NCBI GenBank assembly: GCA_021202925.1
Contig: JAJQCD010000016.1
Coordinates: 1 to 52,813, forward strand
Source: Clostridiales bacterium
Lineage (GTDB): Bacteria > Bacillota > Clostridia > Lachnospirales > Lachnospiraceae
Reading direction: 5' to 3'
Length of the DNA: 52,813 nt
The notes below the pieces were generated by a model. The model did not search any database. It saw only the letters and a list, made by a program, of their open reading frames with translations, and had not been told where the DNA came from. The number at the start of each line of letters is the position of its first letter. Positions within the stretch are counted from its first letter, which is position 1. The translations under genes were made by a program, and so were the position numbers. Of the stretch, positions 1 through 52,813 are shown one piece after another.

Positions 1-196
1 AATAACACTCCGCAAAGAGACATTTCCGGTATTTAAAACCAGGCTGATAATACGCGCACTGTTTGCAGGAAAGGGGTACGGAACTGCTCTTTTCCTCAGT
101 TTTTCCTCCCTTCTCCGTTTTTTCCGCCATCTTTACCATCCGGTCATAATGACGGAATTTTCCGTTGTCGTTCTTATCATTGCTGTTCTTACTCAT
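1..196 (-). CDS. Cys-rich small protein, conjugative-element type (3' part cut by window edge)
   Basis: An open frame starts at ATG 196 (minus) after a good ribosome binding site at 203-210 and runs off the left edge without a stop, so about 65 residues are visible. The visible part is a charged Asn/Lys/Glu-rich N-terminus followed by a Cys cluster (CKQCAYY..., then FKYRKCLFAECY). Such paired-Cys small proteins are common cargo of Tn916/Tn1549-like conjugative elements of Clostridia; that link is from memory and not tested. It lies 3 bp after the stop of the upstream Cys-rich gene and is probably co-transcribed with it. The biochemical role is unknown; the cysteines suggest a zinc-binding fold. 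Confidence 0.55.
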   Translation of the reverse strand, partial: MSKNSNDKNDNGKFRHYDRMVKMAEKTEKGGKTEEKSSSVPLSCKQCAYYQPGFKYRKCLFAECY

Positions 197-450
197 CTGT
201 TCCACCTCCTGGCCATGGCATCCAGCTCCCGGTAACAGGCAAGCGTTACACAGGGACGACCTTTTGCGTAAGGGCAGCCATCACATTTTGTCTTTTTGGG
301 AGTCTCCGCCAGGTAATAACAGTTGTCTTTGCCGAGGACACACCCTGTCTTGTTGTTCTTCCAGAAGTAACAATCCTTGCAGGAAGATGGCCGGTCGGCA
401 TGGTACCGCACTCCGTCAATTACTATCGTTTTTTTCTTCTTTTGGGACAT
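193..450 (-). CDS. Cys-rich small protein (Cys_rich_VLP-like)
   Basis: 85 residues, start ATG 450 with AAGGAGG at 459-465. It has a Lys-rich N-terminus, then cysteine pairs CKDC, a CVLGKDNC block, CDGCPY and a C-terminal GRPCVTLACY segment. The last motif resembles the Cys_rich_VLP family found on conjugative elements of Firmicutes; this is family recall, not a search result. Probably a small zinc-binding protein. It is the first gene of a minus-strand unit that continues into the partial gene at the left edge, with the two frames overlapping by 4 bases. It is preceded by an unusually structured leader (476-636). Function unknown. Confidence 0.65.
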   Translation of the reverse strand: MSQKKKKTIVIDGVRYHADRPSSCKDCYFWKNNKTGCVLGKDNCYYLAETPKKTKCDGCPYAKGRPCVTLACYRELDAMARRWNR

Positions 451-475
451 AATCGAAACCTCCTTGATATGCGCT

Positions 476-501
476 GTTTCCGGAACTCATCGTCCGGAAA
501 C
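476..501 (-). repeat. Perfect 9-bp inverted repeat in leader of Cys-rich genes
   Basis: GTTTCCGGA at 476-484 pairs with TCCGGAAAC at 493-501 around an 8-nt loop. It lies between the terminator-like hairpin and the ribosome binding site of the 85-residue gene, so it would fold in the 5' untranslated RNA just ahead of the start site. Confidence 0.6.
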
Positions 502-548
502 AAAAAATGCCCGTCTGCATCCTGTTAAACAACAGAAAACAAACGGGC
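502..548 (-). terminator. Terminator-like hairpin in the leader of the Cys-rich genes
   Basis: Read on the minus strand, GCCCGTTTG and CAGACGGGC form a 9-bp stem with one G-U pair (outer ends 509 and 548), immediately followed by a run of six T. An inner CTGTT/AACAG pairing is also possible. It lies upstream, not downstream, of the minus-strand gene at 450, so it looks like an attenuator rather than a gene end. Confidence 0.55.
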
Positions 549-555
549 TATGTAC

Positions 556-637
556 AGCTAAGACCAGGACTCCGTTCTGTTAGCAAAACGGAATTTCTCT
601 TAGACAGAGAGCAGCTTCCTGCTAACCGGTCTTAGCT
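556..637. repeat. Long imperfect hairpin (about 82 nt)
   Basis: AGCTAAGACC at 556-565 pairs with GGTCTTAGCT at 628-637. Inside, GTTAGCA pairs with TGCTAAC, GGAA with TTCC, and TCTCT with AGAGA, giving about 26 pairs in one arm. An alternative fold gives three small hairpins inside the outer stem, like a cloverleaf. It could act as RNA in the leader or as single-stranded DNA in an element. Orientation of function is unknown. Confidence 0.55.
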
Positions 638-680
638 CAAGGAGGTATGACTGAACTTAAAGATAATTTTAGAAAGATTG

Positions 681-717
681 ATCAGGACTGATTTTCTCTG
701 ATCCTGATTGCTTTTTC
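681..717 (+). terminator. Hairpin followed by a T-run (plus direction)
   Basis: ATCAGGA 681-687 pairs with TCCTGAT 702-708 and is followed by TGCTTTTTC. It fits a weak rho-independent terminator read rightwards. No plus-strand gene precedes it apart from the structured segment at 556-637, so it could end a small RNA from that segment. Confidence 0.4.
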
Positions 718-767
718 AACAAGCACTTTTCTTAGCTGAGATTTTTCCTTTATCCTTCGTTAGAAAA

Positions 768-825
768 TAAAAAAAGCGGAACCTGTTTTCGTGTCAGCTA
801 ACACGTTCTTAGCAGATTTCCGCTT
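768..825 (-). terminator. Terminator of tRNA-Arg
   Basis: AAGCGGAA (774-781) pairs with TTCCGCTT (818-825), with an inner hairpin CGTGT/ACACG. On the minus strand the stem is followed by seven T and then a T-rich stretch, 9 nt beyond the 3' end of the tRNA. Confidence 0.75.
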
Positions 826-833
826 AAAATTCC

Positions 834-907
834 CGTCCCCGGGCGGATTCGAACCGCCGGCCTTTCGCTTAGGAGGCGAACGCTCTATCCTGCTGAGCTA
901 CGGGGAC
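834..907 (-). tRNA. tRNA-Arg (anticodon CCT)
   Basis: The minus strand folds as a 74-nt tRNA: acceptor GTCCCCG with CGGGGAC and discriminator G, D-arm GCTC/GAGC, anticodon stem TTCGC/GCGAA around CTCCTAA, and T-arm GGCGG/CCGCC with TTCGAAT. The anticodon CCT reads AGG. CCA is not encoded. The neighbourhood on its 3' side looks like an integrated element, and tRNA 3' ends are common integration targets. Confidence 0.95.
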
Positions 908-1010
908 TTATTATCTACTATAATTGTCCAACCAAATTCGGACTGGAGATTAACCGATAATCAGATAAAAATTTAAGAACCTTCCGAATGAATTTCGGAA
1001 GCACACAGTT

Positions 1011-1039
1011 ATTATATTAGCAAATGTGCCCAACGTCAA
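1011..1039 (-). promoter_or_regulatory. Promoter reading towards tRNA-Arg
   Basis: On the minus strand there is TTGACG (1034-1039), a 17-bp spacer and TATAAT (1011-1016). A perfect 8-bp hairpin (CTTCCGAA 981-988 with TTCGGAAG 994-1001) lies just downstream. That hairpin could also serve as a weak terminator of the LysR gene ending at 1051. Confidence 0.55.
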
Positions 1040-1050
1040 GAAATTTTTTA

Positions 1051-1977
1051 TCAATCCGGCCGGAGAGCCGGATCGGCTTCGGCCGCGATTTCCGTAAGCA
1101 TCCCCTTCATTTTCTGGACAGCGCTCCCGGTCGGACGGCTCCGGTCGCAGACCAGGCAGATCCGCCGCTCAGGAATCGGCTCTTCCAGCGGGATCTCATA
1201 CACGGTTCCTCTGGCCAGGGCCTCCTTAGCGAAAAAAGTAGGAAGGAAGCCAAGCCCCAGGTTGCGTTCGACCATGAGGAGGATCTGATCGGTGGTCGCC
1301 ACCTCAATATCCGGTCGCAGAATCAGTCCACGTTCCGCAAAAAACTGATTGTAAAAATCGCTGGTCCAGGTTGACTTGTCATGAAAAACCAGCGGATAAT
1401 CCATCAATCCGGTGAAACTCATAACCTGGTCGGCAAGCGCGGCAAAACGTGGACCGCCCACCAGTATCTCATGGAAGCGTCGAAGTTCTGTCACGGAAAA
1501 TGGCTGTTCCACGCCGGTCCGGACCGGCATCGTCACGACGGCAAGTTCCACCAGGCCACTCTTCAATGCAGTCAGCGCCTGCGGTGTGGAATGATTGAAA
1601 ACGTGGAGACGCACACCCGGATAGCTCTGGTGAAAGCGCTCCAGCACCTGAAGCAGAAGACCATGCAGGGCGATCTCACTGCAGCCAATGGAAATCGAGC
1701 CGCCCTGCAGCGATCGGGCACTCATCAGTTCCTCTTCCCCCAGCCGCAGCTGCTCCTGCGCCACATTAACGCGGGCGAACAGCATCTCCCCCTCCGGGGT
1801 CAGCGTCACTCCCCGGTGCGACCGCAGAAACAGACGACAGCCAAGCTCCTGCTCCAGATTGTTCATCGCCCGCGTAATGTTGGGCTGGCTGTTCAGCAGC
1901 ACACTGGCCGCCCGGGTAAAGCTCTGATATTTCGCTACATAATAAAAAATGCGGTAATAATCATAAGAAGCGGCCAT
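1051..1977 (-). CDS. LysR-family transcriptional regulator
   Basis: 308 residues from ATG 1977, chosen because GGGAGAG lies 6 nt upstream; a longer frame from 2043 lacks a binding site. Residues about 5-60 form the LysR winged helix-turn-helix (YYVAKYQSFTRAASVL... then MNNLEQELGCRLFLR), followed by a linker helix and a periplasmic-binding-like effector domain to residue about 290. It is divergent from the MATE transporter gene at 2130, with a palindrome at 2014-2030 between the two. It probably controls that exporter and itself in response to a small molecule; the ligand cannot be told from sequence. Confidence 0.9.
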   Translation of the reverse strand: MAASYDYYRIFYYVAKYQSFTRAASVLLNSQPNITRAMNNLEQELGCRLFLRSHRGVTLTPEGEMLFARVNVAQEQLRLGEEELMSARSLQGGSISIGCSEIALHGLLLQVLERFHQSYPGVRLHVFNHSTPQALTALKSGLVELAVVTMPVRTGVEQPFSVTELRRFHEILVGGPRFAALADQVMSFTGLMDYPLVFHDKSTWTSDFYNQFFAERGLILRPDIEVATTDQILLMVERNLGLGFLPTFFAKEALARGTVYEIPLEEPIPERRICLVCDRSRPTGSAVQKMKGMLTEIAAEADPALRPD

Positions 1978-2013
1978 TCTCTTCTCTCCCTGTTCACCTT
2001 CGAGGCGTTCACT

Positions 2014-2046
2014 CATATCAATTTGATATGATAAGTATATCAAATT
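2014..2046. promoter_or_regulatory. Probable LysR operator
   Basis: CATATCA (2014-2020), a 3-bp centre and TGATATG (2024-2030) form an inverted repeat. A further half-site, TATATCAAATT, follows at about 2036-2046. The site lies between the LysR start and the -35 box of the divergent MATE gene, as expected for a LysR-regulated pair. Confidence 0.6.
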
Positions 2047-2051
2047 CGTTT

Positions 2052-2080
2052 TTTACACCTGACTCCGATCCAAGTATAAT
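2052..2080 (+). promoter_or_regulatory. Promoter of the MATE gene
   Basis: TTTACA (2052-2057), a 17-bp spacer, and a perfect TATAAT (2075-2080), 49 bp before the start codon. The LysR operator lies directly upstream. Confidence 0.7.
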
Positions 2081-2129
2081 ACCTTGGGAACGAAAAAACA
2101 ATTGAAAATTACGCAAGGAGAAATAGAGA

Positions 2130-3467
2130 ATGAATAAAGATCTGACCGTTGGAAAGCCGGAACGTGTGCTCTGGCAGTTTTGTCTGCCCCTGTTTGGCAG
2201 TGTCATCTTTCAACAGCTTTATAACATCGCCGACAGCCTGGTGGCCGGCAAATTCATCGGAGAGAACGCACTCGCCGCAGTGGGCAACAGCTACGAAATC
2301 ACATTGATTTTCATTGCCTTCGCCTTTGGCTGTAACATCGGATGCTCCGTCATCGTATCGCAATACTTCGGGGCAAAGGATTTCCAGCACATGAAAACCG
2401 CTGTATCCACTTCCATGATTGGCAGCGCCGTACTGTGCGCCTTGCTGATGCTCTTCGGGCTCTTCGGCTGCCGGACCTTGCTGACGCTCATTCATACGCC
2501 GGAAAATATCCTGAGTGATTCCAGCCTGTACCTGGATATTTATGTACTCGGCCTGCCCTTTATGTTTTTTTATAACATTGCCAATGGAATCTTTTCTGCT
2601 CTGGGCGATTCCAGGACACCGTTTTTCTTTCTCGCCTGCTCATCCACCTCGAACATACTGGTGGATATTCTGTTCGTCACGGTCTTTCAAATGGGCGTGG
2701 CCGGCGTAGCCTGGGCGACCTTCCTGTGCCAGGGTGTCAGCTGTATCCTGGCGCTCGCTGTCATTCTGCGACGGCTGCGGCGAATCGAAACAGCGAATCG
2801 GGCAGCGCTCTTTTCCTGGGAGCTTTTTAAAAAAATCTCCGTGATCGCGATTCCCAGCATCCTGCAGCAAAGTTTCATTTCTGTTGGCAACATCATGATC
2901 CAGAGCACCATCAACGGTTTCGGTTCCAGTGTCATTGCCGGTTACTCCGCCGCTGTCAAGCTGAACAACCTGGTCGTCACCTCCCTGACGACCCTGGGCA
3001 ATGGCATCTCCAATTATACCGCGCAGAACATCGGTGCCGGAAAACTTTCCCGGGTCCGGGATGGCCTCCGTGCCGGAATCAAACTGGTCTGGGTGGTAAG
3101 CCTGCCCCTGGCCTTGCTCTATTTCTTCGCCGGGCGGTGGCTGCTCTTTCTGTTCATGGACTCGCCGACCGGACTGGCGATTGATACCGGCGTCATTTAT
3201 CTGCGCATTCTGGCGCCGTTCTATCTCGTAGTTTCTGTAAAGCTGGCGGCGGACGGGATTCTGCGTGGTTCCGGTCTTATGGGATACTTTATGGCAGCCA
3301 CCTTCAGCGACCTGATCCTCCGCGTTACCTTCGCACTTATTCTGTCCAGGACTGCCCTGCAATCCACCGGCATCTGGTGTGCCTGGCCGATCGGCTGGAG
3401 CATCGGCACTCTGCTCTCCCTTTTCTTCTACCATCTCGGCCCATGGAATAAGCCGGAGAATGGCTGA
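2130..3467 (+). CDS. MATE-family multidrug/Na+ efflux transporter
   Basis: 445 residues, the normal size for a MATE transporter with 12 membrane segments. The start follows AAGGAG at 2115-2120. The N-terminal motif GKPERVLWQFCLPLFGSVIFQQLYN and the repeated hydrophobic blocks in two related halves (LPFMFFYNIANGIFSALGDSRTP in the first half, APFYLVVSVKLAADGILRGSG in the second) are family signatures. It acts in the cytoplasmic membrane and exports cationic or hydrophobic compounds in exchange for Na+ or H+. The adjacent divergent LysR gene suggests inducible expression. Substrate is unknown. The 3' end of the frame takes part in a nested inverted repeat (3452-3543). Confidence 0.92.
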   Translation: MNKDLTVGKPERVLWQFCLPLFGSVIFQQLYNIADSLVAGKFIGENALAAVGNSYEITLIFIAFAFGCNIGCSVIVSQYFGAKDFQHMKTAVSTSMIGSAVLCALLMLFGLFGCRTLLTLIHTPENILSDSSLYLDIYVLGLPFMFFYNIANGIFSALGDSRTPFFFLACSSTSNILVDILFVTVFQMGVAGVAWATFLCQGVSCILALAVILRRLRRIETANRAALFSWELFKKISVIAIPSILQQSFISVGNIMIQSTINGFGSSVIAGYSAAVKLNNLVVTSLTTLGNGISNYTAQNIGAGKLSRVRDGLRAGIKLVWVVSLPLALLYFFAGRWLLFLFMDSPTGLAIDTGVIYLRILAPFYLVVSVKLAADGILRGSGLMGYFMAATFSDLILRVTFALILSRTALQSTGIWCAWPIGWSIGTLLSLFFYHLGPWNKPENG

Positions 3468-3543
3468 TATCCCGTCCCGCGCCGTCGGTTCCCACGGCTG
3501 AAAAACCGTGGCCGACGCCACCAGGCAGATTCCATTCTCCGGC
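3452..3543. repeat. Nested inverted repeats between convergent genes
   Basis: A 12-bp arm at 3452-3463, covering the last codons of the MATE gene, pairs perfectly with 3532-3543. Inside is a second stem CGTCGG..CCACGG/CCGTGG.CCGACG (about 3483-3516). There is no T-run on either strand. It may act as a bidirectional transcription barrier between the convergent MATE and DUF3881 genes. Confidence 0.6.
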
Positions 3544-3550
3544 TCACCGG

Positions 3551-4432
3551 TTATGATTCATCCACAAAACGCGCCACACCCTGCATCCAGATCTGACCCT
3601 TGAACCGACGACCAACCTTCGGCTCACCGGTCAGGTCAGCCCCTGCAATCCCCACATGGAAACGCATATCATTGCAGTTCAGCGTCAGGTCATAAACCGT
3701 CTCTTCCGTCACCGCATTGACCTTCTCATTGATATGCGTGATCTCGCCGACCACGGAATACTGATCGCACTCAATTCCGCTGGGCATAAAGCTGGAATCC
3801 ACAATCGAGTATACATCTTCCTTCATCATTCGCCTGGAAATCTGGGAATACAGATCAATGTCCTCAATCGTCAGCGTCTCCATCGCTTCCGCGTCCCCGT
3901 TCTTCGCCGCCTCCATCAGACTGTTGTGCGTCTTCGCCGCAACCTCTGCCATCTCAATCTGTTTCCTGGTCTTGTGAATCGGAAGCAGAATCTTCCCCTC
4001 TGAGGCCAGGCCGGTCAGGTTCACGGAAACAACCTTTAACGGCCGCCCGTTCACCATACGCTCCCGGTACTCAAAACAATTATTCAGATAAAAGATCAGG
4101 GAAATGCCAACACGATACTCGTCCAGCAGACCGCCATACGTCTCCTTCTCCGTGTGACGTTGAATGGAGCAATCCGCCTCCGACGAAACATCACTGCCAT
4201 TCAGAAACGGATAATAATATTCCCTCCGGAATACGCCATGGTCGTCCAGTTCTCCCACCATCACAACGCCCATCCCGGACGCGACCTCCGTGCGGAGTTC
4301 ACAGAGATTCGTCTCCTCATCAATCGAAACCCTCTGTCTCGAAGCAGACTTCTCCAGATCCCGCAGAAGTCTCTCAACTTCCCGCTTCTTCGTATACGCA
4401 CCAAACCCAATGCTTCGTAAAAATCTGTGCAT
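3551..4432 (-). CDS. DUF3881 family protein
   Basis: 293 residues. The N-terminus (MHRFLRSIGFGAYTKKREVERLLRDL) and the central YYYPFLNGSDVSSEADCSIQRHTEKETYGGLLDEYRVGISLIFYLNN region match what I know of DUF3881, a family seen mainly in Lachnospiraceae and relatives. No signal peptide, membrane segment or catalytic motif is visible, so it is probably cytosolic. Function unknown. It has its own promoter (4578-4606) and a stable hairpin early in its transcript (about 4537-4567). Confidence 0.8.
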   Translation of the reverse strand: MHRFLRSIGFGAYTKKREVERLLRDLEKSASRQRVSIDEETNLCELRTEVASGMGVVMVGELDDHGVFRREYYYPFLNGSDVSSEADCSIQRHTEKETYGGLLDEYRVGISLIFYLNNCFEYRERMVNGRPLKVVSVNLTGLASEGKILLPIHKTRKQIEMAEVAAKTHNSLMEAAKNGDAEAMETLTIEDIDLYSQISRRMMKEDVYSIVDSSFMPSGIECDQYSVVGEITHINEKVNAVTEETVYDLTLNCNDMRFHVGIAGADLTGEPKVGRRFKGQIWMQGVARFVDES

Positions 4433-4536
4433 TCCGGTCTCCTTTCCACGGCCCTGTAACAGCAGCTGTCACAGGCGCCGCAGCCATTCCGCCTTTATCC
4501 TGTCCGCCACACCTGTCCGGTCTGTCTTAGCGAACG

Positions 4537-4567
4537 AAAAGGCGAAGAAAAACCTCTCCGCCTTTTT
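4537..4567 (-). repeat. Hairpin in the 5' untranslated RNA of the DUF3881 gene
   Basis: AAAAGGCG and CGCCTTTTT form an 8-bp stem. It lies 11 bp downstream of the minus-strand -10 box at 4578-4583, so it would be at the very 5' end of the transcript. In the plus direction it looks like a terminator, but no plus-strand gene precedes it. Confidence 0.45.
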
Positions 4568-4577
4568 CTCTGGTTGT

Positions 4578-4606
4578 ATTATACTCTATGCCCTCTGTTT
4601 TTTCAA
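4578..4606 (-). promoter_or_regulatory. Promoter of the DUF3881 gene
   Basis: On the minus strand there is TTGAAA (4601-4606), a 17-bp spacer and a perfect TATAAT (4578-4583). Confidence 0.7.
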
Positions 4607-4637
4607 TTTGTTCATGGAAATTTTTCGCCTTTTCATT

Positions 4638-4666
4638 TTGACAAACGCCCTCATGCCTGATACTAT
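4638..4666 (+). promoter_or_regulatory. Promoter of helD
   Basis: A perfect TTGACA (4638-4643), a 17-bp spacer and TACTAT (4661-4666) lie 37 bp before the helicase start codon. Confidence 0.75.
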
Positions 4667-4703
4667 GTAGGGAAGCATCAGTTAAAGTCAGGAGCGAAGG
4701 AAT

Positions 4704-6722
4704 ATGAGCAGAGGCAGTGAATATCTGGCATATGTGACCGAACATTTAAAAATCCGGATCCGGGAACTTGGCCGGACCATCGAAGAAGTACAGAAAGATA
4801 TCTCCGGCATGAACGAATATTACTGGGAGAATTATGCCGAGATGGACGAATACGGCTATGAAAATTACGATAACCGCCAGGCACTTCTCATTCAGGCCGG
4901 AGCCAATCAGGACAACAAAAAACTTCTTCATCGCCTGGAGAAAATGCTGGATTCTCCCTTTTTTGGAAGCGTGGATTTTCGTTTTGCAGGTGACGGGGAA
5001 GCAGAGACCTTCTACATCGGCATCGGAAATTTCTCGCAGAAGCGCGGCGGTGTGCCGCTGATCTATGACTGGCGCGCCCCGGTCAGCAGCCTGTTCTATG
5101 ACTACGACAAAGGTCCTGCTTCCTACGAGGCACCCGGCGGAACCATGGAGGGTGAGATCTGCGCCAAATGGCAGTACCGGATTCGCCGTGGAAAGCTGAT
5201 CTATGAATTCAAAAGTGACGTCAAGATTGACGATGAGATTCTGCGACAGGAGCTTGGCGCAAACAGTGACGGAAAACTCAGGAATATCGTCCGTACCATC
5301 CAGCGCGAGCAGAATCAGATCATCCGCAATACGCAGGATCGGATTCTTGCCATCCAGGGTGTGGCAGGCAGCGGTAAAACTTCCGTAGCCCTGCACCGGA
5401 TCGCCTGGTTGCTGTACCACGACCGGGAACGCCTGAAATCCTCCAATGTGCTGATTCTCTCTCCAAACGGCGTCTTTTCTGATTACATTTCCCAGATTCT
5501 GCCGGAACTGGGAGAAGAGACTATCCGTGAAATGAGCTTTGACCTGTTCGCCTGGCGAGAACTCTCCGGAATCGCCGCGGACTGTGAAGATCGCGGCCAT
5601 CAGATCGAGCGACAGATTGCCGGAATCCGGCCAAAACAGGAGGCACGATACCGCTTCAAGCAGTCGAAGGCATTTGTCGACGAAATGGAAGGATTCCTGC
5701 TCGAACTGGAAGACCGGCTGGTGGATTTCCGGGACATCTCTTACAAAAAACATGTCATGAACGCTGACGAAATCCGCAATTTCTTCTATAACAAATTTCC
5801 GGATACGCCGCTCCTTTCCCGCATGGACGCCATAGCAGACTATTTTATTGACTTCTGGGAGACGGAAACCGGCAAAGACATGGCAGAAGAGGACGCAGAA
5901 GACGTCCGCCGGAAATTCCGCGGGATGTATGTGACCACTGATCTTTGCCGGATCTACAACTGGTTTCTGAAAGAGCAGGGGCTGCCCTGTCTGCCGGACA
6001 CCAGCCCGGAAAACCGGATTTTGCGCTATGAAGACGTCTATCCCCTGCTTTATTTAAAATACCGGCTTCACGCCCGAACCGCCCGCAAAGACATTCGTCA
6101 TCTGGTCATAGACGAGATGCAGGATTACTCCTATCTTCAGTACGTCATCCTCTCCCTGCTGTTCGACTGCCGTATGACGATCCTCGGCGACCGGGCGCAG
6201 ACCGTCGACGACCGGGTGCAGGATGTGCTGACCTTCCTTCCGAAAATCTTCGGTAAGCAGGTGCGGTGTCTCACCATGAACCGCAGTTATCGCAACACGA
6301 CAGAGATCGCAGAATACGCCCGGCAGATCAGCGAAGTGTCCGATATGGAATATATTTCGCGCCATGGAAAACCCGTCGAAATTCTTTCCTGCGACAGCGT
6401 CCATGAAGCCTGTGCGAAAATTCTGGAACGGACGCGTTTTAACGACTTTGAAACGGCCGCCGTCCTCACCATGACCGAAGCAGAGGCGCGGACCGCCTGT
6501 GAACAGCTGCGTGAGAATCACCCGGATGTCAGCCTCATTGACCGCGACGCCTCCCATTTCCACCGGGGGCTCACGGTTACTACCTTCTATCTGGCCAAAG
6601 GGCTCGAATTCGATCAGGTTTTCATCCTCGGCGGCGATGAAAAGAACCCGCTCTTCCGGCAATTCCATTATATCTGCGCCACACGGGCGCTTCATGAGCT
6701 GTATGTGCTCCGTCTCAGCTGA
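4704..6722 (+). CDS. helD: HelD-like superfamily 1 helicase (RNA polymerase recycling factor)
   Basis: 672 residues. The first about 70 residues are charged and helical (RELGRTIEEVQKDI...), as in HelD, whose N-terminal coiled coil enters the RNA polymerase secondary channel. Walker A is GVAGSGKTS at about 217-225. Walker B is LVIDEMQDYSYLQ at about 464-476. The late motifs GDRAQTVDD, MNRSYRNTTEI and TTFYLAKGLEFDQVFI are UvrD/Rep-like. It lacks the long 2B insertion of true UvrD/PcrA enzymes. In Bacillus HelD uses ATP to release stalled RNA polymerase from DNA; the same role is inferred here. It stands alone with its own promoter and terminator. A related DNA-repair helicase role cannot be excluded. 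Confidence 0.85.
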   Translation: MSRGSEYLAYVTEHLKIRIRELGRTIEEVQKDISGMNEYYWENYAEMDEYGYENYDNRQALLIQAGANQDNKKLLHRLEKMLDSPFFGSVDFRFAGDGEAETFYIGIGNFSQKRGGVPLIYDWRAPVSSLFYDYDKGPASYEAPGGTMEGEICAKWQYRIRRGKLIYEFKSDVKIDDEILRQELGANSDGKLRNIVRTIQREQNQIIRNTQDRILAIQGVAGSGKTSVALHRIAWLLYHDRERLKSSNVLILSPNGVFSDYISQILPELGEETIREMSFDLFAWRELSGIAADCEDRGHQIERQIAGIRPKQEARYRFKQSKAFVDEMEGFLLELEDRLVDFRDISYKKHVMNADEIRNFFYNKFPDTPLLSRMDAIADYFIDFWETETGKDMAEEDAEDVRRKFRGMYVTTDLCRIYNWFLKEQGLPCLPDTSPENRILRYEDVYPLLYLKYRLHARTARKDIRHLVIDEMQDYSYLQYVILSLLFDCRMTILGDRAQTVDDRVQDVLTFLPKIFGKQVRCLTMNRSYRNTTEIAEYARQISEVSDMEYISRHGKPVEILSCDSVHEACAKILERTRFNDFETAAVLTMTEAEARTACEQLRENHPDVSLIDRDASHFHRGLTVTTFYLAKGLEFDQVFILGGDEKNPLFRQFHYICATRALHELYVLRLS

Positions 6723-6742
6723 CACGGCAATCCTTCTGTACA

Positions 6743-6789
6743 GAAAGAGGGAGACTGTCGCCCTCCCAGGTAACCGTCTCCCTCTTTTC
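6743..6789 (+). terminator. Terminator of helD
   Basis: GAAAGAGGGAGAC (6743-6755) pairs with GTCTCCCTCTTTTC (6776-6788). The stem ends in four T in the plus direction. It lies between convergent genes and can probably stop transcription from both sides. Confidence 0.8.
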
Positions 6790-6843
6790 ATAAAGCTAAC
6801 CACACACAATATCCGCGTAACCGGAGTAATCCGAACGGCGAAA

Positions 6844-7497
6844 TTATTCCCCAAATACAGCCTTGTAATCCGCCTGGAATTTTGCGATACCCTGATCGGT
6901 CAGCGGGTGCTTCGTCATCTGCTCAATGACCTTGTACGGAACCGTTGCGATGTCTGCGCCTGCTTTCGCACAGTCAATCACATGAATCGGGTTGCGGATG
7001 CTGGCCGCAATGATCTTCGTCTCGATATTATGTACCTGGAAGATCTCGGTGATCTCCTCGATCAGGTCAATACCCGGCATAGAGATATCATCCAGTCTGC
7101 CCAGGAACGGGGAGACATAAGCCGCGCCCGCCCGTGCCGCAAGCAGCGCCTGCGCAGCGGTAAAGATCAGGGTTACGTTGCACTTCACGCCTTCCGCCGC
7201 CAGAACCTTGACTGCCTTCAGACCCTCGACCGTCATCGGGATCTTTACAACCATATTCGGATGAATCGCCGCGATCTCACGTCCCTCTTTGATCATGCCT
7301 TCCGCATCGGTCGTAGTCGCCTTCACCTCACCGCTGATCGGTCCGTCAACAATACTCGTGATCTCCTTGATGACCTCATTAAAATCGCGACCTTCCTTCG
7401 CAATCAGAGACGGATTCGTGGTAACACCACAGATCACGCCCATATCGTTCGCCTTTCTGATATCTTCTACATTCGCTGTGTCAACAAAAAATCGCAT
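6844..7497 (-). CDS. Transaldolase / fructose-6-phosphate aldolase family protein
   Basis: 217 residues from ATG 7497 ([20 protein letters not shown]), chosen because GGAGAGG lies 7 nt upstream; the frame is open further but has no binding site there. It belongs to the short, about 215-residue single-domain group of TalB/FSA (TalC) enzymes. The Schiff-base lysine lies in [22 protein letters not shown] and ASIRNPIHV are family motifs. It either transfers dihydroxyacetone units in the pentose phosphate pathway or cleaves fructose 6-phosphate to glyceraldehyde 3-phosphate and dihydroxyacetone. Sequence alone does not separate these two activities, but most clostridial copies of this length act as transaldolase. 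Confidence 0.9.
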
Positions 7498-7677
7498 TTT
7501 GAACCTCTCCTTTTCAAAAAATTCTACATATGTTCCATCGCAGACAGCTATACTATAGCACATTGCTCCTTCAAAGTAAATGAAAAATACTCTGTCAGGA
7601 AGCGGTCACCACGCCACGGATACGTGTTATAAACATAGCCTGTAATGAAAAATTACCCCGTTCTGCAAATCCTGCAA

Positions 7678-7706
7678 TTGACGTTTTAAAAAAATTATAA
7701 TACTAT
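7678..7706 (+). promoter_or_regulatory. Promoter of the PfkB kinase gene
   Basis: TTGACG (7678-7683), a 17-bp spacer and TACTAT (7701-7706), 39 bp before the start codon. Confidence 0.65.
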
Positions 7707-7745
7707 GTAACTGTTTATTACTGTTAAGAAAGCCAGGAATTTAAG

Positions 7746-8564
7746 ATGAACAAATCCATTCTTGTCATTGGTTCCACCTGCGTGGACCTGATTATCAACA
7801 TTGACCATCTCCCGGTAACGGAAGAAGACATTCACCCATTCAGCCAGACAATGGCACTCGGCGGATGTGCCTTTAATACCGCCAATATCCTCCGGCAGAC
7901 CGGCGCCGATTTCACATTTGTCAGCCCGGTAGGTAGCGGAATGTACGGCGATTACGTAGAAAAGTGTCTCAGACAGAAAGGCTTTCCTATCCATGTGAAG
8001 CTTCCGGGTGAGAACGGCTGCTGCTACTGCCTGGTAGAAGCAGGCGGCGAACGCACCTTTCTGTCTGTTCACGGCGTAGAATACAGCTTCCGCAAGGAAT
8101 GGATGGCGCCGTTTCGCATGTCTGACTACGGAATGGTCTATATCTGCGGCCTGGAGGTAGAAGAACCGACCGGAGAAATCCTGGTATCATGGCTGGAGGA
8201 ACATCCGCAACTGCAGATTTTCTTTGCCCCCGGCCCAAGAGTGGCCAGTATCGACCCGGAACGGATTCAGCGACTGCTGGCCCTGTCGCCAATCCTTCAC
8301 ATCAACGAAAACGAAAGTCGCTTCCTCTCCGGCTGCGAAGATATTGCCACAGCAGCCTGCCGGATCCGGGAAATGACCGGCAATACGGTCGTCATCACAC
8401 TTGGCGCTGACGGTGCCTGCTGTCTGGAAACAACCGGAGAACCGTATTTTGTGCCCGCGAAAAAGGCTGTGGTCGCGGACACCATCGGCGCAGGCGACGC
8501 GCACATCGGCGCACTTCTTTCCGGTCTGCAGCGGGGACTGAGCATGCGTTCCGCCATCGAGTAG
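7746..8564 (+). CDS. PfkB-family carbohydrate kinase, ended early by an amber codon
   Basis: 272 residues up to TAG at 8562-8564. The ribokinase fold is clear: N-terminal VIGSTCVDLIINI, substrate motif GGCAFNTANILRQTG, ATP/anion-hole motif DTIGAGDAHIGALLSG near residue 243 with the catalytic Asp kept. The frame continues past the TAG for 22 codons (ANEIAARVVSVKGAS...) to TAA at 8631-8633, exactly the C-terminal helix PfkB enzymes normally have. So one codon has become a stop, or the TAG is read through. Loss of only the last helix may leave partial activity. Sugar or nucleoside specificity is unknown. Confidence 0.8.
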   Translation: MNKSILVIGSTCVDLIINIDHLPVTEEDIHPFSQTMALGGCAFNTANILRQTGADFTFVSPVGSGMYGDYVEKCLRQKGFPIHVKLPGENGCCYCLVEAGGERTFLSVHGVEYSFRKEWMAPFRMSDYGMVYICGLEVEEPTGEILVSWLEEHPQLQIFFAPGPRVASIDPERIQRLLALSPILHINENESRFLSGCEDIATAACRIREMTGNTVVITLGADGACCLETTGEPYFVPAKKAVVADTIGAGDAHIGALLSGLQRGLSMRSAIE

Positions 8565-8651
8565 GCCAATGAAATCGCCGCCCGCGTGGTATCTGTCAAG
8601 GGCGCTTCCCTGCCGGAAGACGAAACCATATAACCCACGACAGAATCCGTT

Positions 8652-8718
8652 GCAGGACGGCATCTTTCTGACCCCACATGCCCCGTGTGACCCGGAACAT
8701 GCCGCCCTGCTTTATCTT
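8652..8718 (+). terminator. Terminator-like stem after the PfkB gene
   Basis: GCAGGACGGCAT (8652-8663) pairs with ATGCCGCCCTGC (8699-8710), 11 of 12 pairs, followed by TTTATCTTTT. The loop is long (35 nt), so confidence is moderate. Confidence 0.5.
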
Positions 8719-9231
8719 TTAAAGATAGCTGACCGTCTCCTCAAGCGCCTTTCTCGCGCTGTGCGGCGGAAGCGGCCCCGCTCCCTCAGCGGCGTAACCG
8801 AGATCCATCATCATGAGAACCTTCTCATTCACCGGTAACCCAAATGCCTGCGCCGTCAGATCCGGATCCAGGCGGTTGAGCCAGCAGCTCTCCACGCCGA
8901 CCGACTTTGCCGCCAGCAGCATATGCGTCGCCACGATGGCGGCATCCTCCACACCGGAATCCCGTTTCCCACCCGGATAGGTATACACATTGTCCGCATC
9001 AAACGCCACCACCAGCACCGTCGACGCGCCGTAACGGCATGGCGTCAGTTCATCCACCTTCGCCAGCCCCTCTGCCGACTGCACAACATAGATGTGCTGC
9101 TCCTGCAGATTCTTCGCGGTCGGCGCCAGACGCCCCGCCTCAAGAATCGCGTCCAGCTGCTCCTTCGCCACCGGACGCCCGTCAAATTTCTTACAGGAAT
9201 ATCGATTCCGAATCACTTCTGCAAACTCCAT
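8719..9231 (-). CDS. Nitroreductase-family FMN oxidoreductase
   Basis: 170 residues, short for the family (usually 170-220). It starts MEFAEVIRNRYSCKKFDGRPV, the typical N-terminal FMN-phosphate loop (RxSxxxF). The middle GRLAPTAKNLQEQHIYVV and the C-terminal DLGYAAEGAGPLPPHSARKALEE segments also fit. Such enzymes bind FMN as a dimer and use NAD(P)H to reduce nitroaromatics, quinones or flavins. It lies 11 bp downstream of the nucleoside phosphorylase gene in the same direction and is probably co-transcribed. Natural substrate unknown. Confidence 0.88.
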   Translation of the reverse strand: MEFAEVIRNRYSCKKFDGRPVAKEQLDAILEAGRLAPTAKNLQEQHIYVVQSAEGLAKVDELTPCRYGASTVLVVAFDADNVYTYPGGKRDSGVEDAAIVATHMLLAAKSVGVESCWLNRLDPDLTAQAFGLPVNEKVLMMMDLGYAAEGAGPLPPHSARKALEETVSYL

Positions 9232-9242
9232 ATACTCTCCTC

Positions 9243-9989
9243 CTAACGATTGCTGTTCTCAAATGCGACAAAGGCCTCCAGCGCGACACGAATCTCGTCC
9301 TTCTCTCCCTGAAGCACTGCCGCCGCGCCGTCCACATAGCTGTTGATTCCGCTCTCCAGGCTGCCTTGCGCTTCCACCACGGTATTCAGGATAGAAGCAG
9401 TCCGGAATTTCCGAAGTCCTCCTACGGTAAACAATGTCGCCGTTTCCATATCCGAACCAAGAATTCCCCTGGCCGCCCAGTAATCGTTGAGCGCATCCTT
9501 CTGGTCCACATAAAGTCCGTCATGACTTCTGGTAATCCCGACGTGATACCCCACGCCGCAGTCCCTGGCTGCCTGAATGACATCAAACAACAGCTCCGTA
9601 TCCGGAATCGCCGGATACTCGGCTTCCACATATGTCTTCGACGTGCCGTCGTCCCGAACCGCACCATTTACCACGACCAGTTCTCCCAGACGAATTCCCG
9701 GAACCAGCGCTCCGCAACTTCCAATGCGAATCATCGCTTCCACACCGATTTTCCGAAGTTCCTCAATCGCAATCGCCGTGGACGGTCCGCCCATGCCGGT
9801 GGACACTGCCATCACCTTCACGCCCTTATAATATCCGACCGCGCTCTTATGCTCCCGGTTGAATGCAATATCCCTCGCATCCGTCAGAAATTCCTTGATT
9901 CGCTCCACTCTCTGCGGATCGCCCGGAAGAATCGCATACCTGGCGGCATCCTCCTCGCTGCATCGAATGTGTGGCTGTAAATTGCTCAT
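9243..9989 (-). CDS. Nucleoside phosphorylase (uridine phosphorylase-like)
   Basis: 248 residues from ATG 9989 with AAGGAGGAGGG at about 9998-10008. Family motifs: ILPGDPQRVERI (phosphate binding), STGMGGPSTAIAIEEL, RIGSCGAL and SDMETATLF (ribose binding). The protein belongs to the NP-I family, which splits nucleosides with phosphate to give ribose 1-phosphate and a base. The central and C-terminal segments look more like uridine phosphorylase (Udp) than DeoD, but substrate choice between uridine and purine nucleosides is not proven. It heads a two-gene unit with the nitroreductase. Confidence 0.85.
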   Translation of the reverse strand: MSNLQPHIRCSEEDAARYAILPGDPQRVERIKEFLTDARDIAFNREHKSAVGYYKGVKVMAVSTGMGGPSTAIAIEELRKIGVEAMIRIGSCGALVPGIRLGELVVVNGAVRDDGTSKTYVEAEYPAIPDTELLFDVIQAARDCGVGYHVGITRSHDGLYVDQKDALNDYWAARGILGSDMETATLFTVGGLRKFRTASILNTVVEAQGSLESGINSYVDGAAAVLQGEKDEIRVALEAFVAFENSNR

Positions 9990-10023
9990 TTCTATTCCCT
10001 CCTCCTTGTCCTTCACTACCCAT

Positions 10024-10072
10024 ATTATAAACCAGATTGGCCACTTTGCAAACCACCGGAACGAAAGTTCCG
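10024..10072 (-). promoter_or_regulatory. Promoter and palindrome upstream of the nucleoside phosphorylase
   Basis: On the minus strand there is TTGCAA (10046-10051), a 16-bp spacer and TATAAT (10024-10029). Just upstream, CGGAAC (10057-10062) and GTTCCG (10067-10072) form a perfect palindrome around GAAA. It lies between the two divergent promoters and may bind a regulator. Confidence 0.6.
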
Positions 10073-10102
10073 TAAACGGATATAACAATGGAGCAATTCT
10101 GA

Positions 10103-10132
10103 TTGACAGTCCCGGAACACTTACGATACAAT
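10103..10132 (+). promoter_or_regulatory. Promoter of the exported flavoprotein gene
   Basis: A perfect TTGACA (10103-10108), an 18-bp spacer and TACAAT (10127-10132), 29 bp before the start codon. Confidence 0.7.
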
Positions 10133-10161
10133 CAAATAAATCATTTTAAGGAGGACTCTTT

Positions 10162-12282
10162 ATGAAAAGAAATCTTGTAACCTTCCTCGGGCTGGCAACG
10201 GCTATCAGCCTCACCGGCTGCTCCTCATCCTCATCCACTGCTACGAGCACCACGGCAGCAGAAACGACAGCCGCACAGGCTGAAGCGACTGAAGAACAGG
10301 CGTCCGCAATCAGCGGCGTTTTCTCCGGTTCCTCTGTCGGAATGCAGGGCACCGTCACCGTAGAACTGACGGTAGAAGACGGCGTCATCACAGATGCCGC
10401 CGTAACCGAGAGCCATGAAACACCAAACGTCGCAGGCGTCGCCCTGGAACGAATTCCGCAGCAGATCGTGGAACATCAGACAACGACGCTGGACGCCGTA
10501 ACCGGCGCAACACTGGCAAGTAACGCCATCATGCGGGCAGCCGCAAATGCCGCTGAAGAAGCCGGCCTGGATAAAGACGCCTTAAAGGCAAACGCCTACC
10601 ACGCAGAAGCAGGCGAAGCACAGACCTGGGATACCGACGTCCTTGTCGTCGGAGGAGGCGGCGCGGGCTTCAGTTCCGCAATCACAGCGGCGCAGGACGG
10701 CGCCAATGTCATCCTCATTGAGAAGAGCTCCTTCATCGGCGGCAACACGATGATGGCGGGCGGCGCCTACAATGCCTACGATCCGGAGGCACAGGCCGGA
10801 ACCATTCTCAGCGCAGCCCAGAAGAATACCCTGGACGGCTATCTGGCACTGGATCCATCCGATGAAGCCCTGAAATTTGACGTTTTCCCGGAGTGGGAAG
10901 AGGTTCTGATACAGCTGCAGAGCGACATTCAGGATTTCTATGCGGCAAATGAAGGCACGACCGCCGGTGTCGATATGCCCGGCTTCGATTCAATCTCCTT
11001 ACATATGTGGCACATTTACACGGGCGGCCTGCGCGAACTGACCGACGGCAGCTGGCTGGCTTCCGACATCAACATGGCCCGCACGCTTGCAGAAAACGCA
11101 CTGGATACCTATGACTGGGTCGGAACGCTGGGCGTCAAGACAAGCTCCGAAGCCGAAGCCGCCGATACGCTTTACACAGTATTAGGCGCCATGTGGCCGC
11201 GTACCCACGAAATCTCTGCCAGCTCGGAACTGATGGACGCACTGAAAACCTCCGCAGAGGAAGCAGGCGTAACCGTTTATGCCGAGACTGCGGCAACCTC
11301 CCTGATCACCGACGAATCCGGACGCGTCATTGGAGCAGAAGCAGAGCAGGCAGACGGAACAAAGATCACGATCCAGACGACAAAGGGCGTTATTCTTGCC
11401 TGCGGCGGATACTGCGCAAATCCGGCCATGGTCAAAGAGTATGACCAGTACTGGGGCGATGATCTTTCGGATCACACGCTGACGACGAATGTAGGCACCA
11501 ACACCGGCGACGGCATCCTTATGGCAATGGAAATCGGCGCTGACGTTACCGGACTGGAGATTGCTCAGATGATGCCGTCCTCCTCTCCGGTCAAGGGTAC
11601 GATGACCGACGGAATCTGGGCAGACGCTTCCGCTCAGATCTGGATTGACGGCGAGGGCAACCGTTTTGTCGACGAATACGCAGAGCGCGATGTCCTGGCA
11701 AAGGCGTCTCTGGCTCTGGACGATGGTATTTTCTATATCATTTACGCGGGCAGGACCAGCGAGGACGAAGACGGCATGTTCCGCGGGGCAAGCATGGATT
11801 CCTCCCTGTTCGGAACCAGCGTATCGGATATGGTGGCAAACGGACACATCTGGTACGGCTCCACGCTGGCAGAGCTGGCCGAAGCCAGCAACACTGCGGC
11901 AGCAGGAGTGGCACCGGGCTTTACCGAAGAAGCACTGCGCAATACCATTGAAACCTATAACAGCTATGTAGCAGCTCAGAAGGACGACGATTTCGGCAAG
12001 GAAGTCCTGGCCGGAGCAATCGACCTCGACTATATTGAAAGCCATGATGATGTAGGCATCTGCATTTCCCCGAGAAAGGCTTCCCTGCATCACACCATGG
12101 GCGGCCTGCGGATCGACACCGACGCCAGTGTCCTGGATACGGAAGGCAACGCAATCGAAGGCCTGTGGGCAGCCGGAGAAGTAACCGGCGGAATCCACGC
12201 CGGAAACCGCCTGGGCGGCAATGCGGAAGCGGACATCTTCACCATGGGCCGCATCGCCGGTCATAACGCAGCAGCAGAATAA
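10162..12282 (+). CDS. Exported FMN-binding / FAD-dependent fumarate-reductase-like lipoprotein
   Basis: 706 residues. A lipoprotein signal ends at LTGC (Cys21), then a Ser/Thr/Ala linker. Residues about 48-135 are an FMN_bind domain with DAVTGATLAS near 111-120; the Thr there is the usual site of covalent FMN attachment by ApbE. Residues about 155-700 are a FAD_binding_2 domain with the Rossmann motif VVGGGGAGFSSA near 160 and the C-terminal HHTMGGLRIDTDASVL and HAGNRLGGNAEADIFTMGRIAG motifs of the fumarate reductase flavoproteins. It should sit outside the membrane, tethered by lipid, and reduce an unsaturated carboxylate or similar acceptor with electrons from a membrane flavin chain. It has its own promoter and no electron-transfer partner nearby. 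The acceptor is unknown. Confidence 0.88.
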   Translation: MKRNLVTFLGLATAISLTGCSSSSSTATSTTAAETTAAQAEATEEQASAISGVFSGSSVGMQGTVTVELTVEDGVITDAAVTESHETPNVAGVALERIPQQIVEHQTTTLDAVTGATLASNAIMRAAANAAEEAGLDKDALKANAYHAEAGEAQTWDTDVLVVGGGGAGFSSAITAAQDGANVILIEKSSFIGGNTMMAGGAYNAYDPEAQAGTILSAAQKNTLDGYLALDPSDEALKFDVFPEWEEVLIQLQSDIQDFYAANEGTTAGVDMPGFDSISLHMWHIYTGGLRELTDGSWLASDINMARTLAENALDTYDWVGTLGVKTSSEAEAADTLYTVLGAMWPRTHEISASSELMDALKTSAEEAGVTVYAETAATSLITDESGRVIGAEAEQADGTKITIQTTKGVILACGGYCANPAMVKEYDQYWGDDLSDHTLTTNVGTNTGDGILMAMEIGADVTGLEIAQMMPSSSPVKGTMTDGIWADASAQIWIDGEGNRFVDEYAERDVLAKASLALDDGIFYIIYAGRTSEDEDGMFRGASMDSSLFGTSVSDMVANGHIWYGSTLAELAEASNTAAAGVAPGFTEEALRNTIETYNSYVAAQKDDDFGKEVLAGAIDLDYIESHDDVGICISPRKASLHHTMGGLRIDTDASVLDTEGNAIEGLWAAGEVTGGIHAGNRLGGNAEADIFTMGRIAGHNAAAE

Positions 12283-12317
12283 ATAATTCTGTCTGTTATA
12301 AGAAACAGAAAAGCAGA

Positions 12318-12348
12318 GGGATGGCTGACCGGTCAAGTCAGCCATCCC
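12318..12348. terminator. Perfect 12-bp hairpin between convergent genes
   Basis: GGGATGGCTGAC (12318-12329) pairs with GTCAGCCATCCC (12337-12348) around a 7-nt loop. Neither side has a strong T-run, the minus side has TCTGCTTTTC. It probably ends the flavoprotein transcript and perhaps tatD. Confidence 0.6.
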
Positions 12349-12411
12349 TTCGCTGTCATGGGCATAAACAGCAACTGCCCTTCCTGGTTAAATCTCCCGA
12401 CAGCAGGAAAA

Positions 12412-13197
12412 TTAACGCTCCCCAATTCCAAACACCCGCTCGGTGTTTTCCTTTGCACAGCGCACAAGCTCCTCTTCCTCCATCTTCATATACTTTGCCA
12501 GTTCCCGCGCCACATACACAATATTCTGCGGGACATTCGTCCGGCCGAGTCCCGGCACATTCCGCGGCGTCAGGTACGGTGCGTCCGTCTCGATCAGAAC
12601 CCGGTCTGACGGCAGGATACTCACCGCGTCACGAAGCTCCTTTGCCCGCCGGTCGTCACAGATCCACCCGGTAATCCCGATGGAAAATCCCATGGAAAGA
12701 TATGTGTCCAGCGTCTGCTTATCCCCGGTAAAGCAATGCACCACCGACCGGCGGCAAATTTCCGGATACCCGCGAAACTGTGCGGCAAACTCCTTCGCCG
12801 CCTCCCGCTCATGCAGGAACAACGGTTTCCCCAGTCGACCGGCAAGTTCAATATGCCGCTTAAGACACCGGATCTGGTTTTCCTTCGTCGAAAACATCCG
12901 GTCGAAATCCAGTCCGCATTCTCCGATTGCCACAATCCGCGGATTCCCGCTCACAATCCGCTCTATCTCCACGAAATCCTCCGGCTTCGCCGCGTCCGCA
13001 TTATGCGGATGAATCCCGGCCGTCCCATAAGCCTCATGCTCCCGCACATATGCATCCACCAACCGGTTCTCCTCCATATCCGAACCGGTCAGAATGCAGG
13101 CAACGCCAGCCTCTGCCGCTCCCCGAAGGATACGATCCGGGTGCGCAAACTGGCGGCAGAACAGATTCAAACCAATATCATAATATTTCACGTCCAT
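12412..13197 (-). CDS. tatD: TatD-family metal-dependent hydrolase
   Basis: 261 residues. Conserved TatD blocks: N-terminal DIGLNLFCRQF, AGIHPHNADAA, VAIGECGLDFDR, PLFLHEREA, VVHCFTGDKQTL, GITGWICDDRR and LIETDAPYLTPRNV. The catalytic Glu (IGECGLD), His ligands and Asp (ETDAPYL) are all present. TatD enzymes are Mg2+-dependent 3'-5' exonucleases and D-aminoacyl-tRNA or DNA-repair hydrolases. The N-terminal GLN in place of the more common DTHCH pattern is also seen in Escherichia coli TatD itself. The downstream gene (13217) is upstream in transcription with 19 bp between, so both may form one unit. Confidence 0.92.
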   Translation of the reverse strand: MDVKYYDIGLNLFCRQFAHPDRILRGAAEAGVACILTGSDMEENRLVDAYVREHEAYGTAGIHPHNADAAKPEDFVEIERIVSGNPRIVAIGECGLDFDRMFSTKENQIRCLKRHIELAGRLGKPLFLHEREAAKEFAAQFRGYPEICRRSVVHCFTGDKQTLDTYLSMGFSIGITGWICDDRRAKELRDAVSILPSDRVLIETDAPYLTPRNVPGLGRTNVPQNIVYVARELAKYMKMEEEELVRCAKENTERVFGIGER

Positions 13198-13216
13198 CTG
13201 AAATCTCCCGTTTCTT

Positions 13217-13777
13217 TCAACATTCCAATCCCTGCATAAACTCCCTCGTCTGCCGGATAATCACCGCCAGATTCCGGATATCCGCCTCCGCGTCCCCGGT
13301 CTCCAGTGAATGGTTGGCACCCTCAGTGATAAAAAGCAGAATCCCTTGCTGCTCACAGCCATCCTTCACCACCGGCGTCTCCACCCACTGATCCTTCGTC
13401 CCATGAAATGCCACCGCGCGTTGCGCCGGATAGCGAAAGGTCTGCTCCACCGGTGTGTAATATACCTGAGAAACAGCAAGTCCCCGCTCCCTGGCATACG
13501 CCGCACCGACCGCGGTCCCCAGACTCTTGGACAGGAACAGAATCCGGTCATACTGGGAAAAATCGAGATTCTCCAGTTCTTTCCTTGCGTAAGAAAGAGC
13601 CACACGCCCCGCTTCTTCCATCTTCGCAGCAGACCCCTTGGCTCCCGCCGGAAGCTCCCCATATGTCACATCCACAATCTCATATCCATCTGCTGCCGCC
13701 AGCTTCTTTCCATAATACAGAAGCGGCTTGTCCGTATGATAACCAATCCCAGGAAACACAATCGCAATCTTTCTCAT
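13217..13777 (-). CDS. Small alpha/beta hydrolase family protein
   Basis: 186 residues. It begins MRKIAIVFPGIGYHTDKPLLYYGKKLA, a first strand and oxyanion-loop-like FPGIGY. The likely nucleophile is the Ser of FLSKSLGTAVGAAYA (S-x-S-x-G instead of the classic GxSxG). A later GTKDQWV supplies the acid and GANHSLE the catalytic His. The order Ser-Asp-His fits a minimal alpha/beta hydrolase. No signal peptide is seen, so it is cytosolic. Substrate unknown. It is transcribed with tatD on the minus strand. Confidence 0.75.
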   Translation of the reverse strand: MRKIAIVFPGIGYHTDKPLLYYGKKLAAADGYEIVDVTYGELPAGAKGSAAKMEEAGRVALSYARKELENLDFSQYDRILFLSKSLGTAVGAAYARERGLAVSQVYYTPVEQTFRYPAQRAVAFHGTKDQWVETPVVKDGCEQQGILLFITEGANHSLETGDAEADIRNLAVIIRQTREFMQGLEC

Positions 13778-13828
13778 CCGGATTCTCCTCTCACTCTTTC
13801 AATACCCTGCAGTCGGTCTTCTTTTATT

Positions 13829-14236
13829 TTATATCCTACTGATCTGCTCTATCGCATATAATGGAAGATTGACAATGACAAGCCAGCCTTCCTTAAAATA
13901 TTTGAGCGATGCCAGTGCTCTTGGAACCTCCTGCACTTCATCAAAAATCAATAACATATGATCCGGATCAATTTTGCGCCCCGCATACAACTCCAATCCC
14001 ATAATCAGACGGTCGATGTCCAGATCGGATGCGAACAGCTCCGCCATTCTGGAATTCGAATCGAAATTAATATAAACCGTATCCGCATATGCCTGTTTGC
14101 CAAATTCTTTCATCAGCCAGGTCTTACCAACCTGTCGCGCTCCTTCGATGATAAGCGGCTTGCGACGTTTGCTTTCTTTCCATTTCATCAGTTTTTTCAT
14201 TGCAATCCGGTACACAAAACGCACCTCCATCCTCAT
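13829..14236 (-). pseudogene. DUF4143-type AAA ATPase with internal deletion
   Basis: 135 residues. Residues about 10-115 are a normal AAA_14 ATPase start: Walker A IIEGARQVGKTWLM and Walker B MLLIFDEVQEVPRALASLKYFKE. Family members run about 400 residues with a C-terminal DUF4143 domain and end in a WLxNLPLYAI-like motif. Here the ATPase part passes straight into GWLVIVNLPLYAIEQISRI, the normal tail, so about 270-290 residues in the middle are missing while the frame is kept. This looks like an in-frame deletion that inactivates the protein. The comparison is from memory of the family. Confidence 0.75.
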
Positions 14237-14370
14237 GATATGTGGATATTATAGTTCGTTTTTTGCAGAAATTACAATGATATTTTGAAATAAGTTACAT
14301 TTTTTACGCCGAATAAGGAGCGTTTCTAATGGCACCTTAATATCATTTTTATTTCTATGAGGAGGTTCAT

Positions 14371-14421
14371 ATGGACGGTTTGGTTCGCTTTCTCTGTCTC
14401 ACCTCGTTTCTCTGCATATAA
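14371..14421 (+). CDS. Possible 16-residue leader peptide before fic
   Basis: ATG 14371 follows GAGGAGG at 14359-14365 with good spacing and encodes 16 residues ending at TAA 14419-14421. The stop codon lies in the first operator half-site. It may be a leader peptide or the start of a lost gene. Translation is plausible but unproven. Confidence 0.35.
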   Translation: MDGLVRFLCLTSFLCI

Positions 14422-14495
14422 ACGCGAACAAAATATGCAGAAAATAGGAGCATAGGCTTGATATTCTGCATATAAAATGATAAAATAATATGCAG
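14412..14495. promoter_or_regulatory. Fic promoter with two paired operators
   Basis: The 8-mer CTGCATAT occurs at 14412-14419 and 14466-14473, and its reverse complement ATATGCAG at 14433-14440 and 14488-14495. They make two inverted-repeat pairs with half-sites 21 and 22 bp apart. The promoter TTGATA (14458-14463), 17 bp, TAAAAT (14481-14486) carries one half-site inside the spacer and one just after the -10. Binding there should block transcription. Confidence 0.7.
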
Positions 14496-14510
14496 AAAGG
14501 AGTGCATGAT

Positions 14511-15557
14511 ATGAGAAAATTTGATTATTCCTTTTTAAACAATGGATTGCTTCCGGCTAATCTGGTGACCTTAACGGCTAATATTTCCAGTTTAAAGACG
14601 ATGGCCGGAGTACGAAAAGAAAAATACGGAGTTGTTTTTACAGAATTAGAAGCTTTGGCAAAAATACAGTCTGTCAAAAGTTCAAACGCGATCGAGGGGA
14701 TTGTGACCAGCGACGAACGGATTGCGGCGATTGTGAATCAGAACAGTGCGCCGCTGAATCATAACGAGGCGGAGATTGCCGGATACAGGGACGCTCTGAA
14801 TGCGATTCATCTGGGTCATGAGTATCTTGATTTTCGTGAGACTGATATTTTGCGGCTTCATGAGATGATGATGTCCATTGCCGGGTACGAATATGGAGGG
14901 CGATATAAGACCGAGGATAATGTGATCCTGGAGATAGATGCCAACGGAAACCGAGTTGTACGGTTTCGCCCGGTGCCCGCGGCGGAGACGCCAGATGCGA
15001 TGGAGCAGCTGGAACTGGCATATATGGATGCCAGAAATGATGCGAATATTAATCAGCTCCTTTTGATTCCCTGTGTGATACTTGATTTTTTATGTATCCA
15101 TCCCTTCCGTGACGGGAACGGCAGGATGTCCAGGCTGCTTTCGTTATTACTTCTTTATAAAAATGGATATGACGCCGGAAAATACGTATCCTTTGAGGAA
15201 CAGATTAATAACTATAAGGTCTGGTATTATGAGGCGCTGAGACAGTCGTCGGAGAACTGGGAATCAAACGGAAACACTTATGTTCCGTTTATTGAAAACT
15301 TCCTGTCTGCCTTGTATATGTGTTATAAAGAACTGGATAAGAGATTTGCGGTGGTTCATGGTAAAAAAATTACGAAGAAAGCACGAGTAGCGGCCACAGT
15401 ATTAAATAACCTGACACCGATTTCTAAATCAGAAATCTGTAAAATACTGCCGGATGTCAGTCCTACTACCGTAGAAGCCGTGTTGGGCGCGATGGTAAGG
15501 AGCGGGTCAATCCGGCGGATTGGGCTGGGGCGTGCAACCAGATATGTGAGAGCATAG
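14511..15557 (+). CDS. Fic domain protein (AMP-transferase type) with C-terminal winged helix
   Basis: 348 residues from ATG 14511, chosen because AGAAAGGAG ends 8 nt upstream; an in-frame ATG at 14490 lies before that site. The catalytic motif HPFRDGNGRMSRL (about 196-208) matches HPFx(D/E)GNGR. An N-terminal SSNAIEG (about 55-61) matches the inhibitory (S/T)xxxE(G/N) helix of class II Fic proteins, which self-inhibits by blocking ATP. The last about 60 residues (ISKSEICKILPDVSPTTVEAVLGAMVRSGSIRRIG) form a winged helix. Fic enzymes add AMP or other nucleotides to target proteins; the target is unknown. The DNA-binding tail and the symmetric operators suggest autoregulation. Confidence 0.9.
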   Translation: MRKFDYSFLNNGLLPANLVTLTANISSLKTMAGVRKEKYGVVFTELEALAKIQSVKSSNAIEGIVTSDERIAAIVNQNSAPLNHNEAEIAGYRDALNAIHLGHEYLDFRETDILRLHEMMMSIAGYEYGGRYKTEDNVILEIDANGNRVVRFRPVPAAETPDAMEQLELAYMDARNDANINQLLLIPCVILDFLCIHPFRDGNGRMSRLLSLLLLYKNGYDAGKYVSFEEQINNYKVWYYEALRQSSENWESNGNTYVPFIENFLSALYMCYKELDKRFAVVHGKKITKKARVAATVLNNLTPISKSEICKILPDVSPTTVEAVLGAMVRSGSIRRIGLGRATRYVRA

Positions 15558-15619
15558 TATCCGGATCAAATATCATAAGACCCACCCACTGACCAAAAAG
15601 GAGACCACCCATAAACCCC

Positions 15620-17359
15620 ATGTACACACAGACCACTCACGAACCCCACCAGGCAGAGACCGGAACATTCCAGAAGAACCTGCAGCAGTCAGCCATGAAG
15701 AAAATTATGCTGGCCGTCTTGCTGAGCTGCGTTTTGTTTCTGGCGGGACAGTCTGTCCTGACGCTTGCCCGCAACGAACAACAGGCCGTCTCTCATATGG
15801 AGCTGCTGGAGGACGTCCTGCGACAGCTGGATGAACAAGAACGGGTCTTCCTTCTGGAACAGGAATCGGAACGCATGGTTTTACAGATTCTTACCAACGA
15901 CATGGCTGCCGTGGAAGACACCGACGCGGTAGACCGCTTCAAAAATCATTTCCGTCGCTTTCAGGAAAACTGCGAGGTGCATTCTTCGGTTCTGATCGCG
16001 GACAACGCCGGGCAGATCGTTTATACTTCCCTGGGTGAAAATCAGCTGACCTCTTATCTGATCAACTACAACAATGCGGTCTGCTATAACGCAAAGAATT
16101 CCGGTACCGACGACATTTACCGTGCAGTTTATTACGATGTGGGAAATTACGCCGACACCATGTATGTAAAACCCATCCTCGACGATAACGCAATCCTGGG
16201 CTATATCACCCTGTTTCTCTCCGGAAGCGAATGGAACTTCTATCTCTGGGAGAGCAACTTTGACGGCGTCATCACCGACCAGCGGCAGAACGTCATGTAC
16301 ACCAGCCGCCCGTCCCTGATTGAGACCGGGAATAAGTTTTATGGAATCAGCCATGGGATTCTGACGGATGAAGACGAACGATACTGGGTCGTCTCCAGGG
16401 AACTTCCGTCCCTGTCCGCAAAGATTTATTCCCTGGTCTATTATCCAAAGAGCGGAACCGTCGCACTTGGCCTGCTGATTCTGATTATTATGGGCATCAT
16501 CTGGTATTTCACAGCACGCTGGATGGCCAAATCCATGGCGGAAAACAATGCCGCCGCGATCGGCAGGCTGGTGCGGGAAATCCGCGTCATCCGCAAAGAA
16601 GACCCCACCCACCGGATCTTCCTGGAGACCGATGATGAGTTCAGTGAAGTGGCCTATCAGGTCAATCATATGCTGGATCATATCCAGTCCCTGAACGACC
16701 GCAACACCGAGCTGATTCGTCTGAACAGCCGCATCGAGATGGAACAGCTGACTGCACAGATGAATCCACATTTTCTGTACAATACCCTGGAAATTATCCG
16801 CAATCTGGCGATCTTCGATGCCGAAAAAGCCGGCGAACTGATCACGCAGCTCACCGATCTGCTCCGCTACAGCGCCAGTTCCTCTAAGGGCGAGGTCACC
16901 CTCAAAGAGGACATGAGTTACATTGCCCGGTATCTGGACATTCAGAACTGCCGCTTCGGGAAGCGGTTTCAATGTCACATACAGATCGACCCCTGTTGTG
17001 AAACATGCGTGGTTCCCAGGCTGACATTACAGCCGCTGATCGAAAACAGCATCAAATACGGCTTCCGCAAAAATATGTATCTGAAAATAGAGATTACCGC
17101 TGTCATGGAAGGTCGCATGCTGGTCATCCTTGTCCGGGACGACGGGCCAGGCATGGAGGAAGCGGAAGCAGAAGCGCTCCGCCAATTCCTGGATGCCCAT
17201 GACACGGGCTCCGCTTCCATCGGCCTTCGCAATCTGTCCCGCCGACTGCACCTTCGATATGGCAGCGAAAGCGGTCTCCAGATCCGCAACCGGGAAAACG
17301 GTGGTTTTGAAGTTGAGGTTCACATTGAACAGGAAGGAGCACAGACATGTACCGGGTAA
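15620..17359 (+). CDS. YesM-family sensor histidine kinase
   Basis: 579 residues. Membrane segments at about 25-47 and 277-298 flank a 230-residue extracellular sensor region. A HAMP-like linker follows, then the His_kinase domain with QMNPHFLYNTLEIIRNL near residue 380, where the His is the phosphorylation site, and an HATPase with ENSIKYGF and RDDGPGMEEAE. It pairs with the AraC-type regulator that overlaps its 3' end by 13 bp. The AAAAAGGAG at 15595-15603 is 16 nt from ATG 15620, longer than usual, so the start may differ slightly. The sensor probably responds to the solute handled by the ABC importer downstream. Confidence 0.92.
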   Translation: MYTQTTHEPHQAETGTFQKNLQQSAMKKIMLAVLLSCVLFLAGQSVLTLARNEQQAVSHMELLEDVLRQLDEQERVFLLEQESERMVLQILTNDMAAVEDTDAVDRFKNHFRRFQENCEVHSSVLIADNAGQIVYTSLGENQLTSYLINYNNAVCYNAKNSGTDDIYRAVYYDVGNYADTMYVKPILDDNAILGYITLFLSGSEWNFYLWESNFDGVITDQRQNVMYTSRPSLIETGNKFYGISHGILTDEDERYWVVSRELPSLSAKIYSLVYYPKSGTVALGLLILIIMGIIWYFTARWMAKSMAENNAAAIGRLVREIRVIRKEDPTHRIFLETDDEFSEVAYQVNHMLDHIQSLNDRNTELIRLNSRIEMEQLTAQMNPHFLYNTLEIIRNLAIFDAEKAGELITQLTDLLRYSASSSKGEVTLKEDMSYIARYLDIQNCRFGKRFQCHIQIDPCCETCVVPRLTLQPLIENSIKYGFRKNMYLKIEITAVMEGRMLVILVRDDGPGMEEAEAEALRQFLDAHDTGSASIGLRNLSRRLHLRYGSESGLQIRNRENGGFEVEVHIEQEGAQTCTG

Positions 17360-18129
17360 TCATCGCAGAAGATGAAGATATCATCCGCAAGGGACTGGTC
17401 TATCTGCCCTGGGCAGACATGGAATGTACCGTCGTCGGGGAAGCGTGCAATGGCGTTGAGGGCGTCGATCTGATTCGCCGCCTTCACCCGGACATCGTCC
17501 TCGCGGACATCAATATGCCCGTACTGGACGGACTGGACATGATAAAGGAGACTTACAGGGAATGCGTCTATTCTGCAATTATCCTCTCCGGCTATTCCGA
17601 ATTCGAGTATGCCCGCACCGCCATTCAGTATGGCGTGACCGGCTATCTGCTCAAGCCCCTGAAAACGGCTGAGCTTACAAAAGCAGTCGAAGAAGCCAAA
17701 GAACAATGCCAGATCCGGCACAGCTGGCAGGACCGCCTGCGGGAATCCGAGGAATTGAAACAGACCAACCTCCTTCCGGAGAATTACGGAGAAGATAAAG
17801 TCGTCCTCACCATGCTGCAATACATCCGTGAGCATTACAGGGAAAAGCTGACCATGCAGGATGTGACAGCGGAACTGAATTACAGCGAAACCTTTTTAAA
17901 CAAACGCTTCAAAAAACAGATGGGAACCACCTTCAACGAATATCTGAACCGTTTCCGCATCCAGAAAGCCATGGAGCTGCTGAAGGCCGGGGAACGTTCC
18001 ATTTCCGACGTATCCTGGGAATGTGGAATCCGCGATTATAAATATTTCAACGTTGTTTTTCGAAAATACGTCGGCTGTAGCCCAAAGGAATATGCAGCCA
18101 GAGTATCCAAAAAAGGACAGGGGATTTGA
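17347..18129 (+). CDS. YesN-family response regulator (receiver plus AraC DNA-binding domain)
   Basis: 260 residues. The receiver domain spans about 1-120 with acidic EDEDI near 8-12, phospho-acceptor Asp in VLADINMPVLDG near 54 and Lys in LLKPLKTAEL. Two helix-turn-helix units of an AraC domain occupy the last 100 residues (YSETFLNKRFKKQMGTTFNEYLNRFRIQKAMELL; GIRDYKYFNVVFRKYVGCSPKEY). The start follows AGGAAGGAG. Translation is coupled to the kinase gene by overlap. It probably activates the ABC importer genes that follow. Confidence 0.93.
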   Translation: MYRVIIAEDEDIIRKGLVYLPWADMECTVVGEACNGVEGVDLIRRLHPDIVLADINMPVLDGLDMIKETYRECVYSAIILSGYSEFEYARTAIQYGVTGYLLKPLKTAELTKAVEEAKEQCQIRHSWQDRLRESEELKQTNLLPENYGEDKVVLTMLQYIREHYREKLTMQDVTAELNYSETFLNKRFKKQMGTTFNEYLNRFRIQKAMELLKAGERSISDVSWECGIRDYKYFNVVFRKYVGCSPKEYAARVSKKGQGI

Positions 18130-18152
18130 TTTCGATATCCCCTGTCTTTTTT
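18116..18152 (+). terminator. Terminator after the response regulator
   Basis: GACAGGGGAT (18116-18125) pairs with ATCCCCTGTC (18137-18146), followed by TTTTTTG. The stem covers the stop codon of the regulator, so the ABC operon at 18307 is a separate or attenuated unit. Confidence 0.85.
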
Positions 18153-18306
18153 GTCTAATTGTATGTTTTTTCTCGCTATTGCAGCGATTTGTTTGGTATT
18201 TTTGCCATTCGAACGGAATCTTTGGTATCAAACCATCCAAAAACAATATAAAATAGAACCAGTCAGAATCAGCGAATCATACATTTCAACCAAAGGCGGC
18301 GATAAC

Positions 18307-19455
18307 ATGAGTGCAATAACCATTCGAAATGCAGTAAAACGATACGGAACCGTGACGGTCATCCCGGATCTGTCCGTAACCATCGGGGATGGCGAACTGT
18401 TTACCCTGCTCGGGCCCTCCGGATGTGGGAAGACGACCCTGCTGCGCATGATAGCCGGTTTCAATACCATTGAAGGCGGCACCTTTCAGTTTAATGATAA
18501 AATCATCAACGACATGGATCCGGGAAAACGTGGGATCGGTATGGTATTCCAGAATTATGCCATTTTCCCGAACATGACCGTGCGCAAAAATGTCGAATTC
18601 GGCCTGAAATACAAGAACATGCCCAAAGATCAGATGCGCACGGAAGCCGAGCATTTTCTGAAGCTGGTACACGTCGATCAGTATGCGGATCAGATGCCGG
18701 AACGCCTTTCCGGCGGGCAGCAGCAACGTGTGGCGCTGGCCAGGGCGCTTGTTATTCAGCCGGACGTCCTCCTGATGGACGAACCGCTCTCCAATCTGGA
18801 TGCCAAACTGCGCGTGGAGATGCGGACCGTCATCAAAAACATTCAGAAGCATGTCGGCATTACCACCGTTTATGTCACGCACGACCAGGAAGAAGCCATG
18901 GCTATCTCTGACCGCATTGCCGTCATGAAAGAGGGCGTAATTCACCACTGTGGAGAGCCAAAGAATATTTATCAGCGCCCGGCGGACCTGTTTGTAGCGA
19001 CCTTTATCGGAAAGACCAACGTACTGAAAGGTGCCCTCAAACGAGAGGACGGAACTCTGTATCTGGAATTTCCAAACGGCTATCGGGAGCCGATGGAATA
19101 TGTCCGGGAAAGCGAAGCAAGGGACCGCGATGTGATCCTGTCCGTCCGGCCGGAAGAACTGATCGTATCCCTCGCAGATGACCGTCAGCCACGGACAGGG
19201 CTGAAAGCAGTCATTCAGGACAGCGTCTTCCTCGGATCCAACACACACTATTTTGCGGAGCTGGAGACCGGCGAGACGGTGGAAATCATCCAGGAATCCG
19301 AGATTGATTCCATCATCCCACCCGGAAGCCGCGTCAATCTTACCATCAAGGCACAGAAAATCAACCTGTTCGACACAGCCACAGAAAAGAGTCTCATGAA
19401 ACAGGTCGAAAACAACCTGTCTGGTCCCTCACACAGACAGGAGGTGAGCCAATGA
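18307..19455 (+). CDS. ABC transporter ATP-binding protein (FbpC/AfuC/PotA type)
   Basis: 382 residues from ATG 18307, preceded by AAAGGCGG; longer upstream frame has no binding site and overlaps the terminator. Walker A GPSGCGKTT at about 36-44, Q-loop FQNYAIFPNMTV, signature RLSGGQQQRVALARAL at about 132-147, Walker B VLLMDEPLSNLDAKLR at about 155-170, H-loop VTHDQEEAMA. The C-terminal about 110 residues form a TOBE domain (VILSVRPEEL, VFLGSNTHYFAEL). It drives import with the permease and binding protein that follow. Its stop overlaps the permease start by 4 bp. Confidence 0.93.
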   Translation: MSAITIRNAVKRYGTVTVIPDLSVTIGDGELFTLLGPSGCGKTTLLRMIAGFNTIEGGTFQFNDKIINDMDPGKRGIGMVFQNYAIFPNMTVRKNVEFGLKYKNMPKDQMRTEAEHFLKLVHVDQYADQMPERLSGGQQQRVALARALVIQPDVLLMDEPLSNLDAKLRVEMRTVIKNIQKHVGITTVYVTHDQEEAMAISDRIAVMKEGVIHHCGEPKNIYQRPADLFVATFIGKTNVLKGALKREDGTLYLEFPNGYREPMEYVRESEARDRDVILSVRPEELIVSLADDRQPRTGLKAVIQDSVFLGSNTHYFAELETGETVEIIQESEIDSIIPPGSRVNLTIKAQKINLFDTATEKSLMKQVENNLSGPSHRQEVSQ

Positions 19456-21101
19456 GCCATTCCAAAGCACGCTTTGACTTCTGGAACATCTGTTCCCTGA
19501 TCCTGATGGCGGTCTTCCTGATCTTTCTGGTCTATCCGATCGGAGGGTTATTGAAAGAAGCGGTCTTTTCCGAGGGAGTATTCACGCTGGACGCCTTTCA
19601 GGAATTTTTCGGTAAGGCCTATTACTACGAATCGATTTTCCACAGTGTCCGCATCGCCGTCTGCGTCATGGCGGCCAGCCTGATCCTGGGAATTCCCTTC
19701 TCGTATTTCTACTCCTTTTACCGCATCCGGGGACGCAAGGTGCTGTTCGTCCTCTGTCTCCTCTGTACGATGTCCGCTCCGTTCATCGGCGCATATGCCT
19801 GGATTCTTCTGATGGGAAATTCCGGACTGATCACCGTTTTTCTGAAATCCATCGGGCTGAAGGGCTTTTCCATCTATGGATTTGGCGGAATCGTCTTTGT
19901 ACAGACCTTAAAGCTGTTTCCACTTGTCGTCATCTATATGAACGGCGCCTTCCGCGACATTGACAACTCGCTTCTGGAAGCAGCGGAAAGCATGGGCTGC
20001 AAGGGCGTTGAACGCTTCAAACGCGTCATTATGGCGCTGACCATGCCGACCATTCTCGCCGCGGCTCTCCTCGTCTTCATGCGTTCCTTCGCTGATTTCG
20101 GAACGCCGGTACTGATCGGACGCGGTTATACCACCTTCCCGGTGCTGATTTACAACCAGTACCTCGGCGAGAACGGCACCAATTATCATTTTGCGGCGGC
20201 CATCAGCGTGATCGCCGTGCTGGTCACAGCCATTATTTTCATCATCCAGAAGGTTGCGTCCAACCGCTTCAAATTTACCATCAATGCCCTGCACCCGGTA
20301 GAACCGAAAAAACCGGAGGGAATCGGCGGCATCCTGATGCACGCATTCTGCTACCTTCTGGTCGGCATTGCTCTTCTGCCGCAGATTTACATTGTGAACA
20401 TGTCCTTCCGCAACTATACGAACAGCATCCTGAAGCCGGGATACTCTCTGGTGAACTATCAGAAGGCCATGGAGAAAATGCTGGTACGCTCCATCCGCAA
20501 CACCCTGATCGTCAGTGTTGTCACCCTGGCGCTGATCGTTGTCATTGCGGTGCTGATCGCCTACCTGGTCGTCCGCCGCAACAACTGGTTCAACAACATG
20601 ATTGACACCATTTCCATGATGCCTTACATCATGCCCGGCGCCGTCATCGGCATCGCGCTGGTGATCGCGTTTTCCAAAAAGCCGTTTGTCCTGACGGGAT
20701 CCCTCGTGATCATGATCATCGCCCTGGCCATCCGGCGGATGCCCTTTACCAGCCGTTCCGCAACCGCAGCGATGATGAAGGTTCCCATCAGTGTGGAAGA
20801 AGCCGCCCTCAGCCTGGGCGCTCCGAAAGTAACGGCCTTTGTGAAAATCACGGTGCCAATGATGTCCAGTGGCATCATATCCGGTGCGGTTCTGAGCTTT
20901 GTGTCCGTCATCACGGAAATGTCATCCGGCGTCATTCTCTACAACAACCGCACGATCACCCTCACCATCAGCACCTACTCCGCCATTTCCAGCGGTATTT
21001 ACGGCGTAGCCGCGGTATTTGCAACGATCACCATGCTCCTCACCGTGATCTGCCTGGTGATCTATCTGAAATTTACAAAACTGGAAGATGTAAAAATGTG
21101 A
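19452..21101 (+). CDS. ABC transporter permease, two fused permease units (FbpB/AfuB type)
   Basis: 549 residues with about 12 membrane segments. It contains two copies of the binding-protein-dependent permease domain. Their EAA loops are LLEAAESMGCKGVERFKRV (near 175-195) and VEEAALSLGAPKVTAFVKI (near 450-470), each the contact site for one ATPase. Such fused permeases are typical of ferric-iron, sugar-phosphate and 2-aminoethylphosphonate importers. It overlaps the ATPase gene by 4 bp and precedes the binding-protein gene by 42 bp. Confidence 0.93.
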   Translation: MSHSKARFDFWNICSLILMAVFLIFLVYPIGGLLKEAVFSEGVFTLDAFQEFFGKAYYYESIFHSVRIAVCVMAASLILGIPFSYFYSFYRIRGRKVLFVLCLLCTMSAPFIGAYAWILLMGNSGLITVFLKSIGLKGFSIYGFGGIVFVQTLKLFPLVVIYMNGAFRDIDNSLLEAAESMGCKGVERFKRVIMALTMPTILAAALLVFMRSFADFGTPVLIGRGYTTFPVLIYNQYLGENGTNYHFAAAISVIAVLVTAIIFIIQKVASNRFKFTINALHPVEPKKPEGIGGILMHAFCYLLVGIALLPQIYIVNMSFRNYTNSILKPGYSLVNYQKAMEKMLVRSIRNTLIVSVVTLALIVVIAVLIAYLVVRRNNWFNNMIDTISMMPYIMPGAVIGIALVIAFSKKPFVLTGSLVIMIIALAIRRMPFTSRSATAAMMKVPISVEEAALSLGAPKVTAFVKITVPMMSSGIISGAVLSFVSVITEMSSGVILYNNRTITLTISTYSAISSGIYGVAAVFATITMLLTVICLVIYLKFTKLEDVKM

Positions 21102-21143
21102 CATACATTTATATCTATCAAAAAAAGAAAGGGAGAATGTAAC

Positions 21144-22283
21144 ATGAAGAAAAGACAACTGGCAGCCATCATGACAGCGGCAACTGCGGCGATGCTGATC
21201 ACCGCCTGCGGCGGCAGCAGCTCCACAACCACTGAGACAACTGCGGCGGCAACTGCAGCCGCAACGGAAGCCGCACAGGAAGCGGAAGCCGCGGAAGAAA
21301 CCGGCGACACGGGAGAAGACCGTCCCTATTATGTGCGGCCTGCAGACGAGGTGACCGGAAAAATCACGGTCTACACGACCATGGAGGAGACACAGCAGGA
21401 AGTCCTCACCGATATGTGGAAGAAATATTATCCGGACTGTGCGCTGGAGATTCAGGCAGATTCCGTTGGTACCCTCGCAACCAGAATCCGCAGCGACGAG
21501 ACCTGTGACGCAGACGTCGTCATCGGCGGAATGTTCGCGGCAGACGGCGAGACCTACCATGATATTCTGCAGCCTTACACAGCCGCCTGCGACGAGGAGC
21601 AGTTGTATCACGATGAATCCGGATATTATACCTTCTATGATGTTCAGGTCATGTGCCTGGTCGTCAATCCGGAGCTTCGCGACGAACTCGGAATTGAAAT
21701 CAACGGATACGAAGATCTGCTGAATCCAGAACTGCAGGGCAAGATCATCCTGGCCGCGCCGGACTCCACTTCCTCCGGATGGCGTCAGCTGCAGACGATC
21801 CTCGCGGTTATGGGAGATGAATTCGACGATGAAAAGGGCTGGGAATACTGCAGCCAGCTGATTCCGTCCTGCTTCTCCACCACATCCTCGAAGGATGTCT
21901 ACAACCTGGTCAGCAACGGTGAATATGTAGCCGGACTTTCCTATGAGTCCAGCGTGGTCGCACTGATCAACGATGGCGCTCCGATTGAGTGCATCTACAT
22001 GGAAGAGGGCAATACGGCCATGGCCGGCGGCGCAGCGATTGTTCAGGACGCACCGAACCTTCCGGCGGCGGAAGCCATGATGGACCTGCTCTCCTCTGCA
22101 GAATTCCAGGACGCACGCGCAGAAGTATCTGCCGGACGCGGCTCTAATGGCAACTGCAACCTCAGCGGACTGCCGGACGAGAGCACGCTTGGCCTGGTTG
22201 AACTGGATTTTGATTATCTGACCGCACATAAGGACGAGATCATGACCCACTGGAATGAACTCTTCGCTGATCTGAATGGCTGA
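21144..22283 (+). CDS. ABC transporter substrate-binding lipoprotein (AfuA/FbpA-like)
   Basis: 379 residues. The lipoprotein signal ends in ITAC (Cys22), followed by a Gly/Ser/Thr/Ala-Glu linker to about residue 60. The mature part is a type II binding fold: GKITVYTTMEETQQEVLTDMWKKYYPDC, then DADVVIGGM, YTFYDVQVMCLVVNPEL, AAPDSTSSGWRQLQTIL and EGNTAMAGGAAIVQDAPN. This family binds Fe3+, hexose phosphates (AfuA, HptA) or phosphonates. No Tyr pair typical of Fe3+ sites is obvious. The YesM/YesN pair upstream mirrors the HptRSA hexose-phosphate sensing set of Staphylococcus. A phosphorylated sugar or other anion is my preferred guess. Confidence 0.88.
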   Translation: MKKRQLAAIMTAATAAMLITACGGSSSTTTETTAAATAAATEAAQEAEAAEETGDTGEDRPYYVRPADEVTGKITVYTTMEETQQEVLTDMWKKYYPDCALEIQADSVGTLATRIRSDETCDADVVIGGMFAADGETYHDILQPYTAACDEEQLYHDESGYYTFYDVQVMCLVVNPELRDELGIEINGYEDLLNPELQGKIILAAPDSTSSGWRQLQTILAVMGDEFDDEKGWEYCSQLIPSCFSTTSSKDVYNLVSNGEYVAGLSYESSVVALINDGAPIECIYMEEGNTAMAGGAAIVQDAPNLPAAEAMMDLLSSAEFQDARAEVSAGRGSNGNCNLSGLPDESTLGLVELDFDYLTAHKDEIMTHWNELFADLNG

Positions 22284-22313
22284 TAACGAATTTCAGACAT
22301 AACAATCCCCCAC

Positions 22314-22342
22314 AAAAGGACCTGCCGACGGCAGGTCCTTTT
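22314..22342 (+). terminator. Terminator of the ABC importer operon
   Basis: AAAAGGACCTGCC (22314-22326) pairs perfectly with GGCAGGTCCTTTT (22330-22342) around GAC. It is symmetric and can stop both this operon and the convergent uridine kinase transcript. Confidence 0.9.
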
Positions 22343-22353
22343 CTACAATTCCC

Positions 22354-22968
22354 TTATTTCTCTTCCAGCAGATGCGCAATCTTGTACTGCAGCACATCAA
22401 AGGCGACGTTGTTCATGCCACTGTTAATCACGATATCCGCCGTCGCGCGGGTAGGCTCCACATACATATAGTGCATCGGCTTGACGGTCGTCAGATACTG
22501 CTCCACAATGTTATCGATGTCGCGCCCCCGCTCCTTCACATCGCGTACAATCCGCCGCAGAATCCGCTCGTCGGCGTCGGCCTCCACAAATATCTTGATA
22601 TCCAGAAGCGCCCGCAGCCGCGGATCTGCCAGAAGCAGAATTCCTTCGATTACAATCACCCGGCGCGGCTCGACGTGAATCGTCTGCTTTGCGCGCGTAT
22701 GGAGACTGTAATCGTAGGTCGGACAGTCAATCGCCCGCCCTTCCTTTAATGCTTTCACATGCTCGATTAAAAGATCGGTCTCCAGTGCATCCGGATGATC
22801 GTAATTCTTCTTTTTTCGAACCTCAAACGGAATGTCATCCTGACTGCGGTAATAATTGTCATGATACAGCACCGCAATCCGATCCCCAAATTTCTCCTTC
22901 AACCGGTTTGTAAACGTCGATTTCCCCGACCCGGTGCCTCCCGCGATTCCGATAACCGTAATATTCAT
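22354..22968 (-). CDS. udk: Uridine kinase
   Basis: 204 residues from ATG 22968 (MNITVIGIAGGTGSGKSTF), preceded by a GGGGAG site; an in-frame ATG at 22986 has none. Walker A GGTGSGKST near 10-18, then HDNYYRSQDDIPFE, NYDHPDALETDLL and VIVIEGILLLADPRLR, all classical Udk motifs. It phosphorylates uridine or cytidine with ATP or GTP in pyrimidine salvage. The gene follows the ketopantoate-reductase-like gene with about 47 bp between and reads leftwards to a shared terminator. Confidence 0.95.
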   Translation of the reverse strand: MNITVIGIAGGTGSGKSTFTNRLKEKFGDRIAVLYHDNYYRSQDDIPFEVRKKKNYDHPDALETDLLIEHVKALKEGRAIDCPTYDYSLHTRAKQTIHVEPRRVIVIEGILLLADPRLRALLDIKIFVEADADERILRRIVRDVKERGRDIDNIVEQYLTTVKPMHYMYVEPTRATADIVINSGMNNVAFDVLQYKIAHLLEEK

Positions 22969-23015
22969 CCCCTGTGCTCCCCTCATTTGAAATCATGCCT
23001 GTCCGCCGTCTGCCA

Positions 23016-23948
23016 TTACGCCGTCTTCTCCAACAGCCCCCGGTACATTCGCTCCGAAACCGGTACTTCAATACCGAGCCGCCTGGCCTCCCTGACAATA
23101 TATCCGCTGAAGGTCTCAACCTCCGCTTTTTTTCCGGCGCGGATATCCCGCTGCAGGGAGCTGGTTGATCCATCCGCGTATTTTTCATAAAACCTCTTAA
23201 TGATATCCTCCACATTGGACGGAACCAGACGTACGCCCTTTGCGCAGCCAACCTGGTAGGCCTCCCATACCAGTGTCTCGTACTCCTTCGCCTTCACTGG
23301 ATCGCTGCGAAGCTGCCCGACGGTATTGTCATAATAAGAGGTCGCCACATTATAGGCACAGTTGAGGATATACTTCTTCCAGATATCCAGTTCGACATCC
23401 TCGGATACCTTATGCCGAATCTGTGCACCAGTCAGAAGCTCCGACAGTTCCTTGAGAATCTCCTTCTGTCGCTCATCCGCATCCTTGATTCCAATCCGGA
23501 TATCCGCAAAATTTCCCTGCTGCATCGTCGAATAATCCGCGTTGGCAAAGGCCACAATGTAAATCAGCGAATCCACAACCGTCCCCTTCCCGAAGGCGGC
23601 ACGCACCCGCTCGCCCGGATCGACGCCGTTCATCACCGGTATAATCACCGTATGTTCCCCCACGGCTCCGGCAAGCTCTCCACAGGCCTGCTCCAGCGAA
23701 TAATTCTTCACACAGATAAACAGATAATCCTGCTCGGTCAGTTCCGTCGACGAAAGCACCACCTGCTGCGGATGCGCGATAATGTCATCCCGGTAATCGC
23801 TTCGCAGAATCAAACCGTTTTTCCGGATCGCTTCCCCACATGCCCCCCGCGCAACAACCGTCACATGGGGATACACGCTTGCCAGCATGGTCGCCAGATA
23901 CCCGCCGACTCCACCGACTCCGACAACTCCAATTTTCTTATCTTTCAT
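23016..23948 (-). CDS. Ketopantoate reductase family protein (PanE/ApbA-like)
   Basis: 310 residues. The Rossmann motif VVGVGGVGGYLATML opens the protein, KNYSLEQA carries the expected catalytic Lys of loop 2, and the C-terminal ApbA_C domain contains DIWKKYILNCAYNVATSYYD and the late Glu/Ser region. The enzyme reduces 2-dehydropantoate with NADPH in pantothenate synthesis, but many anaerobes carry paralogs acting on other 2-oxo acids. It is not beside other pan genes, so the substrate is open. The start follows AAAAGGAG. Confidence 0.88.
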   Translation of the reverse strand: MKDKKIGVVGVGGVGGYLATMLASVYPHVTVVARGACGEAIRKNGLILRSDYRDDIIAHPQQVVLSSTELTEQDYLFICVKNYSLEQACGELAGAVGEHTVIIPVMNGVDPGERVRAAFGKGTVVDSLIYIVAFANADYSTMQQGNFADIRIGIKDADERQKEILKELSELLTGAQIRHKVSEDVELDIWKKYILNCAYNVATSYYDNTVGQLRSDPVKAKEYETLVWEAYQVGCAKGVRLVPSNVEDIIKRFYEKYADGSTSSLQRDIRAGKKAEVETFSGYIVREARRLGIEVPVSERMYRGLLEKTA

Positions 23949-23990
23949 GATCGTTCTCCTTTTTCACTCATGCTCTTGTTTGTTCCTCCG

Positions 23991-25544
23991 TCACCCGGAA
24001 CCCCTCGCCCGTTCATCGGTAAACGTAAGGGTGAAACAGCTCCCCTCACCTTCTTCGGTCTCGATTTCAATCGTGCCGTCGTATTGTTCGACCAGATTGT
24101 GGATCAGATAGAGACCCGTGCCGCGATTGGACCCCTTCGATGAAACGCCTTTTTCAAATATACGGACGCGCAACGACTCCGGAATCCCGCGGCCGGTATC
24201 CTCACAGGTAATGATGTTACAGCCATTGGTACAGAAAATGCCCAGGGAAATTGTTTTCAGTTCCTTCCCATCGGAGACCAGCTCCTCAATCGCATTTTCC
24301 AGCAGATTTCCCACAATGGTAATCCAGGCATCAATGGGAATCAGCAGTTCCTTCTCCACACAGCGGCTGTCCGGGAGTACATTCAGGGAAATTCCCAGTT
24401 CCGCCGCATGCATCATCTTTCCAATCACCAGGGCACAGATCTGCGAAACGCGGATGCGATCCGCCGTCTGGCGAATCGCCTGACTGGAAACCAGCGTACT
24501 GTTGATAATGAAGGTCATCACCTGCTCCGTCTCTCCGGTCTGCAGATAACCAAGAATCACATGCAGCTTATTCAGAAATTCATGATTCAGATCACGCAGG
24601 GTATCCAGCATGGATTTCGTGCCGGACAGCTCATCAATCAGAGATTCCATCTCCGTCCGGTCGTTTAAAATCATCAGCACGCCTTCCATGAAATCATTAT
24701 TCTGAATCGGAAGCACATCCACCAGCAGGCGACGGCCATTGGTCACTACATCCCGGTGAAAAACCGCGTCTCCACGTTTCAGGACAGAATCCACTCCGGC
24801 CGCAGGGATCAGTTCATCAATCGGCCTTCCGGAAAGTTCCGGCTCCGAAGGGAAAAATTTCGCCGCCGAATGATTGACGAAAATCACGCTTCCGGAACTG
24901 TCCGCCGCAACCAGTCCTTCCGTCAGCGCATTCAGCACAACATCCTGTTTCTTATAGAGATCCAGCAATTCGACCGGATGATGCCCCATCAGTCTGGAAC
25001 TCAGCATCCGCACAATCAGCAGCGATAATAATACGCTTGCCACCAGCATAACACCCAGAATCAGAATAAAGGTCAGCGACAGTTCCCGAATCTGTTCCAT
25101 CACAAACGTCGTAAACACAGAAACCATGACGAAACCGAGGATTCGCCCGCTCTCCGAATCCGTCACGGCATGGAAGGCGCGCCGCTGGGTTCCCTGGGTG
25201 CCATACCCCGTCGTAATATAAGGTTCACTCCCGTTTAAAATGGCGGTTTCTTCTCCTTCCACCAGCGTCTCTCCGCTGGTCTCCCGGTTTGAATGATAAA
25301 AGCGCAGACCATTGGCGTCATAGACCATAATGCCATTAATATCAGAAAAAATTTCATATATGGAGTCCAGCTCCCGTGTCGCCGCATCCGACGGATATCC
25401 GGTTTTCAGCATATCCATAACCGGATCCATGGAAGCGATATAGGCCGCGACACTGCTGATCTTCTCATCAATTTCCATCCTCCGGCGACTCATATCAAAG
25501 GACAGAACCACACTCAAAGAAAGAAGGACCAGAAACGCCGACAT
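23991..25544 (-). CDS. DcuS/CitA-family sensor histidine kinase (start disturbed by a homopolymer)
   Basis: 517 residues from ATG 25544, which has no ribosome binding site. A first membrane segment (SAFLVLLSLSVVLSF), an extracellular sensor of about 130 residues and a second segment (LTFILILGVMLVASVLLSLLIV) lead to a PAS domain (LNALTEGLVAADSSGSVIFVNHSA). The phospho-acceptor His lies in DLNHEFLNKLHVILGYLQTG and the ATPase in NLLENAIEELV, DTGRGIPE and GSNRGTGLYLIHNLVEQYDG. Such kinases sense carboxylates. The true start is probably ATG 25605, out of frame by one base in an 8-base homopolymer (see separate entry). It lies in the GltS locus and would phosphorylate the regulator at 28359-29054. 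Confidence 0.9.
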   Translation of the reverse strand: MSAFLVLLSLSVVLSFDMSRRRMEIDEKISSVAAYIASMDPVMDMLKTGYPSDAATRELDSIYEIFSDINGIMVYDANGLRFYHSNRETSGETLVEGEETAILNGSEPYITTGYGTQGTQRRAFHAVTDSESGRILGFVMVSVFTTFVMEQIRELSLTFILILGVMLVASVLLSLLIVRMLSSRLMGHHPVELLDLYKKQDVVLNALTEGLVAADSSGSVIFVNHSAAKFFPSEPELSGRPIDELIPAAGVDSVLKRGDAVFHRDVVTNGRRLLVDVLPIQNNDFMEGVLMILNDRTEMESLIDELSGTKSMLDTLRDLNHEFLNKLHVILGYLQTGETEQVMTFIINSTLVSSQAIRQTADRIRVSQICALVIGKMMHAAELGISLNVLPDSRCVEKELLIPIDAWITIVGNLLENAIEELVSDGKELKTISLGIFCTNGCNIITCEDTGRGIPESLRVRIFEKGVSSKGSNRGTGLYLIHNLVEQYDGTIEIETEEGEGSCFTLTFTDERARGSG

Positions 25545-25605
25545 CGAAAAAAAAGCACAGAAATAACTGCTTTTCCAGGGACAGTTCCCGCAATTTCCGA
25601 AGCAT
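25545..25605 (-). other. Out-of-frame N-terminus of the DcuS-like kinase
   Basis: ATG 25605 follows a strong GGAGGTGA site and encodes MLRKLRELSLEKQLFLCFF, a typical cytosolic start for a DcuS-like kinase leading into its first membrane helix. After a run of eight T (plus-strand A 25547-25554) the frame differs by one from the kinase frame. Removing one base restores a continuous protein through ATG 25544. Either the run varies in length, or one base is an assembly error, or the ribosome slips. Confidence 0.75.
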
Positions 25606-25667
25606 GAACCTCACCTCCGTGAAATGAAGCCGCAAGGGCATATCCTGCGCTCCTGCCGGACAGCGCT

Positions 25668-26681
25668 TCAATCCGTCGGCAAAAGCCCCCGCTCCTCATA
25701 ATAACGGCGTGCGCCGTCGTGAAGCGCAATCGGAAGCTCGTCATACACAAAACCTTCCGTTATCATTGCTTCCATTGATGCATGCCGCCTGCCAAGCTCT
25801 CCCCGCTCCTTATACAGAATCGAAGTCAGCTCATAGACCAGCTCCTCGTCCATGTCTTCCCTCACACAGAGCAGACACTTCACCCCAAATGTCGGCACGT
25901 CCGCGGTCTGTCCCTCATAGGTTCCCGCCGGTATAACATCGGCATAATAAAACGGATTCTCCTGCATAATCTGCACCAGTTCGCTGCTCGTATATTTCAA
26001 CAGGACACAGGGAAGCCGGTCACAAAGTTCAGAAAAGCCACTGATCGGAATTCCCGCAAATCCATGCATTGCATCCAGCGTCCTGTTCTCTACTTCTTCT
26101 GTCCCCGAACTTAAACCACAATTGGAAAGCTGTGAATTCTGTTGATCAATCCCCAGACTGTTCAACACGATCCGGGCGGCAAGCTCTGTCGCCGAATTCT
26201 CCGGTCCCACCCCCAATCGGCCTCCTCTCAGGTCATGCACCCACTCCAGACCGCTCGCCCGCAGGGCCAGCCAATTGGAAAGACTGGGATAGAGCGCAGC
26301 GAGCGCACGCAGATTCTCACAGGGCTCTCCCTCAAATTCGTCCACACCATTCACCGCAGCATAAGCCACATCTCCGCTGACCAGTCCCAGATCAATGCTT
26401 CCATCCATCAGCGAGCGGACATTTCCTGCAGAACCGGTGGACGCACTGACATTCACCACGATCTCACTGTCGGAAGCGCCGATCACCTCCGCGATTACTT
26501 TTCCCACCGGATACATCGTCCCTCCGCTGTCCGCCGTGCCAATCGTCAGCACCTGCAGAAAATCCGTTTCCTGCCTGTCCATATTGCCATGAGATGATTT
26601 CTCTTCTTCGTGAACACACCCTGCAATCAGAAAAAAGCACATGACCAAAAGCAGGCTATATTTCATCCGATTTCTTCTCAT
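25668..26681 (-). CDS. TAXI-family solute-binding lipoprotein
   Basis: 337 residues from ATG 26681, chosen for the GGGAGAG site upstream; a longer frame from 26696 has none. The signal SLLLVMCFFLIAGC gives a lipoprotein. The mature part has TAXI motifs: LTIGTADSGGTMYPVGKVIAEVIG, VSASTGSAGNVRSLMDGSIDLGLVSGDVAYAA and RGGRLGVGPENSATELAARIVL. TAXI proteins normally feed TRAP transporters and bind glutamate or other amino/organic acids. No TRAP permease is nearby; instead the gene precedes the sensor kinase by 62 bp. It may deliver ligand to the kinase as a sensory co-receptor. It has its own promoter (26801-26830). Confidence 0.85.
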   Translation of the reverse strand: MRRNRMKYSLLLVMCFFLIAGCVHEEEKSSHGNMDRQETDFLQVLTIGTADSGGTMYPVGKVIAEVIGASDSEIVVNVSASTGSAGNVRSLMDGSIDLGLVSGDVAYAAVNGVDEFEGEPCENLRALAALYPSLSNWLALRASGLEWVHDLRGGRLGVGPENSATELAARIVLNSLGIDQQNSQLSNCGLSSGTEEVENRTLDAMHGFAGIPISGFSELCDRLPCVLLKYTSSELVQIMQENPFYYADVIPAGTYEGQTADVPTFGVKCLLCVREDMDEELVYELTSILYKERGELGRRHASMEAMITEGFVYDELPIALHDGARRYYEERGLLPTD

Positions 26682-26800
26682 CTGTCTCTCCCTCATTCAG
26701 CAGGTCGCCGATTTTCATTCCCAACAGCCTTCGACCGGTATCTCTGGTCTGGCACATCCGTTCAAAGGAACCTTCTCCCACCGCTGCCTGCAACAATTAC

Positions 26801-26830
26801 AGTATATCACGAATGCCGATTGTCCTTCAA
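26801..26830 (-). promoter_or_regulatory. Promoter of the TAXI and sensor-kinase genes
   Basis: On the minus strand there is TTGAAG (26825-26830), an 18-bp spacer and TATACT (26801-26806). The start codon is 120 bp downstream. Confidence 0.55.
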
Positions 26831-26909
26831 TCGAAACTTTCCATGCCACATACAAAACGAAGGAAATAAACAGGACGCCCGAATGACACCCTGATGAGAC
26901 AGGACATGC

Positions 26910-26955
26910 GAAAACTGCCGGAGAGAATCGCAATCCGATTCTTCCGACAGTTTTC
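26910..26955 (-). terminator. Terminator after gltS
   Basis: GAAAACTG (26910-26917) pairs with CAGTTTTC (26948-26955), with further pairing of AGAATCG and CGATTCT near the loop. The stem is long but the T-run is short. It separates gltS from the TAXI gene. Confidence 0.65.
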
Positions 26956-26979
26956 TTAAAAAAGGGGTTCAGTGAGCGG

Positions 26980-28230
26980 CTATCCCCGGAACAGGCTGCC
27001 TATAACAGACAGGAAGATCGGGTTGTAAATATCATCGATAATAACGGCAAAGGACGGGTACAGCACCCATGCGATCGTATGCCAGCCATACTGATCCATC
27101 AGCGCCTTCTCATTCGCCACCGCGTTCGAACCGGAACCACAGCCCCAGCCTATGTTGCCGCCGGTCATAATCGCGGCACCATAATCGCGGCCGAACATAT
27201 TGAAGGACACGAAGATACCAAACAGGGCGATCAGAATAGCCTGTCCAACCAGAATGATTCCCATCTGACCGGCCACCGGAGCCAGCTTCGTGAAATCGGT
27301 CGTCATCAGCACCAGAGCCAGGTAAAGCTCCAGGAACATATGCTCAATGGCTTCCACTTCCGGAACATAGGTGTCCATGCTGTTTGCTTCCATCACATTA
27401 CGGGCGATCGCGCCTGCGAACAGACATCCGATGAACTTTGGCATCTCAATCATCGGAATGTTGTCAAGGATACAGTAGATCGGCATACCAAGCGCGGCGA
27501 TAAACAGGGTCAGTGCAAATGCATGGATCATGCGGGTGTTGTCAAGCTCCGGCTTCGTGCTGCTCTTTGCAGCTTCCGGCTTGTCATTCGGGTCAGACTT
27601 CAGACCATGACGCATGATCAGGAACGCGGCAACCGGACCGCCAATCAGCGAACCCATGATGTTGCCCAGCGTACCGGCAGCAACGCCAATCGTCGTCGCG
27701 TCTGCAGCGCCCCACTCCTCAAAAATTGGTCCGAATGTGGAAGCCGTTCCAACACCGCCGCTCATGGCCGCGGAAGAACACTGCAGTCCCAGAAGCGGAT
27801 TCAGTCCAATCACTTTCGAAAGCGCAATACCAAGGACATCCTGGCAGGTGATTAACAGACACGCTGCCAGCGCTATCATCACGCACAAGCGCCCTCCTGC
27901 TTTCTGCAGCATCTTTGCGCTGAAACCAAAGCCAACACACAGGAAGAACAGATTCTGGCAGAGATCCTTCGTAATCGTGGCGTCAAACGAAATGCTGACT
28001 GCTCCCGTTCCCTTGATAATGGAAATGATAATTGAGAAAATGATTCCGGACACCACCGGCGCCGGGATCGCATATTTTCTCAGCGGCGCGGAATGCGCAA
28101 CAATCGCACGGCCGGCAAAAATCACGATCGCGGCAAATCCCAGCGTACACAGGTACTCAAACTTGTACGTGGTAATCGCACCATCCACCCCTGGCGTTAA
28201 GGTACCAAAATAACTGATGATACTCTCCAT
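26980..28230 (-). CDS. gltS: Sodium/glutamate symporter family protein (GltS-like)
   Basis: 416 residues from ATG 28230 with AAGAGGAGGG upstream, matching the about 400 residues of GltS. It has about 10-12 membrane segments. Family blocks include PLRKYAIPAPVVSGIIFS, MSGGVGTASTFGP (first re-entrant loop), MIGSLIGGPVAAFLIMRH, FGIFVSFNMFGRDYGAAIMTGGNIGWGCGSGSNAVANEKAL (second loop) and the IDDIYNPIF end. The loops differ from the E. coli versions (SGGHGTG; GFGLGATPTAIA), so substrate could be glutamate or a relative. Its location beside the hgd/gct/gcd genes favours Na+-driven glutamate uptake. The gene is probably controlled by the adjacent DcuR-like regulator. Confidence 0.85.
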   Translation of the reverse strand: MESIISYFGTLTPGVDGAITTYKFEYLCTLGFAAIVIFAGRAIVAHSAPLRKYAIPAPVVSGIIFSIIISIIKGTGAVSISFDATITKDLCQNLFFLCVGFGFSAKMLQKAGGRLCVMIALAACLLITCQDVLGIALSKVIGLNPLLGLQCSSAAMSGGVGTASTFGPIFEEWGAADATTIGVAAGTLGNIMGSLIGGPVAAFLIMRHGLKSDPNDKPEAAKSSTKPELDNTRMIHAFALTLFIAALGMPIYCILDNIPMIEMPKFIGCLFAGAIARNVMEANSMDTYVPEVEAIEHMFLELYLALVLMTTDFTKLAPVAGQMGIILVGQAILIALFGIFVSFNMFGRDYGAAIMTGGNIGWGCGSGSNAVANEKALMDQYGWHTIAWVLYPSFAVIIDDIYNPIFLSVIGSLFRG

Positions 28231-28298
28231 AAAATTCCCTCCTCTTGACATGTTCTTTTCTTTCAGCGCCCGGAAAAGTGTTTGTTTTTTATGAAAAT

Positions 28299-28327
28299 AT
28301 CATAAAATATTTTCAATACAGGGTCAA
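28299..28327 (-). promoter_or_regulatory. Promoter of gltS
   Basis: On the minus strand there is TTGACC (28322-28327), a 17-bp spacer and TATGAT (28299-28304), 69 bp before the start codon. The AT-rich flank is a candidate site for the DcuR-like regulator. Confidence 0.6.
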
Positions 28328-28358
28328 TTTTATGTAAGTATCAAACAGACTTTCGTAA

Positions 28359-29054
28359 CTAAAGTAAGGGTTCCGTATGCGAAATGCCATACTCAATCGA
28401 CGGCCTGCCGCCCGTGCGATAATTCACCCGGCTGACCAGTTCACCGGTTTCCACCAGATAATTCATATAACGTCGAACCGTGATCCGCGACAGACAGATC
28501 TGCGTCGCAATTTCCTCGCTCGTAAAGAAACGCCCCGGATTCGCGCGCAAAAACTCCCGGATCATCTTCAACGTCGATTTATTCAGCCCTTTCGCCAGAT
28601 TTGTGGACGAATCACTGCTTTTCGTCCCCACCAGCATGCGGTCAATCGCCGTCTGATCGACATTTGTCTGCGACTGGTCGAGGCATTCCCGGATATTGGC
28701 AAACTTCTCCAATGCTGTCCGGAACCGGCTATACTCAAACGGCTTGATCAGATAATCGATCACCCCCCGCCCGATCAGGGAACGCACAATATCCGTATCA
28801 TTCGCGGAAGTAACCATAATAATCGAAGGAAAGATTCCGCTTCTGCGCAGCGCATCAACAAACTCCGCACCATTCATTAACGGCATATAATAGTCCAGAA
28901 TAATCAGATCTACTTTCGTCTTTTTCAGATAATCCAATGCATCCGGGCCATTTTTGAAGATTCGATCCACCCGGAAGGACGGCGTCACCTCCACATACTG
29001 CCTGTTGATGGAAGCCACCATCGGATCATCTTCGACAATCAATACATGATACAT
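28359..29054 (-). CDS. DcuR/CitB-family response regulator
   Basis: 231 residues. The receiver domain (1-120) has EDDPMV, the phospho-acceptor Asp in LIILDYYMPLMNG near 54 and the Lys in YLIKPFEYSRF. The C-terminal winged helix (TSEEIATQICLSRITVRRYMNYLVETGELVSRVNYRTGGRPSIEY) is the CitB/DcuR type. It is the partner of the DcuS-like kinase at 23991-25605; gltS and the TAXI gene lie between them. It probably activates gltS in response to an external carboxylate or amino acid. Confidence 0.92.
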   Translation of the reverse strand: MYHVLIVEDDPMVASINRQYVEVTPSFRVDRIFKNGPDALDYLKKTKVDLIILDYYMPLMNGAEFVDALRRSGIFPSIIMVTSANDTDIVRSLIGRGVIDYLIKPFEYSRFRTALEKFANIRECLDQSQTNVDQTAIDRMLVGTKSSDSSTNLAKGLNKSTLKMIREFLRANPGRFFTSEEIATQICLSRITVRRYMNYLVETGELVSRVNYRTGGRPSIEYGISHTEPLL

Positions 29055-29090
29055 ACGACCTTCTCCTTTCAGCCGGATGTTTCGATTCGG

Positions 29091-29119
29091 AAAAAGCCCG
29101 GACGTGACTGCCCGGACTT
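29091..29119 (-). terminator. Terminator of the hgd operon
   Basis: On the minus strand AAGTCCGG pairs with CCGGGCTT (8 bp with one G-U) around a 10-nt loop and is followed by TTTTT. It lies 45 bp after the hgdB stop and ends the 8-kb glutamate-fermentation unit. Confidence 0.75.
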
Positions 29120-29163
29120 CTCACCTGATTTACGAATGGTTTCCTGTCGAATCAAACAATAAT

Positions 29164-30309
29164 TTACTGCATGGCCAGCACGTCGGCAAATGCCTGCAGT
29201 GCCGTCTGCGCCTGTCCGAAATCCCGCATCTGCTGGTCGATTCCCAGCTTGATGTGAGGAATCCCGGCGTTATCGAGCGCCTTCTTCAGATACGGATATT
29301 CCATCTCCTCCGGGTCACAGAATTGCTGCATGAACAGCACCAGTCCCTGCGCCCTGCTCTCCTTTACAAGGTTGGCCACAAACTCGCCGCGGCGGTTCTT
29401 CGCACTCGCCGGATCGTAGAGAAGAACGTCATAATCGATGGCTGCAAACTGCTTCGCGAGCGCCATCATCGGATCATCATCCTCCGGCACATCCGTGCGG
29501 AACGCACGGCTCTCATGCGCCACATCGTCGGCGACAATCGCGATCTGATTCTCCTCCAGGGCGGCAAGCAAATGCGGATTGTCACAGATAATACCGGAAG
29601 TGACGATCTTCGTTCCCTTCCAGTCACAGGCCGGAAGCGCGGCAAGCTCCTCATTGAGTGCCTTCAGCATCACCGTATAAACATTCTTAGGCATAAACCA
29701 GGCCGCTTTCAGCACATTCGAACGGCTGGTCGCTGTGATCACGTCCGGATGTTCCGCCGCCAGTTTCACAAAGGCGCGACGGGCTGCCCGGCTCTCATTG
29801 TAAACGCGGATGGCCTCACGGATATCATCGTCCGTAATTTCCTTTCCCGCCACCTTCTCCAGTTCCTTTTTCACATTTGTGTACTGATCGACACAGAACT
29901 GCAGTCCGAAGGAATCAAACCGGTTCTGCGGGTGAGCCAGGAATATGACAGACATCTTATCGCCCATCGCCACACGGAAATTCTGGCTCATCGGGCGAAG
30001 GGTATCGCAGATCGTCGGTGTAATGATACCGTCCAGCTGATCCATCGTGCCGTCCAGCAGCATTTCCAGGGCAAGCTGCGCGATGGTGCAGTAGAATGTC
30101 GCACAGTATTCCTTTGCGCGGCTGATGGTCTTTTTGTTCGACCCCCACATTCCCATCGGAATCATGCCTGCCGCATAGACCAGTTCCTCCGGCGCATAGT
30201 ACGGAAGCACGCCGATGACCTTCTTCCCGGCCTTCTTATAATTATCCAGCAACTGTCGCGGACTGGCGGCAGTTTTCGCGAATTCCTGCAACCGATTTTC
30301 GATGCTCAT
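29164..30309 (-). CDS. hgdB: (R)-2-hydroxyglutaryl-CoA dehydratase, beta subunit
   Basis: 381 residues, close to the 379 of Acidaminococcus HgdB. It begins MSIENRLQEFAKTAASPRQLLDNYKKAGKKVIGVLPYYAPEELVYAAGMIPMGMWG, the HGD-D family start. Cysteines in YCATFYC, TICDTL, SGIICDNPH and MQQFCDPEEMEYPY can hold a [4Fe-4S] cluster and FMN. With HgdA it removes water from (R)-2-hydroxyglutaryl-CoA to make glutaconyl-CoA by a ketyl-radical route, after one-electron activation by HgdC. It overlaps hgdA by 4 bp and is the last gene of the operon. Confidence 0.92.
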   Translation of the reverse strand: MSIENRLQEFAKTAASPRQLLDNYKKAGKKVIGVLPYYAPEELVYAAGMIPMGMWGSNKKTISRAKEYCATFYCTIAQLALEMLLDGTMDQLDGIITPTICDTLRPMSQNFRVAMGDKMSVIFLAHPQNRFDSFGLQFCVDQYTNVKKELEKVAGKEITDDDIREAIRVYNESRAARRAFVKLAAEHPDVITATSRSNVLKAAWFMPKNVYTVMLKALNEELAALPACDWKGTKIVTSGIICDNPHLLAALEENQIAIVADDVAHESRAFRTDVPEDDDPMMALAKQFAAIDYDVLLYDPASAKNRRGEFVANLVKESRAQGLVLFMQQFCDPEEMEYPYLKKALDNAGIPHIKLGIDQQMRDFGQAQTALQAFADVLAMQ

Positions 30310-31751
30310 TGTACGGCCTCCTTTCTTGCCCGGTTCGCCTCCATGGCTTCCACAAGTCCCTGCACGCGGGTCTCATACTGGGCAGCGTTGAAGTTGCGCG
30401 GATCCGCCTGATCGCCGTCAAATCCGGCACACGGGACTCCCAGGTCAGCGGTAAAGCGGCGCTGCATCTCAGCCATATAACCGCTCCATGGTTTACAGGA
30501 ACGATTGTAATGAACCAGCACACCGTCTACCTTGTTATCCCGGCAGATTCCCTCCCGCCAGTCTACGCCCTGCTCGATGCAGACCGAGTTCGGCGCCTTG
30601 CAGTAAGCGCGCACCATCCCGTCGTAATCGTCGTAAACGAAACCGAACGCAGGCGCATAGACAACAGCGGTAACATTGACTCCATTGGCTTTGAGCGGCT
30701 TAAACAGCGCAGGCAGCTTCGGCCAGCACGGAATTCCCTCGAACATGACCCGGTATTTCTCCGGGAACGGGGTCGTCGTACCACCGGTCTGAACCAGTTC
30801 CTCCAGATCGACCGCCAGCTGCTCGAACGCTTCGGCGGCGGCTACCTTGCCGCGGGCAGTCACGACATCAGCCATGTGATTGAACAGGTCAAATCCACTG
30901 TAGGGCGCCGGCTTGTACTGCAGATAGTCGCAGACCTTCAGCCATGCCTTCGCGGTGCGGTTCGCGTTGGCGCAGGCCTGTCTGAACTTCTCCTCGTCGA
31001 ATTTCCGTCCTGAAATCTGCTCCAGCTGCTTAATTGCATTGTCAAACTGGCCGCGGATATAAGCCACATAGGAATCGTCCACCGTAACATGATTGTTATA
31101 GGGCACATCAATCATGACCAGCGGAATGTTATGCATGCGGGCAATGTTTTCGTACCATTTTGTCATGCAATTGCAAATGTTATTGCAGCACAGTACGAAG
31201 TCCGGCATGGGAATCTGCATCTGTTTGATGGTCGGAATCGCCGCCAGCCGACGTTCCTTTTCCGGTCCGTCCGGCAGAGCCTCGATCTCATTGATATCGT
31301 CCAGGACAATATAGGGCGTCTGTGTCTTCGGATCCTTCTTTGGCCGCCCGGTCTCCTCATCAATCACCACATTGCCGTCGGCGTCTTTGAGCGGACGTCC
31401 GGTCGACGGATCGATGATATACTCTCCGGTCTGCGGATCAAATTTGCGGCTGGCGCGTTTGCCCGCCGCATATGCCAGACTGATGCGGGCATAGCCGCAG
31501 ATATCATTGTCATAGCCCAGATCCTCTGCTGCCTGACAGAGCAGCTCGCCATAACGGTTCGCCGCGATACCGGCCGCCTGATTCTCCGGATACATGACAT
31601 GCAGACCAAATGCTTCCGCCAGCTCACAGGGGAACTTGGAAGATGACCAGCCCACCGGCTCCCCTCTCTTTTTTGCTTCCCGCGCTTCGGCGTAGACGTC
31701 ATCGACTACCTTACGCAGCGCCAGCACGCCGGGACTTACCTGTTTTGCCAT
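30306..31751 (-). CDS. hgdA: (R)-2-hydroxyglutaryl-CoA dehydratase, alpha subunit
   Basis: 481 residues, like the 477 of Acidaminococcus HgdA. The opening PGVLALRKVVDDVYAEAREAKKRGEPVGWSSSKFPCELAEAFGLHVMYPEN is the family start. Conserved cysteines lie in LCCNNICNCMTKWYENIA, VCDYLQYKP and HYNRSCKPWSGYM. It binds the second [4Fe-4S] cluster and the CoA substrate. A segment at about 115-150 (DPQTGEYIIDPSTGRPLKDADG...PKTQTPY) is a Thr-Gly-rich insert that I also associate with HgdA. Its stop overlaps hgdB, indicating coupled translation of the two subunits. Confidence 0.92.
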   Translation of the reverse strand: MAKQVSPGVLALRKVVDDVYAEAREAKKRGEPVGWSSSKFPCELAEAFGLHVMYPENQAAGIAANRYGELLCQAAEDLGYDNDICGYARISLAYAAGKRASRKFDPQTGEYIIDPSTGRPLKDADGNVVIDEETGRPKKDPKTQTPYIVLDDINEIEALPDGPEKERRLAAIPTIKQMQIPMPDFVLCCNNICNCMTKWYENIARMHNIPLVMIDVPYNNHVTVDDSYVAYIRGQFDNAIKQLEQISGRKFDEEKFRQACANANRTAKAWLKVCDYLQYKPAPYSGFDLFNHMADVVTARGKVAAAEAFEQLAVDLEELVQTGGTTTPFPEKYRVMFEGIPCWPKLPALFKPLKANGVNVTAVVYAPAFGFVYDDYDGMVRAYCKAPNSVCIEQGVDWREGICRDNKVDGVLVHYNRSCKPWSGYMAEMQRRFTADLGVPCAGFDGDQADPRNFNAAQYETRVQGLVEAMEANRARKEAVQ

Positions 31752-31787
31752 TGCTTTTCCTCCTATGATAGAAATCGCTGTAACTGT

Positions 31788-32573
31788 TTATTTCGTCGCA
31801 CACTGGTACGCAAACAGTGCCGCGCCCAGTGCGCCATTGTACTGAGTCAGAGGCGAGGTAAATATCTCACAGCCCAGTTGATCCTTCAGAGCCTCGACCA
31901 CGCCCGTATTCTGGGCCACCCCACCGGTCATGACAACCTGCTGCTGCACGCCGATGCGGTGAGCCAGTCCAACGACCCGGCTTGCCACCGAGCGGTGAAT
32001 GCCCGCGATGATGTCATTCCGGTCCGTTCCCTGCGCGAGCTGACTGATCACCTCGCTCTCAGCAAAGACCGTACAGGTCGAACTGATCGCAACCTGCTTT
32101 GTGGAAAGGGCGCCCAGCCGTCCCATCTCTTCGACCTTTACCTCCAGCACACGGGCCATTACGTCGAGAAAACGTCCGGTTCCAGCGGCGCATTTGTCGT
32201 TCATCTGGAAATTCACCATCACGCCGTCGTCGATGTGCAGAACCTTTACGTCCTGCCCGCCGATATCGATCACCGTATGCACCCCGGGAAAGAGAAACGC
32301 CGCCCCCTTCGCATGGCAGGAAAGTTCGCTCATCTGACGGTCGGCAAGACCCATCAGTGACATACGCCCATAGCCGGTCGCCAGCGTATAGGCCAGATCA
32401 CCCGCTTCCATCCCCGCGTTTGCCAGTACGGCGTCAATCGCCCGTTTGGGGCCGCTTGTGCCCGCACCCACATCCACCAGGGATTTCGCTGCGATCTCCT
32501 GACCGTTTTTCAGAATCAGGCATTTCGACGCGGTTGAGCCGACGTCAATGCCAAGCGTATACAAATCAGCCAT
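31788..32573 (-). CDS. hgdC: Activator of (R)-2-hydroxyglutaryl-CoA dehydratase
   Basis: 261 residues, as for HgdC of Acidaminococcus (260). The ASKHA ATPase fold starts [17 protein letters not shown]. The two cysteines that bind the shared [4Fe-4S] cluster of the homodimer are in [17 protein letters not shown] and [32 protein letters not shown] is the adenosine motif. It uses ATP to push one electron onto the dehydratase (archerase mechanism). One copy per operon is normal. It is oxygen-sensitive in known cases, fitting an anaerobe. Confidence 0.95.
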
Positions 32574-32637
32574 TTTGAATCCTCCTGTCTGGCGTCTGTG
32601 ATTGCGGGCGTTTCACCGCCCGAAGTTGTCTTTATCG

Positions 32638-34428
32638 TTATTTCCGATACAGTCTGTCAAAATCCCTGCAGATACGCGGCAGAATCATCTGATGCACCGG
32701 GCAGATCGCCTTCGGATTCTGATAGGCTGCGTTGGTGAATGCAATCATGTAATCCCGCAGCCGCGGCATCTCCACAATCTCGTCGACCATACCGGCCTTC
32801 GCGCAATACTCTGGCTTCGACGTATCAATATAATGCTGAATCAGCGCGTTCATCTTGTCAATCGTCGGCTGCAGATCCTTGCCCGCGTCCTGATCCTTGA
32901 CCAGGCGGCGGCTGTACATGGCACCGGCCGCAGTCTTTCCATACATGACGTCAATCTCCGTCGCCGCTGTTCCGATGCTGAACACGTTGTTGTCATTGGC
33001 CTGCGGACCGCCCAGCACATAATGCGCCGCTGCCGTTCCCTTCCGGAGCGTGATCTCCAGCATCACCAGACCGCTGTTCTGGATGGAATAGATCAGGCTC
33101 TGGCCCAGACCCAGAAGTTCTGCCTTCTCTGCCTCATTATCCACATCGATTCCCGTCGTATCCTGAATCCAGATCATCGGGATCTTATCTCTCGAACAGA
33201 AGGTGACAAACTCGTTCATCTTAATCAGACCCTGGCGATACAGCTTGCCTCCGATACCCATCGCGCCCTTGCCGCGATACTCCGGATAATCCGGATAGCC
33301 CTGCATAATCAACGGTCCCTGCTGGTTCGCAACCACGCCGACCAGCAGTCCGTTCACCTTTGCCAGGCCGGTGATCATCTCCGGTCCATAGCCCTTCTTG
33401 AATTCCATGAACTCGCCGCCGTCAACCAGCGCGGCCAGAACGTTGTACATATCATAAGGACGCCTCGTGTTCATTGGCACGATATCATAAAGCTTCTCGC
33501 CCGTGATTGCCGGAGCCTTCGGCTCGTCAACCCGGAAGAAATCAAGATCATAGGACGGCAGCATATTGATGTATTTGCGAATCCCGTCCAGCACACCGAA
33601 CTCCTCCGCATAAACCTCGCGAAAGAAACCGGTCTCATTGTAGTGGATGGAAACGCTGCCCGGCGGGTCATTCTTCATCCGACGGGTCGAATCGATCATC
33701 CCCTGTGCGCCCTCTGCGTCCACATACGGCTTTGAATCCATGCCGCCCACGATACCCGCGCCGCCCACGGCCATATTCGCTTTCTGGTGCGCAATCAGAA
33801 TCGTCGGGCTGATCGAATGATAGCCGCCGCCGGCCGGATTGGTGCCGTAAATACCTACGATTACCGGAATCCCCAGCTGATTCAGCTGCGCGTTGCGGAA
33901 GAACGGAGTGCCGCCGCCCCGCCGGTTCGGATACACCTTTTCCTGCTCATCCAGCTTTACGCCGGAGCAGTTCAGAATATAGACCAGCGGAATGCCCAGC
34001 ATCTTGGCCGTGTCCGAGCCACGCAGCAGATTATCTGCCTGGCCTGCGACCCATGCACCCGCCATTTTCTTGTTATCGGAGGCGATGATAACCGCCCACT
34101 TTCCATCGATCCGGCCCAGTCCCTTGACCACGCCCGTGCTGACAATACCGATCTTTTCCTGATCGTTATTTTCCGGATTGTACAGGCTGTTCAACGGCAG
34201 GAAGCTCCCCTCGTCCACCAGCTCCAGGATGCGCTCCATGGCCGTATACTGACCCTTCGCGTGAATCTTATCGTCCGGCACACCAGCCGCGAGCATCTGC
34301 TGCGCCTTCGCGCGCAGAGCCTGCTCGACCTCCTTCAGTTCCTTTGCGTTATCCGGCGCAGCCGGAAATGCCTTTCCTTCGATCTTCGGCATCTTCTGGA
34401 AATAACCCGGCATTGAATAGTTTCCCAT
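32638..34428 (-). CDS. gcdA: Glutaconyl-CoA decarboxylase, alpha subunit (carboxyltransferase)
   Basis: 596 residues from ATG 34428 (MGNYSMPGYFQKMPKIEGKAF), close to the 587 of Acidaminococcus GcdA; the start follows GGAGAGGA and an upstream frame runs into gctB. Two crotonase-like carboxyltransferase halves are visible. The second half contains RGKGAMGIGGKLYRQGLIKMNEFVTFCSRDKIPMIWIQDTTGIDVDNEAEKAELLGLGQSLIYSI. It moves the carboxyl group from glutaconyl-CoA to the biotin of GcdC, giving crotonyl-CoA. The membrane subunit GcdB, which releases CO2 and pumps Na+, is not in this window. Confidence 0.93.
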   Translation of the reverse strand: MGNYSMPGYFQKMPKIEGKAFPAAPDNAKELKEVEQALRAKAQQMLAAGVPDDKIHAKGQYTAMERILELVDEGSFLPLNSLYNPENNDQEKIGIVSTGVVKGLGRIDGKWAVIIASDNKKMAGAWVAGQADNLLRGSDTAKMLGIPLVYILNCSGVKLDEQEKVYPNRRGGGTPFFRNAQLNQLGIPVIVGIYGTNPAGGGYHSISPTILIAHQKANMAVGGAGIVGGMDSKPYVDAEGAQGMIDSTRRMKNDPPGSVSIHYNETGFFREVYAEEFGVLDGIRKYINMLPSYDLDFFRVDEPKAPAITGEKLYDIVPMNTRRPYDMYNVLAALVDGGEFMEFKKGYGPEMITGLAKVNGLLVGVVANQQGPLIMQGYPDYPEYRGKGAMGIGGKLYRQGLIKMNEFVTFCSRDKIPMIWIQDTTGIDVDNEAEKAELLGLGQSLIYSIQNSGLVMLEITLRKGTAAAHYVLGGPQANDNNVFSIGTAATEIDVMYGKTAAGAMYSRRLVKDQDAGKDLQPTIDKMNALIQHYIDTSKPEYCAKAGMVDEIVEMPRLRDYMIAFTNAAYQNPKAICPVHQMILPRICRDFDRLYRK

Positions 34429-34477
34429 CACAATTTCCTCTCCTTCCTGTTTATGCTTATCGAACGGCTTCTGTCTG

Positions 34478-35287
34478 TCAGCCGGCTGCCTTCGGTACCT
34501 TGATAAACGCCTGACCCGGGTCAATCTCCTCACGGATGAGACGGATGATTTCCGGATCGGGTCCCTCCATCAGCTCGGCGCGGGATACGTCGATCTCAAA
34601 ACCGGTGTTGGCGATAACCTGCTCCGGTGTCGAGAATGGATAATAGTAGGCAAGATACATTCTCTTGGTCTCTTCATCAAACTTCATAATGCCGAGATCC
34701 GTCACCACCATCTGCGGACCGCGGTTACCCGGAAGTCCGGCGCGCTCCCGCCCGCCAGGGCCATCCATCCAGCCGCAGCTGGTGACATAATCAATCTTTT
34801 CCATGAAGCGGCGCTTCTGATGCTGCATCATAATAATGGTATTGCAATAGGTCGCGATTCCGTTTGCTCCGCCGGAACCTGTGAAGCGGGTCTGCGGCTT
34901 CAGGTAATCTCCCTTGCCATAAATACAGGTGGAATTCACATTGCCATATGGGTCAATCTGCGCACCTCCAATGAAAGCGATCATGCGATCCGAATTGTGG
35001 AGCCACTCATTGGTCTCAAATCCCACAAAGCGAACGTTCGGCCACTGCACCGCGCAGTGGGCCATGAACCGCAGGTCGCCGACCGAACGCGGTACCTCGA
35101 CCGGAGAGCAATCCATCAGGCCGCTCTCCACAATCGGATGGCAGCTCGGGCAGATCGCACGCTTCGCGAGCGACGCGCCGATCAGCGGAAGACCGGTTCC
35201 TACAATGACAATCTGATCCTCTTTTATATTCTTCGCAATGGCATAAGCCTGCATTTCCTGCTTGGTATAATTCGTATAATCTGACAT
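34478..35287 (-). CDS. gctB: Glutaconate CoA-transferase, subunit B
   Basis: 269 residues, like the 266 of Acidaminococcus GctB. It begins MSDYTNYTKQEMQAYAIAKNIKEDQIVIVGTGLPLIGASLAKRAICPSCHPIVESGLMD. The likely catalytic Glu is in the ESGLMD segment, as in the characterised enzyme. The rest (GFETNEWLHNSDRMIAFIGGAQIDPYGNVN, ITSCGWMDGPGGRERAGLPGNRGPQMVVTDL) matches the family. With GctA it forms a hetero-octamer that transfers CoA from acetyl-CoA to (R)-2-hydroxyglutarate. It lies 18 bp after gctA and 49 bp before gcdA. Confidence 0.94.
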   Translation of the reverse strand: MSDYTNYTKQEMQAYAIAKNIKEDQIVIVGTGLPLIGASLAKRAICPSCHPIVESGLMDCSPVEVPRSVGDLRFMAHCAVQWPNVRFVGFETNEWLHNSDRMIAFIGGAQIDPYGNVNSTCIYGKGDYLKPQTRFTGSGGANGIATYCNTIIMMQHQKRRFMEKIDYVTSCGWMDGPGGRERAGLPGNRGPQMVVTDLGIMKFDEETKRMYLAYYYPFSTPEQVIANTGFEIDVSRAELMEGPDPEIIRLIREEIDPGQAFIKVPKAAG

Positions 35288-35305
35288 TTCTTTCCCCTCC
35301 CTGCG

Positions 35306-36403
35306 TCAGTGCCTGGTGGAATAGCCCAGGTGCGGCTCGTTCTTCAGATTCGACAGGCGGCAGCCGCCAATCCGATCCAGCAATTCATCCTGATCCTTCA
35401 CCGAATAAACCCATTTGTCGAGATAATCTTCGAACGTTTCCGGAATCTTCGTTCCTGCTGCCGCATCGTCCGCGGCTTTCTGCGCCTTCTCTGCTGCCGC
35501 AGCCAGCTTCTCATCGCCTGGCTTCGCCTCGGCTGCCTTCGCCGCCTTCAACGCCGCCTTTGCAAGCTGCACCTTCGCGTCTTCCGCATCCTGATAATGA
35601 GACGCCCGGTCATATTCCTTCAGACCCGCATCGTCGTCATCGTAATAACCGTAGCACTGTGCCGGCCATGCGCCGTAAGGAGCCCGTACAACCGCATCCA
35701 CACACTGGCTGAAGACCTTCGTCTGCGTGGGATCACGCCGGATATATTCATCACTGACAATCTCTTCACAGGTAATGATTACCTTGCGGGCAGCGATCGC
35801 GATATCCACGTCGTGGAATTCATCGCCCATGATGATACAGGTTCCGTCCGGAGACGCCTGCTGAACATGAATGATCGCGGTATCCAGCTTCGGTACCGGT
35901 ACGGCAACCACCTTCTGCCCTGGCTCAAACGGATTCTCCACTTCGACGCACTTCAGATCATCCACGGTCGGCATCGTCTTGCGCTTTTCTGCGGAAATCC
36001 CCCATTCGGTCATCAGGCTCGAACCCTGCATCAGACGAACCGGCAGATACGGAAGCCCCAGGCTCGCCGCATGCAGCTGTAGCATCAGCACATCCTGTGA
36101 ATAATCCTCGTAGACCAGCTCACCCTTCTCGATTGCGGCACGGAACCGCCGGGAGACATTGGTGTAACCGGAATTTGCGGTATAGCAGTTGATATATGCC
36201 TTCACACGGCCCGCGCCGATCAGCATATCCCAGTCGCCGCCCGCCGGACCAGCCCAGACTGTGAAATCTCCCTGTCCCTGACGCAGAATCTCATACACCG
36301 CCGCATACGGCTTCCGGTTCGTCGTGAATCCGCCAAAGCAGATCGTATCGCCGTTCTCCACATATTTCGCAACGGCGTCATGCAAACTCATTACCTTATT
36401 CAA
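35306..36403 (-). CDS. gctA: Glutaconate CoA-transferase, subunit A, with an Ala/Lys-rich insert
   Basis: 365 residues from a TTG start at 36403, chosen because AGAGGAGGG lies 7 nt upstream and because the protein then begins (M)NKVMSLHDAVAKYVENGD, collinear with the MSKVMTLKDAIAKY start I recall for Acidaminococcus. An in-frame ATG at 36433 lies before that site. The domain matches GctA throughout (GGDWDMLIGAGRVKAYINCYTANSG, HVQQASPDGTCIIMG). It is about 45 residues longer than the 320-residue reference because of a low-complexity helical insert near residues 268-319 before FEDYLDKWVYSVKDQ. Partner of gctB. Confidence 0.93.
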   Translation of the reverse strand: MNKVMSLHDAVAKYVENGDTICFGGFTTNRKPYAAVYEILRQGQGDFTVWAGPAGGDWDMLIGAGRVKAYINCYTANSGYTNVSRRFRAAIEKGELVYEDYSQDVLMLQLHAASLGLPYLPVRLMQGSSLMTEWGISAEKRKTMPTVDDLKCVEVENPFEPGQKVVAVPVPKLDTAIIHVQQASPDGTCIIMGDEFHDVDIAIAARKVIITCEEIVSDEYIRRDPTQTKVFSQCVDAVVRAPYGAWPAQCYGYYDDDDAGLKEYDRASHYQDAEDAKVQLAKAALKAAKAAEAKPGDEKLAAAAEKAQKAADDAAAGTKIPETFEDYLDKWVYSVKDQDELLDRIGGCRLSNLKNEPHLGYSTRH

Positions 36404-36442
36404 AACGATTCCCTCCTCTGAATGTTCCTTCATATAAATTTT

Positions 36443-36964
36443 TTACTGCACTGTGAATAATGCCATGCCGCTCTCAACTGCGTCTCCGCCTTTTACATAG
36501 ACCGCTGTCAGCGTACCGTTTGCGGAAGACACAATTTCCGTTTCCATCTTCATTGCCTCGATCGTCAGAATCTTCTGTCCATATGTAACCGGCTGGCCAG
36601 GCGTCGCCAGAATGCTCAGCACCTTACCAGGCAACGGAGAGGTAACGGTCGTTCCACCTGCTGGTGCTGCCGGAGCCGGAGCCGCTGCAACCGATTGAGG
36701 CGCCGGGGCTGCAGGCCTGGGTGCGACTGGTGGCGGAGCCACTGGCGGCGCAGCTTTTGGCGCAGCTTTTGGCGCAGGTGCGGGAGCCGGTGCCGGAGCT
36801 GCTGTTGCCGGAACCGGTGCTGCCTTTGGAGCTGGCGCCTCGACTGGCGTAACCGGTGCACTCGCCCCTGCGGCTGCCTCCTCATGGCTGAGTAAATGGA
36901 ACGGCGAAACGCGCTCAACCTCGACCTCGTACCGATTTCCATTCATAGAAACGATATACTTCAT
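36443..36964 (-). CDS. gcdC: Glutaconyl-CoA decarboxylase, biotin carrier subunit
   Basis: 173 residues. An N-terminal domain (MKYIVSMNGNRYEVEVERV) is followed by an Ala/Pro-rich linker at about 35-105 and a C-terminal biotinyl domain with ILTIEAMKMETEIVSS; the Lys of AMKM should carry biotin. The linker lets biotin swing between GcdA and the membrane subunit. The linker DNA has a short tandem repeat (GGCGCAGCTTTT, two and a half copies near 36747-36776), which could change length. It lies 10 bp ahead of gctA. Confidence 0.93.
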   Translation of the reverse strand: MKYIVSMNGNRYEVEVERVSPFHLLSHEEAAAGASAPVTPVEAPAPKAAPVPATAAPAPAPAPAPKAAPKAAPPVAPPPVAPRPAAPAPQSVAAAPAPAAPAGGTTVTSPLPGKVLSILATPGQPVTYGQKILTIEAMKMETEIVSSANGTLTAVYVKGGDAVESGMALFTVQ

Positions 36965-36980
36965 AACTCTTTTCTCCTCC

Positions 36981-37175
36981 TTACAGTTTTCGTATTGCGG
37001 TGATGCGCAGTTCCTCCGGTTTGGCCCGAAGCTCTTCGCAAATGACGGAGAGTATCACGGCACAGTCCTGTTCGCTCACCTCCGAAGTCTCTTGCCCCGG
37101 TTTCGCATTTCTGGCATACATCCGAATCACAATCGCCAGAACCACAACCACTGCCGCCAGACCGATGATCCACAT
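36981..37175 (-). CDS. gcdD: Glutaconyl-CoA decarboxylase, small membrane subunit
   Basis: 64 residues from ATG 37175 (MWIIGLAAVVVVLAIVIRMYARNAKPG), chosen for AAGGAGGG 9 nt upstream; the frame continues to 37229 without a site. One N-terminal membrane helix is followed by a soluble tail (EQDCAVILSVICEELRAKPEELRITAIRKL), the OadG/GcdD layout. It anchors the decarboxylase complex and helps its assembly. It is the first gene of the gcd-gct-hgd operon, starting about 88 bp downstream of the probable -10 box at 37263. Confidence 0.8.
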   Translation of the reverse strand: MWIIGLAAVVVVLAIVIRMYARNAKPGQETSEVSEQDCAVILSVICEELRAKPEELRITAIRKL

Positions 37176-37262
37176 AACGGTTTTCCCTCCTTTTCTTCCT
37201 TCTTCCGCAGACGCCGCGCCATCCGGCACGACTCCGCGTATTTCTTCTTTCTTGCTGATAGG

Positions 37263-37306
37263 ATTGTATCACGCAAAAAACAACAATTCTTACGCAATAT
37301 TGTCAA
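37263..37306 (-). promoter_or_regulatory. gcd operon promoter and AraC-type direct repeat
   Basis: TACAAT on the minus strand (37263-37268) has no good -35 at 17 bp. Instead two direct repeats ACGCAA (37271-37276 and 37292-37297), 21 bp apart, that is two DNA turns, lie just upstream, as AraC-family activators often need. A TTGACA (minus, 37301-37306) is too far away to pair with this -10. Confidence 0.5.
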
Positions 37307-37430
37307 AAATATGATGTATATTGCTATATTTAAAAATTTCCTTCATTTGCAATCGTATCCATCCATTTTTTACAAATTTTTCTTGTTATCTCTACAAATA
37401 ATTGGATTTTCGGCTCTTATTTTTCCGCCA

Positions 37431-37459
37431 TTGACATTTATTTCGAAAGAATTTATAAT
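37431..37459 (+). promoter_or_regulatory. Promoter of the AraC-family gene
   Basis: Perfect TTGACA (37431-37436), 17-bp spacer, perfect TATAAT (37454-37459), 75 bp before the start codon. Confidence 0.8.
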
Positions 37460-37533
37460 AGATACATTCCATTTTGATTTTCAAAAATTTGCAAATATTG
37501 CTCTATTGAAGATATACGGGGGAGGATAGACAT

Positions 37534-38382
37534 ATGAAGCAGCAGGAATATCTCATCAATCTAAAGCAGGATACCGCCTGGCAGATGCACCGCCTGCATT
37601 TCCACGAATATATCGAATTGTTTCTGATGCTCAGCGACGGAGGAGAACTGTTCTCGGGCAGCGATATCTACCCTCTGCACCGCAATATGCTGGCGCTTAT
37701 CCGCAGCAACACCCTACATCGCACTGCGGCTGGGCCATCAGACGGCCTTTTCGAACGCTATGTGTTCCATATTCTCCCGGAGACCGTCGAACGACTGTCC
37801 ACACCGCAGACAAATTTTGCCGAAATTCTCCGGCACGATTCTCCCTGTGTTCAGCTGAATGATGAGCAGGCACGCCGCCTCGCAGAGCTCTTCGAATCCC
37901 TCCGCAGGCCGCAGCTTTTGGGCGGCTTTGGCTGGGACATCGAACAGCAGATCACACTTTTACAGATTCTGCTGCTCGTCTGCTCCCTCGTGCGTGCCGA
38001 GCCGACAAAGACTCCTGACACCAATCCCGACTACGACCGGGTTCAGCCAATCCTCGACTACATTGACCAGAACTATACGGAACCGCTCACCCTCGAAGAC
38101 CTGACCGGACAATTTCTGATGAGTAAGCACTACCTCTGTCATCTTTTCAAAAAGGGAACCGGCTTCAGCGTCATGGAATATGTGATCCAGCTCCGCATTC
38201 TGGAAGCACAACGACTGCTGCGCGAGAGTGTCTCCGTCCAGGAAGCCAGCGACCGCGCCGGCTTCCAGTCTTACGCACACTTCATCCGCACCTTCCGCAA
38301 TTACGTCGGCGATTCGCCCGGACGCTACGCCCGGCGGTTCAGCCAGAGCGACCGTGCCGATCAGAACGTAACATCCCGGTAG
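37534..38382 (+). CDS. AraC-family transcriptional regulator
   Basis: 282 residues; the start follows GGGGGAGGAT. The N-terminal half (WQMHRLHFHEYIELFLMLSDGGELFSGSDIYPLHRNMLALI) is a cupin-type ligand domain. The C-terminal two helix-turn-helix units are LTLEDLTGQFLMSKHYLCHLFKKGTGFSVMEYVIQLRILEAQRLL and VQEASDRAGFQSYAHFIRTFRNYVGDSPGRYAR. It is divergent from the gcd-gct-hgd operon and is the natural candidate for its activator. Its last 22 bp overlap the 3' end of the amidohydrolase gene on the other strand. Confidence 0.93.
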   Translation: MKQQEYLINLKQDTAWQMHRLHFHEYIELFLMLSDGGELFSGSDIYPLHRNMLALIRSNTLHRTAAGPSDGLFERYVFHILPETVERLSTPQTNFAEILRHDSPCVQLNDEQARRLAELFESLRRPQLLGGFGWDIEQQITLLQILLLVCSLVRAEPTKTPDTNPDYDRVQPILDYIDQNYTEPLTLEDLTGQFLMSKHYLCHLFKKGTGFSVMEYVIQLRILEAQRLLRESVSVQEASDRAGFQSYAHFIRTFRNYVGDSPGRYARRFSQSDRADQNVTSR

Positions 38383-39530
38383 ACCATTTCTCCGTTCTTC
38401 ACCGTAAGAACCGGCTGATAGACCAGATGTCCTTCTCGTGTATGCTGGTTCGGATCGCCATCTACCCGGTCGCCGAAGCGATACGTCTGTTCAACCGGTC
38501 GCAGCACGGCGATATCCGCCGCGTGCCCCGGAGTCAGAGAACCTGCGACATCCAGCATTCCCATCTGCCGCGCCGGAGCGACCGTGCAGCATTCGATCAA
38601 TTTCGTAAAGGAAATCCCAAGTTCGTGATATTTTGAGATCTGCATGGCCAGATTGAACGAAGTCGGGCGCAGATGCATGCTCAACTTTGTCAGGTCTGTT
38701 GCCAGGATATCCGGCAGAAACTCTTCCTCGATGGCAATCTCCGCCACTGGCAGGCCAAAATGGGCGCGGGCGTCCGCGGCTTCAAACAGGACTCCGCGCT
38801 GACGCGCCCGCTTCGCGGCTTCAATCACCGCCCCATTCTCAACCAGACAGGAACCCTGATTCATATACATATGAGTCAGCACATCACCCGGACGCAGCAG
38901 ATCCAGCAATTCAGAAAGCTCCCCCGGCGGATTCGTACAGTGAACCATCACGGAGACGCCCAACCGCTCCGCCAGCCGCACGGTTGCACGCAGCGGTTCA
39001 TATCCCAGTTCCTTTACAATCGGATGGCTGGTACGTAATTTTAGTCCCAGAAGTTCGCCCGGATATCTCTCAAAGCAATCCCGGATGGCTCCTTCATCCC
39101 AGGTTGCCGGGTCCACACATTCCAGAGACTTCGGCAGGGAAGCCAGTCCCGTCGTACAGACATTCAGATACGCCCGGATCGTCAGTTTGGAAAGCTGGAT
39201 AAACGGGCGGTACATCGCATAGGTCGCACACCCGGCGCTTCCAGCATCCACAGCCGTCGTCACACCGCTTGCAAAACAGACCGCTTCCGCCGGAAGCCCG
39301 ATATTCGCCAGCGGATACATATGACAATGGTGATCGATCAGTCCCGGTACAACATAACAGCCACCTGCGTCAATCGTATGCGCAAGAGAGACGGCTTTGC
39401 CGTCTCCCCCGCACAAAAAACGTCTCGCATCTCCCACTCCAAGAATCCGGTTTCCATCCACCAGAACATCGGTTACTTCATTGATATGATTGAGTGGATC
39501 GACCACATGTCCGTTTTTCAATATGATCAT
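38361..39530 (-). CDS. Amidohydrolase-family metal-dependent hydrolase (EF_0837-like)
   Basis: 389 residues from ATG 39530, 4 bp after the tctA stop, with GAAGAGGG as binding site. It has the amidohydrolase layout: N-terminal sheet (IILKNGHVVDPLNHINEVTDVLVDGNRILGVG), metal motif PGLIDHHCHMY, a Lys/Thr-rich strand (LLGLKLRTSHPIV) that could hold a carboxylated Lys, His in VMVHCTNP, and the late ATDLTKLSMH. The family includes deacetylases, dihydroorotase-like and lactone or amide hydrolases. In this operon with a Tct transporter it probably cleaves an imported amide, cyclic amide or lactone of a carboxylic acid. Substrate unknown. Confidence 0.85.
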   Translation of the reverse strand: MIILKNGHVVDPLNHINEVTDVLVDGNRILGVGDARRFLCGGDGKAVSLAHTIDAGGCYVVPGLIDHHCHMYPLANIGLPAEAVCFASGVTTAVDAGSAGCATYAMYRPFIQLSKLTIRAYLNVCTTGLASLPKSLECVDPATWDEGAIRDCFERYPGELLGLKLRTSHPIVKELGYEPLRATVRLAERLGVSVMVHCTNPPGELSELLDLLRPGDVLTHMYMNQGSCLVENGAVIEAAKRARQRGVLFEAADARAHFGLPVAEIAIEEEFLPDILATDLTKLSMHLRPTSFNLAMQISKYHELGISFTKLIECCTVAPARQMGMLDVAGSLTPGHAADIAVLRPVEQTYRFGDRVDGDPNQHTREGHLVYQPVLTVKNGEMVYRDVTF

Positions 39531-39534
39531 CGAT

Positions 39535-41061
39535 TTAACCCTCTTCTTCCGCCGTATCCAGCACTTCTCCCTTTGCCTCCGCAGCACGCTTCGCCTTCAT
39601 ATTCCCACGCACAGTGAAGAAACAGAAGATGACAGCAATGATCAGGAATGCGCAGCAGATCGGACGGGTAACAAAAATACTCCAGTTGCCATGAGATGCC
39701 TGCAGTGCCTGACGCAGATTCTCCTCAAACATCGAACCCAGAATGAATCCGATAATCAACGGCGTACTCGGAATCTTGAAATACTTAAAGAACAGACCCA
39801 ACAGGCCGAAGAACAGCACGCACTGCACATCAAACACACGGCTGTTGCTCGAATAAGCGCCGACACAGCACATCACCATGATAATCGGAAGCAGGATATG
39901 CTTCGGAATATCAAGCAGCTTGGCAAAAACCGGCAGCCCCAGGCGCTCGAAAATCAGCATGCAGACCGACGCCACAATCAGGGCAAAATAAATACCATAA
40001 ACATACTCCCCGCTCTTCTGGTAGATCAACGGACCCGGACTGATGCCGTGTACCTGCAGACCACCCAGGAAAATAGCCGCTACCGTATTTCCCGGAATAC
40101 CCATGCAAAGCAAAGGAACCATGGAACCACCAATGACCGCATTATTCGCAGATTCAGACGCAATGATACCATCGATAATGCCCGTTCCGAATTTCTCCGG
40201 ATATTTTGAACGGCTCTTTTCCGCCGTATAGGCCATCAGTCCCGCAGTCGATCCACCGATTCCGGGCAGGATACCGATCGCCACACCGATCACCGACGAA
40301 ATAATCGCATTTGGAAGCTGCTGAATAAATTCCACGACAGAGAGGCCATATCCCTTCAGATGATACTTCTTCTGCTGCAGACGATTCGAAAGGCCACGAC
40401 GTCCGAATCCGGTCATGATAATATCGGTAACCGCAAACACGCCGATCAGAAGCACCGTGATATCAAAACCACTCATCAGTTGATAATTGCCAAAGGTATA
40501 GCGGACGACGGCGTCAATCGGCGCCATACCAACCATGGAAAGCGCGATCCCGATCAGACCGGCATACAGTCCCTTCATCAGATCCTTGCCGGAAAGCGCG
40601 GCGATAATGGTCAGAGAGAACACCGCCACACCAAAATAGTCCGCGGCACTGAACAGCAGGCAGACCTTCGCCAGCGCCGGTCCGATGAACATCAGCGCCA
40701 CAATACCGAGAATAGAACCAATAAAACTGTACAGGATACCGACACCAAGCGCCCGTCCCGCTTCGCCCTTCTCCGCCATGGGGCCACCGTCAAATACCGT
40801 GGAAATCGAAGACGGCGTGCCGGGAATCTTAAGCAGAATCGCAGAGATCAGACCACCCGAAATACCACCCATATACAGGCCAACCAGAAGCGCAAGACCC
40901 TGCGTCGGTTCCATGGAAAAGGTCAGCGGCAGGAACAGAACCACCGCCATCGTAGCGGACAGTCCCGGAATGGAACCGAAAATGATTCCAATGATTGTGC
41001 CGAACCAGATCAGGAACAGACACATCGGATTAAATACATTTGCTAATGCGGTTGCAATCAT
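39535..41061 (-). CDS. tctA: Tripartite tricarboxylate transporter, large membrane subunit TctA
   Basis: 508 residues, about 12 membrane segments. TctA motifs: WFGTIIGIIFGSIPGLSATMAVVLFLPLTF near the start, GLYMGGISGGLISAILLKIPGTPSSISTVFDGGPMAEKGEAGRALG, and the second-half VAIGILPGIGGSTAGLMAYTAEKSRSKYPEKFGTGIIDGIIASESANNAVIGGSMVPLLCMGIPG. It carries the substrate from the TctC lipoprotein across the membrane with Na+ or H+. It follows tctB by 15 bp and precedes the amidohydrolase by 4 bp. Confidence 0.95.
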   Translation of the reverse strand: MIATALANVFNPMCLFLIWFGTIIGIIFGSIPGLSATMAVVLFLPLTFSMEPTQGLALLVGLYMGGISGGLISAILLKIPGTPSSISTVFDGGPMAEKGEAGRALGVGILYSFIGSILGIVALMFIGPALAKVCLLFSAADYFGVAVFSLTIIAALSGKDLMKGLYAGLIGIALSMVGMAPIDAVVRYTFGNYQLMSGFDITVLLIGVFAVTDIIMTGFGRRGLSNRLQQKKYHLKGYGLSVVEFIQQLPNAIISSVIGVAIGILPGIGGSTAGLMAYTAEKSRSKYPEKFGTGIIDGIIASESANNAVIGGSMVPLLCMGIPGNTVAAIFLGGLQVHGISPGPLIYQKSGEYVYGIYFALIVASVCMLIFERLGLPVFAKLLDIPKHILLPIIMVMCCVGAYSSNSRVFDVQCVLFFGLLGLFFKYFKIPSTPLIIGFILGSMFEENLRQALQASHGNWSIFVTRPICCAFLIIAVIFCFFTVRGNMKAKRAAEAKGEVLDTAEEEG

Positions 41062-41076
41062 GAATACGACACCCCC

Positions 41077-41547
41077 TTAGAATCCAATGATGCCCTTTGG
41101 CAGAGGCATCTTGATGACAAAGACAAATAACGCGTCAACTGCCACCGGCAGAAGAATCGCTACTGCAGCAAACAAAAGCGGGTTCCGGTTCGTCTTGTCA
41201 CTCAGCAGCATAATCTGCGCAAACAGATAAATTGCGCTGGAGCAAATGAAACCAACCGGCTGGAAAATCATCATATAAGCCGCCATCAGAACAATCGTTA
41301 AAATACCGCCCGCGGCGTCGTCAAACACTTTTTCCTTCACCTGATCACTTGGAGATTTCCGGACAAACGTAAGAACCAGCTGCACCACCGCCACAACAAT
41401 AATACAGCCCGCGATAAATTTCGGCACATAACCGGATCCCACATCACTCTCAATTTTATGCGGGATACCCATGGCAAGTACAAACATTCCAATGCCAAAC
41501 GCCAGCATAATGGCGCCGCAAACCAGATCACGTACTTTATTTGTCAT
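41077..41547 (-). CDS. tctB: Tripartite tricarboxylate transporter, small membrane subunit TctB
   Basis: 156 residues from ATG 41547, chosen for AGAAGGAAG upstream; a longer frame from 41631 overlaps tctC. Four membrane segments are seen (VCGAIMLAFGIGMFVLAMGI; FIAGCIIVVAVVQLVLTF; ILTIVLMAAYMMIFQPVGFICSSAIYLFAQIMLL; LLFAAVAILLPVAVDALFVFVI). This is the usual TctB topology. Gene order tctC-tctB-tctA is standard. Confidence 0.9.
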   Translation of the reverse strand: MTNKVRDLVCGAIMLAFGIGMFVLAMGIPHKIESDVGSGYVPKFIAGCIIVVAVVQLVLTFVRKSPSDQVKEKVFDDAAGGILTIVLMAAYMMIFQPVGFICSSAIYLFAQIMLLSDKTNRNPLLFAAVAILLPVAVDALFVFVIKMPLPKGIIGF

Positions 41548-41620
41548 TCCTTCACTTCCTTCTCTCTGTATTTCTACATTCGCCCGCATCCAGACGGATA
41601 CGGGCGAATCAGATAACTTA

Positions 41621-42694
41621 CTATTCTGCAAGACCGGCCTTCAGATCTTCAACCTCTGCCGGATCCTCCTCATTCATCGTTGCAGCGTCACGCCAGTACG
41701 GCTCTGCATAGTAGGTAGCCAGCAAAGCAGCAAAATCTTCGCTCTCAACGACCTGCTTGCAGGCATCTGCCAGCTTCTGGACGATTGCCTCATCCGTACC
41801 CTTCGGGAACTTGACCTCATACTTCTTAGCCGTAACAACCTGATCGTACCCCTGCTCCGCGAAGGTCGGGAAATCAATTCCGTTCACGCGCTCCTCCGAC
41901 ATGATACCCAGGCAGATCAGATCGCCTGTCTCTATGTAATCCGCAACATTCATGTAGTTAATCGCAACGATATCAACCTGGCCGCCCATCAAAGCTGCCA
42001 TCCGGTCACCGGAAGATGTTCCGACGTCGATATTGTCAAACTCAACCCCCGCCTGCTTTTCCAGCATCTGACCAACATACTGCGTTGTGGAACCATACAC
42101 GGTAGAATAACGAACCGTTTTCGGATTCTCCTTCGCTTCCGCCAGCATATCTTCCAGAGAAGTCCATCCATGCGCATAATTGCTGTACTGACCATCCGCA
42201 GAGAGAGCAATCAGAGCATAGGTCTGGTCAATCGCGACCGTACACACATTTGTAAAATCATTGGTATAACTGAAATCGACCGTGCCCGTTGCCTCCTGTA
42301 CCAGAGAAGCGCCGGTATGGTTGAACAGAAGCGTATAACCGTCATTCGGCTTATTCATGACATCCATGGCGGCAACAATGCCCGAGCCACCCTCTTCGTT
42401 GGTCACGACAAAGGTCTGATTCAGAATATCGCCCACTCCCTTAAACAAGGCACGGCAATAAGTATCTGTGTCGCCGCCCGCCTTATATGGAAGAATGACA
42501 GAAACCGTACCGGTCGGCCAGTCCGTATCAAAGGATGCAGAAGCGGCAGCCGTTTCTGCTGTTGCAGCTGTCGTATCAGCCGCCGCAGCAGCTGTCGTGG
42601 AATTGCCTGACGAAGAACTGGAACTGGAACCGCACCCGGCCAGCGCAATGGCACTGAGGCCAAGCAACAACATGGACTTCATCATTTTTTTCAT
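41621..42694 (-). CDS. tctC: Tripartite tricarboxylate transporter, substrate-binding lipoprotein TctC (Bug family)
   Basis: 357 residues from ATG 42694 with AAAAAAGGAG upstream. The lipobox is LAGC (Cys21), followed by a Ser/Thr/Ala linker to about 55. The binding domain begins DTDWPTGTVSVILPYKAGGDTDTYCRALFKG, the usual Bug/TctC start, and includes NEEGGSGIVAAMDVMNKPNDGYTLLFNHTG and GGQVDIVAINY. Bug proteins bind di- and tricarboxylates, hydroxy-acids or aromatic acids through their carboxyl groups. First gene of a four-gene minus-strand operon headed by the shared promoter element at 42799-42855. Confidence 0.92.
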   Translation of the reverse strand: MKKMMKSMLLLGLSAIALAGCGSSSSSSSGNSTTAAAAADTTAATAETAAASASFDTDWPTGTVSVILPYKAGGDTDTYCRALFKGVGDILNQTFVVTNEEGGSGIVAAMDVMNKPNDGYTLLFNHTGASLVQEATGTVDFSYTNDFTNVCTVAIDQTYALIALSADGQYSNYAHGWTSLEDMLAEAKENPKTVRYSTVYGSTTQYVGQMLEKQAGVEFDNIDVGTSSGDRMAALMGGQVDIVAINYMNVADYIETGDLICLGIMSEERVNGIDFPTFAEQGYDQVVTAKKYEVKFPKGTDEAIVQKLADACKQVVESEDFAALLATYYAEPYWRDAATMNEEDPAEVEDLKAGLAE

Positions 42695-42798
42695 AGTATT
42701 CTTCTCCTTTTTTTCGCATATGATGATAGATCTGATTCCTTTTGACATTGCTTTGACGTCGGCCGACGAATCATTGCTCCTGTCTCTTTATATCCTCT

Positions 42799-42855
42799 AT
42801 TTTACTGAATATTTCTCACAAAGTAAAACAGTGCTTTTTGGTTGATCTGACAAAA
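42799..42855 (-). promoter_or_regulatory. Shared LysR-type promoter element, copy A (tctC side)
   Basis: Read on the minus strand: TTTTGTCA, 4 bp, AACCAAAA, 6 bp, GTTTTACTTTGTG (42855-42817). The -35 TTTACT lies in the last block (42822-42827), then a 17-bp spacer and TAAAAT (42799-42804). The same element precedes the RraA operon (copy B). Confidence 0.8.
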
Positions 42856-42947
42856 TATTTTTGTTATCATAAAATGCCAGAAGGGGCGAATCGCCTGTCA
42901 CGATCCGCCCCTCCTGGCATCATTCTCTCTCAAAAAACCCCGGTTCT

Positions 42948-43910
42948 TCACTCCCCTGCCGTTCTGCTGACCTCAGTATGCTCCACCTCATCAAAATATC
43001 CATGCAGCAAATCAACAAAATCCCGCGAATAATGCGCCAGATACCGATCCCGGCTTCGAACCAGAAACAGATCCTGGTACATCCGGTTTCCTTTATATAG
43101 AAGAGGAAAAATATTGGTTTCCTCCTGAATCTCGTCCCGGTGGGCAATCAGGTCCATCTGCGTGGTAAAGCATGCTGCAAGACCCTTGAGCCCCGTCACC
43201 GTACTGACACGGGTGTAATCGGTACTCAGATAAATTCTCGGATGAACCTTCTGCTCATCAAAGCACTGCTGAATCCGCCGTCCCATACGATTATTCAGAA
43301 CGGAAAACGGAATTTTCTCAAACCACCGGAGCAACGCCCCCTCCCGCGCCTTCTGTTTGATTTCGCCGGCTTCCTCTCCGTAAAACTGGTGAAGCAGCCG
43401 GTCAGACACAACCAGATAAATCTGATCATTCAGCAACGGCTCCGTCACAATGCGCTCATTGGATCGATTCCCCGCAATGATTGCCATATCCAGTTCCCCG
43501 TCCTCCACCATCGGTTCCAGCCGGTCTGTCACATTATTTGTCAACCGTATCTCTACGTTCGGATAACGTTCGCTGAAGACAGGAAGGACAACCGGCATAC
43601 AGGCATTCATGCGGAGTGTACTCGCGCCAAAACGGATGATGCCCCTCTCCTGCAGCTCAATATCCGACAGAATATCGCGCAGATTCGTCTGCTCATTATT
43701 CACAATCTTCGCAAACGCCAGCACATACTCTCCCGCCGATGTCAGCGCCAGAGATGGTTTCCGATACAACAGCCGGGTACCAAAATATTCTTCCAGCCGC
43801 TGAATATGATTGCTCAGCGTCTGCTGCGAAATAAACAGGCGGTTCGCCGTGTTCGTCATATGCAGATCCTTTGCCAGTTCAGCAAAATAATACAAACTTG
43901 TCATATCCAT
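42948..43910 (-). CDS. LysR-family transcriptional regulator of the carboxylate cluster
   Basis: 320 residues from ATG 43910 (MDMTSLYYFAELAKDLHMTNTANRL), with AGAGGGG 9 nt upstream; an in-frame ATG at 43946 lies before it. The DNA-binding part reads FISQQTLSNHIQRLEEYFGTRLLYRKPSLALTSAGEYVLAFA. Residues about 90-290 form the effector domain. It sits between two operons whose heads carry the same 39-bp element, so it is very probably the common regulator of both. The ligand is likely a carboxylate. Confidence 0.92.
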   Translation of the reverse strand: MDMTSLYYFAELAKDLHMTNTANRLFISQQTLSNHIQRLEEYFGTRLLYRKPSLALTSAGEYVLAFAKIVNNEQTNLRDILSDIELQERGIIRFGASTLRMNACMPVVLPVFSERYPNVEIRLTNNVTDRLEPMVEDGELDMAIIAGNRSNERIVTEPLLNDQIYLVVSDRLLHQFYGEEAGEIKQKAREGALLRWFEKIPFSVLNNRMGRRIQQCFDEQKVHPRIYLSTDYTRVSTVTGLKGLAACFTTQMDLIAHRDEIQEETNIFPLLYKGNRMYQDLFLVRSRDRYLAHYSRDFVDLLHGYFDEVEHTEVSRTAGE

Positions 43911-43982
43911 AATCCGATACCCCTCTTTCTGTTGACAGTTTATCATATTTTATCAGAAAATGGAACGCATGAAACAAATTAT

Positions 43983-44039
43983 TTTTGTCAAACTAACCAA
44001 AATATTCCGTTTTACTTTGTGGCAAAAAAAACGTAAGAT
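43983..44039 (+). promoter_or_regulatory. Shared LysR-type promoter element, copy B (RraA side)
   Basis: TTTTGTCA, 4 bp, AACCAAAA, 6 bp, GTTTTACTTTGTG (43983-44021). The -35 TTTACT (44011-44016), 17-bp spacer and TAAGAT (44034-44039) follow. 31 of 39 positions match copy A when both are read towards their genes. Confidence 0.8.
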
Positions 44040-44126
44040 AAGAATCAGAAAAAGACAGCAAGCAACGATTCGCCGGCCGGCATCCGCGCTCCGTCCTACT
44101 ACAACCAAAGAAAGGAACTTACAATT

Positions 44127-44828
44127 ATGTCAGTTGGGAAAAGAATTTACCTGAAAAGAGAAATGCCGGATCACGACATCATGATGCAGTTCAAAACCAT
44201 CCCGGCATCAAATACTGCCGATGTGATGGGTCGCAGCTGCGCCATGAATCCGCGCATCCATCTGGTCAGCAGTCCGAAGGATCAGATGATGGTCGGTCCC
44301 GCCTTTACCGTAAAATGCCGTGCAGGCGACAACCTGGCGCTCCATGCGGCGCTGAACTTCTGCAACGAAGGCGACGTCCTGGTCGTCTCCAATGAGGAAG
44401 ACAATACCCGTGCGCTCATGGGCGAAGTGATGATGGCTTATCTGTATCTCTGCAAAAAGGTGGCCGGAATCATCCTCGACGGTCCGATCCGTGATATCGA
44501 CGAAATCGGCAACTGGGATTTCCCGGTCTATGCCACCGGCACCACCCCGGGCGGCCCCTACAAGGAAGGACCGGGCGAAGTGAACGTTCCGATTTCCTGC
44601 GGCGGCATCAGCGTCAATCCTGGCGATATCATCCTGGCCGACCCGGATGGCATTATCTGTATCCCGCGCAAGGACGCAGCCGTAATTCTGGAAGACGCAA
44701 AGAAATTCCAGGCGGCTGATGAAGGCAAGCTGGAGAAGACCCGGATGGGCACGATCAACCGCAGCTGGGTCGATAAGACGCTGGAGGCAAAGGAATTTGA
44801 GATCATTGACGATGTATATCGTCCGTAA
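44127..44828 (+). CDS. RraA-family protein (4-hydroxy-4-methyl-2-oxoglutarate aldolase type)
   Basis: 233 residues. The RraA/HMG-aldolase fold is clear: ASNTADVMGRSCAMNPRIHL, VGPAFTVKCRAGDNLALHAAL, GEVMMAYLYLCKKVAGIILDGPIRDIDEI and the end NVPISCGGISVNPGDIILADPDGIICIPRKDA. The metal/pyruvate motif (G-E-x(n)-R-D) is kept: GEVM and DGPIRD with the Arg-Asp pair. Enzymes of this type split 4-hydroxy-2-oxo acids to pyruvate, or decarboxylate oxaloacetate; true RNase E inhibitors lack these residues, and such a role is unlikely here. First gene of the plus-strand operon. Confidence 0.88.
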   Translation: MSVGKRIYLKREMPDHDIMMQFKTIPASNTADVMGRSCAMNPRIHLVSSPKDQMMVGPAFTVKCRAGDNLALHAALNFCNEGDVLVVSNEEDNTRALMGEVMMAYLYLCKKVAGIILDGPIRDIDEIGNWDFPVYATGTTPGGPYKEGPGEVNVPISCGGISVNPGDIILADPDGIICIPRKDAAVILEDAKKFQAADEGKLEKTRMGTINRSWVDKTLEAKEFEIIDDVYRP

Positions 44829-44896
44829 TACATAACAATCCGAAAAGAGGAAAATGTGAACAGGTTATTTCTCAACTGAATAAGGAGGATTTCATT

Positions 44897-45925
44897 ATGG
44901 GTTGGAAAATTTTATTACCACAGGAAATTATGTCAGAAGGCCGCGCACTGCTGGAAAACGCCGGCCACACCATTATCGAAGGCCGCGGTTTTGAGACCGA
45001 AGATGTACTGGCAGACATGAAGGAATATCAGCCGGACGCCATGATCGTCCGCATCACCCCGATTACCCGTGAAGTGATCGAGGCAAACCCGAACTTAAAG
45101 GTCATCGTCCGCCACGGTGCCGGATTCGATGCACTCGATGTAAAAGCCTGCCATGACAATGGCGTGCAGACCCTCTACGCACCGGTTGCTAACAGCACCT
45201 CTGTCGCTGAGACCGCCCTGCTTCTGATTCTGGAATGCAGCCGCAATGTGACGGTTCTGCACAAGACCTGGGTCAGCGATTTTTACAAGGCCAAACTGAA
45301 AGTCCGCAAGACAACTTTGAATGGCAAAACAGTCGGCATCATCGGATGCGGCAACATCGGCAGCCGTCTCGCAAAGCGTGCGCTTGCCATGGAAATGAAC
45401 GTTCTGGCTTATGACCCGTACAAGTCGGCTGCAGATTTTCCGGATGGCGTCGAGGTCGTGCGCGATCTTGACCGCATCTTCAAAGAGAGCGACTATGTTT
45501 CCCTGCATGTGCCGAACACGCCCGTCACCCACAACATGGTCAACGCCAAAAAACTGGCCATGATGAAGCCTACCGCTTTCCTGATCAATACAGCCCGCGG
45601 CGGCTGCGTAGATGAAGACGCATTGTATGAAGCGTGCAAGAACGGTACGATCATGGGCGCCGGTCTGGACGCAATCAAGCAGGAACCGGTCTCTCCGGAC
45701 TTCCCGCTTCTTGAACTGGATAACGTCATCATTTATCCGCACATTGGCGGCAACACCGTCGAAGCCGCGCACCGCGCTTCCTATTTTGCTGCAATGGGCG
45801 TCCAGGAAGTATACGAAGGCAAAGAGCCGACCTGGCCGATCAACGATGTTGATTACACGACGGCAAAAACCTATGATGACACCAAAAAACCAGCTACAAA
45901 ACCTGCCGGAATGTTTGATTTTTAA
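44897..45925 (+). CDS. D-isomer-specific 2-hydroxyacid dehydrogenase
   Basis: 342 residues; start follows AATAAGGAGG. Catalytic domain and NAD-binding domain: GKTVGIIGCGNIGSRLAKRALAMEMNVLAYDP near 148-180 (GxGxxG), the substrate Arg in LINTARGGCVDEDALYEA near 235, Glu in GLDAIKQEPVS near 262 and His in IIYPHIGGNTVEAAHRA near 285. This is the phosphoglycerate dehydrogenase-like group that interconverts 2-hydroxy and 2-oxo acids with NAD(H). It probably feeds or drains the 2-oxo acid handled by the RraA-like enzyme. It is not closely similar to the 2-hydroxyglutarate dehydrogenase of Acidaminococcus as I recall it. Confidence 0.9.
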   Translation: MGWKILLPQEIMSEGRALLENAGHTIIEGRGFETEDVLADMKEYQPDAMIVRITPITREVIEANPNLKVIVRHGAGFDALDVKACHDNGVQTLYAPVANSTSVAETALLLILECSRNVTVLHKTWVSDFYKAKLKVRKTTLNGKTVGIIGCGNIGSRLAKRALAMEMNVLAYDPYKSAADFPDGVEVVRDLDRIFKESDYVSLHVPNTPVTHNMVNAKKLAMMKPTAFLINTARGGCVDEDALYEACKNGTIMGAGLDAIKQEPVSPDFPLLELDNVIIYPHIGGNTVEAAHRASYFAAMGVQEVYEGKEPTWPINDVDYTTAKTYDDTKKPATKPAGMFDF

Positions 45926-45945
45926 ATCAGATATTTTGTAACCGG

Positions 45946-46029
45946 CCGCCGGATAGTTCAGATTAACGCCCTTTGAACGGCTCTTTATCCTCCTACATAT
46001 AAGTTCTGAACCATCCGGCGGTCTTTTTT
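45946..46029 (+). terminator. Long-stem terminator inside the RraA operon
   Basis: CCGCCGGAT-a-GTTCAGA (45946-45962) pairs with TCTGAAC-c-ATCCGGCGG (46005-46021), 16 pairs, followed by TCTTTTTTG. The loop is about 42 nt. The next start codon is only 33 bp downstream, so this probably lowers read-through into the transporter gene. Confidence 0.75.
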
Positions 46030-46061
46030 GACTTTTTACCACAAGAAAAGGAGATTTTCCT

Positions 46062-47315
46062 ATGAATCCGATTACTATCGCTTTACTGATATTGATTATC
46101 ACGATCGTTTTATTTATATGGGAGCCCTGGCCCATCATTGTTACCGCGATTGGTGCTTCCCTTGTCTTTGCCTACACCGGTCTGATCGCTATTGGCGACG
46201 TCTTCAAAGGTTACAACAGCACCACGATCGTCCTGTTGGCAGGCATGATGGTGATTGGTTCCTCCCTGTTTCACGCAGGAATCACGGATCTGATCGGCGA
46301 AAAAATGGTAAAACTCACAGGAAAAAATGAACGCAACATCATTCTGGCTACCCTGATCGTTTCCTGCCTGTTGAGTTCCGTATGCAGCAACATCGGCGTG
46401 ATGACTGCCATGGCTCCACTGGTAACCGCCATGTGTCTGGCTGCCGGTTTTGGCCCATCCAAAGCACTGCTTGCTCTGCTGTTCGGTTCTCAGTTCGGCG
46501 GCTTCGTCACACTGGTCGGCGTCGGTTCTAATGCTACCGCCAACAGCGTGATGGGAGAACTGGGACTGGATCCATTTGGCTTTTTCAGTATCACTCCCTT
46601 CGGAATCGGTATCTGCATTCTGGGTACCTTATACTTTACTTTCATCGGCAGCAGGCTGATCCCGGATACCGGCTATGTACCGGAATTTGCCAAGACAGAT
46701 AAAAAACCATTAGACAAAAAGAAAACGACCATTTCTGTCGTTACCCTGCTGTGTGTTCTGATCGTCATTGCCATGAGCCCTTCCAATCTTCCCATGCACA
46801 TTGCAGCCGTTATTGGTGCCCTTGTCATCGTCGGCACCAAATGCATGAGCGTAAAAGAAGCCATTGCGGCAATTGACTGGAACTGCATGTTACTCGTTGG
46901 CTCCCTGACCGCGATTTCCTCCGGCGTAGAGAACAGTGGCCTGGGCGACGCCATTGCCAATGCCATCCTCGGCGTCCTTGGCGAACATCCGAGCACGTTC
47001 CTGATCACTACGATCATCTTCTTTGCTGCTGCATTCCTGACCCAGGTAATGTCCAATATTCCAACCATCATGCTGTTCCTGCCAATTGGCATTTCCATTG
47101 CCAGCCAGCTTGGTGTCAGCCCGTATCCGGTAGCCATGACCATCACTCTCGCAGGCGCCGCATCCTATGCGACTCCGTTTGCTGCACCGCAGAATATGAT
47201 GACCGTCGGCTGGACACATTATAAATTCGTAGACTTTATTAAGATCGGCCTGCCCATGATGTTAATTACCTGGCTGGTTGTGGCAATTCTGGTTCCGATC
47301 TGTCTGCCATACTAA
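46062..47315 (+). CDS. SLC13/DASS-type anion transporter (ion transporter superfamily)
   Basis: 417 residues, about 11-12 membrane segments; start follows AAAGGAG. The two re-entrant motifs of the family are VCSNIGVMTAMAPLV and VGSNATANSVMG in the first half, and VMSNIPTIMLFLPIG with SYATPFAAPQNMM in the second. The SNxxT-like loops bind Na+ and a carboxylate in dicarboxylate/citrate carriers. It is a second carboxylate-type carrier besides TctABC in this cluster; it may act as exporter of a product or low-affinity importer. Follows a terminator-like hairpin. Confidence 0.85.
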   Translation: MNPITIALLILIITIVLFIWEPWPIIVTAIGASLVFAYTGLIAIGDVFKGYNSTTIVLLAGMMVIGSSLFHAGITDLIGEKMVKLTGKNERNIILATLIVSCLLSSVCSNIGVMTAMAPLVTAMCLAAGFGPSKALLALLFGSQFGGFVTLVGVGSNATANSVMGELGLDPFGFFSITPFGIGICILGTLYFTFIGSRLIPDTGYVPEFAKTDKKPLDKKKTTISVVTLLCVLIVIAMSPSNLPMHIAAVIGALVIVGTKCMSVKEAIAAIDWNCMLLVGSLTAISSGVENSGLGDAIANAILGVLGEHPSTFLITTIIFFAAAFLTQVMSNIPTIMLFLPIGISIASQLGVSPYPVAMTITLAGAASYATPFAAPQNMMTVGWTHYKFVDFIKIGLPMMLITWLVVAILVPICLPY

Positions 47316-47327
47316 AGGAGAACAGTT

Positions 47328-48188
47328 ATGACATACCCGATTTTGGGAAGTTATGAAATGCACGTACATGCCAGCCCGGATGTTACTCCACGACTTGAAA
47401 CGGATCTGGAAATCACCGAACGCTGGAGCGCCGCCCATATAGGCGGCGGCGTACTCAAATGCCATTATGCTCCCACAGCCGCACGCGCCGCACTGATGCA
47501 GACACTTCATCCGGAACTGAAAATCATCGGCGGTATTGTGCTGAATCGTGCCGTCGGCGGATTGAATCCGGAAGCCGTCGAACGTTGTGCCCAGATGGGA
47601 GGCCGATACGTCTGGTTTCCCACCATGGACGCCCTCTCTTATCAGAAATATGTTCATCGAAACGATCCACACGCAGATCTGAGTGCAACCATCTACCTGT
47701 TGGATCGGTGGGGTGGTCTTCTTCCAGAAGCGAAAGCCATTTTAAGGACAGCTGCATCCCACCAGATGCTGGTTGGTACCGGTCATATCTCCGCTCAGGA
47801 AGGCATGGCGCTCGTACACTATGCCGCGGAAGAAAAACTTACCTGCACAATCATTCTCACACACGCCGACAATCCGGCAGATTTATACACCATTGACGAA
47901 CAAAGAGAAGCCGTGCAACTGGGCGCAATGGTTGAGCACTGTTATTTTACCACCTATTATAATCGCACTTCGATCGAATTAATCACAGAACAGATCCGTG
48001 CCGTTGGCTGTGACAAAGTGATTCTCTCGACCGATTTTGGCCAGCCAAAATCACCTGGTTCCGTTGAAGGACTTGCGGAGTATCAACAGCTTCTTGCCTC
48101 TCAGGGCTTTTCCAACGAAGAACTTCACCTGATGTTCTGCGACACTCCGGCCAGACTGCTCTCATTCAGAATCAAGCAGGGGAAATAA
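47328..48188 (+). CDS. DUF6282-type metal-dependent hydrolase
   Basis: 286 residues; start 12 bp after the transporter stop, with AAAGGAG. The protein begins ILGSYEMHVHASPDVTPR, with the H-x-H metal motif of amidohydrolase-like TIM barrels, then HIGGGVLKCHYAPTAARA, GTGHISAQEG (His), IILTHAD (His) and VILSTDFGQPKSPGS (Asp). All ligands of a metal-binding barrel seem present. I assign DUF6282 from memory. Probably hydrolyses a cyclic or amide/ester bond in the cluster's substrate; no signal peptide is seen. Last gene of the operon. Confidence 0.75.
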   Translation: MTYPILGSYEMHVHASPDVTPRLETDLEITERWSAAHIGGGVLKCHYAPTAARAALMQTLHPELKIIGGIVLNRAVGGLNPEAVERCAQMGGRYVWFPTMDALSYQKYVHRNDPHADLSATIYLLDRWGGLLPEAKAILRTAASHQMLVGTGHISAQEGMALVHYAAEEKLTCTIILTHADNPADLYTIDEQREAVQLGAMVEHCYFTTYYNRTSIELITEQIRAVGCDKVILSTDFGQPKSPGSVEGLAEYQQLLASQGFSNEELHLMFCDTPARLLSFRIKQGK

Positions 48189-48204
48189 AGTCCCCTGCTC
48201 CTTT
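48176..48204 (+). terminator. Terminator of the RraA operon
   Basis: GCAGGGGA (48176-48183) pairs with TCCCCTGC (48191-48198), followed by TCCTTTT. The stem covers the last codons and stop. Confidence 0.8.
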
Positions 48205-48369
48205 TCACTAATCAAAATCCGGCATTGAGACTAATCAATGAGGTTAGCTCAATATAAGTTCTTCCACTTAAAAATGCCTGAAAATTCTCATTCTCTTTCA
48301 AATATTCTCGCATTCCCAAGTTTGTTTGCATTCATTCATCTTAAATCCTAATATTTTTGTGATTTTCTG

Positions 48370-48398
48370 TTTACAAAATCTAAATGTTATTGTAGTAT
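48370..48398 (+). promoter_or_regulatory. Promoter of the XRE regulator
   Basis: TTTACA (48370-48375), 17-bp spacer, TAGTAT (48393-48398), 30 bp before the start codon, in an AT-rich region that marks the start of the accessory segment. Confidence 0.6.
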
Positions 48399-48427
48399 TC
48401 AATATAAAGAAAAGTGAGGTGAAGCAT

Positions 48428-48922
48428 ATGACATTTGGAAAAAAATTAAAAGCCGCCAGAACAGAAGCAGGATTAAAGCAATCAGAACTCGCCAAACAGC
48501 TAAAAACAACAGGTAATACTATAAGTAACTGGGAAAATAATGTGAGTAAGCCAGATTTAGATACTCTTTCCTATATATGCGGCATTTTACACGTTACTGC
48601 TTCTTACTTTTTGCAGCCAACACTTCCAGAAGACGAAGTTTCCATAAAAGAATTGAAAATGATAAAAAAATACCGCGATCTCGATGACCCCGGGAGGGAA
48701 ACCGTGGATATTGTAATAGACAGAGAGTCTCAGCGCACTGCCCAACTTCGAAGATTGTCAACCTGGATCGCCAATCTGGAAACTGCTAGCCAGACCGACC
48801 TGGAGAATCCGCCTGATCCCGCAGCTCTGTCCGTTGATGAAAAGGTACAGCTATACCACCAGAAACTGGAGTGTGAGGAAAAAGCGGAGGAAAGATCCTC
48901 AGCTTTACAAGAAAACGCTTAG
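48428..48922 (+). CDS. XRE-family helix-turn-helix regulator
   Basis: 164 residues from ATG 48428, with AAAGTGAGGTGA upstream; the longer frame from 48326 overlaps the promoter. Residues 1-65 are an XRE helix-turn-helix (FGKKLKAARTEAGLKQSELAKQLKTTGNTISNWENNVSKPDLDTLSYICGIL). The rest is helical and charged and ends in DEKVQLYHQKLECEEKAEERSSALQENA, a tail that occurs again at 49911-49994. A repressor of nearby accessory genes or of itself is likely. Lower GC than the flanking core genes. Confidence 0.85.
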   Translation: MTFGKKLKAARTEAGLKQSELAKQLKTTGNTISNWENNVSKPDLDTLSYICGILHVTASYFLQPTLPEDEVSIKELKMIKKYRDLDDPGRETVDIVIDRESQRTAQLRRLSTWIANLETASQTDLENPPDPAALSVDEKVQLYHQKLECEEKAEERSSALQENA

Positions 48923-48998
48923 AGCAGATGACTGGATTATGCTGAGGGCGCATGGGGTACGAAACTCGATCGAATTATGAAAGTGAGGGAAAAAGAAT

Positions 48999-49271
48999 AT
49001 GATGTATCCGTTTATGGCACTGGATGACGATACTGAAATTGTACACTCGGACATGCAGCCTGATGGCCGGGTAAAGGTCTATATTGAGAAACCAGATGCA
49101 GAATACGGCTTCCGGCATGCCACCTGTTACCTTCCGGATTATACCTGGGAAGATATTTATCAATTTTCTCCTGACGATATTAAACACTATGAGGAAATTA
49201 TCAAGTCAACGGCACATCTGATTATCGAATTCTCGCAGGAGGGAGGATTTGAAAAAGCCACAAATTTTTAG
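48999..49271 (+). CDS. Small uncharacterised protein paired with a DUF4160 gene
   Basis: 90 residues (MMYPFMALDDDTEIVHSDM...); start follows GTGAGGG. Acidic, no membrane segment or Cys motif. It is rich in Tyr, Asp and Glu, with a C-terminal EEIIKSTAHLIIEFSQEGGFEKATNF. I recall similar proteins next to DUF4160 genes in gut Clostridia. It overlaps the DUF4160 gene by 23 bp in another frame. The pair resembles the DUF4160/DUF2442 pairs proposed as toxin-antitoxin modules. Function not established. Confidence 0.7.
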   Translation: MMYPFMALDDDTEIVHSDMQPDGRVKVYIEKPDAEYGFRHATCYLPDYTWEDIYQFSPDDIKHYEEIIKSTAHLIIEFSQEGGFEKATNF

Positions 49272-49533
49272 AGCCGGGGAATATTGGGTGTATTTCTGGA
49301 CAAATGAAAGTAAGCCTGTTGAACCCGTACATGTGCACATCTCAAAGGGGAAGCCATCAGAAACTGCAACCAAGGTCTGGATCACCAGCTATGGCAAGGT
49401 TCTGCTATGCAATAATAATTCCAGAATACCGGCGCATACTTTACGCAATATTATGAGGATGATTGAAGCCAGGAGTGATGATGTAATTAAGAAATGGTAC
49501 TTTTATTTCGGCGAAGTTCATTATTATTGCTGA
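49249..49533 (+). CDS. DUF4160 family protein
   Basis: 94 residues from a TTG start at 49249, preceded by GGAGGGAGG inside the previous gene. The family motif is the central EPVHVHISKGKP (H-x-H), preceded by GEYWVYFWTNESK. DUF4160 proteins are short, often paired with DUF2442 or similar proteins and predicted to be toxin-antitoxin components. Overlap with the upstream gene implies coupled translation. A second, broken copy of the family lies at 51316. Confidence 0.75.
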   Translation: MKKPQIFRAGEYWVYFWTNESKPVEPVHVHISKGKPSETATKVWITSYGKVLLCNNNSRIPAHTLRNIMRMIEARSDDVIKKWYFYFGEVHYYC

Positions 49534-49739
49534 GATTGTACATTTATGACGCCGATCGGGTTGAGATGAGTGTGCAGGCAACGATGACCCTGTATGTGGC
49601 AGATAAACCAGATCCGCATATCCATGGCCAGTTGGAAGCTCCTGAATTTCTGCATACTCATCTATGCAAACCATGTAAGCCGTACGAACAACACTTCGAA
49701 GCGCCTGTTCATTATTATATTATAAAATAGCTGCGCTTA
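49534..49739. other. Gene remnant region between DUF4160 and the XRE-tail gene
   Basis: No convincing complete gene. An open frame at 49494-49730 has a fragment with KPDPHIHGQL, weakly like a DUF4160 H-x-H segment, but no binding site. The segment 49545-49570 is repeated at 51257-51282 with one mismatch. Confidence 0.35.
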
Positions 49740-49994
49740 TTGATTACCTTCAGATCCCCTCACAATCTCATGGATGATATGGAACGGATGTTCTTTAAAG
49801 AATACCTTCAGCTTGACGAAGCGGAGCGATCCGCTGTGTCTGAATTTTTGAGAAAAGTATGTAAACCTGCAGAAGAATCCACTGCGGACCTTTCCAGCCT
49901 GTCGATTGATGAAAAAGTACAGCTATACCGTCAGGAACTGGAGCGTGAGGAAAAAGCAGCGGAAAGATCCGAGGCCTTACAAGAAAACGCTTAG
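49740..49994 (+). pseudogene. C-terminal remnant of an XRE-type regulator
   Basis: 84 residues with no helix-turn-helix. The end (SIDEKVQLYRQELEREEKAAERSEALQENA) matches the tail of the XRE protein at 48428-48922 in 24 of 30 residues, and about 100 bp of DNA including the stop is clearly homologous. No good ribosome binding site lies before the first start codon. It is probably the decayed 3' part of a duplicate; a short helical protein is still possible. Confidence 0.55.
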
Positions 49995-50034
49995 AACGGA
50001 TGATTGAATGAGAATGAGGGCGATAGAATAATGA

Positions 50035-50088
50035 AATGCGCATAATGTGTATTTATTTCTTGACATCAATGCGCATAATGTGTATAAT
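50035..50088 (+). promoter_or_regulatory. hicAB promoter with direct-repeat operator
   Basis: Perfect TTGACA (50060-50065), 17-bp spacer and perfect TATAAT (50083-50088). An 18-bp sequence with core ATGCGCATAATGTGTAT occurs at 50035-50052 and 50068-50085, 33 bp apart, so one copy covers the spacer and -10 box. This fits autorepression by the HicB antitoxin. Confidence 0.8.
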
Positions 50089-50111
50089 ATACTTGTAGGG
50101 AGGAAACAATC

Positions 50112-50294
50112 ATGCGGGCAATCGAACTGGAAAGAATTCTTTTACAGGATGGCTGGTACGAAAAGAACCAAAAAGGTTCTCATCGCCAGTACAAACACCC
50201 TGTCAAGCCTGGGAAAGTCACGATACCGTTTCATGCAGGCGATCTTGACAGAAAAACTGCTGATTCCATCCTTAAGCAGGCAGGGCTAAAATAA
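50112..50294 (+). CDS. hicA: HicA toxin (mRNA interferase)
   Basis: 60 residues; start follows AGGGAGGA. The fold is the small HicA double-stranded-RNA-binding-like domain: RAIELERILLQDGWYEKNQKGSHRQYKHP, with the catalytic His in GSHRQY, and KVTIPFHAGDLDRKTADSILKQAGL. HicA cleaves mRNA unless bound by HicB. It is directly upstream of hicB by 36 bp. Order and length are typical. Confidence 0.93.
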   Translation: MRAIELERILLQDGWYEKNQKGSHRQYKHPVKPGKVTIPFHAGDLDRKTADSILKQAGLK

Positions 50295-50330
50295 TCCCTG
50301 CTTGATAACGCAAAATTCGGAGGTGTTCTT

Positions 50331-50729
50331 ATGAAACTTGTTTATCCTGCGGTTTTTACGCCATGTGAAGAATTATCCGGCTATACGGTAGAGATCCCAG
50401 ACCTTCCCGGTTGCGTGACAGAAGGGCGGAGCCTGGTGGAAGCAATCGAAATGGGCGAAGATGCGGCAAGCGGCTGGATTCTGGATGAAATGGAAGATGG
50501 AAACGCTTATCCCGCCCCCAGCGACTATAAGGCCATTGCCTGCCCCGCTGGTAGCTTTGTGAATCTTCTGGTTTTGGATATGGATGCTTACGCTGAAAAA
50601 TACGGTTCTAAATCTGTACGTAAAAACATCACCATTCCCGCCTGGCTCAATACCTACGGTGAAAAGAATAATATCAATTTCTCTAAAGTTCTCCAGGATG
50701 CACTTGTAACGGTAGCGCAGGGGAAATAA
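50331..50729 (+). CDS. hicB: HicB antitoxin
   Basis: 132 residues; start follows CGGAGGTG. The N-terminal partial RNase H-like fold (FTPCEELSGYTVEIPDLPGCVTEGRSLVEAIEMGEDAASGWI) is followed by a ribbon-helix-helix-like tail (SVRKNITIPAWLNTYGEKNNINFSKVLQDAL) that should bind the direct repeats in the promoter. It neutralises HicA and represses the operon. Confidence 0.93.
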   Translation: MKLVYPAVFTPCEELSGYTVEIPDLPGCVTEGRSLVEAIEMGEDAASGWILDEMEDGNAYPAPSDYKAIACPAGSFVNLLVLDMDAYAEKYGSKSVRKNITIPAWLNTYGEKNNINFSKVLQDALVTVAQGK

Positions 50730-50759
50730 GTGCAGTCTTACAAAAAGGGATGTGAGATC

Positions 50760-51050
50760 ATGACGAACTTTAAGGATTATTTGAATGAACAGTTGCAGCA
50801 GAATCCGGAGCTGCGGGAAGAATATGATGCGCTGGAACCGGAATTTTCTTTCATGCAGGCGATGATCGATGCGCGGCGCGAAACAGGCATAACACAGAAA
50901 CAACTTGCAGAACGTACCGGTATATCTCAGGGCGATATAAACAAATTTGAGAGTGGCGGTGGGAATCCGTCCATAAGAACGGTAAAGAGGATCGCGGCCG
51001 GTTTGGGCATGCGGGTAAAGATAGAATTCCAGCCAATGACATGGGTATAA
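50760..51050 (+). CDS. XRE-type antitoxin-like regulator (HigA-like)
   Basis: 96 residues from ATG 50760 (a GTG at 50730 directly after the hicB stop is an alternative). An N-terminal FKDYLNEQLQQNPELREEYDALEPEFSFMQAMIDARRETGITQKQLAERTGISQGDINKFESGGGNPSIRTVKRIAAGL helix-turn-helix fits antitoxins of the HigBA/RelBE group. No toxin gene of that kind is beside it, so it is either an orphan or a third gene of the hic unit, 30 bp after hicB. Confidence 0.8.
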   Translation: MTNFKDYLNEQLQQNPELREEYDALEPEFSFMQAMIDARRETGITQKQLAERTGISQGDINKFESGGGNPSIRTVKRIAAGLGMRVKIEFQPMTWV

Positions 51051-51077
51051 AATATATATTTTATTATAATATTTTTC

Positions 51078-51231
51078 TACCGTATAATGAAGCTGCAAAC
51101 GCATAAAACATATTGAATGAAATCTGAAGACGGAACAGGCAGCCGTCACCCAATGTTAGGAGATGTGGATTGTCACCCACCTATTTCATTCAATCGTTTC
51201 AGGCAGATAGCTTCGGTTATCTGCCTTTTTT
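51078..51231 (+). ncRNA. Candidate structured RNA with its own terminator
   Basis: A TATAAT (51083-51088) lies about 25 bp before a perfect 12-bp helix: 51112-51123 pairs with 51183-51194. Inside it, GACGG/CCGTC (51129-51133 with 51143-51147) and GTGG/CCAC (51165-51168 with 51177-51180) make two further hairpins, a three-way junction. A strong terminator (51202-51231) follows after 7 nt. There is no plausible reading frame. About 130-145 nt. I do not recognise the family. Confidence 0.6.
51202..51231 (+). terminator. Terminator of the candidate RNA
   Basis: GGCAGATA (51202-51209) pairs with TATCTGCC (51218-51225), then TTTTTT. Confidence 0.85.
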
Positions 51232-51315
51232 CATTAAGGATGGGATTACGATGGGTATGACGCCGATCGGATTGAGATGAGGGCGCATAGAGTATAAAAA
51301 GAGAGGAATTTAGAA

Positions 51316-51582
51316 ATGCCTGAATTAAGCAGATTTTGTGGAATAATTATCAAAATGCTATTCGAAGATACTACTCAGCACAACAAACCACATATTCACG
51401 TTTTTTATGGGTAATACAAAGCATCTGTTGGACTGGACGGTGAAATTTTATCCGGTCGTCTCCCCCAAAAACAGTACCGCATGTTAATTGCGTGGCTTAC
51501 TCTTCACGAAGAAGAAGTATATGCCGCATGGAACAAAGCTGTGCGATGCGAACCTTTTGAAAAAATCAAACCATTGCAATAA
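51316..51582 (+). pseudogene. DUF4160 family gene interrupted by a stop codon
   Basis: ATG 51316 follows AGAGAGGAA. The frame reads MPELSRFCGIIIKMLFEDT and NKPHIHVFYG, then TAA at 51412-51414, then continues YKASVGLDGEILSGRLP to TAA at 51580-51582. The family normally has Glu (GAA) at the TAA position (HIHVFYGEYKA), so one base change explains it. It precedes a DUF2442 gene by 14 bp, the usual partner. The stop may be a natural knock-out of this pair. Confidence 0.8.
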
Positions 51583-51596
51583 AGGAGGAATCATTT

Positions 51597-51896
51597 ATGT
51601 ATGTTCTTAACGGAATTGTTTACGCAAGCGAACCATCTGAAGATATGAAGATCACGGCCGCCAAAGCCCTCGATGACATGATTATGATACTGACCTTTTC
51701 CACCGGCGAGACGCGATTATTTGACGCAACCGAGCTGACCGGGCCTGTATTTGAACCGTTGAAAGACGATGCTGTTTTCCGGAACTTCCGTCTTGTCCAT
51801 GGAGCGGTCACCTGGATGAACGGAGAAATTGATTGCTCACCAGAATACATGTACGATCACAGTTATGAATACATCAGCCCGGAAGCAGCTGTGTAA
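51597..51896 (+). CDS. DUF2442 family protein
   Basis: 99 residues; start follows AAAGGAGGAA. It has the DUF2442 pattern: DDMIMILTFSTGETRLFDATELTGPVFEPLKDDAVFRNFRLVHGAVTWMNGEIDCSPEYMYDHSYE. DUF2442 proteins accompany DUF4160 proteins in putative toxin-antitoxin pairs. The upstream DUF4160 gene carries a nonsense codon, so this partner is now alone. Confidence 0.82.
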   Translation: MYVLNGIVYASEPSEDMKITAAKALDDMIMILTFSTGETRLFDATELTGPVFEPLKDDAVFRNFRLVHGAVTWMNGEIDCSPEYMYDHSYEYISPEAAV

Positions 51897-52123
51897 TTGA
51901 TAAATTTCGTAATATTTGCGATGTCGCAATATGAAAAACCGCCCCTGCGCCAACAGGAACGATAAGCCACGGACCTGCCAGCAGATCGTGCTCACATTCC
52001 GTCAGGTTGTTAAATCGGCAATGCAGGACAAGCTCCTGCCGGCATCCGCATACATGGCAATCTATTATGTTGGTTTAGATGGACACGAAATGGACATGTA
52101 AAACCATTCAAAATCAGTAAGCT
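51897..52123. other. Gap before the tRNA cluster
   Basis: An open frame of 61 codons at 51916-52101 has no ribosome binding site or recognisable domain and is not called. A near-palindrome (ATATTTGCGA-TG-TCGCAATAT) spans 51911-51931. Nothing else is seen. Confidence 0.3.
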
Positions 52124-52173
52124 AAAAAAAATAAAAAAATAGCTCAAACCCGATAAATAAAAGGGGTTTGAGC
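52124..52173 (-). terminator. Terminator of the tRNA cluster
   Basis: GCTCAAACCC (52142-52151) pairs with GGGTTTGAGC (52164-52173). On the minus strand the stem is followed by a T-rich tract of about 17 nt. It lies 15 bp after tRNA-Lys. Confidence 0.85.
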
Positions 52174-52187
52174 CGTTTTCAGAATCA

Positions 52188-52260
52188 TGAGCGTACCGGG
52201 ATTCGAACCCGGGACAACTTGATTAAAAGTCAAGTGCTCTACCGACTGAGCTATACGCCC
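52188..52260 (-). tRNA. tRNA-Lys (anticodon TTT)
   Basis: 73 nt; acceptor GGGCGTA with TACGCTC and discriminator A, anticodon loop CTTTTAA between CTTGA and TCAAG, T-loop TTCGAAT. Last gene of the leftward tRNA cluster. Confidence 0.96.
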
Positions 52261-52273
52261 ATATACAGCGAAG

Positions 52274-52346
<73 letters not shown>

Positions 52347-52351
52347 ACAAA

Positions 52352-52425
52352 TTGCGGGGGAAGGATTTGAACCTTCGACCTTCGGGTTATGAGCCCGACG
52401 AGCTTCCAGACTGCTCCACCCCGCG
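52352..52425 (-). tRNA. Initiator tRNA-fMet (anticodon CAT)
   Basis: 74 nt. The first base C faces A72, so no pair forms at position 1, and the anticodon stem has three consecutive G-C pairs (TCGGG CTCATAA CCCGA). Both are marks of the initiator tRNA, as opposed to elongator Met. Confidence 0.95.
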
Positions 52426-52455
52426 TCAATATAAAACAATCATTTAGTTATTGAG

Positions 52456-52537
52456 TGGGGGAGAGTGGATTCGAACCACTGAAAGCACAGCTAACAGATT
52501 TACAGTCTGCCCCCTTTGGCCACTCGGGAACTCCCCC
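52456..52537 (-). tRNA. tRNA-Tyr (anticodon GTA)
   Basis: 82 nt with a long variable arm, as bacterial tRNA-Tyr has. Acceptor GGGGGAG with CTCCCCC, discriminator A, anticodon loop CTGTAAA. Confidence 0.95.
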
Positions 52538-52575
52538 ATGAATGAACATTATAACACTTGATGAGTAATAATGCA

Positions 52576-52648
52576 AGCCGATAATCGGACTCGAACCGAT
52601 AACCTGCTGATTACAAATCAGCTGCTCTGCCAATTGAGCCATATCGGC
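52576..52648 (-). tRNA. tRNA-Thr (anticodon TGT)
   Basis: 73 nt; acceptor GCCGATA with TATCGGC, discriminator T, anticodon loop TTTGTAA between GCTGA and TCAGC. Confidence 0.95.
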
Positions 52649-52675
52649 GAAAGACCTCTGATTATGAAAATAAAA

Positions 52676-52749
52676 CGACCCGGATGGGGTTCGAACCCAC
52701 GACCTCCGCCGTGACAGGGCGGCGCTCTAACCAGCTGAGCCACCAGGCC
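52676..52749 (-). tRNA. tRNA-Asp (anticodon GTC)
   Basis: 74 nt; acceptor GGCCTGG with CCGGGTC (two G-U pairs), discriminator G, anticodon loop CTGTCAC between CCGCC and GGCGG. First tRNA of the cluster. Confidence 0.95.
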
Positions 52750-52813
52750 TAAATTAATTTTTGTACATACCTTCAAAACTGCATATTGAATTTCATCCGC
52801 TTCTTCCCTTACC
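52750..52813 (-). other. Spacer resembling the region downstream of rRNA genes
   Basis: On the minus strand this ends with AATATGCAGTTTTGAAGGTA before tRNA-Asp. Similar sequences lie in and after rRNA operons of Lachnospiraceae, as far as I recall. An rRNA operon may therefore lie to the right, with the tRNAs as its tail. No rRNA sequence itself is visible. Confidence 0.4.

What the first reader, a model, noticed from the sequence alone, without database searches (positions are those of the whole stretch)
42799..44039. One LysR gene flanked by two near-identical promoter elements driving two divergent operons
The element TTTTGTCA-N4-AACCAAAA-N6-GTTTTACTTTGTG occurs at 42855-42817 (minus, towards tctC) and at 43983-44021 (plus, towards the RraA gene), on either side of the LysR gene. 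31 of 39 positions agree and spacing is exact. Each copy contains the -35 TTTACT followed after 17 bp by TAAAAT or TAAGAT. This ties eight genes into one regulon by sequence alone, including two carriers and two hydrolases that otherwise look unrelated.
Basis: partly seen in the sequence, partly recalled or inferred. Interest (0 to 1): 0.85.

Follow-up and report, generated by a model that had tools for sequence, protein, structure and literature searches.

The report
LysR switch with two matching promoters
One LysR-type regulator gene sits between two gene sets whose promoters carry the same strongly conserved operator, so both sets are very probably controlled together to take up and break down an unidentified organic acid; the mechanism looks ordinary, the regulator and pathway look undescribed.

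Summary
In detail: the 39-bp pattern lies at both places, 31/39 identical, and nowhere else in the 3.17-Mb genome at up to 3 mismatches. Its borders need redrawing. In 85 related loci dyad plus distal arm occurs 73 times at exactly these spacings, against 0-12 at the other spacings tried; the -10 box, not used for selection, falls at one distance in 62 of 76. Elements precede RraA, TctC, CitMHS, amidohydrolase and dehydrogenase genes and track this LysR clade (44/4/12/25 loci). In 25 of 33 loci with both RraA and TctA the two lie on one strand within 8.5 kb. A profile trained without the window finds only these two strong sites in the genome (E 6e-10, 2e-6; next 0.03). Best reading: a LysR-type regulator, operator centred near -65 and a second site over -35, controls two operons and probably itself. 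New member of a known kind. Ligand, pathway and sign of control are unproven. Two Oscillibacter loci keep all eight genes without the element.

The parts
42799..42865 (-). Promoter-operator A, directed at tctC (67 bp)
   Evidence: 0 mismatches to the relatives' pattern; weight matrix trained without the window 60.4 bits; profile E 6.3e-10 in the whole genome
42850..42864 (-). Dyad ACAA-N7-TTGT of A, centre about -65 if the -10 box spans -12 to -7
   Evidence: position is inferred, no start site mapped
42822..42827 (-). -35 box TTTACT of A, overlapping the distal arm YGTT (42827-42830)
42799..42804 (-). -10 box TAAAAT of A
   Evidence: TAnnAT at the same offset in 62 of 76 elements
43973..44039 (+). 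Promoter-operator B, directed at the RraA gene, in the lysR/RraA divergent gap (67 bp)
   Evidence: 0 mismatches; 47.0 bits; profile E 1.8e-6 over model positions 1-53
43974..43988 (+). Dyad ACAA-N7-TTGT of B; 64 bp upstream of the conserved lysR start codon, so probably also the autoregulatory site
   Evidence: autoregulation inferred
44011..44016 (+). -35 box TTTACT of B, overlapping the distal arm YGTT (44008-44011)
44034..44039 (+). -10 box TAAGAT of B
42948..43946 (-). LysR-type regulator, 332 aa as called; relatives begin at residue 13 (start codon 43910)
   Evidence: Pfam HTH_1 and LysR_substrate; alignment of 47; model mean pLDDT 91 matches full-length LTTR structures
42874..42920 (-). 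Terminator-like hairpin (20 pairs) after lysR, upstream of element A
41621..42748 (-). tctC, substrate-binding protein of a tripartite tricarboxylate-type transporter
   Evidence: PF03401
41077..41631 (-). tctB
   Evidence: PF07331
39535..41061 (-). tctA
   Evidence: PF01970
38361..39587 (-). amidohydrolase
   Evidence: PF01979/PF07969; best solved relative 8je0 'Amidase' E 2.1e-57
44127..44828 (+). RraA-like aldolase/decarboxylase family protein
   Evidence: PF03737; best solved relative 3noj, 4-carboxy-4-hydroxy-2-oxoadipate aldolase/oxaloacetate decarboxylase, E 9.3e-25
44897..45925 (+). D-isomer specific 2-hydroxyacid dehydrogenase
   Evidence: PF02826/PF00389; best solved relative 1wwk, phosphoglycerate dehydrogenase
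46062..47315 (+). CitMHS/DASS-type anion transporter
   Evidence: PF03600
47328..48188 (+). DUF6282 protein, possible metal-dependent hydrolase
   Evidence: PF19799; Amidohydro_2 only below its cut-off

Best explanation
The LysR-type protein binds a 67-bp operator-promoter before tctC and before the RraA gene. Its anchor is the dyad ACAA-N7-TTGT, centred near -65; a degenerate second site (conserved AA, then YTGTT) sits 22 bp downstream and overlaps the -35 box (TTGAnT in relatives, TTTACT here). When the inducer, probably the substrate or an intermediate of the pathway, binds the C-terminal domain, the tetramer shifts on the second site and lets RNA polymerase start at both promoters together, giving tctCBA-amidohydrolase and RraA-dehydrogenase-CitMHS-DUF6282. 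Site B also lies over the lysR control region, so lysR probably regulates itself. Shown by sequence: the two elements, their uniqueness in the genome, the fixed geometry and association with the LysR clade in relatives. Inferred: binding, inducer, activation rather than repression, transcript borders, and the role of the genes (uptake and breakdown of a di- or tricarboxylic hydroxy acid).
For: Both copies match the relatives' pattern exactly; the genome has no other match at 0 mismatches, and 2 at 2 mismatches against 3 for the control. Leave-out weight matrix 60.4 and 47.0 bits, other sites at most 16.7 (that one is site B read backwards), then 4.0; leave-out profile E 6.3e-10 and 1.8e-6, next 0.0286. 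In 85 loci, 1.39 Mb: 73 elements at N19 against 0-12 at each other spacing 0-40, dyad spacer 7 gives 73 against 0-3 for 0-14, reversed control 0. TAnnAT, AA in the spacer and TT after the -35 were not selected for and are conserved. Clade LysR and element in the same locus: 44 both, 4 LysR only, 12 element only, 25 neither (Fisher 8.6e-9, loci related). Element before RraA and TctC in 6 loci. Full pattern in 35 of 45 genomes, 50 matches, control 0; 44 of 50 in the module loci. Regulator has LTTR domains and fold. Geometry agrees with passages read on LTTRs.
Against: No binding, start-site or expression data. Eleven positions of the 73 elements are fixed by the search pattern, so their conservation is not independent; the loci are related. 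12 loci have the element but no clade LysR in the stretch held, and 12 of 47 clade LysR genes have no exact element within 500 bp; some of these have it elsewhere in the locus. Four loci with clade LysR have no exact element, two of them a 1-mismatch form. L072 and L079 keep all eight genes without the element. The dyad is C-N11-G where LTTR boxes usually have T-N11-A. Two of 50 genome matches lie beside an unrelated LysR gene, so the geometry is not wholly specific to this clade.
Confidence: 0.85

Rival explanations
1. The LysR protein is chiefly a repressor of both operons, as CcpC is of citB: it occupies the upstream dyad and the site over -35 and leaves when the ligand binds.
For: Same anatomy as described for CcpC: dyad centred at -66 plus half dyad near -27 to -33, citrate weakens binding (passages of PMC8514465). 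CcpC is the nearest solved relative by sequence. The second site here overlaps the -35 box.
Against: Operator centred near -65 with divergent gene order is the usual LTTR activator layout (passages of PMC5603801). Sequence alone cannot decide.
Confidence: 0.25
2. Another protein, not the neighbouring LysR product, binds the element.
For: 12 of 85 loci have the element without a clade LysR in the stretch held; two elements in other genomes lie beside an unrelated LysR gene.
Against: 44 of 48 loci with clade LysR carry the element against 12 of 37 without; several of the 12 are short contigs or have the regulator possibly outside the stretch; the dyad-plus--35 geometry is that of LysR proteins.
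Confidence: 0.06
3. The likeness of the two copies is a by-product of a recent duplication or of AT-rich promoter composition and means nothing for regulation.
For: Both regions are AT-rich; the copies are 31/39 identical.
Against: Flanks are unlike; 0 in shuffles; the same geometry in relatives.
Confidence: 0.02

Closest known systems
CcpC of Bacillus (LysR-type, citrate-responsive; PMC8514465, passages read)
   Same: LysR protein; operator of a full dyad centred at -66 and a half dyad over -33 to -27; nearest solved structure by sequence (5z72, E 1e-20).
   Different: CcpC boxes are ATAA/TTAT, here ACAA/TTGT; CcpC controls citrate synthase/aconitase genes by repression; the window protein scores 88 bits on the NCBIfam CcpC model, cut-off 400, so it is not CcpC.
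BenM/CatM of Acinetobacter (PMC6628147, passages read)
   Same: 4-7-4 dyad (ATAC-N7-GTAT) as site 1, weaker downstream sites, tetramer shifting between sites with effector; divergent target.
   Different: Other box letters (T-N11-A there, C-N11-G here), other genes, other effectors; full-length fold match only 18% identical.
PnpM/PnpR-type LTTR regulons with several operons under one regulator (PMC5603801, passages read)
   Same: One LTTR, several promoters each with a site near -65 and one near -35.
   Different: Aerobic aromatic degradation; there the second site is said to have no conserved motif, here the -39 to -29 stretch is conserved together with the -35 box.

Membership tests
LysR-type transcriptional regulator (LTTR) | N-terminal HTH_1 and C-terminal LysR_substrate domain | tested here: met
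   HTH_1 1.1e-15, LysR_substrate 1.2e-20, both above cut-off; fold matches full-length LTTRs
LysR-type transcriptional regulator (LTTR) | Gene beside and divergent from a target, with the operator in the gap | tested here: met
   Element B lies between lysR (-) and RraA (+); element within 500 bp of the LysR start in 35 of 47 clade members with at least 250 bp upstream
LysR-type transcriptional regulator (LTTR) | Dyad centred near -65 | tested here: met
   Dyad end to TAnnAT is 45 bp in 62 of 76 elements, centre -65 if the -10 box is at -12 to -7; start site not mapped
LysR-type transcriptional regulator (LTTR) | T-N11-A inside the dyad | tested here: not met
   ACAA-N7-TTGT gives C-N11-G at the place where ATAC-N7-GTAT gives T-N11-A; an exception for the box, not for the protein family
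LysR-type transcriptional regulator (LTTR) | Second site near -35 | tested here: met
   Conserved AA then YTGTT, the latter over the -35 box, 22 bp from the first dyad; both arms at least 3 of 4 in 25 of 73 elements, so degenerate
LysR-type transcriptional regulator (LTTR) | Ligand-dependent binding and activation | not testable with these tools
   needs bench work
CcpC | NCBIfam equivalog score at or above 400 | tested here: not met
   88.3 bits over residues 13-180
CcpC | ATAA/TTAT box | tested here: not met
   ACAA/TTGT at both copies against the boxes

The most novel reading that the evidence does not exclude
An undescribed LysR clade with its own operator (ACAA-N7-TTGT-N19-YGTT, -10 at a fixed distance) marks a transferable catabolic module of anaerobes, spread over Lachnospiraceae, Oscillospiraceae, Synergistaceae and Acidaminococcaceae-type genomes, whose pathway (RraA-like aldolase, D-2-hydroxyacid dehydrogenase, amidohydrolase, DUF6282, interchangeable carboxylate carriers) is not in print. 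The operator can then be used to find further members, such as the CitMHS-like plus amidohydrolase units at separate places (L143, L144, L147).
Probability: 0.55. Interest if true: 0.5.

Novelty: new member of a known kind. Interest (0 to 1): 0.35.

Why it matters
The control logic is the textbook LysR type, so the finding does not change ideas on regulation. It does give a sharp, testable operator for an unstudied regulator, closes the regulon in this genome to two promoters and eight genes plus lysR itself, and links carriers, hydrolases, an aldolase-type enzyme and a dehydrogenase of unknown substrate in gut and rumen anaerobes. That makes the substrate question approachable: the inducer should be the substrate or a product near it.

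Tried and rejected
The literal 39-mer in the family: found in 1 of 299 genomes, this one; dropped in favour of the pattern drawn from relatives.

LysR as a single query in genome contigs and viral contigs gave no relatives. Further targets in this genome: candidates at 2-3 mismatches or E 0.03 and above are no more than the controls give; the E 0.0286 match covers only positions 34-67 and I judged it chance after reading its surroundings, without a gene call there. A third exact dyad at 37372, between the CoA-transferase/biotin-carrier genes and an AraC gene, lacks the distal arm; 28 of 101 exact dyads in 1.39 Mb lack it, about one per window, so chance. In one search the dyad-spacer control used N18 by mistake; redone with N19. 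Score tables per gene are weak for TctC (4 of 26), CitMHS (4 of 18), amidohydrolase (3 of 40) and dehydrogenase (5 of 47), as expected when the gene is inside an operon, and were not used alone.

Substrate: nearest solved relatives name families, not the compound; DUF6282 has none at E 0.1. Paper searches for the module or box found nothing on it: all four terms RraA, tripartite tricarboxylate, 2-hydroxyacid dehydrogenase and LysR, 0 papers; DUF6282, 0; three of those terms, 0; a looser set, 8 listed, none on this judging by title and abstract start; box strings, 0. Only the open-licence library was searched.

Full report
Observation. The stated pattern is present at 42817-42855 (minus) and 43983-44021 (plus) with no mismatch, with none expected in shuffles, and only there in the 3,172,346-base genome at up to 3 mismatches. 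The copies agree at 31 of 39 positions; flanks do not. The -35/-10 claims hold. Genes: lysR (-) lies between tctC-tctB-tctA-amidohydrolase (-) and RraA-like, D-2-hydroxyacid dehydrogenase, CitMHS-type carrier and DUF6282 (+). A 20-pair terminator-like hairpin separates lysR from the tct promoter.

Relatives. The LysR protein has few close relatives: 11 of 397 family genomes match at E 1e-58, at 36-51% identity apart from its own, and none of the other 23 genomes of its genus searched does at E 1e-60. Around those relatives lie RraA-like and dehydrogenase genes often about 80-90% identical to the window's. A scan of genome contigs with eight RraA-like proteins gave 98 relatives, best 80 kept: Lachnospiraceae, Oscillospiraceae, Synergistaceae, Acidaminococcus, Phascolarctobacterium, a few others, and six Lactobacillus loci at 63-66%. 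With the window and eleven loci, less seven duplicates, 85 loci of 1.39 Mb were studied.

Same genes, other arrangements. RraA-like and TctA genes are both present in 33 of the 85 loci; in 25 they lie on one strand within 8.5 kb, in 8 (window included) otherwise; all eight gene families occur in five loci: window, L057, L060, L072, L079 (families at 30% identity or more to the window's proteins). So the two operons are one functional set, split here.

The true element. Reading the intergenic stretches showed a common form, ACAA-N7-TTGT, then YGTT, then a -10 box. The pattern ACAA-N7-TTGT-N17..19-YGTT has 76 matches; 73 have N19, while each other spacing from 0 to 40 gives 0-12; the dyad spacer of 7 gives 73, other values from 0 to 14 give 0-3; the reversed pattern gives 0. 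Of 101 exact dyads in the loci, 73 carry the distal arm. TAnnAT, not part of the pattern, stands 45 bp after the dyad in 62 of 76, and AA at -48/-47 and TT at -30/-29 are conserved too. If the -10 box spans -12 to -7, the dyad is centred at -65 and the distal arm lies at -38 to -35, overlapping a -35 box of TTGAnT type. Both window copies match the full pattern exactly. A weight matrix from the other loci scores them 60.4 and 47.0 bits; next come 16.7 (site B read backwards) and 4.0.

Regulon size here. With a profile of 70 elements, none from the window, the genome gives E 6.3e-10 (A) and 1.8e-6 (B, positions 1-53), next 0.0286 and weaker; first-look candidates were 1170, of which 150 were scored. 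The pattern scan gives 2 exact and 2 two-mismatch matches against 3 for its control. So two promoters are the whole predicted regulon.

Pairing with the LysR clade. In 85 loci: 44 with clade LysR and element, 4 LysR only (two with a one-mismatch element), 12 element only, 25 neither (Fisher 8.6e-9, an overstatement since loci are related). Of 47 clade LysR genes with at least 250 bp upstream, 35 have an element within 500 bp; of 7 other LysR genes listed, none (one of the seven, in L066, is a cut clade member with the element further off). Several loci carry one element per transcription unit: RraA and TctC in window, L051, L057, L060, L068, L090 (in L051 and L068 the TctC is only 27% identical), RraA and dehydrogenase in L040, RraA and amidohydrolase in L067 and L070.

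Whole genomes. Of 48 loci named, 47 lay in 45 held genomes; 35 of 45 have the full pattern, 50 matches, control 0. 44 of the 50 lie in the module loci; of the other six, four stand before CitMHS-type plus amidohydrolase or DUF6282 genes (L143, L144, L147, L148), two beside an unrelated LysR gene and another set of genes (L145, L146). Ten genomes lack it. Fifteen genomes, mostly without the element, were searched with the LysR alignment at E 1e-60: 10 have a match, several weak; five have none, among them that of L079 (Oscillibacter valericigenes), L098, and two Lactobacillus. L072 (O. ruminantium) has two weaker LysR matches elsewhere but no element; L089, L090 and L101 have strong LysR matches while the full pattern without mismatch is missing, though L089 and L090 carry the dyad-plus-arm form.

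Mechanism. The regulator has the LysR domains and a confident model (mean pLDDT 91) matching full-length CysB, CcmR, BenM, CbnR and OxyR structures at 16-20% identity. Passages of three papers give the frame: LTTR sites near -65 and -35 (PMC5603801), 4-7-4 dyads and shift between sites with effector (PMC6628147), CcpC with a dyad at -66 and a half dyad near -30 (PMC8514465). The window fits this anatomy; its box has C-N11-G instead of T-N11-A. Activation by a pathway compound is the likeliest mode; repression as in CcpC is the main rival. Arg112 of the ligand domain is invariant in the 47 aligned regulators, which would suit a carboxylate ligand; that is inference. The pathway is inferred from families only: carriers for carboxylates, a dehydrogenase for 2-hydroxy acids, an aldolase or decarboxylase of the RraA type (nearest solved relative a carboxy-hydroxy-oxoadipate aldolase) and two hydrolase-like proteins.

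Verdict. Real, correctly spotted, wrongly bordered, and of a known kind; regulator, operator and pathway look undescribed in the library searched.

Noticed in passing
42874-42920: Strong terminator-like hairpin on the minus strand after lysR, insulating the tct promoter from lysR read-through.
   Followed up: partly
37372-37386: Third exact ACAA-N7-TTGT dyad in the gap between CoA-transferase/biotin-carrier genes (-) and an AraC gene (+), without the distal arm; about one per window expected.
   Followed up: partly
35306-36964: CoA-transferase and biotin-carrier proteins, resembling a glutaconate-type fermentation cluster (name recalled), next to the regulon.
   Followed up: no
48326-51896: Group of small genes after the regulon: XRE-type repressors, DUF4160, HicB-like antitoxin, DUF2442, looking like toxin-antitoxin or mobile material.
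   Followed up: no
L143:1340-3833, L144:2284-4737, L147:1723-4374: A second unit, CitMHS-like carrier (about 31% identical) plus amidohydrolase, with the same element upstream, away from the main module.
   Followed up: partly
L145:1762, L146:4890: Same geometry (ACAAC..GTTGTAAC) beside an unrelated LysR gene and a different set of genes.
   Followed up: no
L067:12148-13467, L058:12125-13561, L039:15048-15959: The module swaps parts between species: a DASS-type carrier (L058), another carrier-like protein without Pfam match (L067), a DUF1932 dehydrogenase-like protein (L039).
   Followed up: partly
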